NCBI RefSeq assembly: GCF_010093815.1 | Contig: NW_022985560.1 | Location: 927,501-991,500 of the forward strand | Source: Pseudovirgaria hyperparasitica | Lineage: Eukaryota; Ascomycota; Dothideomycetes; Acrospermales; Acrospermaceae | DNA: 64,000 bases | Direction: 5' to 3' | In this document: piece after piece, positions 1 to 64,000 of the stretch | Layout of the letters: each line of letters begins with the position of its first letter | Numbering within the stretch: the stretch's first letter is position 1 | Program-made: the position numbers and the translations under genes | Notes under the pieces: generated by a model | Databases searched by the model: none | What the model was told of the DNA's origin: nothing | Seen by the model: only the letters and a program-made list of their open reading frames with translations

Positions 1-137
1 GTGCTGGCGCTGGCGCTGGTAATGGGTACCGAGGGGGAGTCGACTGTAAGTGTGACTCTGTCTCTCTCTCTCTCTCCCTCTCTCAGGCTCCCTCTCAAAA
101 GCCAGAAGTGGGTTTGGACGATTCAACTATCAACTAA
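1..137 (+). CDS. Possible 3' end of a gene cut by the window edge
   Basis: A frame open from base 1 runs to a GTAAGT donor at 46. A 41-bp pyrimidine-rich intron (46-86, ending CTCTCAG) then joins in phase to 17 more codons and a TAA at 135-137. The last residues would be APSQKPEVGLDDSTIN. The splice sites are good, but no convincing branch site is visible and only about 31 codons are in view, so the product cannot be named. It could equally be chance within simple CT repeat. Confidence 0.3.
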   Translation, partial: AGAGAGNGYRGGVDCKCDSVSLSLSLSQAPSQKPEVGLDDSTIN

Positions 138-3100
138 TTGATTAGTGGAAAAGGCCTCTTTAGTCTAGAGGTTCCGTTCACCCATGGTAATTAATATTGC
201 TCTACGTAGTGGATTCCTCTGCTGGGCCTGCGGTATTTTATTCCGTATTCCCATTCGGGTGGTGCTTTCGGCAAGGCAGGAAGCGCATTAATACGTTTTA
301 TATTACCGAGCTACTAAGGTAGATACCTACTGCTACTGTAAAGTAGTGAGTAATTAGGTATGGAGTCACAGTAACAGACAAACTCAAGCAATTGCCATGT
401 TCAGTGGTCGCTCTACTTGCTGATTCCTACCGTCATCCCATGTAAGAGGACTTGAAACACACCATACAGTACATACAGTACAGCCACATCATCAAAGACC
501 TTGGTAGGACAGCCTTTCAGCATTTTCGCGAACCACCTAATGCGGTATTCTAACAAAAGGCAGGGAGACAGAGCTACAGCTGTTATCATCACCAGCCAGC
601 AGTTTCTCGCGCGAGTGCTAAAAACAGGTCGCATCAAGGTTGCATACTCAGCTGCGCCCGCATATCCGGAATCTCACATCTTACATCTCACATCTCACAA
701 CTTCACTCGCAGATGCATTTGCCATAGCTACGGAGCGCTTTGAGCCAAGCTCTCTGTAAAGTCCGCGGCTGGAAGTGAGTCGAACAGTTGGCCAACCTGT
801 CGTTTTCTCCACCCCTTCTGTTGGACGGCTATGGTTCTAAGGTGCAGGATGCTTGTTCAAGCACACAAGCATTCCATAGGTTAGTAAGCATGCCACAAGC
901 ACGCCGAGCATTGCTACTTCGATATCGTGTGCCGCAGCCCGTCTCGTATAGGGCTAATATCGGTATTGCGAAGAGGCTCGGAATGGCAAAGGCAAAGCCG
1001 ACGTATTATCAAGCACAACATGAAAGAGAAAACCCGGCAATAAGCAGCACCACCTGCAGCACCGACCTGCAGTATCAGCTTGGCGCAGACTGCATGGCTT
1101 TCGTTATGCAGCGGTAGGGGTCTCGATCCGAGCTCTTCGTCTTTTTACAGATGCGTGCGGCCCGCTCGATTGTGTGTCAACAGGGCTGAGCACAGACCGC
1201 ACGCTGCTCCGTGATACAACGGCTGCCCTTCGCTTTCGCTCTTTCTGTGGCTGTGCTAATTATCGCTGATGGGGGTAACTGTGGCTGTTGCTGCTGTAGC
1301 TATCTTCGCCTCTATCCTCTCTTATACCATCACCATTGTTGTTGTCCTCATCCCAGCTAACACACCGCAGTCAGTCAGGTCATACTACGCAATCCGGAGT
1401 ATTAATTTCATCCCGTCTTTCAATCCCACCTTGCTTCTTCAACATATCATCTTTGACTGAACGCGAATGGAGAGAGAGAGAGAGGGAACATCCTCGCTTG
1501 CACTGCAGGTAGACCCAGTCCATGGGTCCATTTGATCGAGTCTCCACAGCGAACACGCGACAATCCATGAACTCAATGAACACTCTCTCCCTGTCGAGGG
1601 GATATCACGAAAGCCGTCTCTGTGATTGCCAGCCTCGCTATAGATTCACAGGTCTGATGCAGTCCAGTTCCGACACTGAGACTGCTGTACGCACGGCTCA
1701 TGTACATCATGCCGCATCCTCCTGTGCGTCTACGTCTGCAGCTTCAACTAGCCCAATGCCGTACTCTTGTCATGCAATCCTCTTGACCCCCTGTAGCGCC
1801 TATAGCCATATCTATCCTTTTATCCTCTCTGGTCTTGGCACCATACAACTAAATCGCCGCTTCGTCCACTTCTTCCGCACGCTGGCAGCACTCTTGACCG
1901 CCTCGAAGTCTGTTTTCTGTTGTCCGTTCACTCTGTCTCTCTCTACCTACTGACCACACTGGACACTGACCCGACTTCTTTTCGTGATCTGTGGCTGGGC
2001 CCCGCAGACTCGTGCGTAATGCGACGCCTTGCTTTCCTTTTGGCGTTCGAATCGGCCAAAACCATGATATATCAGCATCTGGCTGCCACTTTGGGGTTGC
2101 TGCATCAGACTGCAGCCATGCCACTTCGCACACTTCACCTCCCTGCTTGTCCAACACACTGAACACAGTCGATTGTACCGCAGTTTGTCTCTCTATCCAT
2201 CCATCTAGCTGCCCGTCTTTGCATCATCGACGAAAGCCAGGACATAAATCGCTCATCGGCAAGGGACGGCAGTTCTTGTTACTCCCATGCTCTCTCCTTG
2301 CTGCTTATGTTCCAGCAGACCGGTCGAACCCGCGCACCTTGAGAGTACATCACCGTTACGATCCAGCTTCCCGGAATTATATCATTAACCTTCTCAATAT
2401 GTCGCATTGAGAATTCTGTTTTCAAACCGACGACAAGTGCTAATTACTGTTGCTGCACTGCATCCTCTTTGGCACACTGCCGCCGTGCCGTTGCATTGGC
2501 TCCACAACTCTGCATCATTGCCTGCTCGGCTCGCTCAGCACTCCACGCTGACTCTTGTCGTCAAGCCTGGTCGCCTCCGGGACATCTTCTGCCGCTGCAA
2601 GCGTGAGCTGAGTGGACGATGTCTCTGCACTTATCTAGAGATTTCTGTCTGTTGCCATCTCTCTTCACGTGCGCTCATCTCACACGTACATTGGTGACAT
2701 TATTCAGTGGTGCCACCACCTGCGTCGGTCATGCTCGCTACGCCATGCAAGGCGGTCTGGAAATCATGTCTCACCACCACCTTCTCAACCAGTCTCTGTG
2801 CAATCAAACATTGACTTATCTCTTGAACTTTGTTGCTGGACGGACCTTGGCCCGACGACCAGATCGACTCACAAGGACAGCTTGTCTAATCCACAAAGCG
2901 GTGTACTGTGCTACGCAAAGAACCAACCACATCACCACAAGCCTGGGATCAGCCCTCCAGCAGAGCGTCTTCCACTCTTGCACAACAAGGGTGATCGCTG
3001 CCACCAAACACGCTATTCAGACGCGGACACTCACTGTCCTCAATTGGTCCAGATAATTGTCACAATAATATCTTCTTTACACGTGGTATTCATGTCTTCT

Positions 3101-4950
3101 GCCCCACAGATCTTTAACTGGCGGGCATAACCGCAGTCTGACCCACCAGTGCCAAACGCCCATCTTGGACCGTCAACAGCTGCGTGTACTATCTACACAG
3201 TCCTTGGTACACCACTCAAACCTTAGCAAGATGCTGCATCTCCTAAACCGATTCGCTGACTGCAAAGTGCTAACACTATTACCCGTGGATCTGCACTGAT
3301 AATGTTGAGGGTTGAGGGCACCGCCACAGTCCGCGCTCTGCTCTCATGCAATTCCACACCATCCTATCCCCTCCAAGCAGGCCTAGACCCTATTTTTGGG
3401 CTACGAAACATCCTTCATTCCCGGTGACCTGCGTTTCAGCTATTCCTGCTTCGAATGACACGACGTCATCCAGATCCCGTTGTTTTATCCGCAGCCAAGT
3501 GTTGGGATGATCCTGACGGAGTGTCTGTGGTAATCTTACCCTTGCTTTCCTTTCGAGATAGCAGGCTGCGAACATGCCCAGGTATCCCAGCTAGTGGCTA
3601 GATACCGCGCTCTTTGGGGTGCTGAGTACATAAACGGTCTGATGTTGCACTCGAACTTGTTTACATCTGTGTCGTGCCCATTCAGTCTCTACCTGTCCTG
3701 GCTTGCTGGTCGCGCCCACCATTTCTTTTGTCGTCTGCATCAAACACGTACGTCGTAGGTATGTATACATATCACCTCACCTTAACTCAATCCACGCGCT
3801 AACAATCATAATCACAGACAGTCACAGTCACGATAAGTCAAAATCACAATGCCACGTCGCCGTTCCTCCAGCTCGACAAGTATCCCCAATCTGCCATACA
3901 TGGTCCTCAAAATCTCGCATCGAGTGCGTGACGTCTTCCGGAAGACCTTGTGATCCTCGGACCTTTTTTTTTCCCCTTTACCCGTTAAACTGACCATATA
4001 TATATACCCCCTCTACGTAAGTACTTGCCCCGATGCGGAAATATTGCATTGTCTGGTCCTTCCTAACTTCTCAACAGAAAAAATAGATTTGAAATAACAC
4101 ACCACGGTGATCTGCCTTGGACGACGGATCCAGACGCGCATTCCGTGGTTACGCTGGTGCCGGTTTTTCCATCGCGCCATGGAAGTCTCTCTCCCCGTTC
4201 TCGATTTTTTTCCTATCTTAGATGTCGTCATGGCATCATTGCCTGGATAGATTTGTGCGGTTTAGAAAGGAAAGCGCGATTTGCTTCGTCTGTGACGTAC
4301 CTGCCGATTTGAGATTGTATCGGAGCGGCGGAGGGTTTAGACTACTGATAGACTATATACATGCTGCTGCTGTGCGCGCAGATCTGTTGAGACTGGGCAT
4401 GAACACCCCTTGATTCGCACGTAAGGGATACAGTGCATCACACATACACTGCTGCATAGCTCATGACGAAGGTTAAAGCTACATCTATCTATTTCCTGCC
4501 TCCATTCCCTCCGCTCATTGAGTCATTCACGCGTCCAGGGCCCAACTGCTCCAAGATTCATACTCCCGTCCTATCTTGTACTTCTCCATTTTTTGGCTTA
4601 CTATGCGTATTTACTACATCCGCATAGTATATGTCCCATATATATTCGCATACGCTGCACGGACAAGCATCAATCAATCAATCAATCAATCAAACCTAGC
4701 TCGTAGCACCGACTACGACTAAGCAAAACGCACGCAGTCGCGGACAGGAAACCTGCATACGTATACAATCTGGGCGAGAGTATGGTGGGGTATGTCTTAT
4801 GATGGCACTTTTGCTGGGGTATATGATGTGAGTTCGGCATGGTGTTATAGACTATAGCAAGTTACATCGCTGCGTGGGACTTGATATAGGCGATTTCGTT
4901 TTCGGGCGAAGGGTAGTTTAAGAGAATGAGATGCGAAGAAGAAGTAGAAC
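138..4950. other. Gene-poor, pyrimidine-rich region
   Basis: No supportable gene was found. The top strand is rich in C and T (many CTCTCT and CATC runs), which creates overlapping open frames of 60-150 codons. Their translations are rich in Ser, His, Cys and Leu with no conserved motif, typical of non-coding DNA. A long promoter or leader for a gene outside the window would look like this, but nothing proves it. Confidence 0.5.
4669..4694. repeat. (AATC)n microsatellite
   Basis: About six perfect copies of the tetranucleotide AATC lie in non-coding DNA. Confidence 0.85.
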
Positions 4951-4980
4951 GTGAGGGAGAGAGAGGGAGGAAGAGAGAGA

Positions 4981-5025
<45 letters not shown>

Positions 5026-5047
5026 CGAGAGAGAGAAAGAGAGACAG
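4951..5047. repeat. GA-rich microsatellite
   Basis: An almost pure purine stretch, mainly (GA)n with occasional GG, GC or AA interruptions. It sits between the pyrimidine-rich region on its left and AT-rich DNA on its right. Confidence 0.9.
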
Positions 5048-5929
5048 TTAAGTTGTGATGTATTTGATATGGAGAAAAACTAAAATATTAAGCTAATCTG
5101 GAGTCAAGAATGGAATTCTCGTTTAGAGGTGTTACGCTACTATTGGATGTAAGTAAGACAATGGCTGATATCTCGTCTTGGATGTTTAAGACTTAGTAGA
5201 GTGTGTAAGTAAGTGTTTTTTGTTAGTATGGTGTTGCTACTATGTTGTCTATATACCTATGATGAGTACTAACTTTCAACAAGGTATTCGATTCCCATTC
5301 AGATGATCTTCTTATACATCTGTTTGAACACATATCACAACTACGCTATATCTACACATGTAATATATTCCTACTACTCCTTACCCCTGAGCCCCCTTAG
5401 AAGTTAACTCCATATATACATGCCCTCTAGATATCTCATAAATCCCCACCAAGTGGTATAGAGTGTGTATCCCTAACTTAACATAATATGGTTAAAGTCC
5501 ACCTTCGAGCGAAAATAGAAATGAAAGCTATAATCACACAGATGAGAATAGCAAGACTTTGTTCTCGTGATATAGGAGGAGATACCATGCCATGGTACTC
5601 TACGAAGGGGTACTTATAAGCCTTTCTCGAAGTAAGTGAGTGGCGAGGCTGGAGATGTAGCGAGATGGTGTTGTTGATGAGCCTTAGAGAAGTTAAGGTA
5701 GAGTCCAGCCATGCTACTTTCTCTTACTACTAATGAAACTACCTAGTACTCTAAGTACTCCATTATGATTACCTATTAAGTCATTAAATTAGACTGCTCT
5801 TTTCGGTCATTCACCATGATAGAGGCATAATGTATAGTAGAATGACACTGATATGTCACTGCTCAAATGTCAGCTGAGGTTTGATAAGGCTTTACCAAAC
5901 AAACAAGATAAGTAAAAAGAGGCCTCATC
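5048..5929. other. AT-rich non-coding stretch
   Basis: The stretch is dense in TA dinucleotides and stop codons in all frames, and no ORF or RNA gene is recognisable. The composition resembles other AT-rich patches in this window (about 21.4-22.1, 23.4-23.9, 42.5-42.9 and 53.7-54.3 kb). It could be RIP-altered repeat relic, but no transposon feature is recognisable. Confidence 0.45.
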
Positions 5930-6695
5930 CTAAAGAACTTTGCCGTTTACCCTAACAGTCCCATCGTGAAGCGAGTCCATGGTATTCCACTGCGAGGGGT
6001 CATGGAAACCTATACCGGCAATCACCGCCAAGCCATCCAGCTTCCTACACAACTCAACATACAACTCCTGCAAATATGCCATGAACCCCTCTACATCCTC
6101 CTCATCCACCCTATCTTCCCCCTCTCCCAAATCCTCCTCCATAACGCCCCGCACATTCTCCCTCGTCAGCCTCGCGACCGTAGCATAGCTCTTCAGATCC
6201 TGAAGCCCATCCGCACTGTTCTTCACCAGATCCTCCAGCACACCGAAGATCTCGTCCACGCCGTCTCCCATCCCCAGATGCGCCATAAAATGCGTCCTCA
6301 CCCGCGCTCCGCCCGCCTTCGCCGTCCCCGTCACGACAATCCCCATGCATGTTGAGAGCCCGGCCGTGGTCAGATCTTCGTCTGGCCCTGCGGCGACCAC
6401 GGCGTCGAGACCTACGTCTGTGCGTGCTGCGAGTCGTCGTTTGCAAATGCTACTACTGCTCCCGCTGCTGTCGTCGTCGCCGCAGCTACAACTGGACGCG
6501 GCGATTCGTGCATAGCCGTCGTAGTCGAGGGCGCGTCGATGCTGCGGGAGTGTGGTGGTGTGAAGGCTTCATGGCGGGTTAGCTGCTTTGACTCGCGGTG
6601 TGATTTAGGGGGGCGTACGTTTGTGTTGGGGTGATGACGGCGAGCACGGCAGATGCCCAGAGGCTTGTGAGGAGGAGGATTTGGAGGGGAGGCAT
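5930..6695 (-). CDS. Secreted protein with CheD-like Thr/Cys/His pattern
   Basis: Two exons (6695-6619 and 6566-5930) joined over a 52-bp intron (GTACGC donor, CTAAC branch, AAG acceptor) give 237 residues. The start begins a clear signal peptide, MPPLQILLLTSLWASAVLA, so the protein should enter the secretory pathway. After a low-complexity linker (Cys, Asp and Ser-rich, residues 50-70) comes a domain with T93-A-G-L-S-T-C99 and then T-H118-F-M. In bacterial CheD glutamine deamidases the catalytic Thr, Cys and His sit in TxGLxSC and HFM contexts with similar spacing (Thr to Cys 6; Cys to His about 17, here 19). The C-terminal half is helical and acidic (a VLEDLVK stretch, then E/D-rich residues). 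The resemblance is by motif only, so deamidase activity is inference. Promoter and regulation are unknown. Confidence 0.7.
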
Positions 6696-7594
6696 GGGGC
6701 GAAGTATGCTGGGTATGAGTGGTGTGAACGGATGCTCTGTGCGCGGTTTGAGAAACTCCTGTCTTGGTTCACGCTTAGTCGCTCTAATATGCGACGAGAT
6801 ATACCTGTTTGATATGTAGAGCGTATCCGTAATGGACACTTGGAGAAGAGGCATCGAAAGTATCTTGTATGACTATCCGTTTAGACAAAATAACTCGGTG
6901 CTATGACACACTTCTCGCTCCCGAGATTATCTGCCTTTGTGGCACGAGAGCAGGTCACTATTGTATCCAGGCGCTACAACCCTATTCATGCCAAAGCGAG
7001 GATTTCTATGCATTCTCTTAAATTGCATATTGATCTACTCGCTAAGAATCCGTTATAGTCGGGCCGTATTCATGGATGACTAGAATCTAATTAGTACATT
7101 GATTATAGCAAGCTATTTGGGACATCGCATCCACAGGATTATGACCCAATCATCACAGGCTTGTTTGACTTGTCTATGGTTTGCTAAGGAAGGGATCTAG
7201 GCGCACGGGCAGTGCTAGAGAGTCATGTACATCATATTCCTCGGTATACGACTTTCGAGATGCAGCTGGCCCGGCAAGCATCTATCCTCGTAAACATACG
7301 AGGCCACTGGTAAGCTACTAAGGAGTATCGTGCCCAACGACTTAGGCATCCATTATATCCTTTCTCCCTAATTGAACTAATTAACAGCTTTCAATACGGG
7401 GCATATACGAGCCGTATCCGAGTGCTGTGTACATACAGAGAAAGTAACTATGTACCCATCTTGTAGACTTTGGCCCACGCCCCTGAACGTTGAGGAATTA
7501 TTTATAGTCCTGTATATAGTAGACGTGGTGTGAGATTCTTCCATGTGTACTTGAACACCCGCTCATGACTGTTTGAGCGTTTATCAATGACATG
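6696..7594. other. Intergenic, no gene seen
   Basis: The region lies between the start of the secreted protein gene and the end of the zinc-finger gene, both on the minus strand. No ORF with coding character, repeat or RNA gene was recognised. Confidence 0.5.
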
Positions 7595-10252
7595 TCAATC
7601 AATATCTCTTTCGTCCAGGGTGTGGTGACGAAGATATTCTAAGCATCGCATAATGAGCCTTTCGCTGGGATTCTTGTCCTCTTCTACTTCGGGATGTTGA
7701 AATTGGTTGTCTTCCCCAGAAAATGAGCTAGGACATGATGGCACTATGCCTGCGGATACATCTATAGATTGGTTTGAATTGAAACTAGATTGGTTCCGGG
7801 AGTCGGATGGTACGAGACTTGATGGGGGGACATGTTTGGTGTGAGTTAGAGGGGGAGCGGTTTCCGAAGATGTATTCCGTTGCCTTTATTGAGTTTTAGT
7901 ACTGCAAGCCATCATCCTAGGGCTAAAATTTTACTTACTTCATATTCGCCGGCTCAAAATGTGGTGGCGTCTCTTCCCGTCCCGTCTCTTCAATCGCAGG
8001 CAGCGGCTCTTCACTGAAAACTCGTTGGAGGGGTGTACGAGGATGTACGTTGGTACCCATGACACGATTGATCTCCCCAAAAACGACGGATCTTGGATGT
8101 AATGGCTCATAGTCCCATTCCCTTACGTAAAGATCACACTCATCACACAATAGATGGCCATTTTTCATGCGCTTCCATCCAACTGAGTTTCGCGTGGAGC
8201 AATGGAAACAGATATTAAGCAAGTCACTATGATCTTTCAAGCTGGGATATACGTCATCTGGCTCGAGGTTCAACTTGGCATGATTGTAATTGGCCAAATA
8301 AGTTTCAGTTTTGCGATCCTTTCCGCTGAACTCATCTACAGTCGTTGGAAGAGATGATTGGGGGCCTGAAATGGAGTCTGAGTCCACTTTTCGTTCCATG
8401 ATGAATTGTTGCTTTGGCTCCCATGATATACGTTCTTGAAGCCTTTCAGGTCTTGCATGTATATTTGGATCCTGTGCCCATGGTATGTTCTCAGCGTCTG
8501 CAGTAGAACGTGTTTTGTACTTATACTTGCTCGTTTCAGAGGCTGGCAACAACGACTGTGAGAGGAGAGAGAACGGGGTGCTTTGAGATTCTGTATCTTC
8601 CAAGCGCCAAGGTCTCTTATTGTCTTTACCACTTCTTTGGTCTGAGGTTCCGTCGAAGGGCCGGATGATGGAGTCGTCACTCCTACCAAGATGTGCTGCA
8701 ATCAAGAGATCGTTGTTCAGCTGTGAATGGACACTAGAATCGCCCATCGGTAGCTGTACAGCTACCTGCGCTCCTTTTACGGTGCGAAATTCTCCGACTG
8801 ATTGGTGATCTCCTGTACTATCAGATGAATGGCTTTGCTCGGCTACTGTAGAAAGTTGTGCTGGGTGTGTAGCCTTCAGACTCTGTAGCATGGCAACGAA
8901 TTGTGTCGTTTCGTCGCCTTCAGTCCCTTCATAAACCACCGGTGTTGTAATTGATACATGAGTGGACTCCTTGTCAGAGCTACTATGGTCGACGAAGGAT
9001 GTATAGCTACGAACAATCATCGTCGCTATCCATATTAAGTGCTCCTCAAAATGAGCAACGACTTTCACAAACGCAGTTCCTACATATTTGAGACACAAAG
9101 AGCACTGCGGATGATTCTCATCGGTCGGATCTGTCATGTGTGTCAAAAGGTGCGATATCCATAACACTCTATCGCCATATAGTTTGTTCGAGGATGAACA
9201 ATCTGGATCCAGGCATATCCACGCTCCTAGATCCTTTAGAACGTGGTTGCTATCGAATATTAGCAGCGGTGGTCTCAATGGTTGAGTCTTGAAACCTACA
9301 TCCACGACGCGTCATTGCGATAATCCACACTCTGCTGACAGAAACTACAAACAAATGGAACCCCTCTGCGGTCGGTTTCGAGTATCTCTGGCAGATACAT
9401 CTCGCGTCTGACCTTGTGTAAGAGCCAGGCGAATGGTACTCTGGCCATAATCCTGGCTCTCGATTCATGCGACGCATAACTTGGTTCCATTGTGGTACCT
9501 CTCAAGTCCTGTAGTCTCAGCAACCGGGAACAGTTTGCTTGGGCGTGTCGTTTAATAGCTTTGTCGTCTGCCTTGGGAAAATGATGTTGAATAAGTTCAA
9601 AAAAGTTCTGCAAAGGGTTGTGTTGCTCGCCAATGTTAACAGGGCGACTTGCCTCCGGTCGCACTACTGTATCAGTCGCAGGGCGCTCGAGAGACATGGC
9701 CAGGTCATCGAGCGCACTGATAATCGATGTTATATCTTCGTAAATCTCATCAACTCCTATTCTGCTTATAGAATTACTGGTGTCTGACACTGTGAGAGAG
9801 GCTTCTGCTTTCTCGAGCAAGCTGTTAACACTAATAGAATATTTCGATTGATTTCGTCCAAACTCTGTTAGGCCTGAACATTATCAGCATGATTAACTTC
9901 ACATCAGAAGGAACAGACCTTGGTATAGGGCTTCTAGTAGCTGATACATCAAGGTTATCACATCGTCGCGCAGACTCTGGCAATTCTCCAGGGATTTGTC
10001 TAGAGCTCCGTCGGAGGCGTTCAAAGCTTTACCCCAAAAGCCTAGCATCAGATGATCACGTAGGAACTGGTCAACGTATTTATCTGACAGTGTAGAGTCG
10101 AGTCTTCCCAGAGTATGCTTGGTCAAAGGGAAAAGAATCATGGACATGTTGAGCAAGGCCCCTATCATACCCTTTTCGGCCGGATCGATGGCCTCATCGA
10201 GCCATGCCTCGTCCATACTGAAGGAGTGAGCACCCTCGACCAAAATCTCCAT
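7595..10252 (-). CDS. C2H2-like and GATA-type zinc-finger protein
   Basis: Four exons (10252-9919, 9873-9300, 9249-7939, 7883-7595; introns of 45, 50 and 55 bp) give 835 residues. The N-terminal 280 residues are helical. Residues about 290-375 hold degenerate Cys/His fingers (CSFC then H; CLDPDC then HLLTH; CSLC then HFEEH). This layout is common in fungal proteins with an N-terminal helical region and unknown function. Near the C terminus, C650-X2-C653-X17-C671-X2-C674 with Trp, Lys-Arg and Gly-His-Leu-Leu-Cys between the pairs matches a GATA-type finger. The last intron has a weak acceptor (AAAG), but it opens a 95-codon terminal exon in frame, so I include it. Without it the protein would stop at 7935 after the GATA finger. 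It is divergent from the DUF7580 gene at 10591. A nuclear regulatory role is inference. Confidence 0.8.
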
Positions 10253-10316
10253 TCTGTCGGGCTAGAAGATCGAAATATATAGATAGTCCTGAGAGAAGAC
10301 AAAAATATACATCAAA

Positions 10317-10500
10317 GGCAAAGGAAGATCAATGCTAACGATGAGCGGGGAACCTCAGGTGATAAGGCTGAGCATTAATTGGCATGCAGGTTATGCCACA
10401 AGGCAAAGGAATATCAATGATAACGATGAGCAGGGACCCACAGGTGATATGGCTGAGCATTACTTGGCATGCAGGCTATGTCACAAGGCAACGAGGGGAT
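10317..10500. repeat. 85-bp tandem repeat between divergent genes
   Basis: Two full copies (10317-10401 and 10402-10486) differ at about nine positions, and a third copy begins at 10487 and fades after a few bases. The period is not a multiple of three and the repeat fills much of the 338-bp space between two divergent start codons, so it is probably part of a shared promoter. Each unit contains the words AACGATGAGC, GGCTGAGCATTA and TTGGCATGCAGG. Confidence 0.9.
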
Positions 10501-10590
10501 CAGGCTGTGGTAGAATCGGTTCTATAAGTTGGGAAAGTTGCCCACCAGATTAGGATCGTTGTCAAAAGGACTCGTCATATATTCGATGGT

Positions 10591-12427
10591 ATGGAGGCTG
10601 TGGGTGTTGCTCTCGGGTTGGTGCCCATACTAGTCACGGTTGCTAAGACATGTCGTTCAGTCAGCGATAAGCTTGACACTCTACGACACCGTGATATCGT
10701 CGCGAGGCGCCTATGGATAAAATGGAAAGGTCTCCAAGCACGATTCCGACAAGATTGTATACGATTGCTGCGACCTGCATTAGTGGATAGATGCAACGAA
10801 GACTGTTGGGATCTTCTAATGAGTGGCATCCTCTGCGAGCCCAGGACAGCATCAGATATGGCTATTGGCATTAATCTGCAAGACCTCATCGAAAAGCATC
10901 TGGAAAAAGTCTTTGGTAGAGAGAATGCAAAAGTCTGCAAAGAACATCTAAGAGAGATCAGCGAGGTTCTCGACGAGGTCCGACAAGATTTGTCCAAGGT
11001 GGAGATAATGAATCAAAAGGTCACTAGTGTACGTACTGCTTACTTTGGTGCGAAGCACCAGGATCTTAATCTGACTTTCGAGATCCAGGGAAGGGCATCA
11101 CTCGCCTCGGAAGGTGCTAGCCTGGCACTCAATAAAGAACGACACGAAAAGCATTTGGAAGACCTACGAGACTGGATTAGCGACTTCTCGGCGTTGATCA
11201 AAGCTTGTGAAGACACCAGCACAGCATATGAGCCTCGCACACTCTCGATTCCTGTTCCTAGCTATATTTGTGCTGTACGAGATGCTTCAACAGAGCTATA
11301 CACCATGTTGGAGCAAGCATGGTCATGTAAAAATGTCAACCATGAAGGTCACCATGCTGGACTACTTGTCACAGCGAAGGTTGACTCAGAAAAAGCCGTT
11401 CACATGGACCTGTCCATTGCCGTGCATGAATGTGGTGGCGCCGTGCCAAAGGCAACCGGGCTATCAAGGTGAGTCATTGTTAGCGATTCAGTAGCAGTTT
11501 GGACGTCAGACCGACTTCATCTAATGTTCATCTAGCAGTCGTCTTCTTGTAAACGTTAGGAGCGTTTCGATTACACAGCCAACCGATCATCAATGTGGGG
11601 GACGTAATCTTACCATAACGAAGAATGGACCGTTGAAGCAGTACTGCTCGAATGTCTCAGTTTCAAGCCCTTTGGGGATTCACTTGACGCAAGTCCAGAG
11701 CATCTGTTGCTGGTTATTAGGCCAAGCCACGAAAGGTTATTGGGGCTACCTAGGACCTGGCAACACATATAGACATGAGTTTTTCAGGCAGGTGAATGGC
11801 CTCAGTAGCGTAGAGGTACCCCTAACACAAGCATTGAAATTCGTGTCAATGGGACACCAAATCAAATTGGCCCACTTACTCGCACAAACTGTGCTACAAT
11901 TCAACTCGACGCCTTGGCTCCGTCCTGGGTGGCGACTGAAAGACTTTTCTGTTCCAGCGATCGTCACCGGGGCTCAAGCCAGCAACAATCACGCCAAGTA
12001 TGACTTCGCTACCGTACATGTTAACAAGGCACTACCGGACCATCGAACGGGAATCCATGCCGCGAAGGGCGCCCAGATCGATGCTCTTGAGGAGCTCGGT
12101 GAGCTACTCGGAGTTAGGAATTGGAGTCTTTGCAATCTCGGTATAGCCCTAATAGAGCTTGCCTGTCAGAAGCCTATTGCAGAGATGAGAACAGTGGCTC
12201 ATAGTGATGACGTGGTAACTGCAAGAAAGATTGTGAAGACTATGAAGACACCGTTCGGGTTCAGGTACTGCAGTATTATCAGACGATGCTTATTCAACGA
12301 CTTCGTCCCTGATGTCGTCGACCTGAAAGAGCCCCAGCTACAAGCTGCAGTGTACAACGAAGTGGTTAAACCGCTTGAAGGGATGATCGCTGACTTCGAA
12401 ATGATGAGTCTGAGCATGGCAGCGTAA
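10591..12427 (+). CDS. HeLo-like N-terminus plus DUF7580-type protein
   Basis: Two exons (10591-11468 and 11539-12427, 70-bp intron with GTGAGT donor) give 588 residues. The N-terminus (MEAVGVALGLVPILVTVAK) and the following long helices look like the HeLo-like helical domains that begin many fungal STAND or incompatibility-type proteins. The C-terminal half has the DUF7580 pattern: a hydrophobic GHQIKLAHLLAQTVLQFNSTPWL block, then a W/L-rich segment, LGIALIELACQKP and a C-terminal YNEVVKPLE. That half is usually viewed as kinase-like. Such genes are common and fast-evolving in ascomycetes, and roles in self/non-self recognition have been suggested for the family but cannot be read here. It shares a repeat-filled promoter with the zinc-finger gene. 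Confidence 0.85.
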
Positions 12428-12447
12428 ATATGAATTATTCATTGTGT

Positions 12448-13543
12448 TCAAATGTATTGAGCGACGAGGTCTTCAAGCTTGGCCTGCTCATTACGGAATA
12501 TACTGATCGCCTCCTCCAATTTGATCAATTCACGGCCGTCATTTCTCTGCTTGAATGATTGTCTCCATTGCTTCTCTTCTGTGATATTGCTCCAATAGTC
12601 CATACCAAAAGAATCGACATTGCCATCTACCTTGGTCCCGCTTTCGTTGAAGTAGCTTGCATATTCTTCTCCGCCTTCTTTCTCCAGAACTTCAACATCA
12701 GTTCCATTCAGCCCATCTAGTAACGCGGGTGCGATCGTGATACAGTCAATTCCTGATAGCTGAGCACACTCTTTTACACTCGTTAAGCTTGCCGCCAGAA
12801 CCTTCGTCTTCATCTTTTCTTTGGCGTAGAACTTCTGTGCTTCCACACAAAGTTGGAAGTTTGGGCTTGGATCGATGTACCCAACTTCAAAGTGAACTTT
12901 GAGCTCGTTTACATATGGTGCGATATAGGTGCATCCACTCTTACCTGCTAGGACGGCCTGTTCCATGCAGAAGAGAGTTGTTGCAAGTGTATTGATGCCC
13001 TGCTGCTCGAGTACCTCGCAAGCACGGAGTCCTTCCCATGTCGATGGCACTTTGATGCAAACCCGTGATGGGGAGAAGTCGGGTGCAATGAGCGAGAAGA
13101 GCGAGATGATGCGTTCTGCATTTATGATGATTTGAGCTGTTGAATACGAATGTATGGGGTTGACTTGAACGTGCACGCAGTTGGTCACGTGTGGTACGAT
13201 GAGTAGACACAATCTTATGGTCTGTTATTCATCAGTTCATGAGCTATGCGTATGATGCGGCGGCAAGAAAACATACGGCAATCTCAATCGCTAATTCGGC
13301 GATAGACACATCAGTAAGCTGCAGTTCACTACTGTCCTTGAACTTTTGTGCTGTAGCCGCAGCGTCGCGCAACAAATCTGCATGTTTGGCCTTTGCTAGT
13401 TCTCCGTATGCGATAGCTTGATTCGAAGTGTTGTCGACAAAGGGGCCAAGACTTTCGACTATCTGAGCGTCGAGTGTGTCGCTACTTACTTGAGATCGCT
13501 CTCGTAGGTAGTCAAGAAGGGATTGAGGTTTCATGCTATGCAC
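12448..13543 (-). CDS. Transaldolase
   Basis: Two exons (13543-13277 and 13221-12448, 55-bp intron) give 346 residues, or 343 if the second ATG at 13534 is used. Transaldolase moves a dihydroxyacetone unit from sedoheptulose 7-phosphate to glyceraldehyde 3-phosphate through a Schiff base on lysine. The family core is visible: SDTLDAQIVESLGPFVDNTS near the N-terminus, QVNPIHSYSTAQIIINA, the Schiff-base lysine in VCIKVPSTWEG (about residue 146), QGINTLATTLFCMEQA and CTYIAPYV. It resembles the divergent extra transaldolases of filamentous fungi more than the main pentose-phosphate enzyme. No signal peptide, so presumably cytosolic. It ends 20 bp from the stop of the convergent DUF7580 gene and starts divergently from the SDR gene. 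Confidence 0.92.
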
Positions 13544-14381
13544 TTGATTTTTATAACGACAAAGGTGTTTCTAGCTCTTTGAACCAGTTGAGATAGCTTT
13601 AAAGTAAGTATGAAGAACAAAATGTTGAGGATACTTAGCTTGACAAGTGGATCGGATAGATTGCCTGTTATGGAACAACAATGGCTTCGGGTAGACTACC
13701 ATCCGTATTGTAGATCTGACATCTAAGATATCCTCCTTGGATCCCTTGCTAGAGGCACTTACCTAACTTATATGTTGAAAGCTAAAGTAGGTCTTGGAAT
13801 GAGACGTGCGAAGGATATTCCACTGCTCCCAATTAGGCAGTCGAACCGCACGGCAAGTATGGCGACCCTCAGGTTTGCTACCTACCCAAGAGCTATAACT
13901 CTTGGCACTTGTAGTCTTCTCTATATCTTCTGACCGGGACTCGCTATAAACATAACACCCATATATGAATGTATAATGGTATTGGAATACTATGCGATAA
14001 CAATATAAGTATATAAGAACCTCTCTATAGGCGTTGATCCATAAGGTTTCAAACATCATACAGGCTAAACTGGAGTATTCAAGAGCTGAAAACTGTCTCA
14101 AATGAATTTCATCCTCTTAATCTATAGGTCTATATATACAGTAATGATATCTAGACTCTTATATAAAGGTAGAGACGGTTACGACACGTGTGCTACGCAC
14201 GCAACGCCGATATATGATGCGGAGGTTACTAGCTCGAGATCGGGGGGCTTTAGTGGCTGAACATCCATGCGGGGACATCCCTGCCTCTGATATAGTATAT
14301 GCGAAGACATAATCATAGATCACAAGCTTGAGGTCGATAGAAGACAGCGAATTGTTCCTGCGGCGTCGTCTAGACTTCAAG
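13544..14381. other. Divergent promoter region
   Basis: This is the space between the transaldolase start (minus) and the SDR start (plus). It is AT-rich with several TATATA words (for example near 14131-14138) and contains no supportable ORF. The divergent layout would allow co-regulation of the two genes. Confidence 0.5.
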
Positions 14382-15338
14382 ATGACTTCTCAGTCTACAC
14401 CAAGCAGTAGCCTCCGCCTACAGGGCAAAGTCGCTATAGTGACCGGAGCTTCGTCCGGCCTAGGCCGAGCCATCGCGTTGGCATATTCAGTTCAAGGTGC
14501 ATTGGTGACATGCGCCGATCTGAAGCCAACAGCGCGCCCGCAGGTCCCAGACGAGCTCAACATTACAACTCATGAACTGATTCAAGAGCGTGGTGGGCAG
14601 GCAATATTCGTCGAGGCCGACGTGACAAAGACCGATCAGGTCGAAGAGCTGGTCAAGCGAACTGTTGCGACATGGGGCAGACTCGACATGTATACGATAT
14701 GGTCATGTTTTGTTGTGTTGCGCTAACACGTCCCAGACTTGTGAACAATGCGGGTATAGCGATAGAGGCCAGAGAACGTTTCCGACTGCACGAGACGCCT
14801 GAATCGACATGGGACCAGACTCTAGCTGTGAATGCCAAGTCGGTATTTCTGGCAAGCAAGTTTGCATTGCAGCAAATGCTTGAGCAGGAGCCTTCAATCT
14901 CTGGCGAACGCGGATGTATCATCAATATGAGCAGCATATATGGCCTCGTTGGCGGCTCATTTGTACCTTCGTATGCCGCAAGCAAAGGTGCGGTAAGTTT
15001 GTTGACTATGCAGATTGCGAACGATTATTCCAAAGACGGCATTAGATGCAATGCTATATGTCCAGGACGTAAGTCCGTACCATGTTCCTCACCTGAACTT
15101 GAATCTTTCCCGCATTGATGATGATGGACAAGTACTGACAGCCGCAGACACGCGAACTGCCATTTTCGAAGACACGGAGAAATATCAGATGTCGAAGGAA
15201 TGGTTCGATCAAAATTACCCCACGGGTGTCGGCAAGCCCGAAGATATCGCTGGAATGGCAGTGTTTCTGGCCAGCGACGATGCGAGATGGGTAACTGGAA
15301 CTCGCATGCCCGTCGATGGAGGATTTACTGCTCGTTGA
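14382..15338 (+). CDS. Short-chain dehydrogenase/reductase
   Basis: Three exons (14382-14689, 14737-15068, 15148-15338; introns of 47 and 79 bp with CTAAC near the first acceptor) give 276 residues. Classical SDR features are all present: the cofactor loop VTGASSGLG after a KVAIV strand, an acidic pair (ADL) after the second strand, LVNNAG, the catalytic Ser in INMSSIYG, the Tyr-Lys pair in SYAASKGAV, and the C-terminal PEDIAGMAVFLASDDARWVTGT and VDGG. The Asp of CADL after the second strand suggests NAD(H) rather than NADP(H). The substrate is not identifiable, though sugars or polyols would fit the neighbouring transaldolase. Likely cytosolic. Confidence 0.93.
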
Positions 15339-16357
15339 AGAGCACTCATGCATTATTTCATGTCGGCGAGGTCGTATGAAGCTTATTATCGACACAGAAC
15401 AGCGTCTTCAGCTCACGAGTGCTGGCGTCATTTACGAGGAAGAGAAGTCAGTGCATGCTTAACTATGCATCTCGCCCATATGTGCATAGATTTGTCACCA
15501 ACAAAGCGGGGTCTGTAGCGAGGGAGGCTGGAGATCTAGCAATATAGCAACTAGGAGATCTAGTATTCATAGTTAATTAGACGATCAGTGTCTGAAAATG
15601 GAGATCCGCCCCCAAACCCCACTCGAATCTTAGTGCCACTGTTAGGCCTCCACTGAAGGGCCTACATTGTCATACCCGATGTGTATAGTATTCTTCATTC
15701 AATTCACTCACGGGCTTGTTCTGTTCCCAATGGACCAAAAATTGGTCCGAAGATGATGTAAATGCCTCAAGAAACTGCGAATGGGTACAGTGCGTACAAT
15801 TCCCAACTATGTATCACAAATATGTATGTCCTCGTAGGGATCCTGCAGAAATGGATTACCCCGCCGGACATCCTAGGAGGCGTTAAGTGTTAACTTAAGT
15901 CCGAGAGACTCATGCACTGCCAGCTTGGACGATGACTGACGGGATTTGGTTGGTTCGCTCGGAACTGTATTGCGACCCCATGCTGACTGAGGCGCGGCGC
16001 GTTACTAGCTCAACAACTGCGAACTTGCGTGGACGTACATCGTATCGCAAGATACATAGCACCCTAGGATTAAAATCAGGGCTCTCGTCGATGTGTCGAT
16101 GGAGCCTGTAGGATCGACGGCGTTAATCCTTTTACGGACAGGTATCTTACCGTGCCACTTCCCAGAAACTTGCGACAACGGCTTAGGACAAGCATGGACA
16201 CAGGCCACCTAGCATTATATCATGCTCGATTGTTCCCCGCTCCCTCGATATCTTCGAGTCTTGTTCCCATCATACCAAGTTTCACCGTCGAACATAGTCC
16301 AGCAACAACGCAGTACGAGCACCAATCGTCCAGACCAAATTATCCCCGATTTACAAC
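15339..16357. other. Intergenic, promoter of the aldehyde dehydrogenase
   Basis: About 1 kb with no coding frame worth reporting. It must contain the SDR 3' end and the ALDH promoter. The last 150 bases are C-rich with CAAC repeats before the start ATG, as often seen in fungal leaders. Confidence 0.5.
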
Positions 16358-17966
16358 ATGGTCGCCGCCGGAGAAGCGAAGAGCGCCGTCAAATACGAGA
16401 CTCGTCTCTTTATCAACAACGAGGTATGCCCAGAACTCTTAGCTAAACGCCCGATACAGCTGCTGACCCCTCGCAGTACGTTGAGGGCACTGGCAAAAGA
16501 TTGACGGTCAGGAATCCCAACAATGAGACGATCGTAACCGAAGATGTACAAACGGCGAGCGAAGCCGACGTTGAAAAAGCGTTTGATGCCGCCCAGGCCG
16601 CATACAAGGGAGAGTGGAGCAAGTGGACAGCTTCGCAGCGGTCTGCTGTTCTAATGAAGGTGGCGGAGCTGATCGAGAAAGAGGCTGGAAGAGAGGGCAC
16701 GGACGACGATCCCAGTCTTCCTCATCTTGAGACGGTCGCTATGGGCGCTCCAGTTCAAGCTGGCAAATGGATTTTGGGTCTTTGTGCTGAGGTCTTCAAG
16801 TGTAAGTCCGCGCGCGACGCTTGTGAATGACAAGCCGGTGGCTGATTCGGGCCTACACGATAGACTACGCAGGCTGGACCAACAAGATCCCTGGAGAGCA
16901 GTACCCTGCCGACGATGGCACTTACAAGATCGTCTCGTACGAGCCCCTTGGTGTCTGCGCTGGTATTGGTGCTTGGAATGTCTCGTACATTCTCTTAGCT
17001 AACAAAATCGCGCCTGCCCTAGCGGCTGGCAACACTTTCATATTCAAGGCATCGGAAAAGTCTCCTCTCGGTTGCATTCGATTCGCACGCATCTTCAAAG
17101 AAGCTGGAATTCCTGCTGGTGTGGTCAATGTCATTACAGGTGGAGGTGATGTGGGTGCTTTGCTCGCTTCGCACCCACGTATCCGCAAAATCAGCTTCAC
17201 AGGCTCCGTCCCTACTGGAAAAAAAATTCAAGCTGCAGCCGCGAATTCCAACCTCAAGCGTGTGACCCTAGAGCTTGGTGGAAAGTCTCCAGCTCTGGTG
17301 TTTGAGGATGCTGACCTTGAGAACGCCTATAGTGTCTGTGCTGACGCTTTCCTTTTCAACACTACGCAAGCCTGTATTGCCAGCTCGCGTTGCTTTGTCC
17401 AGGAGAGTATCGCACCCGCCTTTATCGAAGGTATGAAAAAACGCTTCGCCTCTCTGGGCAATAACATGGGCGATCCGTCCCTCGAGACTACTAGCTACGG
17501 ACCCCTTGCAGATCAAGCCCAATACGACCGTGTGATGAGCTTCATCGAGGCTGGCAAGAAGGAGGCTGAGCTGGCCATTGGTGGTGAGCGTGTCGGCGAA
17601 AAGGGCCATTTCATCAAGCCGACCATCTTTCTGAATGCCAAAGACGATGCTTCAATCTACCGTGATGAGATCTTCGGTCCGGTGCTAGGTATCCGCACGT
17701 TCAAGACAGAAGAAGAGGCGATCGAGCTAGCGAACGATACTAACTATGGCCTGTCGAGCGTCCTACTGACAAAGTCAATCTCTCGAGCCCTTCGAGTATC
17801 ACGACAGATTGAAGCTGGAACCGTGGCCATCAACCAGTCACACTCAATCTCAGTATCGGCACCATTCGGTGGGTTCAAGGAGAGTGGAGTGGGCAGAGAA
17901 TCAGGCCGCGAAGGGATTATGGGATATTTGCAGAGCAAGACCATTCTTATTGGCATGGGTGTCTGA
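16358..17966 (+). CDS. NAD(P)-dependent aldehyde dehydrogenase
   Basis: Three exons (16358-16423, 16477-16801, 16864-17966; introns of 53 and 62 bp) give 497 residues, normal for the family. It oxidises an aldehyde to the acid. Visible features: the cofactor region EPLGVCAGIGAWN, FKASEKSPLG, FTGSVPTGKKI, the general base in TLELGGKSP, the catalytic Cys301 in TTQACIASSR (more often GQxC), and the C-terminal PFGGFKESGVGRESG. The segment around GTDDDPSLPHLETVAMGAP replaces the usual ELAxLETLDNGKP, but length and alignment are kept. No targeting signal is clear. It follows the SDR gene in the same direction and could act with it in carbohydrate or aldehyde metabolism. The true substrate is unknown. 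Confidence 0.95.
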
Positions 17967-18062
17967 TGACTTGGAAGTAAGTCAGACTAAAACTTGTCAA
18001 AACAATCCCAGAGCGATTGATGATTTTGCATCTACTATGCCCTCCGTAAAGTGAAATTGTTT

Positions 18063-18626
18063 TCATTCACCCCGAACCAGCATAATCGCTTTCTTGACGA
18101 TCTCCCTATCTCCCTCGAATGTTAATCTAGTCTCCGCTTCATCCAATCCAACCCACACCGGCTTGAACTGCCCTTCAATCACCCTTGCAGGCATGTGCTC
18201 CTGCCCCTCCCTTGCCACAGCAACATACCACCAGATAACCTTGATGCCGCTTCCGTCTCCCAGCTCTCGATGAGTAACGAAGAACGCCTCTCCCTGAACT
18301 GTTTCCTTCCTCGCCCTGTCGCTCGCACCAGGGCCCCACATGGGCAGAGTACATCGAGTCTCCATACTAACCGGCAGCATCGAACATTCACAGCCTGTCT
18401 CCTCACAAGTCTCACGGAGTGCAGCTTCGGCACGCGTTTCGGCAATATTGCGGCGTCCTTTGGGCAGCAGAAGCTGGTTTTCGGGGAGGTAGTGGAGGAG
18501 GCAGATTTTGAGGGCTGATGAAGGTGGGTTTGAAAATGGTTCATGGTATGAGAAGAGCACGGTGCCGGCGGACTCGATGAATTGCGCGGACGAGTATTGC
18601 TTCATTGGCCATTTGGAGGCTGCCAT
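18063..18626 (-). CDS. Nudix hydrolase
   Basis: A single exon of 187 residues from the ATG beginning MAASKWPMKQYSSAQ. The in-frame upstream extension to 18761 looks like leader rather than protein. The Nudix box GX5EX7REUXEEXGU is complete at residues 57-79 (GRRNIAETRAEAALRETCEE, then TGC), so it should be an active, metal-dependent hydrolase of a nucleoside diphosphate linked to another group. The substrate cannot be told. A loop rich in Gly, Pro and Arg (MWGPGASDRARKE) is inserted before the last strands. It converges on the aldehyde dehydrogenase, about 100 bp apart. Confidence 0.92.
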   Translation of the reverse strand: MAASKWPMKQYSSAQFIESAGTVLFSYHEPFSNPPSSALKICLLHYLPENQLLLPKGRRNIAETRAEAALRETCEETGCECSMLPVSMETRCTLPMWGPGASDRARKETVQGEAFFVTHRELGDGSGIKVIWWYVAVAREGQEHMPARVIEGQFKPVWVGLDEAETRLTFEGDREIVKKAIMLVRGE

Positions 18627-19356
18627 TGTTGGGACTGAGGAGAGTGAAAATGTGATTGAGTTGTGATTACGTGATGGTGATATTTTGAGTTGGAAGTGAA
18701 GTGCGTCAAACGGCAGTGCGATATCGAAAAGCGTTCGTTGGAGTTGACTCAATGATTGCAATTGACCTGGAGGTCAAATACGCGGGTTTGATGGGTTGTG
18801 AATGTTATATTTCGTAGGAGTGCTCTTTACATCACTGATCAGGCATCAAGAGCGAAACAGACCTGTATCACACTGTAGCCTGATCGGAGGATTTCGAGAT
18901 GACTCTTATGAGAACAAAGACACCTTCCAGGCTTTGGATTGGTTAGACGAGTCGCGCCAAGCGGCCCGCGGTGCTGCTCCCGGGGCTAGTGCCACGTGGA
19001 GTGAATCGTGTTGTCGTTATCGGATAATGTCTGATCTCTATACTATGTCAAAGTGCGAAAACCACACATGGACTACGGCACTATCATACACTGATATGTT
19101 CATAAAAAAGATGGATGAGTGCTATGTCAGAGTGACCCTACGACTCCAACTCTAACCCTTGGACCGCGCTTTACTTCGCCTACATACAGCGTGCTGCCGC
19201 GTAGCACTATTAGTGATTACAAACGCACGAGTCACCTAGCATCACAACCAGACAACTTAACACACGAAAAAGTATCAACAATGCTACACTCAAAAGAATT
19301 TTATTCCAAATTATGTATCCTAGAAGGTAGTCTCTGCACATCTTGGCTCTCCGCGC
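18627..19356. other. Intergenic, no gene seen
   Basis: The region lies between the Nudix promoter and the 3' end of the wall-protein gene. No supportable frame, repeat or RNA gene. Confidence 0.5.
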
Positions 19357-20378
19357 TTAGAACGCCGCAACAGCAGCGAAGGCAGCAGCCGCGAAGGCAC
19401 CAACGTTCGCAACGCCCATTGGAACCGCTGCGCCGGTAAATACGGGACCGGTGAAGCCAGGGCCGGAAGGCTTGGTTGGGGTGGGCACGCCGTGGCCGCC
19501 GGTCTGGCTGGGAACGCTGCCACCGCTGGTGCCTGGTGCTCCACCGGTTGGGTGTGGGTTACCGCCAGTTGGTGGGCTGCCTCCGGAGGTACCTGGGGCA
19601 CCGCCAGTTGGGTGTGGGTTCCCACCAGTTGGGGTGGGGATCTCGGAGGACGATGAACCGGAAGGAGAGGGTGACCCGGAAGGTGTGGGCTCAGGGGAAG
19701 GCGTGCCGGAAGGTGCCTCGGATGACGTCTCTGAGGGAGTGGGCTCAGGAGTGGGCTCAGAGGTGGGCTCGGGGGTGGGTTCGGGAGTGCCGGAAGGCGT
19801 AGGCTCTGCGCAGCCTGCAGGGAGCGAGGTCTGGTCGGAGAAGTTGTTGACGCCGGTCTGCAGGCTATCGATGGCGGGCTGCGAGAGCTGGAGAGCAAGG
19901 TCACGCTCTTCACCTTCGTTGAATCGGTTGGCGACGGAGGCCTGGAAAGCCTTTGCGGCAGCGAGCTGATCTTGGAGAGCAGCGAGGACGGTGGGTCCGA
20001 CGCAGGCGGAGACAAGAGTTGGCTTCTTGTCCGTGGCGTCTTGAACGGCCTTGGCGGCAGCGTCGTTGAGCGCGTTCACCTGGTCAAGCAGGGTGAAGCC
20101 CTGGTCGATGGTGATCATGTTTGTGATCTGATCGACCGTGTTCTTTCCAGCAACGAGGACTGCAATAACATTGTCCGATGCTGCTTGGAGGGCATCGACC
20201 TGCTCGGGCCGTTGAATCCGAGAACTTGGGCGTCGAGAGCATTGGTAGCGTCGGCGGCATTGACAAGAGCTTGCCTCAGGGTCGCGAGTTCAGCTTCGGT
20301 CAGATCCTTGCGCTGGAGGCGACCTGAGGATGCCAAAGCACCCACAGCAAGGAAAGGGAGAGCGAGAGAAAACCTCAT
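19357..20378 (-). CDS. HsbA-type, probably GPI-anchored wall protein
   Basis: It starts with the signal peptide MRFSLALPFLAVGALAS. An HsbA (hydrophobic surface binding, PF12296-like) helical domain follows, then a Pro/Thr/Ser/Glu-rich stalk (PEPTPEPTSEPTPEPTPSET), a 20-residue unit present twice (PTGGNPHPTGGAPGTSGGS plus one residue), and a C-terminal hydrophobic tail typical of a GPI signal. It is probably an O-mannosylated wall protein. The frame changes near 20200-20210: the HsbA-like reading ALDAQVLGFNGP continues as QVDALQAASDNVIAVLV only after a one-base shift, which could be a sequencing error or a real lesion. An alternative 65-bp intron (20264-20200) keeps the frame and gives 318 residues, but it removes residues that look like the family core. 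I favour the frameshift reading, with moderate certainty. Confidence 0.75.
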
Positions 20379-22229
20379 GATTCCGATTGAAGTGAATTTG
20401 AACGAGTGAAAAAATCTGGATTTGCGAGAGCTGAAGAACCACGAGGCGTTTGAGAGGGCTCACGGCCATATGATGTATTTCTTTCCAAGCTTCACATGCC
20501 TGCTAGAGATTAAGCGGCGTTCAGAGCTATTGATGTTGAGCTTAAAGCAGCTAAGATGGGAATCGTGGAGGCATTTCCATGGTCTAGAGCATGCCACGAA
20601 AGGCACGACATAGTTTCGATTGGCTAGTCGCCAGTCTGACTAGCTGCAGGCGATGGTCGAAGTCGCCCAAATTTGCGAGGGAAGCATTCCGTCCTGCTTA
20701 TTACATGCAGAGTTAGGGGACAAGAGCATTTGATTTCTGGGGAACTGGTAAATTTAGACGACATGTGGCGTCTGGGGTACTTGGCAACGTTGCGCTTAAC
20801 GGTTAGATCGACTGTCCGCTTTACGTTTTGCAACACCTTGTGGAAATTCAGGAGTAGTTTTTGCAGGACCACTACAAACTAAAGCGGCTGCCGAGGTCCA
20901 CGCCACAACATGCACGTGAAACCATTGTCCTTCGCACGTGGGAGCCCGTATCGTATCAGAGCGAACAACGAGAGACTCGACGTGAGTCAGCTGTCGACTG
21001 CGTTTATCTATAATTGCCCACGTTTGTAGATGTCACATTCCACGAAACCCGGTAAGCGGGAACTTGGGGTTGAAGACATGATACACAACAGGGGTGCACC
21101 CTGATCAACACCAGGATAGTACGTGTTCATGACCCAAGTGGATAGCAGATTTGGCCTCCCTCGGTTCAGAAGTCCGTGTCCCGCACGACGTCCCGCTTCT
21201 CTCCACTTTATCAATCGGATCCCTTTGGACCAGAATTATTACGACATTACCGGCTCAGGCACCCGTGTCGATGTCTGCAGTGTACACTTTTGCTATGGAC
21301 GCTGATAAGTTGCCTAACATTTCACATAATAGTTGCGTTGCTTTAGAGTAGCTGATGCTCTGCCAGCGGTACTAAGATAGAGTCGACCCACAGGGTAAGT
21401 TGGCCAAGAAGACGGCAGGTAAGTATCTATAGTTGGAAGGGCCTGTTTCCGCCCCAAAAGTCTTGAACACCTTCGGAAGGTGACCTTCCTCAAGTCTTAT
21501 ATCTTTGCCCCAAACTAAATAACTTACTTTGTAATATTCACTCTTACCTGCACTTCTAACACGTTCCGGTATGATCTATAGATATAGGTCAGGTTAGCTC
21601 TGTGTCTAATGATTATTTTTTTCTATCTTTTCATCTCCTACTTCTCTATACTGCTTATATATCATATAGATTTTACTACGACCATTACAGCAGATACTAG
21701 AAGTATCTTCAATATAAAGCAGAAGAGACATCTCTTGAAGATTCGAATCTAATTGAACATGTCTTACTCCTTTCTAGAACTTAATTATAATAGCTTATAG
21801 TAGTTTAGTAGTTTGGATATCATCTTAGATCGATAACGACATAACCACCAGTAAGTTTTTTAAACGTCTATACTCTTAATTCAAGATATCTTTAGGCACG
21901 TTACCTCTTTATAGCTATGAAACTTTGCGTAGCCCTAATGCTTTCCTAGAGCTTATCTTAGACTCGTCTAGTCTTCGATATCCTGGGCTTCTATCCTTCA
22001 TAGAGAGACTGTAGCGTATAGCCATGATATCACTAGTCGATTGAGTTATTAGGAGACTTTCACCACTATGTACACTGCTCCTATCTCCAGGACTTCATGG
22101 CGATCATGAACGATTATGTACAGCTGATTCGTCCAGTTGATAGTTAATGCCAGTCCAAAAGTCTAACCCTTGACATTTCCAAGCTCTTGAATGCATCTAC
22201 CACCACCATCCCACATACAACCCAACCGC
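20379..22229. other. Intergenic; AT-rich patch at about 21.4-22.1 kb
   Basis: No supportable gene. The right half is AT-rich with many CTATAG, TATAGA and CTTATAG words and stops in every frame, compatible with a RIP-degraded repeat of unknown origin. The left half is of ordinary composition and holds the promoter of the wall-protein gene. Confidence 0.5.
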
Positions 22230-22811
22230 TTACACGACATTCAGCGTATAAAACAACAACGCATCCTGAATCGCATTATGAATATTCGCCACCGCCGCCA
22301 GGCCCCTCGCCAACACATCCGGATCCGCACCTACCAACTTCGTAGCCACCGCCGCACTAAACGTATCATGATCACTCAACAGCAACGCCAAGCTCGCCAC
22401 CACAACGGGGCCCAGCGCACCCTCCTGAAACTCCTTGAGCTTGGCCTTCAAATGTACCGTGGCAGCCGGGATGCTGACGTTGACCGTGTCCTCGACCGTC
22501 TGCACGATAGCGGCATCCTCGGCCTTGCTGTACGGCAGGGCGGCGAGCGCGTTGACGAAGCCGACGCGGTTGACGTTGTGGATCTTGAACACGCCCTCGA
22601 GCACGGGGACGCCGTTGACGAGGGAGGTCGGGAAGGGCGAGCCGGTGTAGTCTTGCACGATGGCGTCGAGCTCGAGGACGGCGTTGTGGATGTTGATGAC
22701 GTCTTGCACGGTGGTTTGGCCGTTGGGTAGGCCGGCGCGTGGGGTGAGAGGGGATGTGATGGCGGCGGCGGAGGCCGTGGCGGCGAAGAGAAGGGCGTCG
22801 GAGAGCAGCAT
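22230..22811 (-). CDS. HsbA-like secreted protein
   Basis: A single exon of 193 residues. I chose the ATG that begins the signal peptide MLLSDALLFAATASAAA; the in-frame upstream extension lacks coding character. The mature protein is an all-helical HsbA-like domain (TTVQDVINIHNAVLELDAIV, DAAIVQTVEDTVNVSIPAA, VVASLALLLSDHDTFSAAVA, GLAAVANIHNAIQDALLFY) with no Cys and no stalk. HsbA family proteins bind hydrophobic surfaces and were described in Aspergillus as helpers of secreted hydrolases; a role at the cell surface is inferred. It is the second HsbA-type gene within 4 kb but is very different in sequence from the first. Confidence 0.88.
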   Translation of the reverse strand: MLLSDALLFAATASAAAITSPLTPRAGLPNGQTTVQDVINIHNAVLELDAIVQDYTGSPFPTSLVNGVPVLEGVFKIHNVNRVGFVNALAALPYSKAEDAAIVQTVEDTVNVSIPAATVHLKAKLKEFQEGALGPVVVASLALLLSDHDTFSAAVATKLVGADPDVLARGLAAVANIHNAIQDALLFYTLNVV

Positions 22812-24024
22812 GGTGGGAGCTTGAGGGGATCTGAACCAGGAAGTCGTAGATAGTAAGGTCGTGAAGAAATGCGGAGGATCGACGGCCAGGATTGAACCTT
22901 TGAACGGGCTCAGGGAAGGGTTTTTATAAAGTGCATTGCAAGCCTTAGAGATTCCCTGTGCGCCATCCCGCACGTCTACCTCATTTTGCGTTTTGCTTGC
23001 ATATGGGAATTGGGGCCGAGGTTTGCGATTGAGGATAAGTGGTAGGTGCCAATAGCGGCGTGTAGTGACAGGCGCTAGAGGTGCAGTAGTTCGATGGCCA
23101 TAGTGGACTGTTGCTAATCGTCGATCAATGTGAGCCAGTAAATTTGTTCAGTTTGTATGCAGGCTCAATCTGAAGGCTTGAAGTCATGAGGACGATGTCT
23201 CGCAGATACATCCAAAGATAGTAATTGTCAATGCATGCATTATCGCATGGCGTCATGCTTTAATCGAACGAAATGGTAGTACTCCCAGATGGCACGTCAA
23301 ACGACCTTTCTATTCACTGAATCTGCGGAGTTCACAAGTGCCATCCATGTCTCTAGTTAGCGCCGACTGCTCCTATACTTATAGCCAGCTATAGGATACC
23401 AGAGCTAATATAGTAATGTATAGTATCCATATGCTACAGAAAGCTATCTACTTTCTGGAATGAGTTCAATCGATTGAACATCTTCATTTTAACTATACGC
23501 ATTATTAGAATTCGATATAACAACCAATGTACTCCAAAGTCATAACTTTAATATATCCGAATATATATCCAAACATACCATCATCCGTCTGACACTAAAA
23601 CAGCCCATTTATTACACCACTTCGTCGGACCATAAGCGTTTCAAGATTATTACCTTCCTAGTACATATATTTAATGCCACCATATCGAAACCTAGGTACA
23701 CTATTATTCACACGCATCTTCGAAACAAATAAAGCGAACTATAAGAGACACAATTTATTCTATGAGTTAGTATCTCTACAATTTAGAGTCTCGAGTTACA
23801 TATCAATAGTCTAGACATACTAGGTCTGCATCTAGGCTTTCATGGTAAAGGTAATCTAAAAGACAGACAGTTAATCTACGATCGTACATCAGATACCATT
23901 CACCTCACTTCATCATGCAGTAGTTGGAACAAATGAGAGTCAAATTAGATCTATCCGAGCGATATCTACACATTGCATCATACAGCTATATATACATACA
24001 CACCCGACATCTCCAATCATCCTC
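22812..24024. other. Intergenic, AT-rich from about 23.4 to 23.9 kb
   Basis: No gene seen. The first 300 bases should hold the HsbA-like promoter. The later part is TA-dense with no open frame. It ends at the 3' end of the DUF1996 gene. Confidence 0.5.
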
Positions 24025-25779
24025 CTACCTCATCCCCCTTCTCCTCCCTCGCCTCACATTCCTCTCCCCAGCCGCCACAGTAACAGTAACAACCTCCTGC
24101 ACCGTCCTCCACACCGTGCCGTCCGCACCACATGCCTGCGCCTCAATGGTGGGCACTGGCGTACGACGCCCGGGAATAACGGTTAGGGTGACGAGTTCGG
24201 TGGTTGTGATTGTGACAGCAGCGACGGCATCGCATTCGCGCTGGTACTGGTACTGGGCTAGGTTGGCCTTTTCGACGGGTGGTATGATTACGGTAGGTTG
24301 GACAGGGGGTATGGGAGATGGGAGGACGGGAACTGGAGGGATGGCTTCAGGACCGGGGGCCGGGACCGGATTGATTGTGGAGGGGATGGGAATGACGGGG
24401 AGAGCGGAGGGATCGGGGATGATGGGGTCGAGAGCGGAGGGTTGAGGTGCCGGGACGGGTATGTCGATGGCGGCGGAGGACGGAGTTTCAATGGGCAGAG
24501 ACGGCATGTCGACGACGGAGGATGGAGTTTCTACGGGCGGAGACGGCATGTCGACAACAGCAGATGTAGGAACGGCTCCACTCTCGACGACAGAGGTAGG
24601 CTCAGGAGACATGACGACGACCGATGGGGGAGGAGGAGGATCCGAGGCGGTAGGAGCAGGGACTGCATTGCAGGCTTCGCCGACAGGCATGGTAGCATCG
24701 GCTGGACCGCTTTGAATAGGATTGCAGCCAGGCAGTTTCTCAAGTACCGCGCCGTCGTCGCCAGGGACGGCGATTGCCTTGGGAGCGCAGTTGAGGTAGT
24801 CGTCTTTGTTGGTGTTGATGCCCATTGCGCCGAAGCACGAGTCTCGCTGGAACTTCTGGTCGTCGCAGCCGCAGCCGCAGTCACAGTAGCTGCTGCTAGC
24901 ATTCGCTGTGCCCATGGCCTTGGCGAGCACGCCTGGCTGCCAGCCGTTGATGAAGTCGGCGTGGAAGCTGTATCCGGTCGGATCGCCGTTGGACAGGACC
25001 CAGGGGCTGTCGGTGGCGGAGTAGTGGCCGTCGAACGAGGAGATGTTGTACCAAAATTCGATGAAGATTTCAGGGAAACGCTTGACCTGGAAGCCAGGGG
25101 GGCATACATCGATGCCAGTGCCGGAGCCAATGGCATAGGACATGTGGGCATGCGGGTTGTTGGGATCTAGGGGACTGCCGTTCCAGCAGGTAGGGAAGTG
25201 AATTTCGCCGGTGAAGCCTTCCGAGCAGGAGGTGAAGCCTGTAGGAAAGCCCGGGCGATCAATCCGTTTCTTACCAGGAGGTCCAAGACAGGCCCAATTG
25301 ACGGCTGGATTAGGTTTCGTACGTGCTACGCCGGGCTCACGACGGAGCATGGCGTTACCAGCAATCATCATGAAGCCCTCGGGGAATTCAGAGACGCCAG
25401 CAAATTTACGGTCGTCGTCGCCGAATTTGTAGTAGATCTTGGAGAACATCTCCGGGACGCGATAGAAGCCAGTGTTGTTGCCGTTCCAGAAGAGGGTCGG
25501 GCGCCAGTAGTTGGACAAGTCGGGACGGATCTTGTTCGTCGTGCAGGTGGATTCTTGGGTAACGTTGTAGTCCATCGAGGCAGCGAGCGCATTTCCTCCG
25601 TCAAAGGAGTGGAGGTGGCTGGACTTAGTGCCGGGACTCAAGGCAGGATCGATTTGCTGGTACGAGAGGGCGTTCCCATCCCGGTTGTAGAAGGCGAAGT
25701 AGCGGCCATTGCAGGTGAAGCCCGCGTTGCAGGTGATGGCAAGAGCAGCGATCAGAGTCGCTTTGAAAGAGCGGCGCAT
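24025..25779 (-). CDS. Secreted DUF1996 protein
   Basis: A single exon of 584 residues. It begins with the signal peptide MRRSFKATLIAALAITCNAG. Residues about 20-350 are a DUF1996 domain: DPALSPGTKSSHLHSFDGGN, STCTTNKIRPDLSNYWRPTL, ACLGPPGKKRIDRPGFPTG, IHFPTCWNGSPLDPNNPHAH and GYSFHADFINGWQPGVLAKA are its hallmark blocks with conserved His and Cys. A Cys cluster CDCGCGCDDQKFQRDSCFG follows. The rest is a Pro/Ser/Thr/Val stalk with loose repeats (PSSVVDMPSLPIETPSSA) and an Arg-rich end, with no GPI-type tail. The family is fungal, extracellular and of unknown function; the conserved His/Cys suggest a metal- or ligand-binding site, which is inference. Confidence 0.93.
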   Translation of the reverse strand: MRRSFKATLIAALAITCNAGFTCNGRYFAFYNRDGNALSYQQIDPALSPGTKSSHLHSFDGGNALAASMDYNVTQESTCTTNKIRPDLSNYWRPTLFWNGNNTGFYRVPEMFSKIYYKFGDDDRKFAGVSEFPEGFMMIAGNAMLRREPGVARTKPNPAVNWACLGPPGKKRIDRPGFPTGFTSCSEGFTGEIHFPTCWNGSPLDPNNPHAHMSYAIGSGTGIDVCPPGFQVKRFPEIFIEFWYNISSFDGHYSATDSPWVLSNGDPTGYSFHADFINGWQPGVLAKAMGTANASSSYCDCGCGCDDQKFQRDSCFGAMGINTNKDDYLNCAPKAIAVPGDDGAVLEKLPGCNPIQSGPADATMPVGEACNAVPAPTASDPPPPPSVVVMSPEPTSVVESGAVPTSAVVDMPSPPVETPSSVVDMPSLPIETPSSAAIDIPVPAPQPSALDPIIPDPSALPVIPIPSTINPVPAPGPEAIPPVPVLPSPIPPVQPTVIIPPVEKANLAQYQYQRECDAVAAVTITTTELVTLTVIPGRRTPVPTIEAQACGADGTVWRTVQEVVTVTVAAGERNVRRGRRRGMR

Positions 25780-28700
25780 GGTCGATGATATGTATCACGA
25801 TGTCGATCTATTTAGGATGTGGTATCAAGTATGGTACGCAGAAGCGAGAGAATATCCTTGACAGGTGGCTGGCACTTGGAAGAATGGTATGTTGCAAGAA
25901 GCCTTGTAGTCGCAGACTGTGGACAAAGGGACGGTAAAGGATTGAAGAGCTAACGAGAGATGGAAGGCAAGCCTTGGAGATGCACAATGCGCGCTAGTAA
26001 GAAAGACTGGTAACAATGATGGACAGTGAAGAAAGAGAAAGAAGAATGGAAAAGATGGGGGAACATGTTAGCTATATAGCGGTTTGTATAAATAAGTCGG
26101 TAGAGCAGACCGTGGAACGCGAGACAACCGGGAGTGGCAGGATGCTGTTTCCATGGGACAACGCCACAAGATGCAGGGCAGCAGCAGAGAAAAAAAATCG
26201 ACATCGGGAGCGGCTGCAGAAGGATGTTCTCGCTCAATTACTACAGTTTAAAGGCGAAGAAACAAGGAGATGTAAGAAATGATAATGGAAAAGACGAGGC
26301 CAGGAATCGATGGACGTTTCAAGCATCTGCAAGTCAGCGGCCGACTAGTCCGCTTCCGGACTAAACACAGGCTACGTGCCGACTTGGCAGGAGATACAGC
26401 CAATCACAAGTGTCGGAAAGGCGAATATAGATGGCGGATTAATCTGATTCGTCTACAGTGGTTATGTTTTAATGGTAATATTTTACCGCGCGGTTTCTGT
26501 TTGCCCTCTCTAATCATCTCTTCCATACCTATATGCCCTAAGAAAGATGATGGTGATGATACAAACGAGTAGAGTGCTAACAGTACGGCACGATACACTA
26601 CTCAACAATAAAATGAACAAGGAGTGATACCCCAGCACCGCAGTTGTGTTGGTGGTCGCAGCCCCATGGATCCTGAGTCGGTTTAGGCTTCTGGCGGGAT
26701 CTGCGCGACCCACGGCCCATCCCCCGCGAGTCCCCGAACCAGCGGCAACTAATTAATCTCCCCTATCGATTGCTTCCCCTTCACTTTTAATTCACTTCAC
26801 TTTATTTCACTTGCCGCCCCGTTCCCTCCGTGTCGAAATGCCTGCAAGGATCGCTTGTTTCCAAACATGCCACGCCTCCAGAGTTTCAAGTTGCCTACAT
26901 ATCTAATCATATCATAGAACACAGTACACCAAGGCAGCCACATGGGCCTTGGCCAATCTCCTCGATTCATCCCTGTGTGCTTGCCTGCCTTGAGAGACCC
27001 ACTAAGCACGATTCATTCATGTTTCTTGCTTGGACTGCTAATGAATCAAGAAGAAAAACCACTCTATCCTAACTTCTCACTCGTCCATACCCTTTTATAT
27101 TTCACTGTCTCTATTATGTTATATTGCAATATTTATCATTTTATACACTAGTATCAAAATAACTCTTTTTCCATATCTGCATACACGCACATTTCTTCTA
27201 GCAGCCTTGCAGCTTACTGTGTATCTCAACAATGAATTCTCGCTGCGGACGCTCAAACCTGGTCTGACTCGCACAAGCACTCGGGGGCGCTATTCCCAAA
27301 CATGCCACCGCATCATGTCCCTCCAGCGCTCCAACCTCGACAAGTCGTCTCGCACCTTAATGCCGCTGCCTGATGTTGACAGTCCTTTGAAAATACTTAC
27401 TTTGATACTTACTTGATACTTAGTATCACATCGCCGCAACGTCCAAAGAAGCGCATACAGCGATAGTTACTACAGGTCTAGCCACTACTATCACCATCCC
27501 ACAACGTCGCACCGCAGTGTACAATCACAGGTCCCCTGTTACCATCACCTCATGCGAGCCTCACTCGACACATGAATACCCACCATCACAGCCATTCCAC
27601 TCAACTCCTCAAACAACTATTCCCACCGACACCACAAAGCACAGACCTCTTGACAGAAACGGCAAGTACACTAACCATCCCTCGTCGAACGTCGTGGGCG
27701 TTTGCGGAGATTTACATTGTGGCTCTTGCGCGTGCACTGACCATTCTCCATTCTCCATTCTCCGATGACGTGCAGAAGAAACGTGGACAAAGCCCACAGA
27801 CTCATCTATGTAAGTCTAATTTTGCACTAAATATATCTAGGAAGCTTATATACATATAGTACGTTCCGTGATGCTGATGTATGCGACGCGTTGTACTATT
27901 GCATATCAAGCCACATGAGGCCTCCAGGGATCATCCATATCGTGAGGAATCCATCGCGCTAGGGCCGTGCTGTAGCCCCTGCGTCCATCGTGCGTCGTTG
28001 GTAAATACAGATCGCGATATATCACTCGAGTTGCATGTTCCTCATGAGGAGTCCGTGGTTACATAAATGCACTTTAGCGACTGTGACTCGACATTGCAAA
28101 TCCACGGCGCAATGGAAGATGTGATACGCTCGAGACAGGTAAGAAATTGAGAGTTGTCGCCCTAGACCGTGTTTTGGAGCATTCAAAGTCATCAGAGGTC
28201 TTGCAGCGAGTTTGTACATATTCAACTGCTAGCTCGAGTACAATGGTGTTCTAGACAGACCTCGGTCTAACACTGTGTAGGATATGCCGCGTCGCGGAGT
28301 AGAGCCAGATAATAATTCCTTCATGGAACCTAAAAGGTGTCACAGTCTCTTAGAAAATATTGAAGCCATCGATCAATTCTGTCACTCCAAGATCTCTTTT
28401 AGTCGATGATTCAGACATTGAATAATATATTTTCGATTTTTTCGTATACGAGTTAACACAGGGAATGCCTGAGGTTTTGATATGATCCGCAGGGCCTGTG
28501 TATGAAGATCTAACAGCACTGTCTGACTCTAGCAGATTTCAATTACATCGGGCATACCTTTACTTTCATACAGTAACGCGAATACATGATAACTGACGCT
28601 ATATCTTTGAATCAGCTCTTAGGCTCAGAAGCGGACTATAGTGACAATTGAGTACATAATTATAGAGTAACGTGGCAGCTTACGGGCATCAAGGGTCTGT

Positions 28701-29120
28701 ATTTGACCATTCACTCATGTTGCATGTACATACACATTACATACCGCCTTCAGGGGTAGATCTAAGTGAGCGGTGTATTGACGTAAGTGTGTCTTTCAAC
28801 AAGTAATATCGAACATATACTCGGCGCCACTGCACTTCCAACTCTTTCCCCTATCATAACTATATCATTGAAACAAGGACATCGAGTCCACCTACCATGT
28901 AACCTCTCCACGAGCAAATTCGTGAAGAATCACTGCCTCACGTATATATATCCCCTCTCGCTCCTCCAAAATACCTTCTCCTCTACAACCATATTCCACA
29001 ACAGCTTCGACAACTACCATCGACATATCCAGCAACGATCAAAGCCCTCAATCTGTCCCTCGACTACCAAAAAACAAACAAGCAAACAACAAGTCCACCA
29101 ATCACAACACCACCGTCAAC
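25780..29120. other. Long intergenic region, no gene seen
   Basis: More than 3 kb with only short, composition-biased frames (His/Thr/Ser-rich on plus at about 27.2-27.9 kb). No repeat array, tRNA or transposon part was recognised. The left 250 bases hold the DUF1996 promoter and the right 200 hold the promoter of the small Cys-rich gene. Confidence 0.45.
28943..28950 (+). promoter_or_regulatory. TATA box of the Cys-rich gene
   Basis: TATATATA lies 170 bp upstream of the ATG at 29121 and is followed by a CT-rich stretch and CAAC words, the usual layout of a highly expressed fungal promoter and leader. Confidence 0.45.
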
Positions 29121-29270
29121 ATGACTTGGAAAGCCTGGCTATGCTGCAAATGCAAATGCAACACCCATTGGGAGAACAACGTGTGCAGCAACCTGAAGTG
29201 TATGCATAAGAGGTGTGACAAGGACTGTGCGGTCGGCACGTACAATCGAAACGTAGTGAGTGGGAAATGA
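29121..29270 (+). CDS. Small Cys-rich protein (49 residues)
   Basis: An intronless ORF of 49 residues beginning MTWKAWLCCKCKC. Seven of its nine Cys sit in pairs or near-pairs (WLCCKCKC, then CSNLKC, then RCDKDC), with W and H in fixed places. Many ascomycetes encode tiny proteins of the form W-C-C-x-C ... C-x-x-C-x-H-x-R-C-x-x-C, thought to bind zinc; this one fits that pattern. There is no signal peptide, so it should be intracellular. The start context (CACCGTCAACATGAC) is good for a fungus and a TATA box stands upstream. The function of the family is unknown. Confidence 0.65.
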   Translation: MTWKAWLCCKCKCNTHWENNVCSNLKCMHKRCDKDCAVGTYNRNVVSGK

Positions 29271-30559
29271 GACTCGGGGAATTGGATTGGGGAAACGAGA
29301 ACAGAACGAGCTCTGTAGCTATCTAATGAGATGATGATGACATGAAATTTGTGCAAAATTGTGTGTATTTGCTTTTGTGGAAGCAGGATATTGTGATTTT
29401 CGAATTGGGATAGAGTGAGATTTGGCATGGTATGATTACTACCTGATGAACTTGAGGTGATCTCTCGTATGGTAAACAAGAGCTCAACATGCTTTATTGC
29501 CTCATTGTTAACCTAAAGCAAACCGTATACACTTCAGGACTAAGTCATCTAAGCACCAAATCTCAGCCTCCGAGTATTCCCTTTTTAGGTAATATGTTTC
29601 AGCCTAGCTTCACAATGACTGGCATGCACTGTGCGCTTCCCAAACACTACGCTTATAGCAGATCCTGCAAACTCCATTCTCATCGCGGTATTCTTCTGTC
29701 ACACATCTTCGATCACAGATGGTCTTATGTGACCAGTAAGATGGAACTATGATGCGATCGACACAATCTCTTCATCATGGTCTCTTTCTTTGGCTGACAG
29801 GGACGACTACTCCGTACAACTTGTTTATGAGTCAAAGCTAGGAAAAGGATGGTTGAATGCTTCTATCAAGGTGCAAGGGGTCTCTGTGTAGCCCCTTGCT
29901 TCGAACGCGCACACGCTCGCATGTAATCTAGCTTGTGCGGTACCCTTTGTCTTCTTGAACAACAAACATTCGCTTCCTTCCAAGGCTTGTCCTTGTTAAT
30001 GACTATGGCCATACCGAACGACTCAAAATACTGTCACAGACAAGTATGCCCGTAACATGCTGCATCCGTCAGACGTTCATATGACCGCATTCAGCAGACA
30101 CAGTAACATAGGTAGTCCTCTTCACAACATGCAAAGCATCTTCCAGTGATACGCATATAACATACATTGAGTTGCTCCTCGCCAAAATACTACCTGCTGG
30201 CAGTGACGAGTACCAAGTCACAGAGCAGGTATACCTACACCCCCTTTTACCAATCTCCTTACACTTCAGTTCAACATTCACAACCCCTTTCCTCCTCCCA
30301 AGACCAAGCACAGGGCACCCCAGTTGCATCTTCCAGAGCCCAAGCTCGCCTGTGAACCAGACTCCAGATATTCAACATGCTCTCCACTGCACGGGCTTCT
30401 TTGCACTTTTACATATATATACCCTTCCCTTCCTCCCAAAACTCTCCTTTCTTCCTTCCTTCTCTCCCAATCTCCCATCATCTTCCCACATCCAACCAAT
30501 AAACTCTGCCACATCACACCATATCAACCCGCAACAACCCGTCTCGCAATACAGTTACA
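29271..30559. other. Intergenic, promoter of the next gene
   Basis: No gene seen. From about 30240 the top strand turns strongly C-rich with CTCC and CAACC words up to the ATG at 30560, which looks like a promoter plus leader. Confidence 0.5.
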
Positions 30560-31339
30560 ATGACACGAGCATCCTACCACGCCTCCTCCCGCGGCGGCCG
30601 CGCAGCAGACCCAAACACACGCAACACACGCAGCAACAACCGCCACACCAACAACACATACAGCGCCTTCGAAGAAGAAGGCCACCACGACCAACTCCAC
30701 CCCCCTAACCCAACCTTCCGCACCCAGACAGCCACTTCTGCAAATCCCTCGTCGCACCGCACTGAAAATAACAACCCCAGTCGCAGCTCCAGAAACCCCG
30801 ACGCGCAAAACACCCATACCACCCCACACACCCAAAATACTCATACCCAACCCCATGCCCATGCTAACTCACAGCACCCTCCACCTTACCCACCCCCCCA
30901 AGCCCACGCCCCAAATCCCTGCACCCCACACAACCACACCGAACCCATCATCCAAAGCAACAACCCCATCTCCTTCGGGCGCCCCTCACACCACAACAAC
31001 CGGCACGGCCAGGCCCCACCAACCGGCTACATGATCCCCATAACCCAGCTCGAATACGAGAACATGATGGGCCGTGGGATTCACGAAGACGACGACGACG
31101 GCTACGATGACCTCGATGACGAATACGACGACGACGACGGCGACGGCGATGAGGGATACGCCGAGTTTGCGATGCATGAGGCGGAGGTTCTGGGTGCGAT
31201 GGGGCTTGGGCATGGGGGAAGGGCAAGAATGAGGAGGAGAGGAGGAAGAAGGGGGCCGATTGGGGAGTTTTGGGCGCCGGGGATGTATTATCCTGGGGAT
31301 AGGGTGTATTATGGGGGGATGCGTGGGCGGTACCCGTGA
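30560..31339 (+). CDS. Low-complexity hypothetical protein
   Basis: A single exon of 259 residues. The first 150 residues are disordered and rich in Asn, His, Pro, Thr and Ser. Then comes a short ordered piece (TGYMIPITQLEYENMMGRG), a very acidic run (DDDDGYDDLDDEYDDDDGDG), a helix with MHEAEVLGAMGLGHGG, an Arg/Gly patch, and a Tyr/Gly-rich end (YYPGDRVYYGGMRGRYP). The start follows a fungal-type leader and has a favourable context (TTACAATGAC). I do not recognise a family. Strongly biased composition could also arise by chance, but the single long frame, the ordered segments and the leader favour a real gene. Confidence 0.6.
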   Translation: MTRASYHASSRGGRAADPNTRNTRSNNRHTNNTYSAFEEEGHHDQLHPPNPTFRTQTATSANPSSHRTENNNPSRSSRNPDAQNTHTTPHTQNTHTQPHAHANSQHPPPYPPPQAHAPNPCTPHNHTEPIIQSNNPISFGRPSHHNNRHGQAPPTGYMIPITQLEYENMMGRGIHEDDDDGYDDLDDEYDDDDGDGDEGYAEFAMHEAEVLGAMGLGHGGRARMRRRGGRRGPIGEFWAPGMYYPGDRVYYGGMRGRYP

Positions 31340-31588
31340 TGGATTGGTTCATTCATTCATTGATTGAATGAAGACTGACTGGATCATTTCCTTCGCAACG
31401 AAGGTGAATATTCATGCTTTGCCAGTAGAGGGTTATGCTGGCTTTGAGGTCGAGTCCTAGTAGTGTTCTATGCTCGTACATCTATGATGACGAGTACCTA
31501 GTAGACTCCCCGAGACAGTGATCATTATATTCAATTAATTTCATTTCCATGTCACACAAAGGCTGCATGTGCCCATCACGCCCAAAAT

Positions 31589-33323
31589 TCACGCGATGCC
31601 GTCCTCCTTATTGAGTGCCTTACCCCATGCCTCTTCAAATTCAACAACTTTCTTCTCGAGCTCGGCCTGCTCGCCTTCGGCAGTTGGAGGCCGGCTTATG
31701 CCGAGATCCACGTAGCTGTCCTGTACACCTGTGAGGCTGGCGGCCTGCTGCACAACGTCGTGGCTGATTGCTTCAAACTCAAAGTGACTGCTGTAGACGA
31801 CCGCTGCAAATGCCTCGAGGTCCTTGACTTCCTCAATCTTGGTCAGGTACTCGTTGCTGTCGCCTGCGCCAATGCTGTGCGCCTGTCTGCAGAAGACGGC
31901 GAGCGAGTTGGCAACCTTTGCTTTGGCATCCTCGGGGTTGATGATTTCTTGGATACGTGCAAGGGACGCGGAGACAGGGGGCAGTTTGTATGCGAGGTGG
32001 GCGAGTTTGTTGTCTATTAGATGGGAGAAGCCGGCGTCTAGGAGAAGCGTGAGCACATGCGTGAATGGAGGCGAGTCGATGAGATCGGATGTTTCGTCGA
32101 GAAGACGTCGTAGCGACGGGGCATCTGTGGGTCTTGTCGATGGCGAGGACTCAACCGGACCTGCCATGCCTGACTCTTGCAAGACATATCCTTCTTGGCC
32201 AGGTGAGGGCAGAAGATAAGGCAACCATTTATTCGATCTAGGCGGATTAGCGTTCAGGGTATGGCATGCACACAGGACCAACATACCGTCTCTCCTCCTC
32301 TGTAGACCCCTCGACCTTTCTTCGCACCTCAAGGGTCAATTGCGACAACTTGGCCAGTGTCAGGTCCTCTCTAGGGCTCACAGTGCTGAAAGTCTCCTTC
32401 ACAGCTGTCTGGACCTTGTTCAATATCTCACGGCATCCGCGATGGAGCAACCACCAGCTGAAGCTCAAGTATTTGCGATTGGTCTCGAAGTCATTTCCAT
32501 AGGAATGTTCCATATCGTCGTCATGATTCTCGAGGTTGATGGGAGCCGCAGATGACGGAGGTGATGCGAGGGATACAACAGACGCCAGATATGTCCGACG
32601 ACCGAGGAGATTGAGCTGAATCCGGGTGAGTAAGGTAAGGAGTGACAGGGTGTAGATGAGGGTAAAGGCTCGCGTGATGGCTGTTCTCTACGTCAGTAGA
32701 AGCTCACAGGATTTGGACATATCTCTGACAGCTTATCTTCACATCATCCCATAGCTGAAGCTTGCTCTTCTTCGGCTGCGTGGACGTGGCAGTCTCAGGC
32801 GTCTCGACAGACGCGGTACTCGCTTCGATCTGGCTTGCATGGACGAAGCTCTCGCCCCCTATGCTCTTCCCTTCGCCATCGGTCTGTGTCTCGGCCGCAA
32901 TGCTAGGTACGGCAGATGTGGCATCCGACTCTGTCACAGAATTCACACTCTTGGCTAAACGCTCCGCCTTCTGCCTCTGCAACTCAGCCAACGTAGCCTC
33001 GACCGGCAGGGCCTGTAGGATATTTTCGGTCGCGGTCGGAAGGATAGCCAGCACAGTGAATGTGCAGTCCTCCTGATTCTGGCTGAAGCGTCGACGCAGA
33101 CTATCGTAACGTCAGCATGCTGCTGCACCTGGACGTGAGCGCGCCTCTGGCTGTATATATCTCACTTCTCCTTTGCTATCCTCTCGTCACTCATGCGATG
33201 CCGCGCCTCGGTGATCTTGGACAAGACATATTGCGTCGCCAGATAGCCCGCACCCAGCACACCCGCTCCGATGGCAAAGTTCGTCCGATTGCGCTTGAAC
33301 CAGTTGCGCGTAGCGGATATCAT
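31589..33323 (-). CDS. PEX3: Peroxin-3 (peroxisome biogenesis)
   Basis: Four exons (33323-33166, 33100-32730, 32680-32287, 32237-31589; introns of 65, 49 and 49 bp) give 523 residues. Pex3 is the peroxisomal membrane anchor that docks Pex19 with its cargo, needed for insertion of peroxisomal membrane proteins. Visible: a short basic N-terminus and hydrophobic segment (NFAIGAGVLGAGYLATQYVL) that targets the membrane, the conserved NLRRRFSQNQEDCTFTVLAI block followed by LPTATENILQALPVE, SSITRAFTLIYTLSLLTLLT followed by RIQLNLLGRR, and NKWLPYLLPSPGQEGYVLQE. A Ser/Thr/Glu-rich loop separates the first two blocks. The second intron uses a GTCAGA donor; the more typical GTGAGC nearby would break the frame. 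It is divergent from ATG101. Confidence 0.97.
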
Positions 33324-33947
33324 TGCACAGACGCAGTCATGGGATGGCCAGGGTGAGACAGAATGACGTGTAGGAAGACCTCCGACGCTAGCTAGTAAAT
33401 GTATTATCGTCAGTCGTCAGTGCAAATTGGCAGCACGTCCACGGTCGCGTGAAGCCCGAAATGGAGAAAGCAGAGACAACTCGTCGAGGAGTCTGGGATG
33501 AAGAGGTGTATTGTGTATTGAAGGAGAGAGCAAAAAGCACAAAAGGCTGGGGACGCGCAGAAGAGGCAAAGGCCGAGGCACGAAAGAAAGCTCCCTCTCC
33601 CATGTCCGGCGCGCCACAACACGACACACCGCCACATACCGCGCCACACACACGGAACCCCCCACCCCGCGTCCGGCGGACTGACGCAGCTGATCAATCG
33701 GGCGTCGGGCGCCGCATCTTTCCCACGATTTCCGGATTCTGCCCTCCCTTCTACACCACCTTTTTTCAGTCTCTTCTCACTCCAAAGAAGTAATGTAAAC
33801 ACACATCCGTCTCCTTTTACACACAATACGCCCCCGACTTCGAGCGAGCGTCCCCCGTTCGATTCTCTCGCATGCCGTCCCCGTAACCGAGCCAGCTCCA
33901 CCCCCCCCTCTCCAAAACCCCACCACGCACGCCCATACGCGCGCGCA
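33324..33947. other. Divergent PEX3 / ATG101 promoter
   Basis: About 620 bp between two divergent starts. The ATG101 side is CT- and C-rich; no coding frame is supported. Both genes serve organelle turnover or biogenesis, so sharing a promoter is plausible, but no specific site can be named. Confidence 0.5.
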
Positions 33948-34662
33948 ATGGAGCAAAGGCGGGCGCCGGAATACACTCTCGATGTCTTCGCGGACCCAAC
34001 ATGCGTCAAGGATGTCATAAAAGGTCTGGCTTCAGAAAACCAAAAAAAATAGCGATACACACCACGTTACCCTGGCACGCATACCCTCTCTGACCAGCGC
34101 TCAACAGCACTCCTCCACACCATCTTCTTCCACCGCCTGTTCCCGCCCTTGTCGCCGTATACGCGCGACCTGCTCGACCAGACGCTGCCGTGCATCACCG
34201 ATAACAACCTCGAGACGCTGATCGACCAGCAGGCCACGTCGCTCGTGCGGGCAATCGAGTCTGGGACCACGCCGCAGCGCGGCCGCGGCCAGCTCGCCGT
34301 GCTGTTCTACGAGAAGACGCGGAAGAAGACGTACTTTAGCTACAAGGACGACAAAGTCTGCTGGGAGCAGTGGCGGCTCGACGTTACGCTGGCCACGCCT
34401 CGATACGAGAGTGGTATGTGCATTTTTGACGCTGCTGGGCGGGCACAGATCGAGTGGGCAGCTGACGGAGACAGATGTGCCGAAAGTCCGGCGTGCTCAG
34501 GAGAAGAGCCTGCATAAGGCTGCGATGAAGATTGTCACGATTGTGAACAAGGAGAAAGATCATATTCCGCCCATCACCACGACCGAGGCCAACCCGTTCC
34601 CATATGAGCTTGTCGTGAACCCCAAGAATGACGGCTGGGGGCAACGGATGGGAATTTTCTAG
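33948..34662 (+). CDS. ATG101: Autophagy-related protein 101
   Basis: Three exons (33948-34023, 34108-34413, 34475-34662; introns of 84 and 61 bp) give 189 residues. Atg101 is a HORMA-fold partner of Atg13 in the Atg1/ULK initiation complex of fungi that lack the Atg29-Atg31 pair. Conserved blocks: EYTLDVFADP at the N-terminus, LLHTIFFHRLFPPLSP, then the core GQLAVLFYEKTRKKTYFSYK, DDKVCWEQWRLDVTLATPRY, ESDVPKVRRAQEKS and the C-terminal PFPYELVVNP. Length is close to other fungal members. The first intron has a GTCTGG donor, less usual, but it is the only one that keeps the frame. It converges with the ornithine acetyltransferase gene. Confidence 0.96.
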
Positions 34663-34933
34663 TCTGGTCTCAGCACAAGTCTGGTGTGCATGTAACAGGA
34701 GGGAGCATATACATCTATGAACATGGCGGAAATGTGCATCTTGCAACGAGTTTCTTTGCGATACCTGGGAATACCTGCTCAACATAAAGATAGAAACGTG
34801 CTCACGGAGGCACCTAGGATGATTGGACGGGTCACGGACGATTGGATGGATGGTATGGATTGTCGTCAGGCGTGTACAGAGAGATAGACGGCAGCAGCTA
34901 AGCATCCCAAAGCAAGACACACGCGGTCTACTA

Positions 34934-36385
34934 CTACGTCCGATAATCCCCATTAATAGTCACATACTCGTGACTGAAATCACACGTCCAGTACACCGCC
35001 TCCTCCCCACCCTCTTGCTCCCGCAGCTTGACCTCAATCTCCAAATCCTCCATCTCCAGAATCTGCTTCGCCCGCTCCTCGTCCACCTTCTCCGGCTCGC
35101 CACGTACGAGCAAGTTCAGCTTCTCGCTGCCGTCGGACGGAATAAACGACACCGACGTCTGCTCCGGCACAATGGTCCCTGCCGGAAGCCCGTCCGTGTA
35201 GCCAGTCGCGCACAGGATGCGTCCCCAATTCGCGTCCTTGCCATACAGCGCCGTCTTGACCAGCGGCGAGCGCGCGATAGACGAGCCGATGCGTTTCCCA
35301 GCCGCATACGACGGCGCATTCTTCACGCGGATGGTGACAAACTTGGTTGCGCCCTCGCCGTCGCGCACAACTAGCTTAGCCAGGTCTGCGGCGAAGTCGG
35401 TCAGCACGGTCTTGAATTCGTCGTATGCGGGTGAGGCTTCGGACGTGATTTCTGCGCCACCGGCAGCGCCGTTTGCGAGCAATGCCACCGTGTCATTTGT
35501 CGATGTGTCGCCGTCGATGGAGATGGAGTTGAAGGAGCGCTCGATGGCGGAGCTGAGGAGGGGCGCGATGGCCGCGGGCGAGATGGGAGCGTCGGTGCAG
35601 ACGATGCCGAGTAGGGTGGCCATGTTGGGGTGGATCATGCCCGCGCCTTTGGTCAGACCTGCGAGATGGTATGTTGTGCCTGGGGCGCTGGAGAGGGTGA
35701 AGGGGCGGGAGAGGAGTTTAGGGAATGTGTCTGTGGTGCAGATTGCGCGGGCGGCCTTGAGCCATGCGTCGTGGGTGGCTGCGAGGCTCGAGTATGCAGC
35801 AGGAATCTTATTGAGGATCTTCTGAATGGGCAGACTTGGTGCTGCGTTAGTAGATGCTCATTCATGGTGCCAGCACATGGTTGTGTCTTCTTACCGCTGT
35901 CCGATCACGCCAGTGCTCATCACCACAGTTTGACTGTCCTCGCTCTCTGCCGCACCAAAGCATCGATCCGTCTGTTTACCCATCTTCTCTGCGTCTTCGA
36001 TCCCGCCTTTTCCAGTGACCGCATTTGCGCATCCCGAGTTCACCACCACCGCACGAATGCCGTCCCCTCCTCGTTTCCTGATCATCTCCCGGGATACTGT
36101 CACTGGTGCAGCCTGGAACCTGTTCTGCGTGAACACAGCCGCGGCCGAGCATGGTGTTTCCGAAGCAATCAACGCGAGGTCGTCGAAGCGTGTGTTGGAG
36201 GCTTTGACACCGACGTGGGCACTAGCACAGAGGAAGCCCTTGGGGTATGTACCAGACGAAGGAACGTATTGAGCCTTGGACGGCGGAATATTGCCTTCGC
36301 CAGGAGCAGCATAGTTTCTGGTCTGCGAGCGGAAGGGCTTGAGGAGGTTCGACAGGCGTTTCGGCGAGGGCTTTGGGAACGCCAT
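34934..36385 (-). CDS. ARG7: Arginine biosynthesis bifunctional protein (ornithine acetyltransferase)
   Basis: Two exons (36385-35895 and 35834-34934, 60-bp intron) give 463 residues. The enzyme transfers the acetyl group from N-acetylornithine to glutamate and can also acetylate glutamate with acetyl-CoA, in the mitochondrial arginine pathway. The precursor cleaves itself before the threonine in [15 protein letters not shown] (about Thr237), which becomes the nucleophile. Also visible: [44 protein letters not shown] and [15 protein letters not shown], all family blocks, and the C-terminal [16 protein letters not shown]. The N-terminus ([20 protein letters not shown]) is basic and hydroxylated, as for mitochondrial import. 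ARG7 is the yeast name; argJ and ECM42 are used elsewhere for the same enzyme. Confidence 0.97.
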
Positions 36386-36942
36386 GATTGTCAATTGAGC
36401 GCGGGCAGAGAATTGCCGTCAAGCTGTATGATCATACGCAGACGAAAGACCTTCCCAGAGACAACGAGTCGCCACTTTCCACTATATCACAAAAAATCCT
36501 ACACGCCCTATGACTGGAAATCTGTAAATCGTAAACGCCGACGCCGCCCGCTGACTCGTGTGGACCTTGAAAACCCCAAAAAGTTCCCCCGACGTCGGCC
36601 CGAGAAGTGATGCCTTATCCAGCGTCCCACCGCCATCAGGCACCAATATAGGATACTCCACACACGATCCCCACATCCCCACATCGAACGCAAACATACA
36701 TGAAGCCGTGGTCAAGATCCGTCAGTAGTTATGCGCAACCCAGAACACCGCGACGACGCCATTTGCCGCCACGATACGCGGCGCCTGTGTGGAGTATTTG
36801 TATATATATGCATATATACAAAGTCGGCGCCAGTCGACTACGACCGTACATAAGTGACACTGGATAAGGCCGTCACTCCAACTCAAGAAACTCGTCTCAG
36901 CCTCGCTCCTAACCACCATCGCACACAACACTCCCATACATT
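36386..36942. other. Divergent promoter region
   Basis: This is the space between the arginine gene (minus) and the FAD monooxygenase (plus). It includes a TATATATATGCATATATA stretch at about 36799-36818, roughly 130 bp before the monooxygenase ATG, which may serve as its TATA element. No gene seen. Confidence 0.5.
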
Positions 36943-38505
36943 ATGGCGCTAAAAAACGAACACATTGTCATCGCCGGCGCAGGTCCGTCTTCATCCCCGA
37001 ATCTCCCATCCCAACATACCCTCCCAGTTCTCCCCAAGCTAACACCAACACAAGGCATGGGCGGCCTCGCAAGCGCCCTCTCGCTGGCCCACCACGGCTT
37101 CACAAACATCTCCGTATACGAAACGGCGTCAAATCTGGGCTTCGTCGGCGCCGGCATCCAGCTCGCGCCCAATATGGCGCGCATCCTCGACCGCTTCGGG
37201 TGCTGGGCCGAGATCGAGGCCGAGGCGACGGATATCCGGACGACGAGTATACGGCGTATGTGGTGTCCTTCCCTTGTCCTCCGCTACTATCGGCTACTCA
37301 GTCGAGCTTAGGATGTGTGAAATACAGGCTTGATGCCAATTTATATACACACAAAGTGACAAGAGATACTGACCAACTCCTCCACAGAGGGCGCCACCGA
37401 CACCGAACTCGCACACGTCGACCTCACCTCCATCCGCGCAACATACAACTACCCACACATGGTCGGCCATCGCGCCTCCCTCGCCGGCGCAATGTACCGC
37501 GCCTGCCAGGCCAAGCACCCAAACATCACCTTCCACTTCGGCCACACCCTGACCGCGATCACATCCTTCAGCCCGCCGACATGCACCATCACTCCGCGAA
37601 ACGACTCTTCGGCGCCCATCACACTCACACCAGCCCTGATCCTCGCCGCCGACGGCATAAAATCCGTTGCGCGAACAACAATGCTAGCAGCCCTAGACCA
37701 CACAGCCGGCATCCAAGACACGCGACAAGCCGCATACCGCATCATGCTAACCCGAGCGCAATGCGCGCACGACGCCGAGCTGCTCTCCTACTTTGACGCC
37801 GACGCCGTGACGCGGTGGATCGGCGAGAGCAGGCACATCATCGCATACCCGGTGTCCGGCAAGCAGATCTACAACCTGAGCACCGTGCAGCCGGACACGC
37901 ATTTTGCCGCGGCCACGAACGCGACCTACACGACCAAGGGCAGCAAGGAGACGATGATGGGCGTGTTTGCCGACTTTGCGCCTGTGGTGCGGCGCATGTT
38001 GGACTTGGTGCCCGAGGGCGAGGTGTGTGAGTGGAAGCTGCGTGTGCATGAGCCATTGCCGACCTGGGTGCATGGTCAGATGGCTCTGGTGGGCGATGCC
38101 TGTCATCCGACGCTGCCGCATCTGGCGCAGGGCGCAGCTCAGGCAATTGAGGACGGCGCGGTGCTTGGGGTTGTGTTGTCGTTGTGCCCGGACGCTTCTC
38201 CAGAAAGCATTGAAAAGACGTTGAGGGTGTACGAGAGTGTTCGGAAGGAGCGCGCCGAGACACTCGTCGATATTGCCGCAGCGTCGGGACGGGAACTGCA
38301 TTTGGGCGAAGGCAAGGCGAAGAAAGAAAGGGATGAAGCGTTTGCTAGGTTGAAGGCTGGTGAGGGCAAGGTGCCGGACCGGTGGGCCGACGCAGATGTG
38401 CAGAAAAAGATTTACGGATTTGATTGTATGAAGGTTGCGGAAGAAGAGTTTGAGAGATTGTTTGGGGAGGCAAAGGTGGCGAGAGAGAGGATGGAAGTAG
38501 GATAG
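36943..38505 (+). CDS. FAD-dependent monooxygenase (salicylate hydroxylase-like)
   Basis: Three exons (36943-36982, 37055-37255, 37388-38505; introns of 72 and 132 bp) give 452 residues. The dinucleotide fold GAGMGG (residues 12-17) is assembled only after removing the first intron. That intron is a multiple of three without a stop, so retention would give an in-frame 24-residue insertion in the FAD site. Further motifs: GAGIQLAPNMARIL, the LILAADGIKSVAR (DG) block and GDACHPTLPHLAQGAAQAIE (GD). This is group A flavin hydroxylase architecture, as in salicylate and related aromatic hydroxylases; the real substrate is unknown. No signal peptide or membrane segment. Confidence 0.93.
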
Positions 38506-40223
38506 CTGCTGCTGAGACAGAGAATGCGCCGGGCCGGGCATGACACGCATTTATATCCCGATATGCTGCGGTGTAGGTAGTATTGCAACGATGGCGAATA
38601 GGGAAGCTGGCATGTATGGATAGTGTTGACGATCATTTGGCGGGTGTTAACCCTGTAGTATGCTTGATACTACATAATGTCCTTCCAAAATGCTTCTACT
38701 TTGCACAGCAGTAGTCCAGAGAACAAGCGTAGGTACGAAGCGAACGAGTCAAAGTGCCTAGCAACAATTTCGGCGATATGATGGGGAGACGAACTGCCCT
38801 TCATGGTAATGGTAGTACCTTGGCGGACTTGGCGATCGGAGCCGGCGCGGCTTAGTTGTCCAAGAACGATATCAGCTGATAGAAGGGCATCATAGTTATT
38901 GGGCAGCGGTAGAGTACCTGTACCTGTACCTAGGTACAATAATATTAGCATTGCTATCCTGGCGATGAGGTGCTTCATGTGCTGCTGGTATGGTAGCATG
39001 TATGGTAGCCCATCCGTGACCGTGCACAAAGAGACTCCAGGTAGGTGAATCTCTCGACACACGATTGGGGACTTTCCACGACAGAGAAACGAGTTCTGTA
39101 GAGATGTCCAATGTCCCTACCAGACAAGACCAGCGTGACTAGCGAATAGCACACGACAGAGAAGAGTGGAGACTGAAGACTGTCAGCCACCCGTAGATCA
39201 GAGCAGACGAGCCGGTGGAGTATCTCTTCGTCATGTCTTGGCACAGCTCTGCTCTTTTACTTATCCGGGACACTCAGACGACGAGTAGTCCGCTAACGCT
39301 GTAGCTCATCTATTCTCTCGGCCTAGTAGGGTGTTGCGGACTATGTTTGTCTGATCGCTGACAACCGATAGGGTAGAGGACAGAGATCGAGACGGCACGA
39401 GGAAGAGCAGCATGCGAACAGAGCTCGACTGTCAAGGTCGCTGGTAGCTGGAGCACAACGCACACAGTCATTCGCCGTGAGAGGATGCTGAAATCTGTCA
39501 TGGTGTAAGCAATTAAAGTTGTATGCGTCAAGTGAATAGTGATAATGGAGGAGTGTTTGTGCGCATCTCGCAGTAGTTCGCGGGTGGAAGCGCGGAGAAC
39601 CACTGATGAAGCCGAAAGGGGAAGGAGGTCGCGATAAGCTCCTGATCCCGTCCATCCCACTCGATAAGGCAGGCATGCTCCAAGCTTGGCGCCACGATTG
39701 CTGCCTCAGGAACCCAATATGCCTGAGGCGCGAAGTCGTTGCCGCAAACCTTTGCTTCACGGGCATGTTTTGCGTGATTGCGACATCGCCAAGTCCGGAT
39801 GCGGAAATGTATAACGTCTCCAGCCTCATCCTGTGTTGCTTGTGAGCCTCAGGACGTACTCTTATCTCGTCGCTCTTCGCTCTTCACTCTCCCCTCCCCT
39901 ACCGCAGCTCGCACATCGCTCCGCGCTTCCTGCACCGTATCTGCTCACAGACAGTCATCCACAGCCGAACGAATGCCATCTTCGCATTCAGACGCCTAGT
40001 CGACGCATGGATGATTGCAACCCCCCACCCTACTCGTGTTGCAGCGGCAAATATCACCACGGACCATGGACATGGCTGTTCAAAGCGGGGCAATTGGTGA
40101 TCCTGGGGGCGTCCCAGAAAAGAATTAAAAACCCACTCACCTCCAGTCCAGCCCTCGTCCTCAAGATCTCGCATCTTATCTGCTCCTGACAGCTTTGCCA
40201 ACATTACCGTTTCTGTCGTCGAT
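38506..40223. other. Intergenic, no firm gene
   Basis: A minus-strand frame at 38978-38670 (102 codons, starting MKHLIARIAMLILLYLG) has a signal-like start but no other support. Longer frames at 39.3-39.8 kb look random. A short direct repeat with a palindrome (ACCTGTACCTGTACCTAGGTAC-like) lies near 38920-38940. The last 300 bases are the promoter of the phosphatase-like gene. Confidence 0.4.
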
Positions 40224-41700
40224 ATGCTTGGAGCTGCAGTCTTTTCTCTGTTGTCGCTGGCTCTGCCAGCAACTGCTGAGACTGTCGTGGGCGTCTATAT
40301 GTTCTCGCGCCATGGAGACCGGACTTCCAAGTCCACTCCCCCAACCAGCCTGACCAACTTGGGCTATCAGCAAGTCTACCACTCCGGCTCATACTGGCGG
40401 AGCCGATATGTCGACGGCAATGCGACTTCAAAGGTTCTCGGTCTGAAATCCGACATCGTCAAGCAATCTCAGATCGCCGTTACTGCGCCAGTCGACAATG
40501 TTCTGCAAAACTCGGCCATTGGCTTCTTGCAAGGCCTGTACCCTCCAGTCGGCTCCGATAGTGTGCAGACATTGAACAACGACAGCACTGTTGCAGCGCC
40601 TCTCGATGGCTACCAATTGATTCCCGTCAACATCGTGTCAGGGGGCACTGGCTCTGGAAGCGAGGACAACACCTGGCTCCAGGATGCCTCTGGCTGCGCA
40701 AACGCAAAGTCGAGTTCAAACAACTACTTCTCGTCTGCCGAGTACCAGGAGAAGCTGTCCAGCACTAGCGACTTCTACACCAACCTGTACCCTGTTGTAA
40801 ATCGTACCTTTGCCGAGGACTACATGAGCTTCAAGAACGCCTACGCAAGTAAGTTGTCGTGATGAAACTCTCCAAAACATCCTCTAACTCTCACCAGTCT
40901 ACGACCTTATCAACGTCGCCACGATTGACAACGCTTCCTCCTCCATCCAGTCGTCAAACCTGCTGTCCGACGACACCCTCTACCAACTCCGCACTCTCGC
41001 CAACGCCCACGAATACGGCCTCGCCTACAATGCTTCCGACAACAAACGCGCCATCTCCGGCATGCAACTCGCCGGCGAAATCCTCACCTACCTCAACCGC
41101 ACCATCTCATCCAAAGGTGCCAACAAGCTCGGTATCCAATTTGGCGCCTACGCCACCTTCCTCTCCTTCTTCGGACTTTCAGGCCTGGCAGACACATACA
41201 TGGACCTAACTGGCGTCCCAGACTATGCTTCGAGCATGGCCTTTGAGCTGTACACCGATGCCGACACCGACTCCTTCCCATCCGGCGATGACCTGCGCGT
41301 GCGCTTCCTCTTCGCAAACGGCAGCGCCAGCGCGTCAAATGCACCCCAAGTCTTTCCGCTTTTCGGCGGGACCGACAACTCCACCTCCTGGGCTGATTTC
41401 GAGGCGAAGCTGGGTGCGTTTGCCGTTAGGAACGCGGAGCAGTGGTGCACGACCTGTGGCAATACCACAGGGACGTGTGCCGCCTATTCAGACTCAAGTA
41501 CACAGGACGTAGATGGCCAGAAGAGTGGCAGCAACGGCGGCATATCGAATGTCGTCGCGGGCGTCATTGGCGCGATGGTCACGCTAGCCGTGATTTTAGG
41601 TCTCGAGGCGCTTGTGCTGGCGCTTGGTGGATTCCGCGTCGTCAGCAAGAAAAGTCTTGGTGTATCGCCAGCGGGCTCGTCTGTGGCTGTCAAGGCGTGA
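40224..41700 (+). CDS. Membrane-anchored histidine acid phosphatase-like protein
   Basis: Two exons (40224-40848 and 40898-41700; 49-bp intron) give 475 residues. A signal peptide (MLGAAVFSLLSLALPATA) precedes VGVYMFSRHGDR, in which R29-H30-G-x-R33 is the phospho-histidine motif of the histidine acid phosphatase branch. NLGYQQVYHSGSYWRSRYV and several N-glycosylation sites follow, with a CTTCGNTTGTC cysteine pair late in the protein. A single transmembrane helix (VVAGVIGAMVTLAVILGLEA, then LVLAL) is followed by a short basic tail, so it should sit in the plasma or vacuolar membrane with the catalytic domain outside. The distal His-Asp/Glu proton-donor motif is not obvious: the matching place reads IQFGAYATFLSFF. 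Activity is therefore uncertain. Confidence 0.9.
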
Positions 41701-42196
41701 GACATAGATGGATGGTACAGACTAATGTTAGTTTACAAACGGTAGTCCGCAACCTGAATCAAAATACAATGAGATGTGCGCATCTCACCACCACCAGCAC
41801 ATGTCACAAACGTGAAAATGTATAACGAAAATTATTCGTTGCACTGGGAGATTCACAGCTACATTTATATCAAATACTACCACCATCATGACTCTCCGCG
41901 CCAAATCCACCGCCGAGCGAACTAACCGCATAAAGCAGCGCAAACTTGCTCATTTCATATCCATACTACCTAATCACACGCCTTGGCCTGCAGGACGTGT
42001 GCGTCTGACATGTGTGTACGTACTGCGCTTACTCATGTGTATAGAACACCGTTTCGTCCATGTGTATCCGTTATTCTCGACACATCTCCCACTCTCAGCA
42101 CTAATATACCACGAACCTTCTATGACCATCCTTGTTTTATGACGCTCCAACTCTCTTTTCTTTATATAGACTTATAGAATGGAATCTAGGTACTTG

Positions 42197-42436
42197 GAAG
42201 AGAGAAGAGAGAAGAGAGAAGAGAGAAGAGAGAAGAGAGAAGAGAGAAGAGAGAAGAGAGAAGAGAGAAGAGAGAAGAGAGAAGAGAGAAGNNNNNNNNN
42301 NNNNNNNNNNNNNNNNNNNNNNNNNNNNNNNNNNNNNNNNNGAAGAGAGAAGAGAGAAGAGAGAAGAGAGAAGAGAGAAGAGAGAAGAGAGAAGAGAGAA
42401 GAGAGAAGAGAGAAGAGAGAAGAGAGAAGAGAGAAG
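42197..42436. repeat. (GAAGAGA)n satellite, 7-bp unit
   Basis: A near-perfect array of the 7-bp unit GAAGAGA, interrupted by 50 undefined bases. Because 7 is not a multiple of 3, all three frames stay open across it, which creates spurious ORFs. The true length is unknown because of the gap. Confidence 0.95.
42292..42341. other. Assembly gap (50 N)
   Basis: A run of exactly 50 N inside the 7-bp repeat, most likely a placeholder for repeat DNA the assembler could not span. Confidence 0.99.
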
Positions 42437-43715
42437 TTGTTTCTAGGACTTTGTAATCAATAGACTCTTATACAGGTCTATTCTTCGTAGAAGACGCTCT
42501 GTAAGGTTATACTTTGAAGAGACATATTATTTAGACAGTTTTATGGAGGTAGATTTACATGTACTTAATATGATGAGTATTGAGAGTAATACGTGCATTC
42601 AGTATGATAAACATACCCTATAGTCTACTACAGAGCATACTGGGTGCTTCCTCAAACCATATACGTACTCTGTATGATACATGTATGCTACTACATGTAT
42701 ACAGTTATACTTGTTCTACAGGTACTCTATTGGATAATACTCTATACAGTCTTCATGCTTGTCAGCGTAGCCCATATGTGTGTATACATGCACCATGGAC
42801 TATGATAAGGTATGCTGTTAATAGGACATACTACCATTCAACATATACTACCACCCTCGAACGGACTAAACATAGCGAGTGCTAGTTATGCTCGACGACT
42901 GATTATAGATGTACGGATATACACGTGGGTGCAGAACGACGGAAGGTTGTAGAAAGGCGATGCCGAGGTATGGAGACGATATCTTGGTGTATTGAAGCTG
43001 GCGAAGCAACAGCATGCGCGAATGCCATCGAGTAGATGAACCAACATTCTGGACCATCTTTGCTACATACTAGTAGTGTTTTTGAGCAACCACAGGCTAT
43101 CAAAATCGACACAGACAGCAAGGTGACAAGAGAGTCTCAGAGAATATGAACAACCGCAGTCTCAAAGATAATAGAGACAGCCACGAACACAACACGAAAA
43201 CACACAGCTATGGACACTTATCCGCATGTCCTCACCACGAATGCACAAACAAAACACGTAATGAAACAGCACACAAACACACAGTCATATACAACACCAA
43301 GAAATATAGTTGCCTGCATAGGCCGGTCGATTGTATAGTATAGTACAGTACACACACACAAGACTTTATAGCGTACAATCCCACTCTTGACACCACATCA
43401 CTAGACTTGAAACTTTTCCTCCTCTCCAAGAACCCCCCTTCTAGTCTTCCACTTTTCTTTCCCTGCCATTTGACACCAATGTGAACCAAACAAAAGAAAG
43501 TTGATCACCCCTGCGTGCCCGAGGGAAAATGAATCGTGATTTCGTACCCCCCAAAACCCCAACTAGATGGACAAATAAAATAAAACAGTACAGTGATGAT
43601 AGCCTGGACCAAGAACGAATCCTGAAATCCTTTCCTGGGAATATATGTGTATATAGGTATGTGTATATGAGTGACCACAAATGGATAGATAGATCGATAC
43701 GAGTGTGGGATATTC

Positions 43716-46424
43716 TTACACAGCAACCCGCGGCGGCGGAAACAGCGACAGTGGCGCCTTGCTGATTGGTGGCGGGGCCTGTGCGAGTGTAGCCGAGCGT
43801 TTGCGCAGTGTGCGTCGCGGCGACGTGGAGGACAAGGAGAGGAGTTTGAATGCAGAGTCGGAGACGCTACGCTCGTGTGTGGGTGGGGGTGGGGGCGCGT
43901 ACGCGGGCGCCGAGTAAACGGATGCTGGAGTCGGCGGTGGGGTTCTCAGGGGTTGTGGTTGAGGCTGTGATTGTGTGTGTGGGCGCTCAGGGGCATGATC
44001 GAGATCATGCTCGTCGGCGTCGTCAGCGGTAGCGGCGAAGAATGTGAAGCGGTCGCTTGGGGAAGCCATCGAGGTGCGGTTATCGCGGCGGGCCGGGTGC
44101 GAGTGGTTGTACTGGGTGCTGTGGACGAGGTCGGGCAGGCTGCCGACGGAGCCGGCGGAGCGGCGCAGGGAAGAGTGCAGGGAGCAGGAGCCGGTGAAGT
44201 CGCTGCTGTCGTCGTAGGAGCTGCTTTTGCTGAGGCGAGCGCTGGACAGATGGGTGTGGCGGTGTGGGTTGAGCATGGGGTACTGGGAGCGCTCGGCCTC
44301 GAGGCAGTCGGCGACGTATTCTGCGTATGCATCCTCGCGCATGGCGTGGTATTTTGGCTGTGCGTTGAGATACTCCTGGAGGTGCTCCGGCATGGGCGTG
44401 GTGTCGGGGAAGACTGGCGAGTAGACCACCGAGGGAGTTCGGACGCTGCTTGGGTAGGTGGATGCTGAGTGTGCGGAGCGCCGCCGGGCGAGGTCTGGGA
44501 CGGCGTCCACATCCGGGACGTACAGTGATGGTCGTGTTGCGCGGCTGCGGCGGTGTTGTGAGAGACCTGGGGAGTCGAGGTCGTCAAGGTCGTCGAGGTT
44601 GAGAATGTCGCTTAGTCGGTTCAGATTCTCACCATCGGACGTGGGAGGGCGTCGTGTGTCGGTAGACGTGCGTACCCAGTCGTAGTCTTCATGAGACTCG
44701 GCCGCATGATCGTAGCAATAGTCGACGTCCTGTTCCCAGGACTCATAATCTTGCGTGTTGCCAAACGTGTTTTGCACAGGGGTTGGAGGAAATTCTCTAC
44801 CGATGGGTGAAAACGCAGGAGCAAGCGACATTGAGGATTCCGGACGTGGTACACGAGTGGCACCTTTCAAAGCCAATGGCCTAGGGAGGAGGCGCGAAGA
44901 CCGCCTGGTAGTGATTTCTGGAACATCGGTTACAGTGTCTTCCGTCTCTGCTTGTGGTTCCTGGGGTGAAGCGGCCTGACTTTCGAGGTCTTCTAATACA
45001 CTCTCCAAGACTTCGATTACAGGAACGGGTGTCACAGTAACGGGAATGTCAGTTGTCACGGCATGCGAGAATGCTGGGGCGTCATCTTCCTCAATTTCAT
45101 CATGCGCCGGCATGTCGTCATCGATATTCTGCTGATGGTCCCCTAAGGAGAATTCCCAGACGCCTGTCGGGGGCTCGGATTCTTCCTCTGGAGGCGGAGG
45201 CGGAAGTGATTTCTCCAGGGCTTCGTCGGCCGGAGGTGGTAGCGGCTTTTCCGTGACTTCCTCGGATGGTGAAGGCAGTGGCTTCTCTGTGTTGAGATCT
45301 TTAATCAGATCCTCAAGGATCGTCGGACGACCCTCCAAGGCCGCTCGGGACGACTTTCTTGGTGGGGGACTTTGCATGGCGATAGACATGCTCTGCGTTT
45401 GCAATCGTGTTCGTGGTTGAGAGAAGCTGTCGGCGGATCTGCTGTGGTTAAGGCCTCGGCCCGTAACAGGCAATGGCGATACTGGTGGTGATTCTGGCGA
45501 CTTGACTGGGCTGACTTGTGGCCTTACACTGCCACTTTCCGGAGACGTGGGGACTTCGACGTCCTGTTCCATGATCGGGGGCGGATGAGAGACACGACGA
45601 TGTGGGAGATCAGTAGCTTTGATTCCATTGAGGGTTCGTGATGGAGTTCGCATGTGTTGCAGAGAAGAGTAGATGTCCCCATCACGTGCAGCACGCTGAG
45701 TGCGTTCGGTGTGGCTGACATGATGGAAGTCGAAGGGGCTTGAGATGACTGGTCGAGGTTTCGGAGGCTCATAGGTAGCTACGACGCGTGATTAGTGCTA
45801 ATCCGGAAGAATAACATCGCCCCATGGGCTGTGTGTCAAGATCCGAAGATACGGCTACGACTACAAACAAGGGGACTCACTTTCTGGACGTCGACGACTC
45901 TTGTCTCTCTTGTTCCGATCGAGGCCAAGACCCAGGAGTCGCCTCGCACTGCTTAGACGCTTGTCCGGCTCTTCTGACGAAATCTCCGATGCCCCAAGGG
46001 ACACTTTACTCCCTTGCCGCCGCATTACCCGGCCGGAGGAGAAGAAGTTGGACCTGAAGTAGCCTGGTAATGACTCTGTCATCGACGTCTCACTTGGACT
46101 CGTCACGGCAGGAAAGATTTGCGACGTTGGACGATACAGCGCTGCACCATCCACCATGGTGGACGCCTGTGAATAGCAGGAGCTGGCCACCGAGGTAGCT
46201 GTTCCGCTTCGTGATCGTGGACCTGTGCGTGATCTTTTCCTCGAGAGCCCACTCACGGACCCACCATTGCTACTCGCGGGAGTAGCAGTTTGCGTGTCAA
46301 GTCCGGTAATATCCTTCTGCAGTTCGGGAGAGTGCTCGAGAATCCTCGGTATCGGTGATGCTTGTGAGTCTGATTTTGGAGGGGTGGGAGGCTGCGTGGC
46401 AGGTTGAGAAGCCACGGTTGCCAT
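43716..46424 (-). CDS. CRIB-domain protein (Cdc42/Rac effector)
   Basis: Two exons (46424-45881 and 45778-43716; 102-bp intron) give 868 residues. Across the splice junction the protein reads TYEPPKPRPVISSPFDFHHV, then SHTE. I192-S-S-P-F-D-F-H-H-V is a CRIB motif (consensus ISxPxxFxHxxHV), the binding site for active Cdc42 or Rac. The rest is mostly disordered: Ser/Thr/Pro-rich, with Pro-Glu runs (EKPLPPPADEALEKSLPPPP), an acidic middle and a DDLDDLDSPG patch. A short ordered stretch before the C-terminal third reads PMPEHLQEYLNAQPKYHAMR, then EDAYAEYVADCLEAER. Filamentous fungi have such large CRIB proteins outside the PAK kinases, presumably polarity effectors similar in role to yeast Gic proteins. 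The function is inferred from the CRIB motif alone. Confidence 0.88.
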
Positions 46425-49400
46425 CGTTATAAACTAATGATTGTATATGCTGGGGCGAGTGGGATGCCGATATAGGCCAGGGTGGCTCACAATGGACCAG
46501 GAACTGGAGGAGACGTGGGTGTTGTACCCTGGGTGCATCAACTTAATCTAGTGGACTCTGGCCAGGGTTTGCGACAAAAACAGGCGGACGTGGTTGTAGA
46601 CGTGTAAGTGAGTGACAGTGTTGGACATGAAGGTGCAGCGACGACTAGATTGCTATGAAATTCCCTCGTTAGTATATTGCTCAATCCCTTCATTGCTCTC
46701 AACCCTGGTAAAGGTAGCAACGGTAGCTCGTGGGCTCTATTTCTGGAGCAAAGCCTGGACGAAAAAATGAAACTCTGGGGAGATGCTGTGCGGCGTCCCC
46801 AGACAAGACAAAGGTAAATGAGGTACAAGGGATCCGTCGGTTGGCAATGGCAGTTGTATATGTACGAAGAAACAAAACATACCTTTGACTAGCAGATCCC
46901 GAAGCAGTAAAGCACGAGAAAAGGAGAAAGAGCCCAACCTGACGAGGATGAACACGGCGCGACGACACAGTATATCTGTCAACGGAACAAATGTGCCAAG
47001 CAAGGTTGTTGTGTATGTTGCGCGGCGCAGTTTGGTGCAACAGTCAATATAGCAGCGGGTCGAGGTGGATGCAATTGTCAATTGAATGCAATCCGGGGTA
47101 TGACGCGTTATGACAGGTGAACACAAACCTGCACGAGGAACAAGGCGGGATAAAGAAGGGCTTCTGGTGAATCGAGAGATGACGCCCACAGGTGGTAAAG
47201 ACAGTGGTATACAGAAGATGAAGAGCAGACAGAGGGGATAATATGCAAGCGGGAAGTGACAGAATAGGAATAACGGGTCAGTCTCTTGGTCGATGAAGCT
47301 ACGGGTGAGCCGCGCGACCGTCACACACAGACCAGAGGTTGACTTTTTCACGACAGTGGTGTACACTAGCAGACGCGGTTGATGGACAGGGTATGAGGGG
47401 GGGAGGGTCATCCATCGTGCGTGTGCAAGCTGGAGCAGCGCACATTATTCACAACACGCATGACAGAGACCATGCCTCAATGAGGGAAAGTGTATAACAC
47501 GCCAGGGACGAGAATGGAATAGAAAGGGGATCCTGGACCCAAGAATCAAGAGGCGCAAGCAGACAAGCATGGGACAAGCATGTCAACAGCATGGGGATGG
47601 TCCAACGGGAAGGCCAAAGCTTCAGGATAGTCAAGTTATTAGGCTCTTGTAAGGATTGGGCTGATTCGGGACGGTCGAGGCCCCTAGATGGTGAGTGAGT
47701 AGCAGGCATTGGGGACTGAAGGCTGGATCAGACTATGTAGTATCCTGGTGTTGATAAATTGGTGTAACAAAAGAAGCAGCAGTCTTTCCAGCTTTGAGGG
47801 TGATGATATGGGTATGTATGTATGTGTGCCTGGGGTCCAAGCACTACAATATCTCCTCGGACGGGTCGAGAAAAGCAGCAAAAAGTGTATGAAGGGGAAA
47901 AGGGACGGGCAAGGGGTAGGGGTAGGGGAAGGGGGCGAAGGGAAGTGGGAAAGCTGCATGCCGACGCCATTACCCGACGTGGCGGTCCAGTCCCAAGTGA
48001 GTGCACGCTAGGCCCACGCCAACATCCATGGAGGCCATAGCCAGTCAGCCAGGTACATTTCCAAGATGAGCGTTAGCAGCAACGGCTTTTCAACGCTCAC
48101 CCATAAAGAATACTCTAGGAAGAATAGCAGTAATAATAGTATTATCCGAACCAGTGTTGGACTCGTGTCACTATGTAGGCGTGGGACTTTTAGCCTTTTA
48201 CATTGATTATTGTGGCAACATGGAGAATAGTAATAATACGGGGCACACGGCACGCGGCACATATCACATATGCATATCTTCTACCCGGCAGCTGTACAGA
48301 GTACATGCACTGGCAACTGGCAGGATGCGAGTGCAGATGCAGACGCAGACGCAGTCCGGTCCAGTCCGCAAGCAGAAAAAGCCCAAGACTCAAGACACAA
48401 TATCCAAGACTCAAGGAATTTAACGTTACAAACTGTGCGGAGACTTTATGCACAGAAAACTCCCCTCGGTCACCGCGTTCCACTGCAAACTCTGAAGCTT
48501 CGTCTTACCGCTCTTCCTGTCGAGCCCTGATGCCTACTCACCGTTACGAACATTCTCCTGGCCCTGCAGACAATAGTCATCGCACCCTCGTCGAATATGA
48601 TTTGCAAAGCATCTCCAACACTCACTCCACTCTTGTTCTCCGGCCGCCAGGAACAGGAGATTGCTCGAGGCCGTGCGGCGCTGCGCTTGTGATTGCCGCG
48701 ATGTCTGATCGATTTTTGGCTCTGTGGCGGCGCTGACCTTCTCCATTTAGGAATCGTCCTGTTCTGTCATGTTTCAACTTTCACAAAAGCAAACTATCGT
48801 GCCATATTAAGACTTGAAACGCGACTTTCACGTAGCTTTTCGGGCGGCTTGATCGCCACATCCATCCGGCCTGACTCGGCCCTGAAAACCTGAAGCCTCT
48901 CCAGTCTCCACGATAGAAAGTCCTCTCCACTGTTGGTGGTGAGTTTGTACCTGCATCTATTCTGCATCTGCATCTGCGTCTGCGTCTGTGCGTTTGCCGA
49001 AGTGGGAGTCTGTGTATCCACCAGATGACGGATAACGATGCAATCAATGTAGCTTATACTTACCATAGCATGCCCAGCACGATACGAGGCGGTTCGTCGC
49101 TACAAGACGTTTGACACATGGACGGCCTACCTTTCTGAAGCCGACTTTGGTATCCCTAGCCAAAGGTGTGTGGAGCAACAGTGTGCGCAACGTGCATATC
49201 GGCTTGCCCTGGCCATCACTATCATCCCGCGGCCGTGGTCATATTCTTCCCAAGCAGACGGACCAATGGCTGCACATGCAATTTTTATCCTCAATAACCT
49301 GAATCTCGTCTTTGAACGGCGACGTCGCCTAGCTTCATATTTTGCCAACAAGCTTAATTGTCGGGGCCTCAGCTGCTTGACTAGTACTCTACTCAAGGCC

Positions 49401-52400
49401 GTCATCATGGTAGAGGTTTAGGTCACCACCCTCTCCTTGCCATCAAGACAACATATCAACGCGACGCGGACGCAATACTGCTGGTAAAGTGCCTGGGTTC
49501 TCCGATCTGGGAACGCCGGCTCCGAAACCTTTTCTTGGTAGCCTTAGGTATTAGTCTTGCTCCTCCCGTTCAATCCCTGGCATTTCCACCAGATATTCTC
49601 ACAGCTCTCCCGCTCGACCATGACTTGGGAGGCTTAAAAGAAGTCTTAAGCAGGGTTTGCCATCCCATCGATGCCCAACTTCATCACGCGTCATCCTGAT
49701 TTCGTCGTACTATCGTCGCCGCTTTGCTTGACAGCAACGCTCTTCTTTGGAAGACTCGCGACTCAGAGACCCTTGCCTGAGAAGAACTTAAACTTTCCAT
49801 ATCCGCCCGTCACCATGTGAGTGCTTCGCCACGCACAACAACAGCATGTTCGAGACTACAGGCTATTGGCTCACAGCTGACCCTCGTTTTTATTGTCAAC
49901 AGCGTCTCCCTGCCAGAATTGTGTGTTTTCATATGATTATCGAAATGGTTCCATGTTACTAGATACTCATCGTGACTTTACCACTAGCTTGACTCGCGAA
50001 TCGTTCGCCTTACCCTGTATGCTAGCCGTAAACAGGAACAATTGTTCCACTTCGGGCCTCATGAGTCGCCTTATGGCTCGGCATGCGAGAGCGATACCGA
50101 TAGGTACGAATCTTGTATGTATGTGCACGGTAAGCAGCACTGTGCAGGAATTAACTTTAAATTTTAGTCAACCAACACATTCTCATCCGATATCAGTTAT
50201 TTATGCAGCGCTCGCAGGCCTTGAAAGCTGCTGGGTAATAAATACATGCTCGTATGATGGCATCAACAACTCGCTACCTATCAGAGGCCATAGTTCACTT
50301 CAGCCCACCCTATAAGGATTCTGATGTACCGACATCACGCCGCTGTGGGACCTAGAGTTCCGGTGGACTCGTCCTCGAAAGTAGGCACCATGCTGACAGG
50401 AACAAGCAAAGAAATCGTGCAATTGACGCAACATGTAAAAGTTCTACTGGCTGAAGCTGTCAGCTGACTTGTGTGTCCTTCATCCCACGGCCTCGTATCT
50501 CGCGTTGCATCAATAAGCCGTTGCAGAGGTGTGGGCTGTATACGCGTTTTTCTAACGCTTCCCTGCCGTGCAACAATGCGTGGGGACGGATGGTCTCCCC
50601 GGCTTCTTCTTGACTCCTCTTCCCGTGTTCGCCCCGCCTACAGTGCTCTATCTACACGAAGCCTCACTTTTGACGGTGAACGACAAATTACAACGTCCAA
50701 CAAATATTGGAGCAAAAGTCAGGGATATCGCCAGCAGCTCTTCAGTTTGGCAATCTGTTTTCACAGGCTACGGCTTCGACGAATGCATGGCAAACCTGCA
50801 TGCCCGCCACTCTTGCAGCAAAATGATTTGACGATCGCTTCAATCTTGTCGTTCGAGACTACGACTCTATCGAGGTGAAGTATCGTAGGCAGGTAGCTTG
50901 CAAGGCAGCATCTATTGATCACGGTTCATCTATTCGTCGGAGACGCTGACTGGATTCCGAACCCGCAAGGGAAGAGCCGTACCTTAATCCCGCGAGATTT
51001 TTCAGCTGAAGCTTCGCCAATCACACTGCGTTTCGGCCATCAACAGTCAGCGCTGTTGTTCCCTCAAACTGCCTGTGGGCCTTGACAGGGCAAGACACTT
51101 TAACCTATGACGTTACTCGTTTCCGCTGATAGAAGAATCAAATGGCTTGTTACCCCCATGGTATCGTGCAGACACGAATCCTTTTGCAGCGGTCAGCAAT
51201 TGGCAATTGTAGTATGCAGGGGCAGCAAATTGCGCAAGGAACTGCAGTAGTAGCTGAAGATCCTAATGCTGATCTCTTATAGGAATCAATCGCATTCGGC
51301 AAGTGTCCGACATCGAACTGACATGTCCACAACGGTATTGTCCTCTCGTCTATAGGATTGCGCCAAAACTGGTTTACGGAAGTTGGGAGCTGCAAGTGCA
51401 ACATGCCCGTCGGCCGTACCACTCTTTATCGTAGGGCTCGATGCACATCACGATTTACTTGTATTATGTCGGTTGCGAAAGAGGACCTCTACCACCGCAA
51501 ATTAGGCATGAAATGGACGTGTCGCTAATCTTGTTCGTAGATTGTTGGTCCTGGTAGTCGCATCCAAACTTCCTAGCAACGTTGGTGTCGCTGTACTGAC
51601 ACGCAAGCAACAACACGAATAAATCGACTTGTCGTCTCACCTTATTGCAATGTCGTATGTGAACGAATGAGAAAGCAGCTCTTAAACAATATTGCCGGGA
51701 ACGCTATCGACCTTGGGAATTGGACGAAGACACCTCGATGGGCATTGCTGCACATGTCGGCACAGACATCGATGCATGCAGCAAGCAGCCTTCCCGACGT
51801 TATGTATTCCCATCAGCAGCCCCCCGGGCTAACAAACAACTCTCCTATCGCTCCACAGGGCAGTCGTCATACTGCTCTACTGCAGCATGCAAGATGAGCT
51901 GAGGCCCTGCAGGCGGTCTCGCAAAAGGCCTCGCTTGAAAACTCAACACGACTGTGCAGAGTGTTTGGATGATGTGGCGCTGTGGCTGCCTCTAAAATTA
52001 TCTCTGAGTGACAGTCAGAGACCTTCGACGAGGTATATTCTTATCGCAACTCGCCCTCATGATTTACACGTGGTCGCTCCTTGCGCCATACATAGTACTA
52101 TCAGTATATATATATGACACCCGACGCGATTGCACAGACATATGGCATGTGGCCTTTGGACTAAAATACCAAATACCTCGACATTGACCAACTGAGTGCC
52201 TATTAATCTTCTCATGGTTGCCTTCCCCGCGTGCGAAGGCGAGAACAGAACGATTTGACCAATGCCATTCACAGTGGCCGTCATCTCACATGAAAAATCT
52301 TACTGCAAGTTAACCCCGCATTCTCCTCTTAGCTCCTGAAACTTAGCATATACGTACCTCTGCATGAATATTATTCGACCATTCGAAGCATGTTTAACTG

Positions 52401-55298
52401 TTTCGTCTGTGCTATTGGACAGCTGGAAGCCCGATGATTGTGGGCAGATTTCGCGAGGGTTGTTGCTGGTGATCACTGCATCTTACAGATTCATTCGCAG
52501 TACACCACGGCAGTAGCTGCAGATTGGCTTCAGATTCGACACGACCAAGACTATTGCTCGTCGCTCCTCTGTCTCTCCCTCTTCAACTCTATCTCAGAAT
52601 GAGATCCATTCAGCATCCAGCCAGTCTCCGAATACCCCAATGCTATGAGCATCACGTATATTAGATCCACACCCAACACCTAGAATGTCGGAACTACCAT
52701 AGGCTTCCACAAAGCAGCAGAGGTCGTCAAGCCCTCTCATAATATCGCGTCATATTGGTCTAGTCGCTCCATGAAGATAATGATTACAATACAGAATCCA
52801 AGGCCCAAGAAGTTCGACTCGACATCGTCGTGCCCAAAACGACTTGGCGGCATTGCCGACGCCACGTTTCACGCCATGCATGTGTAAGTAAGTGTATGTA
52901 TCTTCTGTCATCATACCAGCTTGATCACCACCATCTGATCTGTCGCCGAAAGCGAGGTGCGTCTTTCTCCGTCTGGTACCTGCCGACAGACCTACTAATT
53001 ACCCAGCTATTACCCAACAACTAGTCCCACGCCATCTCTACGCCACCATATTTTCAAATCTCTCAGAAGGGGGAGAAACAGTCTAGCAGCCGCTAGCGCG
53101 TTTCAGATTTCTTAGTCTCCGGACTAGCCTCTCTCGGCAGGTCTAGCTCTCGTGCTCTTTTCATTATTAGTTCCCGTCATTATTAGCTCCAAATGTTAGG
53201 TTCGCGAGAGCCCCGTTGTCGGCCGAATAAACAACCACTCTCCGTCGCTCTACTTACATACACAGTCTATACCAACATGTTGCATTCCAGAACAGCCCTC
53301 ATACCAATTGTTCACCTCAGAGCTTCGTTGCGTGCTAGGTGTTTTCATGCCGATCATTCCCGTGGGATTGTTGCCAGGGTTGATGATATATATCGATACG
53401 ACTGCGATGCCATGCATTCCACGTCAGCGCTGTTTCATTACCTAGTCACGCCATCGCTCTGCACAGTATATGGGTTGAGAATAGCGCCGCTGCTATTATA
53501 GTTCGAGCTGTGATAGCGCCATTCTTATGCGTACTCACTGCTGCTGCTGCTGTGTGCTTGTATATCATCCCTTTCCGTCGTCCGCACGGATATGCGTGAC
53601 ACATACTTTGAGTGTTTTCACGCGGGCACGTGGAGCGAGCAATTAGTATTAGAGCCGCTCCGGAGGGAGGATCACCCTGAGTGATCTTGCGTTACTTTGC
53701 GGCTCCTCTTAAGCAATTTATGAATACTTGAATAGAATAGAACAGGTATGATCTGTGTCGGTCCATATACAATTGATCCGGGCTTGGAATGTGGAGCAAC
53801 AAAATGTTCTGGTTCAGCTCTATATTCTGATTATGAACTCGTTTGGGATTTCTTGGCCTTTGGCCCTCCTTCTAAGTTGAGTTGGAACATATAGAAGAGG
53901 TATAACTCATTGAACTGAAGGCAAGCTCTATATATCTGAATATCTCTAGATTTTATGTGTTGAAGTTGGAGATCCTTGAACGTTGTCCACGGATAGATGA
54001 TTGTATTAGGTGTATATCCGTTTGATCATTATATGATATACCTAATCTTCTCTATCTTCTCTATCTTCTCTATCTTCTCTATCTTCTCTATCTTCTCTAT
54101 CTTCTCTATCTTCTCTATCTTCTCTATCTTCTCTATCTTCTCTAGGAATCTCCTCTACTATACTAACATATAACTACCCAAGTAGGACCAGAAGAACCTC
54201 TAAAGCTAGTATGATAGTATATGATAGAAAAATATAGTCTACTTTTGTAACTAAGATTCATAAATAAAGACTACGCATTTACCCATGTAGATTAATCTGA
54301 ATGTAATTTATAACCAGAACTCATAGTCATGAAATGCATTTTCGCGAGGTTCGAGTTAAATTAGCTCAATCCAACGGATGCTTAACATTTAGATCCATTT
54401 GCTCGTTCGAAATTGTGGGCATGGTAGAATACCGGATCCTTTGGTATCCGACCGATGACATACCACGGACATGAGTTCCTATGAGGTCGGGGCAGATGAA
54501 AGGCATTAGGAGAATCTGCAGTCTCGAAAGAAGCGGGTCAAGGGATAAATGGGCTGGCGGTGAGCTTTCACAAGTCCACATGACCATCTTAAGGCAAAAA
54601 AGGACCGGGCATGACAGGAATCAGACAAACAATACGCACGCATGAGGTATTCTGGTGGCGTCGATAAGCAGTCCGATGGTGGGTTTGCAGTTGATATGCG
54701 TTAAAGTGGGGTTGACTGGGTGGCACCACATACCTTGGCAAGAAGGTGAATAAGCTGTTCGTAGCATGCAAGTGTCCGACTTAGCATAGAACAGAACAGG
54801 GCGAATTATGGAGATTGAATCGCGAGGCCTTGAGCAAGCAGGCTCTATTTAGGCAGAAGTGGGTTCGACACTCTTCGTTTCTATACGCTCATAGTAGGCA
54901 CCGCCGGGCGAAATTAACAGCTTGGTGGTCGTTAGAGGAATACTGAAGGAAGCAGTGCCTTAGGAGATATATCGGTGTGAGACTATAGGGGCGGCGTCAC
55001 TGTTCGAACAAACATGTCGACACGTCATACGTCCTATAGTAGTCAGCGGAACAGTATGCATTATGCATGTAGGTCATCAACCAATACACACAGTGCATTT
55101 TTCATTTCGATCTGTGTCAGTGCCTTGATTATTATTCTCCAAACAGAGTGCTATCACTCAAGTACAATACAGTCTTTTATCCTCTTTGCAAGTCAAAAAA
55201 GCAACACGACCAAGCCATCAAGATCCGGCTCAAATCTAAACTTATTCTCATTTTTGCTAAAAGAAGATCAAAAAAAAACTTTTCAACACTTATTTACC
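46425..55298. other. Gene desert of nearly 9 kb
   Basis: No frame with coding character longer than about 180 codons, and none with a recognisable motif. The first kilobase likely contains the long 5' leader and promoter of the CRIB gene. Some intron-like pieces occur (for example GTGAGT at about 49818 with CAACAG at about 49903), but the flanking sequence does not make a protein. The segment at 53.7-54.3 kb is AT-rich. No tRNA, rRNA or transposon was recognised. Decayed genes or an untranslated RNA cannot be ruled out. Confidence 0.5.
54046..54144. repeat. (TCTTCTCTA)11 satellite
   Basis: Eleven perfect head-to-tail copies of a 9-bp unit, with no drift between copies, in AT-rich DNA just left of the methyltransferase gene. 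Perfect copies suggest recent expansion. Confidence 0.95.
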
Positions 55299-56144
55299 AT
55301 GGCCAACGCTCGGCTAGATCTCGACACTGATCAGCTTGCGCAGAATTATGAGGAAATAAACAAGATCTATCAGTTCCAGTCTGGTAAGATGCTAGTTGAT
55401 AAACTTGGAGACCTAACGGGTCTAAGAATCCTGGACCTGGGCTGTGGAACAGGAACTCTGACCATTCACTTTGCGAAGCTCGTTGGGCCTACTGGAAGTG
55501 TAAGTGGCACTGAGCCGCTGGCAAAAAGGGTCGCTCTTGGGAACGAGACAATTGCGGCTGAAAACAAGAAGCGAAAGGATGAGAGCAAGCACGAACTACA
55601 TGTTTCTCTTGCAGTGGGCACCGCGGAGAATGCAGTGGGTATGTTCCCTGCTGGGAGCTTTGACATTATTTGCATGAACTCCGTGTTCCACTGGGTTCAG
55701 GATCAAGCCGCTGCTCTCGCAGGGATCCGTAAGCTCTTGAACGAGAGCGGACGCCTTGCTATCTGCGGCAGCTCAAAGGAGCATTACCATCCTCAATCAG
55801 AGAAGAATAGGGTACTGGCAGGAGAGCGATATCGTGAGCATGTTCCTGGAGGTATTGCTCGTCTTTCCACAAGAAGCACTCTTCATTCACTCCTCCAGGA
55901 CGCTAATCTACTGAGCCGAACGATTGATCTTGTTCCTTACGAGGTTACTTTTCCAAATTACGACAAACTTATGGAATTTGAGATGGCTAGTACTTTCGGA
56001 AACTTCCTCGACTTCAGATTTCTGCCTGAAAACCTGAGAAAGCCTGCAGAGCTCGAGGTGATTGAGGCCTACCGCGCTCTCGACAAGGGTGCAGGGATTC
56101 CGATGACTGTTACCTTGTTAATGACCATTGCGAAGAAGTTTTAA
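55299..56144 (+). CDS. Class I SAM-dependent methyltransferase
   Basis: A single exon of 281 residues. I start at the ATG in TTTACCATGGCC (MANARLDLDTDQLAQ); the in-frame upstream sequence is AT-rich and unlike protein. The SAM-binding motif I LDLGCGTG (residues 45-52), an acidic-to-Glu TEPL after strand 2, SFDIICMNSVFHW (motif II) and LLNESGRLAI (motif III) are all in place, as in the UbiE/Methyltransf_11 type. It should transfer a methyl group from SAM to a small molecule. The C-terminal cap (VPYEVTFPNYDKLMEFEMAS) resembles small-molecule methyltransferases of secondary metabolism. It is the first gene of the putative cluster, in the same direction as the opine-dehydrogenase-like gene. Confidence 0.9.
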   Translation: MANARLDLDTDQLAQNYEEINKIYQFQSGKMLVDKLGDLTGLRILDLGCGTGTLTIHFAKLVGPTGSVSGTEPLAKRVALGNETIAAENKKRKDESKHELHVSLAVGTAENAVGMFPAGSFDIICMNSVFHWVQDQAAALAGIRKLLNESGRLAICGSSKEHYHPQSEKNRVLAGERYREHVPGGIARLSTRSTLHSLLQDANLLSRTIDLVPYEVTFPNYDKLMEFEMASTFGNFLDFRFLPENLRKPAELEVIEAYRALDKGAGIPMTVTLLMTIAKKF

Positions 56145-57035
56145 TGGGCTAGTCGTTTCCATTGTTCTGTTTTTATTTGCCCATCTCGTCAAAGGTGCCG
56201 CTTCTCCTGTCTACTTCTAGATAGAGATATGTAGTTACACAGAGCAATTATTACAATAAGTTCAACTGTCCAGTCCCCAGAATAAGTATGCGGTCTAGAA
56301 CCCCAGTAATTTCAAAATTTATAGCCACTGCCCCACTGATATGCAGTGCAGTAAGATGTCCCCGCGATTGAAAGGGACGTCCCGACCCTACGAGTACCCG
56401 ATCATGTGTATCGTCTCCATAGGTAGCCCTGTTGACCTGAGTGTCACATGAGTAATTTTTTGGCCCTCTGGGATTGCGTTCCTTACCAGAATGCCAAGTT
56501 TATGGATTGCATTCGCACTTTGTAGGGGGAATTGATAGTACCAGAGAATCTAGCTATACAATCATCAACACATGACATCTATAGCTCTATAGGTACTCAT
56601 TCAATAGTGTGGCCCAACTAGGACGGTTAATGACCTACTTTCCAGCGCCATCTCAAGTATGGTGACGTATAGATTCTTAGGCCGGTGTTGCCGTAGCCTT
56701 TCTCGGACTTCTGCGTACCAGCATTAATTACTGCCAGCTTAGAAAATGGCCAGAGATCTCTACTGCAGCCTCACCTCAATTTCTCTTTCGGAAGTTTACT
56801 CGCAGTCATTACTACCAGTCGTAGAAATGCTTGGATTGCAGTACATCGTGACTATGCAGACTCTACACGGAAGATTAGTAGTTGGGTTCATTCATGCTCA
56901 CTATTCTGAAGTATTTATGTGGTAGATTAGTATATATTGATGCCGAGTCACTACCAGATATACATTGTCCCACTCATTGTTACAAAAAGCTTTTCAAAAC
57001 TTGTGGTTCGAGATAAACCATAGTTTGAACAAAGA
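56145..57035. other. Intergenic, promoter of the opine-dehydrogenase gene
   Basis: No gene seen. It is AT-rich near its right end, with TATATATTGAT at about 56931-56941, roughly 100 bp before the likely start, as a TATA candidate. Confidence 0.5.
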
Positions 57036-58320
57036 ATGGTCAGTGCACGTCATATTCATGTTTGGTCTTATCCTTGTTAAAACCACGCAGGAAAGTCATA
57101 CTATCGGAGTCTACGGTGGTGGCGCGGTCACATTCAGATTGATAGACCACTTTGCTAGTCAGGGTCGTCACGTGTACTTCACCGCACACAGTGACCACAA
57201 TAGCAACATTATGAAAGTCCAAAGGGACGGTTGCTTCACTGTAAAGCGATATTGTTCAACCGATGAGAACAAGTGGGAAGAGTATGTCGAGCATAGAGTT
57301 GCTAGTCTAGATGGACCACCTCTTGTTCAAAGCGCTCTGTCTCCTAAGATCTGGGCGACGACCGACCTTCGTAAATTGGTTCAGCAAACTTGCGACATAT
57401 ACATCTCGATCGTTTCCATAGGCGATCAATCTGAGAACAGCCACAAAGATGTCATTACACACTTTCTTGGGCTGGACATGGACCTTAGTCATTTGGTACT
57501 CACAGCTGTCAATGCCCACGCATTTACTGTATTAGCTGAGCAGATGGGACTATTGGAGCGGGTCAAGATGATTATTGATCTTCCTGTTGGCCCTTATGCA
57601 ACCAGGAATGAACCGAACTCCTCTCCTCTTCATAATATCATGAAGGGTAAGAAGATTTGGTTACCCGCATCATACACGGTCTCCACGCGCATCAATGACA
57701 ACATCGCACAACTTGTGGACCAGGGACATCAAGCTACTATTGGTATGCTCAAGATGGACATCATGCCTTTGTATAATGCTATCGATGCCTTTTTCAATCA
57801 CATGAACCCTGTTTTCCATGTTCCCATAGCCTACGCCAACATGTCCAGGATCGACAGCGGAGAATCCTGGACGTTCTACTTGAATGGCTTGACCGAAAGT
57901 GTGAAAAAGCAGATTCAAGCTTTCGACACAGATCGGCGGGCTGTTCTCAAGGCCCTGAAGTTCACTTCATCAACATTGACGACAACAGATTACTGTAACA
58001 AAGCTTACGGCGCTAATTACACGGGAGAGGATGACTTTGGGAAACGTACACCCGTCCACAACCGAACTTCTGGAGTGCCAACTAGTATGAACAAATACAG
58101 ATACACGCTTGAGGATGGAAGGTGGTGCATGAGAGCAGCTGTTTTTGCAGAAGCGATTGGCGTCGAAGTTCTTACCATCAAAAGCTACGCCCAGCAGACC
58201 ATAAATTTGTTAGGGGAAGAAATGGTTGAAAGGAAAGATCAAATCATGACCGACTTCGGTATCAAGGGCTTGACTCAGTTCGAGGTACTTAGAAAGTATG
58301 GCAGGCATCCTGATAGATAG
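57036..58320 (+). CDS. Octopine/opine dehydrogenase-like oxidoreductase
   Basis: Opine dehydrogenases reduce the imine formed between an amino acid and a keto acid, using NAD(P)H. The N-terminal Rossmann motif is SHTIGVYGGGAVTFRLIDHF. The C-terminal helical domain (Octopine_DH type) shows MNPVFHVPIAYANMSRIDSG with the Asn and His expected near the active site, WTFYLNGLTESVKKQIQAFD followed by TDRRAVLKAL, and a later RYTLEDGRWCMRAAVFAEAI block followed by GVEVLTIKS. Length (410) is normal. Start choice: the frame is open upstream but without ATG. My preferred model has a first exon ending right after ATG (57036-57038), a 52-bp intron (57039-57090) and then ESHTIGVYGGG. The alternative is an intronless start at the ATG at 57058. 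It lies between the methyltransferase and, beyond the GH18-like gene, the CDPS candidate. The substrate is unknown. Confidence 0.85.
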
Positions 58321-58760
58321 AATTATGTTAGTCAGTATCACGAATATATGAGACACTCAGATCTATCTTTTATTGTCTATTTCTCTTCTCTGGTCTTCTT
58401 ATGTAAAGAGGAGGTCATTTTTATAGAAGTACTACATAGCGACAATGTTTTGAATGAAGTGGCATTGACTACCACTAATCAAATAGTCATTTATCGAAAG
58501 AGATAAGACATTCATTGCTAGTAAAGCAGATCATCCTTCACCTGACTATGTAACTTATGGTATCAATGACTGGTGTCTGCTGTAAGGATTCCTGTAGTAC
58601 TTCTACGAGAGCACTGGCAGGGCTAAGGGATGGCAGGGTATCGCAATTCCAGGTATACAATTGAGGATGCCAGGATACGAACTCGGAATTATGGGAAATA
58701 ACCGCGTCCATTTATTTTGACCTATGTTGACTAGATAGCAGTTCATTCGCGTTTTCTACA
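58321..58760. other. Convergent 3' region
   Basis: Between the stops of the opine-dehydrogenase-like gene (plus) and the GH18-like gene (minus). It holds 3' ends only and no gene was seen. Confidence 0.6.
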
Positions 58761-60371
58761 TCATTCGGTCCTTCTATTCTTGATGTTGTCCTTGTCCGAC
58801 AGGGGGTAATTGATAGTATTATCAGTACGGTCTAGCCCCTCCAAACCTGAACCCCCAAGTGATTTTGCAACCTATAATAGTCAGCATAGCCGAGTAAGCT
58901 TCTAGCTTTTTATAATTAGGCGTACCTGAGTGATCAGGCTCTTGTCTCCAACTGCGTCTGCAGTGACATCCCAGAATGCCACACCTCCTAGCCTGCTCTC
59001 GCGTACGAAATCTAATTTAGAGCTTATAGATTTGGCATTCTCATAGGACACCATCATCTGGCGGGTAGCATCATACGAGTATGCTGACTTAGTGGTGTCG
59101 TCCCACTCCTGTGAGGCACCTACCAATGGCATGTCCCGGCATGGATAGATGGTCTGCAGCCAATCATTCTCGAAAGGGCCAAATGAAGACCCCGGACCTT
59201 CGGTGTTATAGAAGCCGCGCCCATATAGCCCGATTCCGAGGTTTATCTTGTGCGGAGAAATTTTAACCACTTTAGAGTAATAATCGATTGCGTGGGCCAC
59301 CACGAAAGGAGTTGCAGAGCTCTGAAGAGTCGAGGGGTATAGGGGTGCGTTATGAATTGCAACGCTGGAATCGTCTGGCTTAGGGGCAGCACCATTGAAC
59401 TGGTACCTATCTTCGATTAGAACTTTTCCTCAGCGTAAGGGGAGACATACGCCATAAGAGTCCAGTAGTCAACATATTGATCCATTTCAGTTATCTTCAG
59501 ATGTTTGTAGTTCTCTTCCTCTGAGGAAGGCATAAGCTTATTACAAGTATTTCACAAAGATGTACACACTTGGTGGAGCTACCACAGAGAGGGTGAGTTT
59601 GTTTGTATCAGCTTTGTGTGAATAGTCGTCGATAGCCTAATCAGTAGAATTAGAGCAGAACCTGAGACTGCGAAGTTTGATTACGTACCTGGCGAAACTC
59701 CTTTACTAACTCGACGTAGTTGGCCGCATCCACCGGGCCTTATAAATATTAGCAAATTATTAGAGCTGCATTGGATAGTATAGACAACCATCCGGAAATA
59801 CCCATGCTAGGTCGATTCCTAACGCATTGTCAAAGCTAGTTATCAGATACCTCTCTTGCTGTACATACCATCCCATCCAAAGTTGTACATACAATGCATA
59901 CAAGTTTGGACAAACTTAGTGCGTCTCCCTGGATTGGCCACTGCTTCTGACCAGTTACCAGAGAGTCGCCAGCCTCCAATTGATATGATCGCTTTAAGGT
60001 GACGATACTTGCTCTTCAGGTCGACAATCTGCTTAACGTTACCAAACACGTTGTTGCCGTCCTGCTCAGAATCATCGCCCGGGAAGATTCGGTCGACATC
60101 CGCATACTTGTCATAGTGGTCACTTGAATTGGGTGAATAGGTTTGCACGCAGAAATGATCTTGGTGCACATACCACTGTCCATCATTCTGAATAAGAGCA
60201 AAGCCGTACACAAGATGTGTCAGGTTTTGAACATTCGTATCCGAAGGGACAAAAGCTTTGTCTGAGTAGCTAGCCTAGGATTTGTTAGAAACGTTGGTAG
60301 GTACACTCGATCAGTATTAGCTTTACCCAACTCGGATAATACCCGATGACTCTAGACTTCTCGGCGTCCAT
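58761..60371 (-). CDS. GH18 chitinase-like protein with altered active site
   Basis: Eight exons (60371-60327, 60274-59869, 59818-59789, 59738-59689, 59636-59570, 59520-59451, 59406-58926, 58871-58761) joined over seven introns of 44-54 bp give 419 residues in one frame. Family 18 signs: SRVIGYYPSW at the start, LTHLVYGFALI, AIISIGGW, the strand-4 active-site region NFGWDGIDLAWVFP, VDYWTLMAYQFNG, NLGIGLYGRGF, and the C-terminal GGVAFWDVTADA and YPLSDKDNIKN. The catalytic motif is normally DGxDxDWE; here the second Asp is Ala155 and the proton-donor Glu is Val157, so hydrolysis is not expected. Perhaps it is a chitin- or sugar-binding lectin-like protein. No signal peptide is seen at this first ATG; in-frame SGFSVAALIVPSSS just upstream hints that an earlier start may exist. 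A possible TATA element lies near 60465. Confidence 0.9.
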
Positions 60372-62073
60372 ACTTGACGAAGGAACTATTAAAGCAGCTA
60401 CTGAAAAGCCTGACGTAATCTGTATGTTGCTTTACCTATGTGATGATTGATGAAGGGGAGGTATAGTATATCTATTTACAAATGGTACACTCTCAGTGTG
60501 ACTTGCACTTCATGAACTATGGAAGTCATGAGCTAGCTGCCTCATAAATTGGATCGATCTGACAATGTCTGTGCTTTACGTCATGTAATTGATGCAGTGC
60601 ACTCACATCCTATATATTTACTAAGTGTTGTCATGTATGCGATGTACTCGATACCTTCATTAGGCAGGTAGCAATACTCTCCGCATATATGTGCTGCCGG
60701 ATCTATAGATCGACAATACAGCGGTCCGCGGCATATGCACGAGTCGCAACATATGGGAGCGGTGCAACGTATGAATCGACAAGTTCGGAGTCCGGTGCCT
60801 GTTCTGCATATCGGGCCAGACCAGTCTATAGATCAGCACCGGGCACTCTATGTGGGAATACTCACATAGGTCTAACTTAGTCTGTCCATAGCTAGATACG
60901 AAATACTGTAGATATCTATAAGATACTGTGGGTACCGACATACTGTGGATACCTATCTTACACTGTGGATGCCTACGAAACCTTGCGAATACTTACCAGA
61001 CATTGTGGATACTTACCAGACATTGTGGATACTTACAAGACATTGTGGATCCTTACTAGACATCATTGAGACCTACTAGACATAATGGATACCAACTAGA
61101 CATAGTGGATACTTCCTAGATATAGTGGATACTCAAATCATAAGGTGGATACTTAAGAGACATTGCATGAGAGCTGAAGCTATACAACCTATAGATGGTC
61201 GCAGTTGACATACATGCGGATATACGTATGATACAATCACATAACATGAGGACCCATACGAGATGCTATACATGATCTTGGTGTTACGTTCAGTTTGGAT
61301 TCCTTGCATGCTAATCTAGGATTGTAGACTTCCATGTGCATAAGCTACATAAGATGACTTTTGTAGCGGTGAAAGAGACGGGGAGAATTTGCTTCAGTAG
61401 ACCAGGGTCGTGGAAGATGCCGACGTAGCCATCGCTGTCTTCAATTGGCGCCGAATCAATCGGTCCCTCAGGACTCAAGCATTAGCCTCTCCACCTCCCG
61501 ATATCTAGCTCCTGCAGTTACGCCTATACCTACTATGTCAGATGATGCTTCTAGATGGTGGATACCAGTTCTCGGCTTTTTTGCAGCAGCCTGACGCACC
61601 AGATACCAGCAGTATATCCTAATACAGACTCTATAGCTCGAACTTAGGGAGGAGCTGGGTCTCAATCATGCCCAACCAGCGACCTTGTGCCAACCTACTC
61701 CGATGTGTACAAAGCTATAGGGACAAGTATTGTTGGATCAGGCTCAGCCGCTAGGTGCATCCATAGTGTACACTTTCCTTGTTCGTTGGCTTCTAGCTGT
61801 CGCTAGCTTTGGGTCCCGCACTTGCAATGTCACAATAAATGTTCATCTTTGTCACACATTATAGGCACATGAACAGGACAAAATACGTGTAACTTTAGAA
61901 AAATACCATTGATTCGATGGTGAGTGATAGAATTGTAACTTGACTGATTGAACGTTCACTAGATCTAGTATATAGCTGCATTTCTGGAAGAAGAGATTGT
62001 AAAATGTATAATGTAGTTTTTTAACATACTCCAGACTGACAGATAAGACTGATATACCACTAAATATCAGTCC
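60372..62073. other. Intergenic with minisatellite
   Basis: No gene supported. It contains the GH18-like promoter on the left, the 20-bp tandem repeat described separately, and at about 61.4-61.7 kb two short minus-strand open stretches without start or motif that may be relics of a decayed gene or transposon. The right end is the AT-rich 3' flank of the CDPS gene. Confidence 0.5.
60896..61170. repeat. Degenerate 20-bp minisatellite
   Basis: From 60951 to 61150 ten units stay in perfect 20-bp register with the consensus ACTTACTAGACATTGTGGAT. Further degenerate copies extend about 55 bp to the left and one to the right. Neighbouring copies near 60991-61050 are almost identical while the outer ones have drifted, the usual pattern of unequal slippage in the centre. 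Confidence 0.9.
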
Positions 62074-62951
62074 TCATGCAAGCTTATCGAAAAACACACG
62101 TATTAACTGAGCATCCAAAGCTCCAGGCAACAGTGATCGCACATCTGCCATGACCTCCTCGTCTGCCCGGTAGGCTTTGATCACGTTCTCGATCGGTGAG
62201 AAATATGTTGGCTTGGCTCCGTGAGTGGCCGAAACTGCCTTCTGGCAAAACACAGGGTGGTAGAGGATTGAATGCTGAGTACCATGGAGCTCAAGCCCGA
62301 CTAGCTGCACAGGAAGCTCTTCAAGTGTATAGCGGGTGAAATTCTCGAGCCGGCGATCAGTCAATGTGGCTTGGCGAAGACGGGACTGTATGTAATATGT
62401 TGAGCTTTTTTCCAGCTCATCCTCGAATCGACTACGGAATCGAACAACAGCATCTAACAATTTGTGGTACGAGTCGGTCGTGATGTCTCCCCAGCGACAA
62501 ATGTGAATAGTGCAGGACGTTGAGTTGTTGGATAGTTGCCAGTTTTTAATGAAGGTCTGTAGATGGAGAACCATTTCGTTTCCAGCTGCCATAGCCAACT
62601 TTGCAGCCCGGGAGTCACTCATACCATGAGAGATGGTTTGCTCGTACTTGTGTATCTCATCGCACACTAAGATAACGACTTTCCTGTGCCTGACCGTGAG
62701 AACATCCAATAGTTTGGCCACATTGCTTTCATCTAGAAGAGGATTATTCCCCATCGACATTGTGACAACGCAGCTGTCCTCTGGATTGGAGGTGTTGATG
62801 GGATAAGGTTCATCGATGGGATACATGATTCCTGTAGCAAATTGCGTGCAAGTGAAAGAATGTTTGAACAATCAAAGATACCTGACGGAGTGGAGCTGAA
62901 GTCGAACAGTGGTATCCAAGAATATTGGCTGGTGCGGCCTCCATGATGCAT
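62074..62951 (-). CDS. Cyclodipeptide synthase (CDPS) candidate, NYH type
   Basis: Two exons (62951-62882 and 62831-62074, 50-bp intron with GTATCT donor) give 275 residues. CDPSs take two aminoacyl-tRNAs and form a cyclic dipeptide through an acyl-serine enzyme. After a ~43-residue extension the protein has VVTMSMGNNP with Ser49 and Asn52, an IHKYEQTISHGMSDSRAAKL helix ending AMAAGNEM, the basic helices RFRSRFEDELEK and QSRLRQATLTDRRLENF, then Y191-T-L-E-E195-L-P and ILY214-H215. In the bacterial enzyme AlbC the key residues are Ser37, Asn40, Tyr178, Glu182, Tyr202 and His203; here every one is present with spacing within one residue (Ser to Tyr 142 against 141). The basic helices match the tRNA-binding face. 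Eukaryotic CDPSs are few; arginine-using ones are known in fungi. The substrates cannot be told from sequence. Confidence 0.85.
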
Positions 62952-63606
62952 GGTGAGCGGACTTATCTATACAAACCATAAGCTTTCTCACGACGCAATT
63001 ATATGACATCTCTGCTAGAGCTGATCTGTATACTTGCGTCTGAATCCAGCATTGTGATCGGAAGACGATATTCCCTTGACGGTAAAATGATATCAGCGGT
63101 ATGCAGTTTTGCATGCATGGAGGTTGTTTACGTGCGTTACAGTGCTTCGTTGGGACTCAGGTGATCACTTAGGCCACTCCAATGCATGAAAGTGATGCAT
63201 GAGTGACATAAGTACCTTCAGACGAAAGAGACCACGCACACGGTGGCGATACATGTATATGGACAAGTGCATGAAATAATGCTGCAGCGATGCGCTGGAC
63301 TGAGAAGCGCTTTCATGACTGCTGCATCATGATTATCTTGATCTGCATATCGATCGACAATATCAAAACTGCCAGTGACACAAACGCATCAAAAACGTCA
63401 CTCAGCTGCAAAGCTGCAGCAAAGTGTCACTAAAGTACGCATAATACAACGTATCACTGAACAGAAAGCCTACATGATTGCGTATAAAACGACAGTCGAA
63501 TCGTCGGTATTTCACTCACAAAACTTATCCACATCTTTGACTTCAATCCGAGATACCAGTAAGAAAGCCACCCTACGAATTTATTCCTATCAACGCCCAC
63601 TTGAAA
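62952..63606. other. Divergent promoter of CDPS and secreted protein
   Basis: No gene seen. TATA-like ATTATATGA lies about 50 bp before the CDPS start on the minus strand. There are several TGCATGA/GCATGCATG words near 63110 and 63180-63215, and a GCTGCAAAGCTGCAGC inverted repeat at about 63405-63420, which could be regulator sites. The plus side ends in an AAC-rich leader. Confidence 0.45.
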
Positions 63607-64000
63607 ATGCAGCTCTTTCGCGCCCTACTCCTTTCAGCTTCGGTATCAGCTCTTTCAACACGGCTTGAAAATCGAATCGGCGCATCTGAATTCATTACAG
63701 ACCTCGAAACCTACTATATCCGCGCGTTTACCCTCGATTTGTCCCTAGATCTACTCAATGGGACTGATGGAGGAGCTGCTAGAGTCACCGATGCCATGCT
63801 GGGTCTCAAGGAGGCCCGCCAAAAGCTTGAGGTAGATGCAAACTTGATGACTCCACTATCAGGGGCCGACAGCCGTGCAGTGACCAAGGAACTTGTGTCT
63901 CACGATTCAATTGACACTAGCTATATTGGCAAAGTCAAAGATGGGGCAAGTTTACACTTTCATAACAGGCTAGATTCTAACCTATCGGGTAGAAAGATGA
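63607..64000 (+). CDS. Secreted protein, cut by the right edge
   Basis: The frame opens with MQLFRALLLSASVSALS, a signal peptide, followed by an all-helical region (SEFITDLETYYIRAFTLDLS, then LDLLNGT; DAMLGLKEARQKLEVDANLM). Alternating helices without Cys are reminiscent of HsbA-type surface proteins such as the two genes at 19-23 kb, but I cannot prove membership. A possible 47-bp intron near 63949-63995 has a good TTCTAACC branch and a GGTAG end but a weak GTTTAC donor. The gene continues beyond the window. Its start is divergent from the CDPS gene, so it may be co-expressed. Confidence 0.7.
   Translation, partial: MQLFRALLLSASVSALSTRLENRIGASEFITDLETYYIRAFTLDLSLDLLNGTDGGAARVTDAMLGLKEARQKLEVDANLMTPLSGADSRAVTKELVSHDSIDTSYIGKVKDGASLHFHNRLDSNLSGRKM

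Follow-up and report, generated by a model that had tools for sequence, protein, structure and literature searches.

The gene and its neighbourhood

The window, a stretch of 64,000 nucleotides, carries on its minus strand an open reading frame (62826 to 62074) of 250 codons without internal stops. Homology marks it as a real gene that encodes a homologue of the cyclodipeptide synthases (CDPSs). The model that we prefer on the basis of homology, profiles, and predicted fold is intron-less, and consists of 250 codons and a stop (62074..62826, minus strand) beginning with the ATG at 62826-62824. A sequence-only reading of this DNA had proposed a 50-bp intron, and in the resulting protein, whose residue numbering is used here, the same ATG is residue 26. 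A GT...AG 50-mer is present at 62881-62832 and would form the putative intron (62832..62881, minus strand), but the possible exon 1 that precedes it (62882..62951, minus strand; 70 bases, or 23 codons and one base) lacks homology support. The minus-strand frame is itself open throughout for 265 codons, from 62871 to 62074. By a loose rule, comparable layouts of an ATG-started exon and a GT-AG intron occur by chance at 487 of 1082 AG sites on both strands of 46450-54980, a region taken as non-coding. In codon usage exon 1 is unremarkable: of 173 chance ATG-started open 69-mers, drawn from three stretches taken as non-coding, 22% reach its score or surpass it, although the test is weak since the score of exon 2 is uneven (-2.2 to 4.7). 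The match to FoCDPS, a CDPS of solved structure presumably from Fusarium oxysporum to judge by its name, spans residues 41-273 and thus exon 2 alone, and none of the catalytic residues relies on the intron. With the start at 62826, Ser49 becomes residue 24, near the position of Ser26 in the prokaryotic enzyme ParcuCDPS. Given that exon 1 is without homology and that this start yields an N-terminus typical of the family, an intron is possible but not needed.

Less than 8 kb from the CDPS gene lie genes for a class I SAM methyltransferase (55299..56144, plus strand) and an opine (octopine/nopaline) dehydrogenase-like protein (57058..58320, plus strand; PF02317, E 2.7e-21), the former directly upstream of the latter on the same strand. 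Each is a possible tailoring enzyme and a candidate link to the CDPS; the sole solved match of the dehydrogenase-like protein is 1bg6 (E 5.4e-6). A chitinase-like GH18 gene (58902..60371, minus strand, 5' end approximate), spread over several frames and presumably containing introns, is probably an unrelated neighbour. Between it and the CDPS gene is a degenerate 20-bp tandem repeat of 9.5 copies (60944-61133), and at 63601-64000 on the plus strand begins a possible secreted protein with a hydrophobic N-terminus and no Pfam match, whose gene is cut by the window end. In six-frame translation, the 8.5 kb or so from 46450 to 54980 lacks Pfam matches with E values of 0.1 or lower; this region includes, at 54045-54144, a perfect 9-bp tandem repeat made up of 11 copies of ATCTTCTCT.

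The gene families in the window point to a fungal host. Bacterial contamination was considered and rejected because the window also contains matches to HsbA, which we take to be a fungal family, and to DUF1996 and ArgJ. A match to a GATA-like zinc finger elsewhere in the window, just under its cut-off, was also counted against contamination.

Membership in the CDPS family

In a phmmer search against the PDB, the window protein matched FoCDPS (31ee) with an E value of 6.6e-52, and the best prokaryotic matches by sequence were structures of ParcuCDPS (E 5.4e-9 to 7.4e-8). Family profiles also recognized the protein, TIGR04539 with 42.8 bits (E 4.3e-11) and the Pfam CDPS profile PF16715 with 24.8 bits (E 2.1e-5), both scores falling just below the curated cut-offs of 45 and 27, respectively. 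A 233-residue stretch of FoCDPS is likewise under the TIGR04539 cut-off (40.4 versus 45 bits). Because this cut-off misses both the window protein and a CDPS of solved structure, it does not decide membership, and scores lying just under curated cut-offs mean that annotation easily misses members of this branch. The homology is far beyond chance and bears out the earlier proposal of a CDPS in eukaryotic, probably fungal, DNA.

Relatives were sought by scans of genome contigs, which found none with a first query and 4 loci with a second. In the two phyla of those 4 loci, 7 genomes out of 379 and 18 out of 371 contain matches to the CDPS family at E up to 0.001; for two classes, whose searches overlap with those of the phyla, the figures are 15 out of 378 and 9 out of 383. 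Scans of viral contigs and a tblastn search of plasmids for CDPS relatives led nowhere. The prokaryotic comparison set comprises 33 rows from two phyla only, two pieces of one broken gene having been dropped. In two of the prokaryotic homologues (L035 and L036), the CDPS domain is part of an open frame, 465 and 478 residues long respectively, and is possibly fused to another domain.

Identity to the window protein is 39% for FoCDPS (over the domain) and 13-23% for the prokaryotic rows. In a tree of 26 of 29 rows, the window protein and FoCDPS form a pair with support of 100/100, and this pair is nested in a clade (97/92) that holds 13 of the 26 rows, 11 of them prokaryotic. Ten of these 11 prokaryotic rows have Tyr-Pro at the positions equivalent to AlbC 202 and 203, one (L024) has Tyr-Tyr, and none has Tyr-His.

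A structural model of the 250-residue protein was built with AlphaFold2 without templates, using an alignment with 21 of 27 loci. Since this alignment consisted of CDPS relatives, the model (pLDDT 85.1, pTM 0.84) is not independent of the homology. It adopts the HUP/Rossmann fold of CDPSs that the sequence-only reading had anticipated. Foldseek returned 51 matches at E up to 0.001 among PDB entries to April 2026, of which the best 50 of 51 are all CDPSs, of both XYP and NYH types, with TMq up to 0.67; AlbC (3oqv) was matched with E 2.2e-7, and 31ee was absent from the matches. Fold and alignment together would place Ser49, Tyr191, and Glu195 in one pocket.

The same reading had described two Arg/Lys-rich helices at the site of tRNA binding. 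Stretches of 12 residues with 4 Lys/Arg do occur, the densest starting at 63, 147, 154, 173, and 174, but the modelled helices contain at most 4 Lys/Arg and carry a net charge of at most +1, where the NYH subfamily is marked by a basic helix alpha4. Arginines are found at 154, 156, 158, 174, 176, 183, and 184, three of which (156, 174, and 184) are also Arg in FoCDPS. In Nbra-CDPS, an XYP enzyme, strands beta2 and beta7 touch the tRNA stem through basic residues, and two Arg of the helix alpha6 region contact A76 (PMC13062777). Some basic residues of the window protein may touch tRNA.

Active-site residues and the register at position 202

In AlbC, the aminoacyl and later the dipeptidyl group is bound to Ser37 and is held and activated by Tyr178 and Glu182. 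A proton is relayed by Tyr202 during ring closure, and a Tyr202-to-Phe mutant piles up dipeptidyl-enzyme (PMC5935735). Tyr202 has been called strictly conserved, and the relay has been proposed to be universal for CDPSs (PMC5935735). All six residues singled out in the sequence-only reading, Ser49, Asn52, Tyr191, Glu195, Tyr214, and His215, are encoded in the open reading frame. Alignment equates Ser49 (62755..62757, minus strand, as are all codons given here) with the nucleophile Ser37, Tyr191 (62329..62331) with Tyr178, and Glu195 (62317..62319) with Glu182, in agreement with that reading, and also equates Asp81 (62659..62661) with ParcuCDPS Asp58, which hydrogen-bonds to the nucleophile. 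Counted without gaps from Ser49, Asn52 (62746..62748) falls at AlbC position 40; MAFFT places a one-residue gap there.

Active-site columns were read from a 35-row alignment of the 33 prokaryotic rows, the window protein, and FoCDPS. Among the prokaryotic rows, the Ser37 column has 31 Ser and 2 Cys, the Asp58 column 31 Asp, 1 Asn, and 1 Gly, the Tyr178 column 27 Tyr and 6 Phe, and the Glu182 column 31 Glu, 1 Asp, and 1 Gln; the window protein and FoCDPS share Tyr and Glu in the last two columns, and at the Ser37 column the window protein has Ser and FoCDPS Cys. The two prokaryotic Cys rows are L012 and L023, homologues in which, as in FoCDPS, Cys replaces the catalytic Ser. At the Tyr202 column, 31 of the 33 prokaryotic rows from the two phyla have Tyr, L030 has a gap, and L039 has Asp. 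The window protein and FoCDPS have His there, followed in both cases by Pro.

This assignment depends on the alignment register. Against 12 XYP-like relatives, hhalign (probability 99.3, E 1.8e-20) places His215-Pro216 (62254..62259) on Tyr202-Pro203 with no gap from Glu195 to His215, and the alignments with XYP-like rows likewise set His215-Pro216 on Tyr-Pro, or on Tyr-Tyr in L024. Pro216 thereby matches the XYP signature (X40-Y202-P203), with His215 at the Tyr202 position, as in FoCDPS. Modelled strand 212-218 carries His215-Pro216. The sequence-only reading had instead taken Tyr214 (62260..62262) and His215 as Tyr202 and His203, matching AlbC in order and spacing. The spacing from Glu182 to Tyr202 in AlbC is 20, whereas that from Glu195 is 19 to Tyr214 and 20 to His215, and only a weaker alignment, with NYH-type relatives, yields the register that had been claimed.

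That register describes an enzyme of the NYH signature (N40-Y202-H203), in which Asn52, Tyr214, and His215 are Asn40, Tyr202, and His203, one residue has been deleted before the strand, and the tyrosine relay is the standard one. The three residues do spell NYH, and hhalign with 8 NYH-like relatives sets Tyr214-His215 on Tyr-His after a one-residue gap, but with an E value of 3.6e-9 as against 1.8e-20. The count from Glu to Tyr varies from 18 to 21 among 10 His-type rows, a variation that speaks for this register; His215-Pro216, however, lies at a count of 20, as do the equivalent residues in FoCDPS and in 10 of the 16 prokaryotic Pro-type rows (the other 6 having 17-19 or 22). FoCDPS has Phe at the Tyr214 position and retains His-Pro, and Phe for Tyr202 is the very change that piles up dipeptidyl-enzyme in AlbC (PMC5935735). 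The tree groups the window protein with XYP-like rows, and Foldseek TMq values are 0.55-0.67 for XYP structures (5ocd, Nbra, ParcuCDPS, 5mlp, and 6y4b) versus 0.51-0.57 for NYH structures (AlbC, YvmC, Rv2275, and B. thermoamylovorans), a small difference between overlapping groups. An NYH-type window protein is therefore unlikely. The stronger alignment, the agreement with the tree, and the Phe and His-Pro of FoCDPS favour the His215 register; position 202 is probably His in the window protein, as in FoCDPS, and the register that pairs Tyr214-His215 with Tyr202-His203 is probably shifted by one residue. The catalytic set described as complete is thus probably not so in the usual sense, because His occupies the position of Tyr202.

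One sentence in the text on ParcuCDPS names Tyr189 as the equivalent of Tyr202 (PMC7613923). We reject this equivalence because the published P1 positions, 33, 35, 65, 67, 119, 185, 186, and 200 (PMC5816076), place Tyr189 at AlbC 200. The ParcuCDPS motif GAYAWELY then makes Tyr191 of that enzyme the residue at 202 and His215 its counterpart in the window protein, and the ParcuCDPS Tyr189 mutants consequently say nothing about Tyr202. The P1-pocket residues of the window protein are Val45, Thr47, Leu78, Cys80, Val198, Gln199, and Leu213, which have Leu-Cys in common with FPLCWISE, a motif given for Tyr, and Leu in common with FGLAWSLL, one given for Phe (PMC5816076). These residues weakly predict that the first amino acid is hydrophobic or aromatic.

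Proposed catalysis and comparison with known enzymes

We consider it likely that the window protein is a CDPS of a little-studied fungal branch of the XYP type in which His215 would have taken over the relay role of Tyr202. By homology, the first aminoacyl group would pass from its tRNA to Ser49, where Asp81, Tyr191, and Glu195 would hold and activate it. A second aminoacyl-tRNA would then extend the aminoacyl-enzyme to a dipeptidyl-enzyme, which would cyclise to a diketopiperazine. His215, in a His-Pro pair that replaces Tyr-Pro, may act as the proton relay in ring closure, the task of Tyr202 in other CDPSs; this role and the identity of the product are both inference.

Since the tyrosine relay has been called universal, His at this position could also mean that cyclisation has been lost, a point that weighs against our preferred explanation. 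The protein would then form the acyl-enzyme and stall, or release a linear dipeptidyl product that a different enzyme would take up, possibly the opine dehydrogenase nearby. Histidine is itself able to shuttle protons, which counts against such a loss. The probable His at position 202, the dipeptidyl-enzyme that accumulates in the AlbC mutant (PMC5935735), the opine dehydrogenase-like gene 3.8 kb away, and two unsuccessful attempts to express fungal XYP-type CDPSs in E. coli (PMC5816076) are all consistent with a non-cyclising enzyme. Proximity is nevertheless the sole link to the dehydrogenase, simpler causes have been offered for inactive XYP enzymes, namely that the tRNAs of E. coli do not suit them or that their start codons were wrongly chosen (PMC5816076), and we regard this alternative as quite improbable. 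That the gene is a relic, no longer expressed or functional, would accord with the nearby 46450-54980 region devoid of Pfam matches, but the 250 codons are open, the active-site Ser, Asp, Tyr, and Glu are intact, and so is the C-terminal region common to FoCDPS, which makes a relic very unlikely.

Proximity makes a shared pathway of the CDPS, the opine dehydrogenase, and the methyltransferase no more than a lead. In Trichoderma harzianum, a cluster that contains a PF02317 protein and a methyltransferase is reported to be needed for colonizing plants (PMC12855858); the word cyclodipeptide is absent from that paper, and a literature search for CDPSs combined with opine dehydrogenases found no paper. 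It would be a long shot that the fungal branch has both exchanged the supposedly universal Tyr202 relay for His and, in this window, joins with the dehydrogenase and the methyltransferase in producing a novel type of metabolite, either a dipeptide or a diketopiperazine, that is methylated, opine-like, and possibly metal-binding.

Several known groups of enzymes can be set beside the window protein. The arginine-containing RCDPSs, against which the sequence-only reading had proposed to check the protein and which we take to include AvaA, offer one comparison. They are, as the window protein would be, tRNA-dependent diketopiperazine enzymes of fungi (PMC11055893), but PMC13062777 reports no sequence homology between them and NYH or XYP CDPSs; the XYP homology of the window protein makes its membership among them unlikely. 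AlbC and the other NYH CDPSs share the fold and the equivalents of Ser37, Tyr178, and Glu182 with the window protein, which differs from them in probably having Pro at 203 and His at 202. ParcuCDPS, an XYP enzyme of Parcubacteria RAAC4_OD1_1 (PDB 7QB8 and mutants, among them 7qat, E174L) that makes cyclo(His-Pro) and cyclo(His-Glu), has the equivalent Ser, Asp58, Tyr167, and Glu171, yet is only 18-20% identical and has Tyr191 where the window protein has His215. Its Tyr189 corresponds to Leu213, and Leu78 and Val198 stand in place of its Tyr55 and Glu174, two residues with an apparent part in binding His (PMC7613923). In ParcuCDPS Asp58 is required, and some activity is left in a Ser26-to-Cys mutant (PMC7613923), which would fit the Cys of FoCDPS.

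Fungal XYP-type CDPSs had been described from sequence by 2018, and members such as Fusarium fujikuroi FFUJ_14129 resemble the window protein in being fungal and of the XYP subfamily (PMC5816076); FFUJ_14129 is listed as a CDPS on Chr12 of F. fujikuroi, among accessory-chromosome genes (PMC8102738). The literature searched, as far as its text was accessible, reports no product of a fungal XYP-type CDPS, and its open-access part makes no mention of His at position 202. Already known, then, are fungal XYP-type CDPSs by sequence and the structure of FoCDPS (PDB 31ee and 31eg). FoCDPS has Cys, natural or engineered, at the Ser49 position and Glu at the Asn52 position, and resembles the window protein in its 39% identity over the domain, its similar longer C-terminal part, and the His-Pro that replaces Tyr-Pro. 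The probable departure to His is common to two related enzymes, and may reflect either a second way of closing the ring or the absence of ring closure in these CDPSs.
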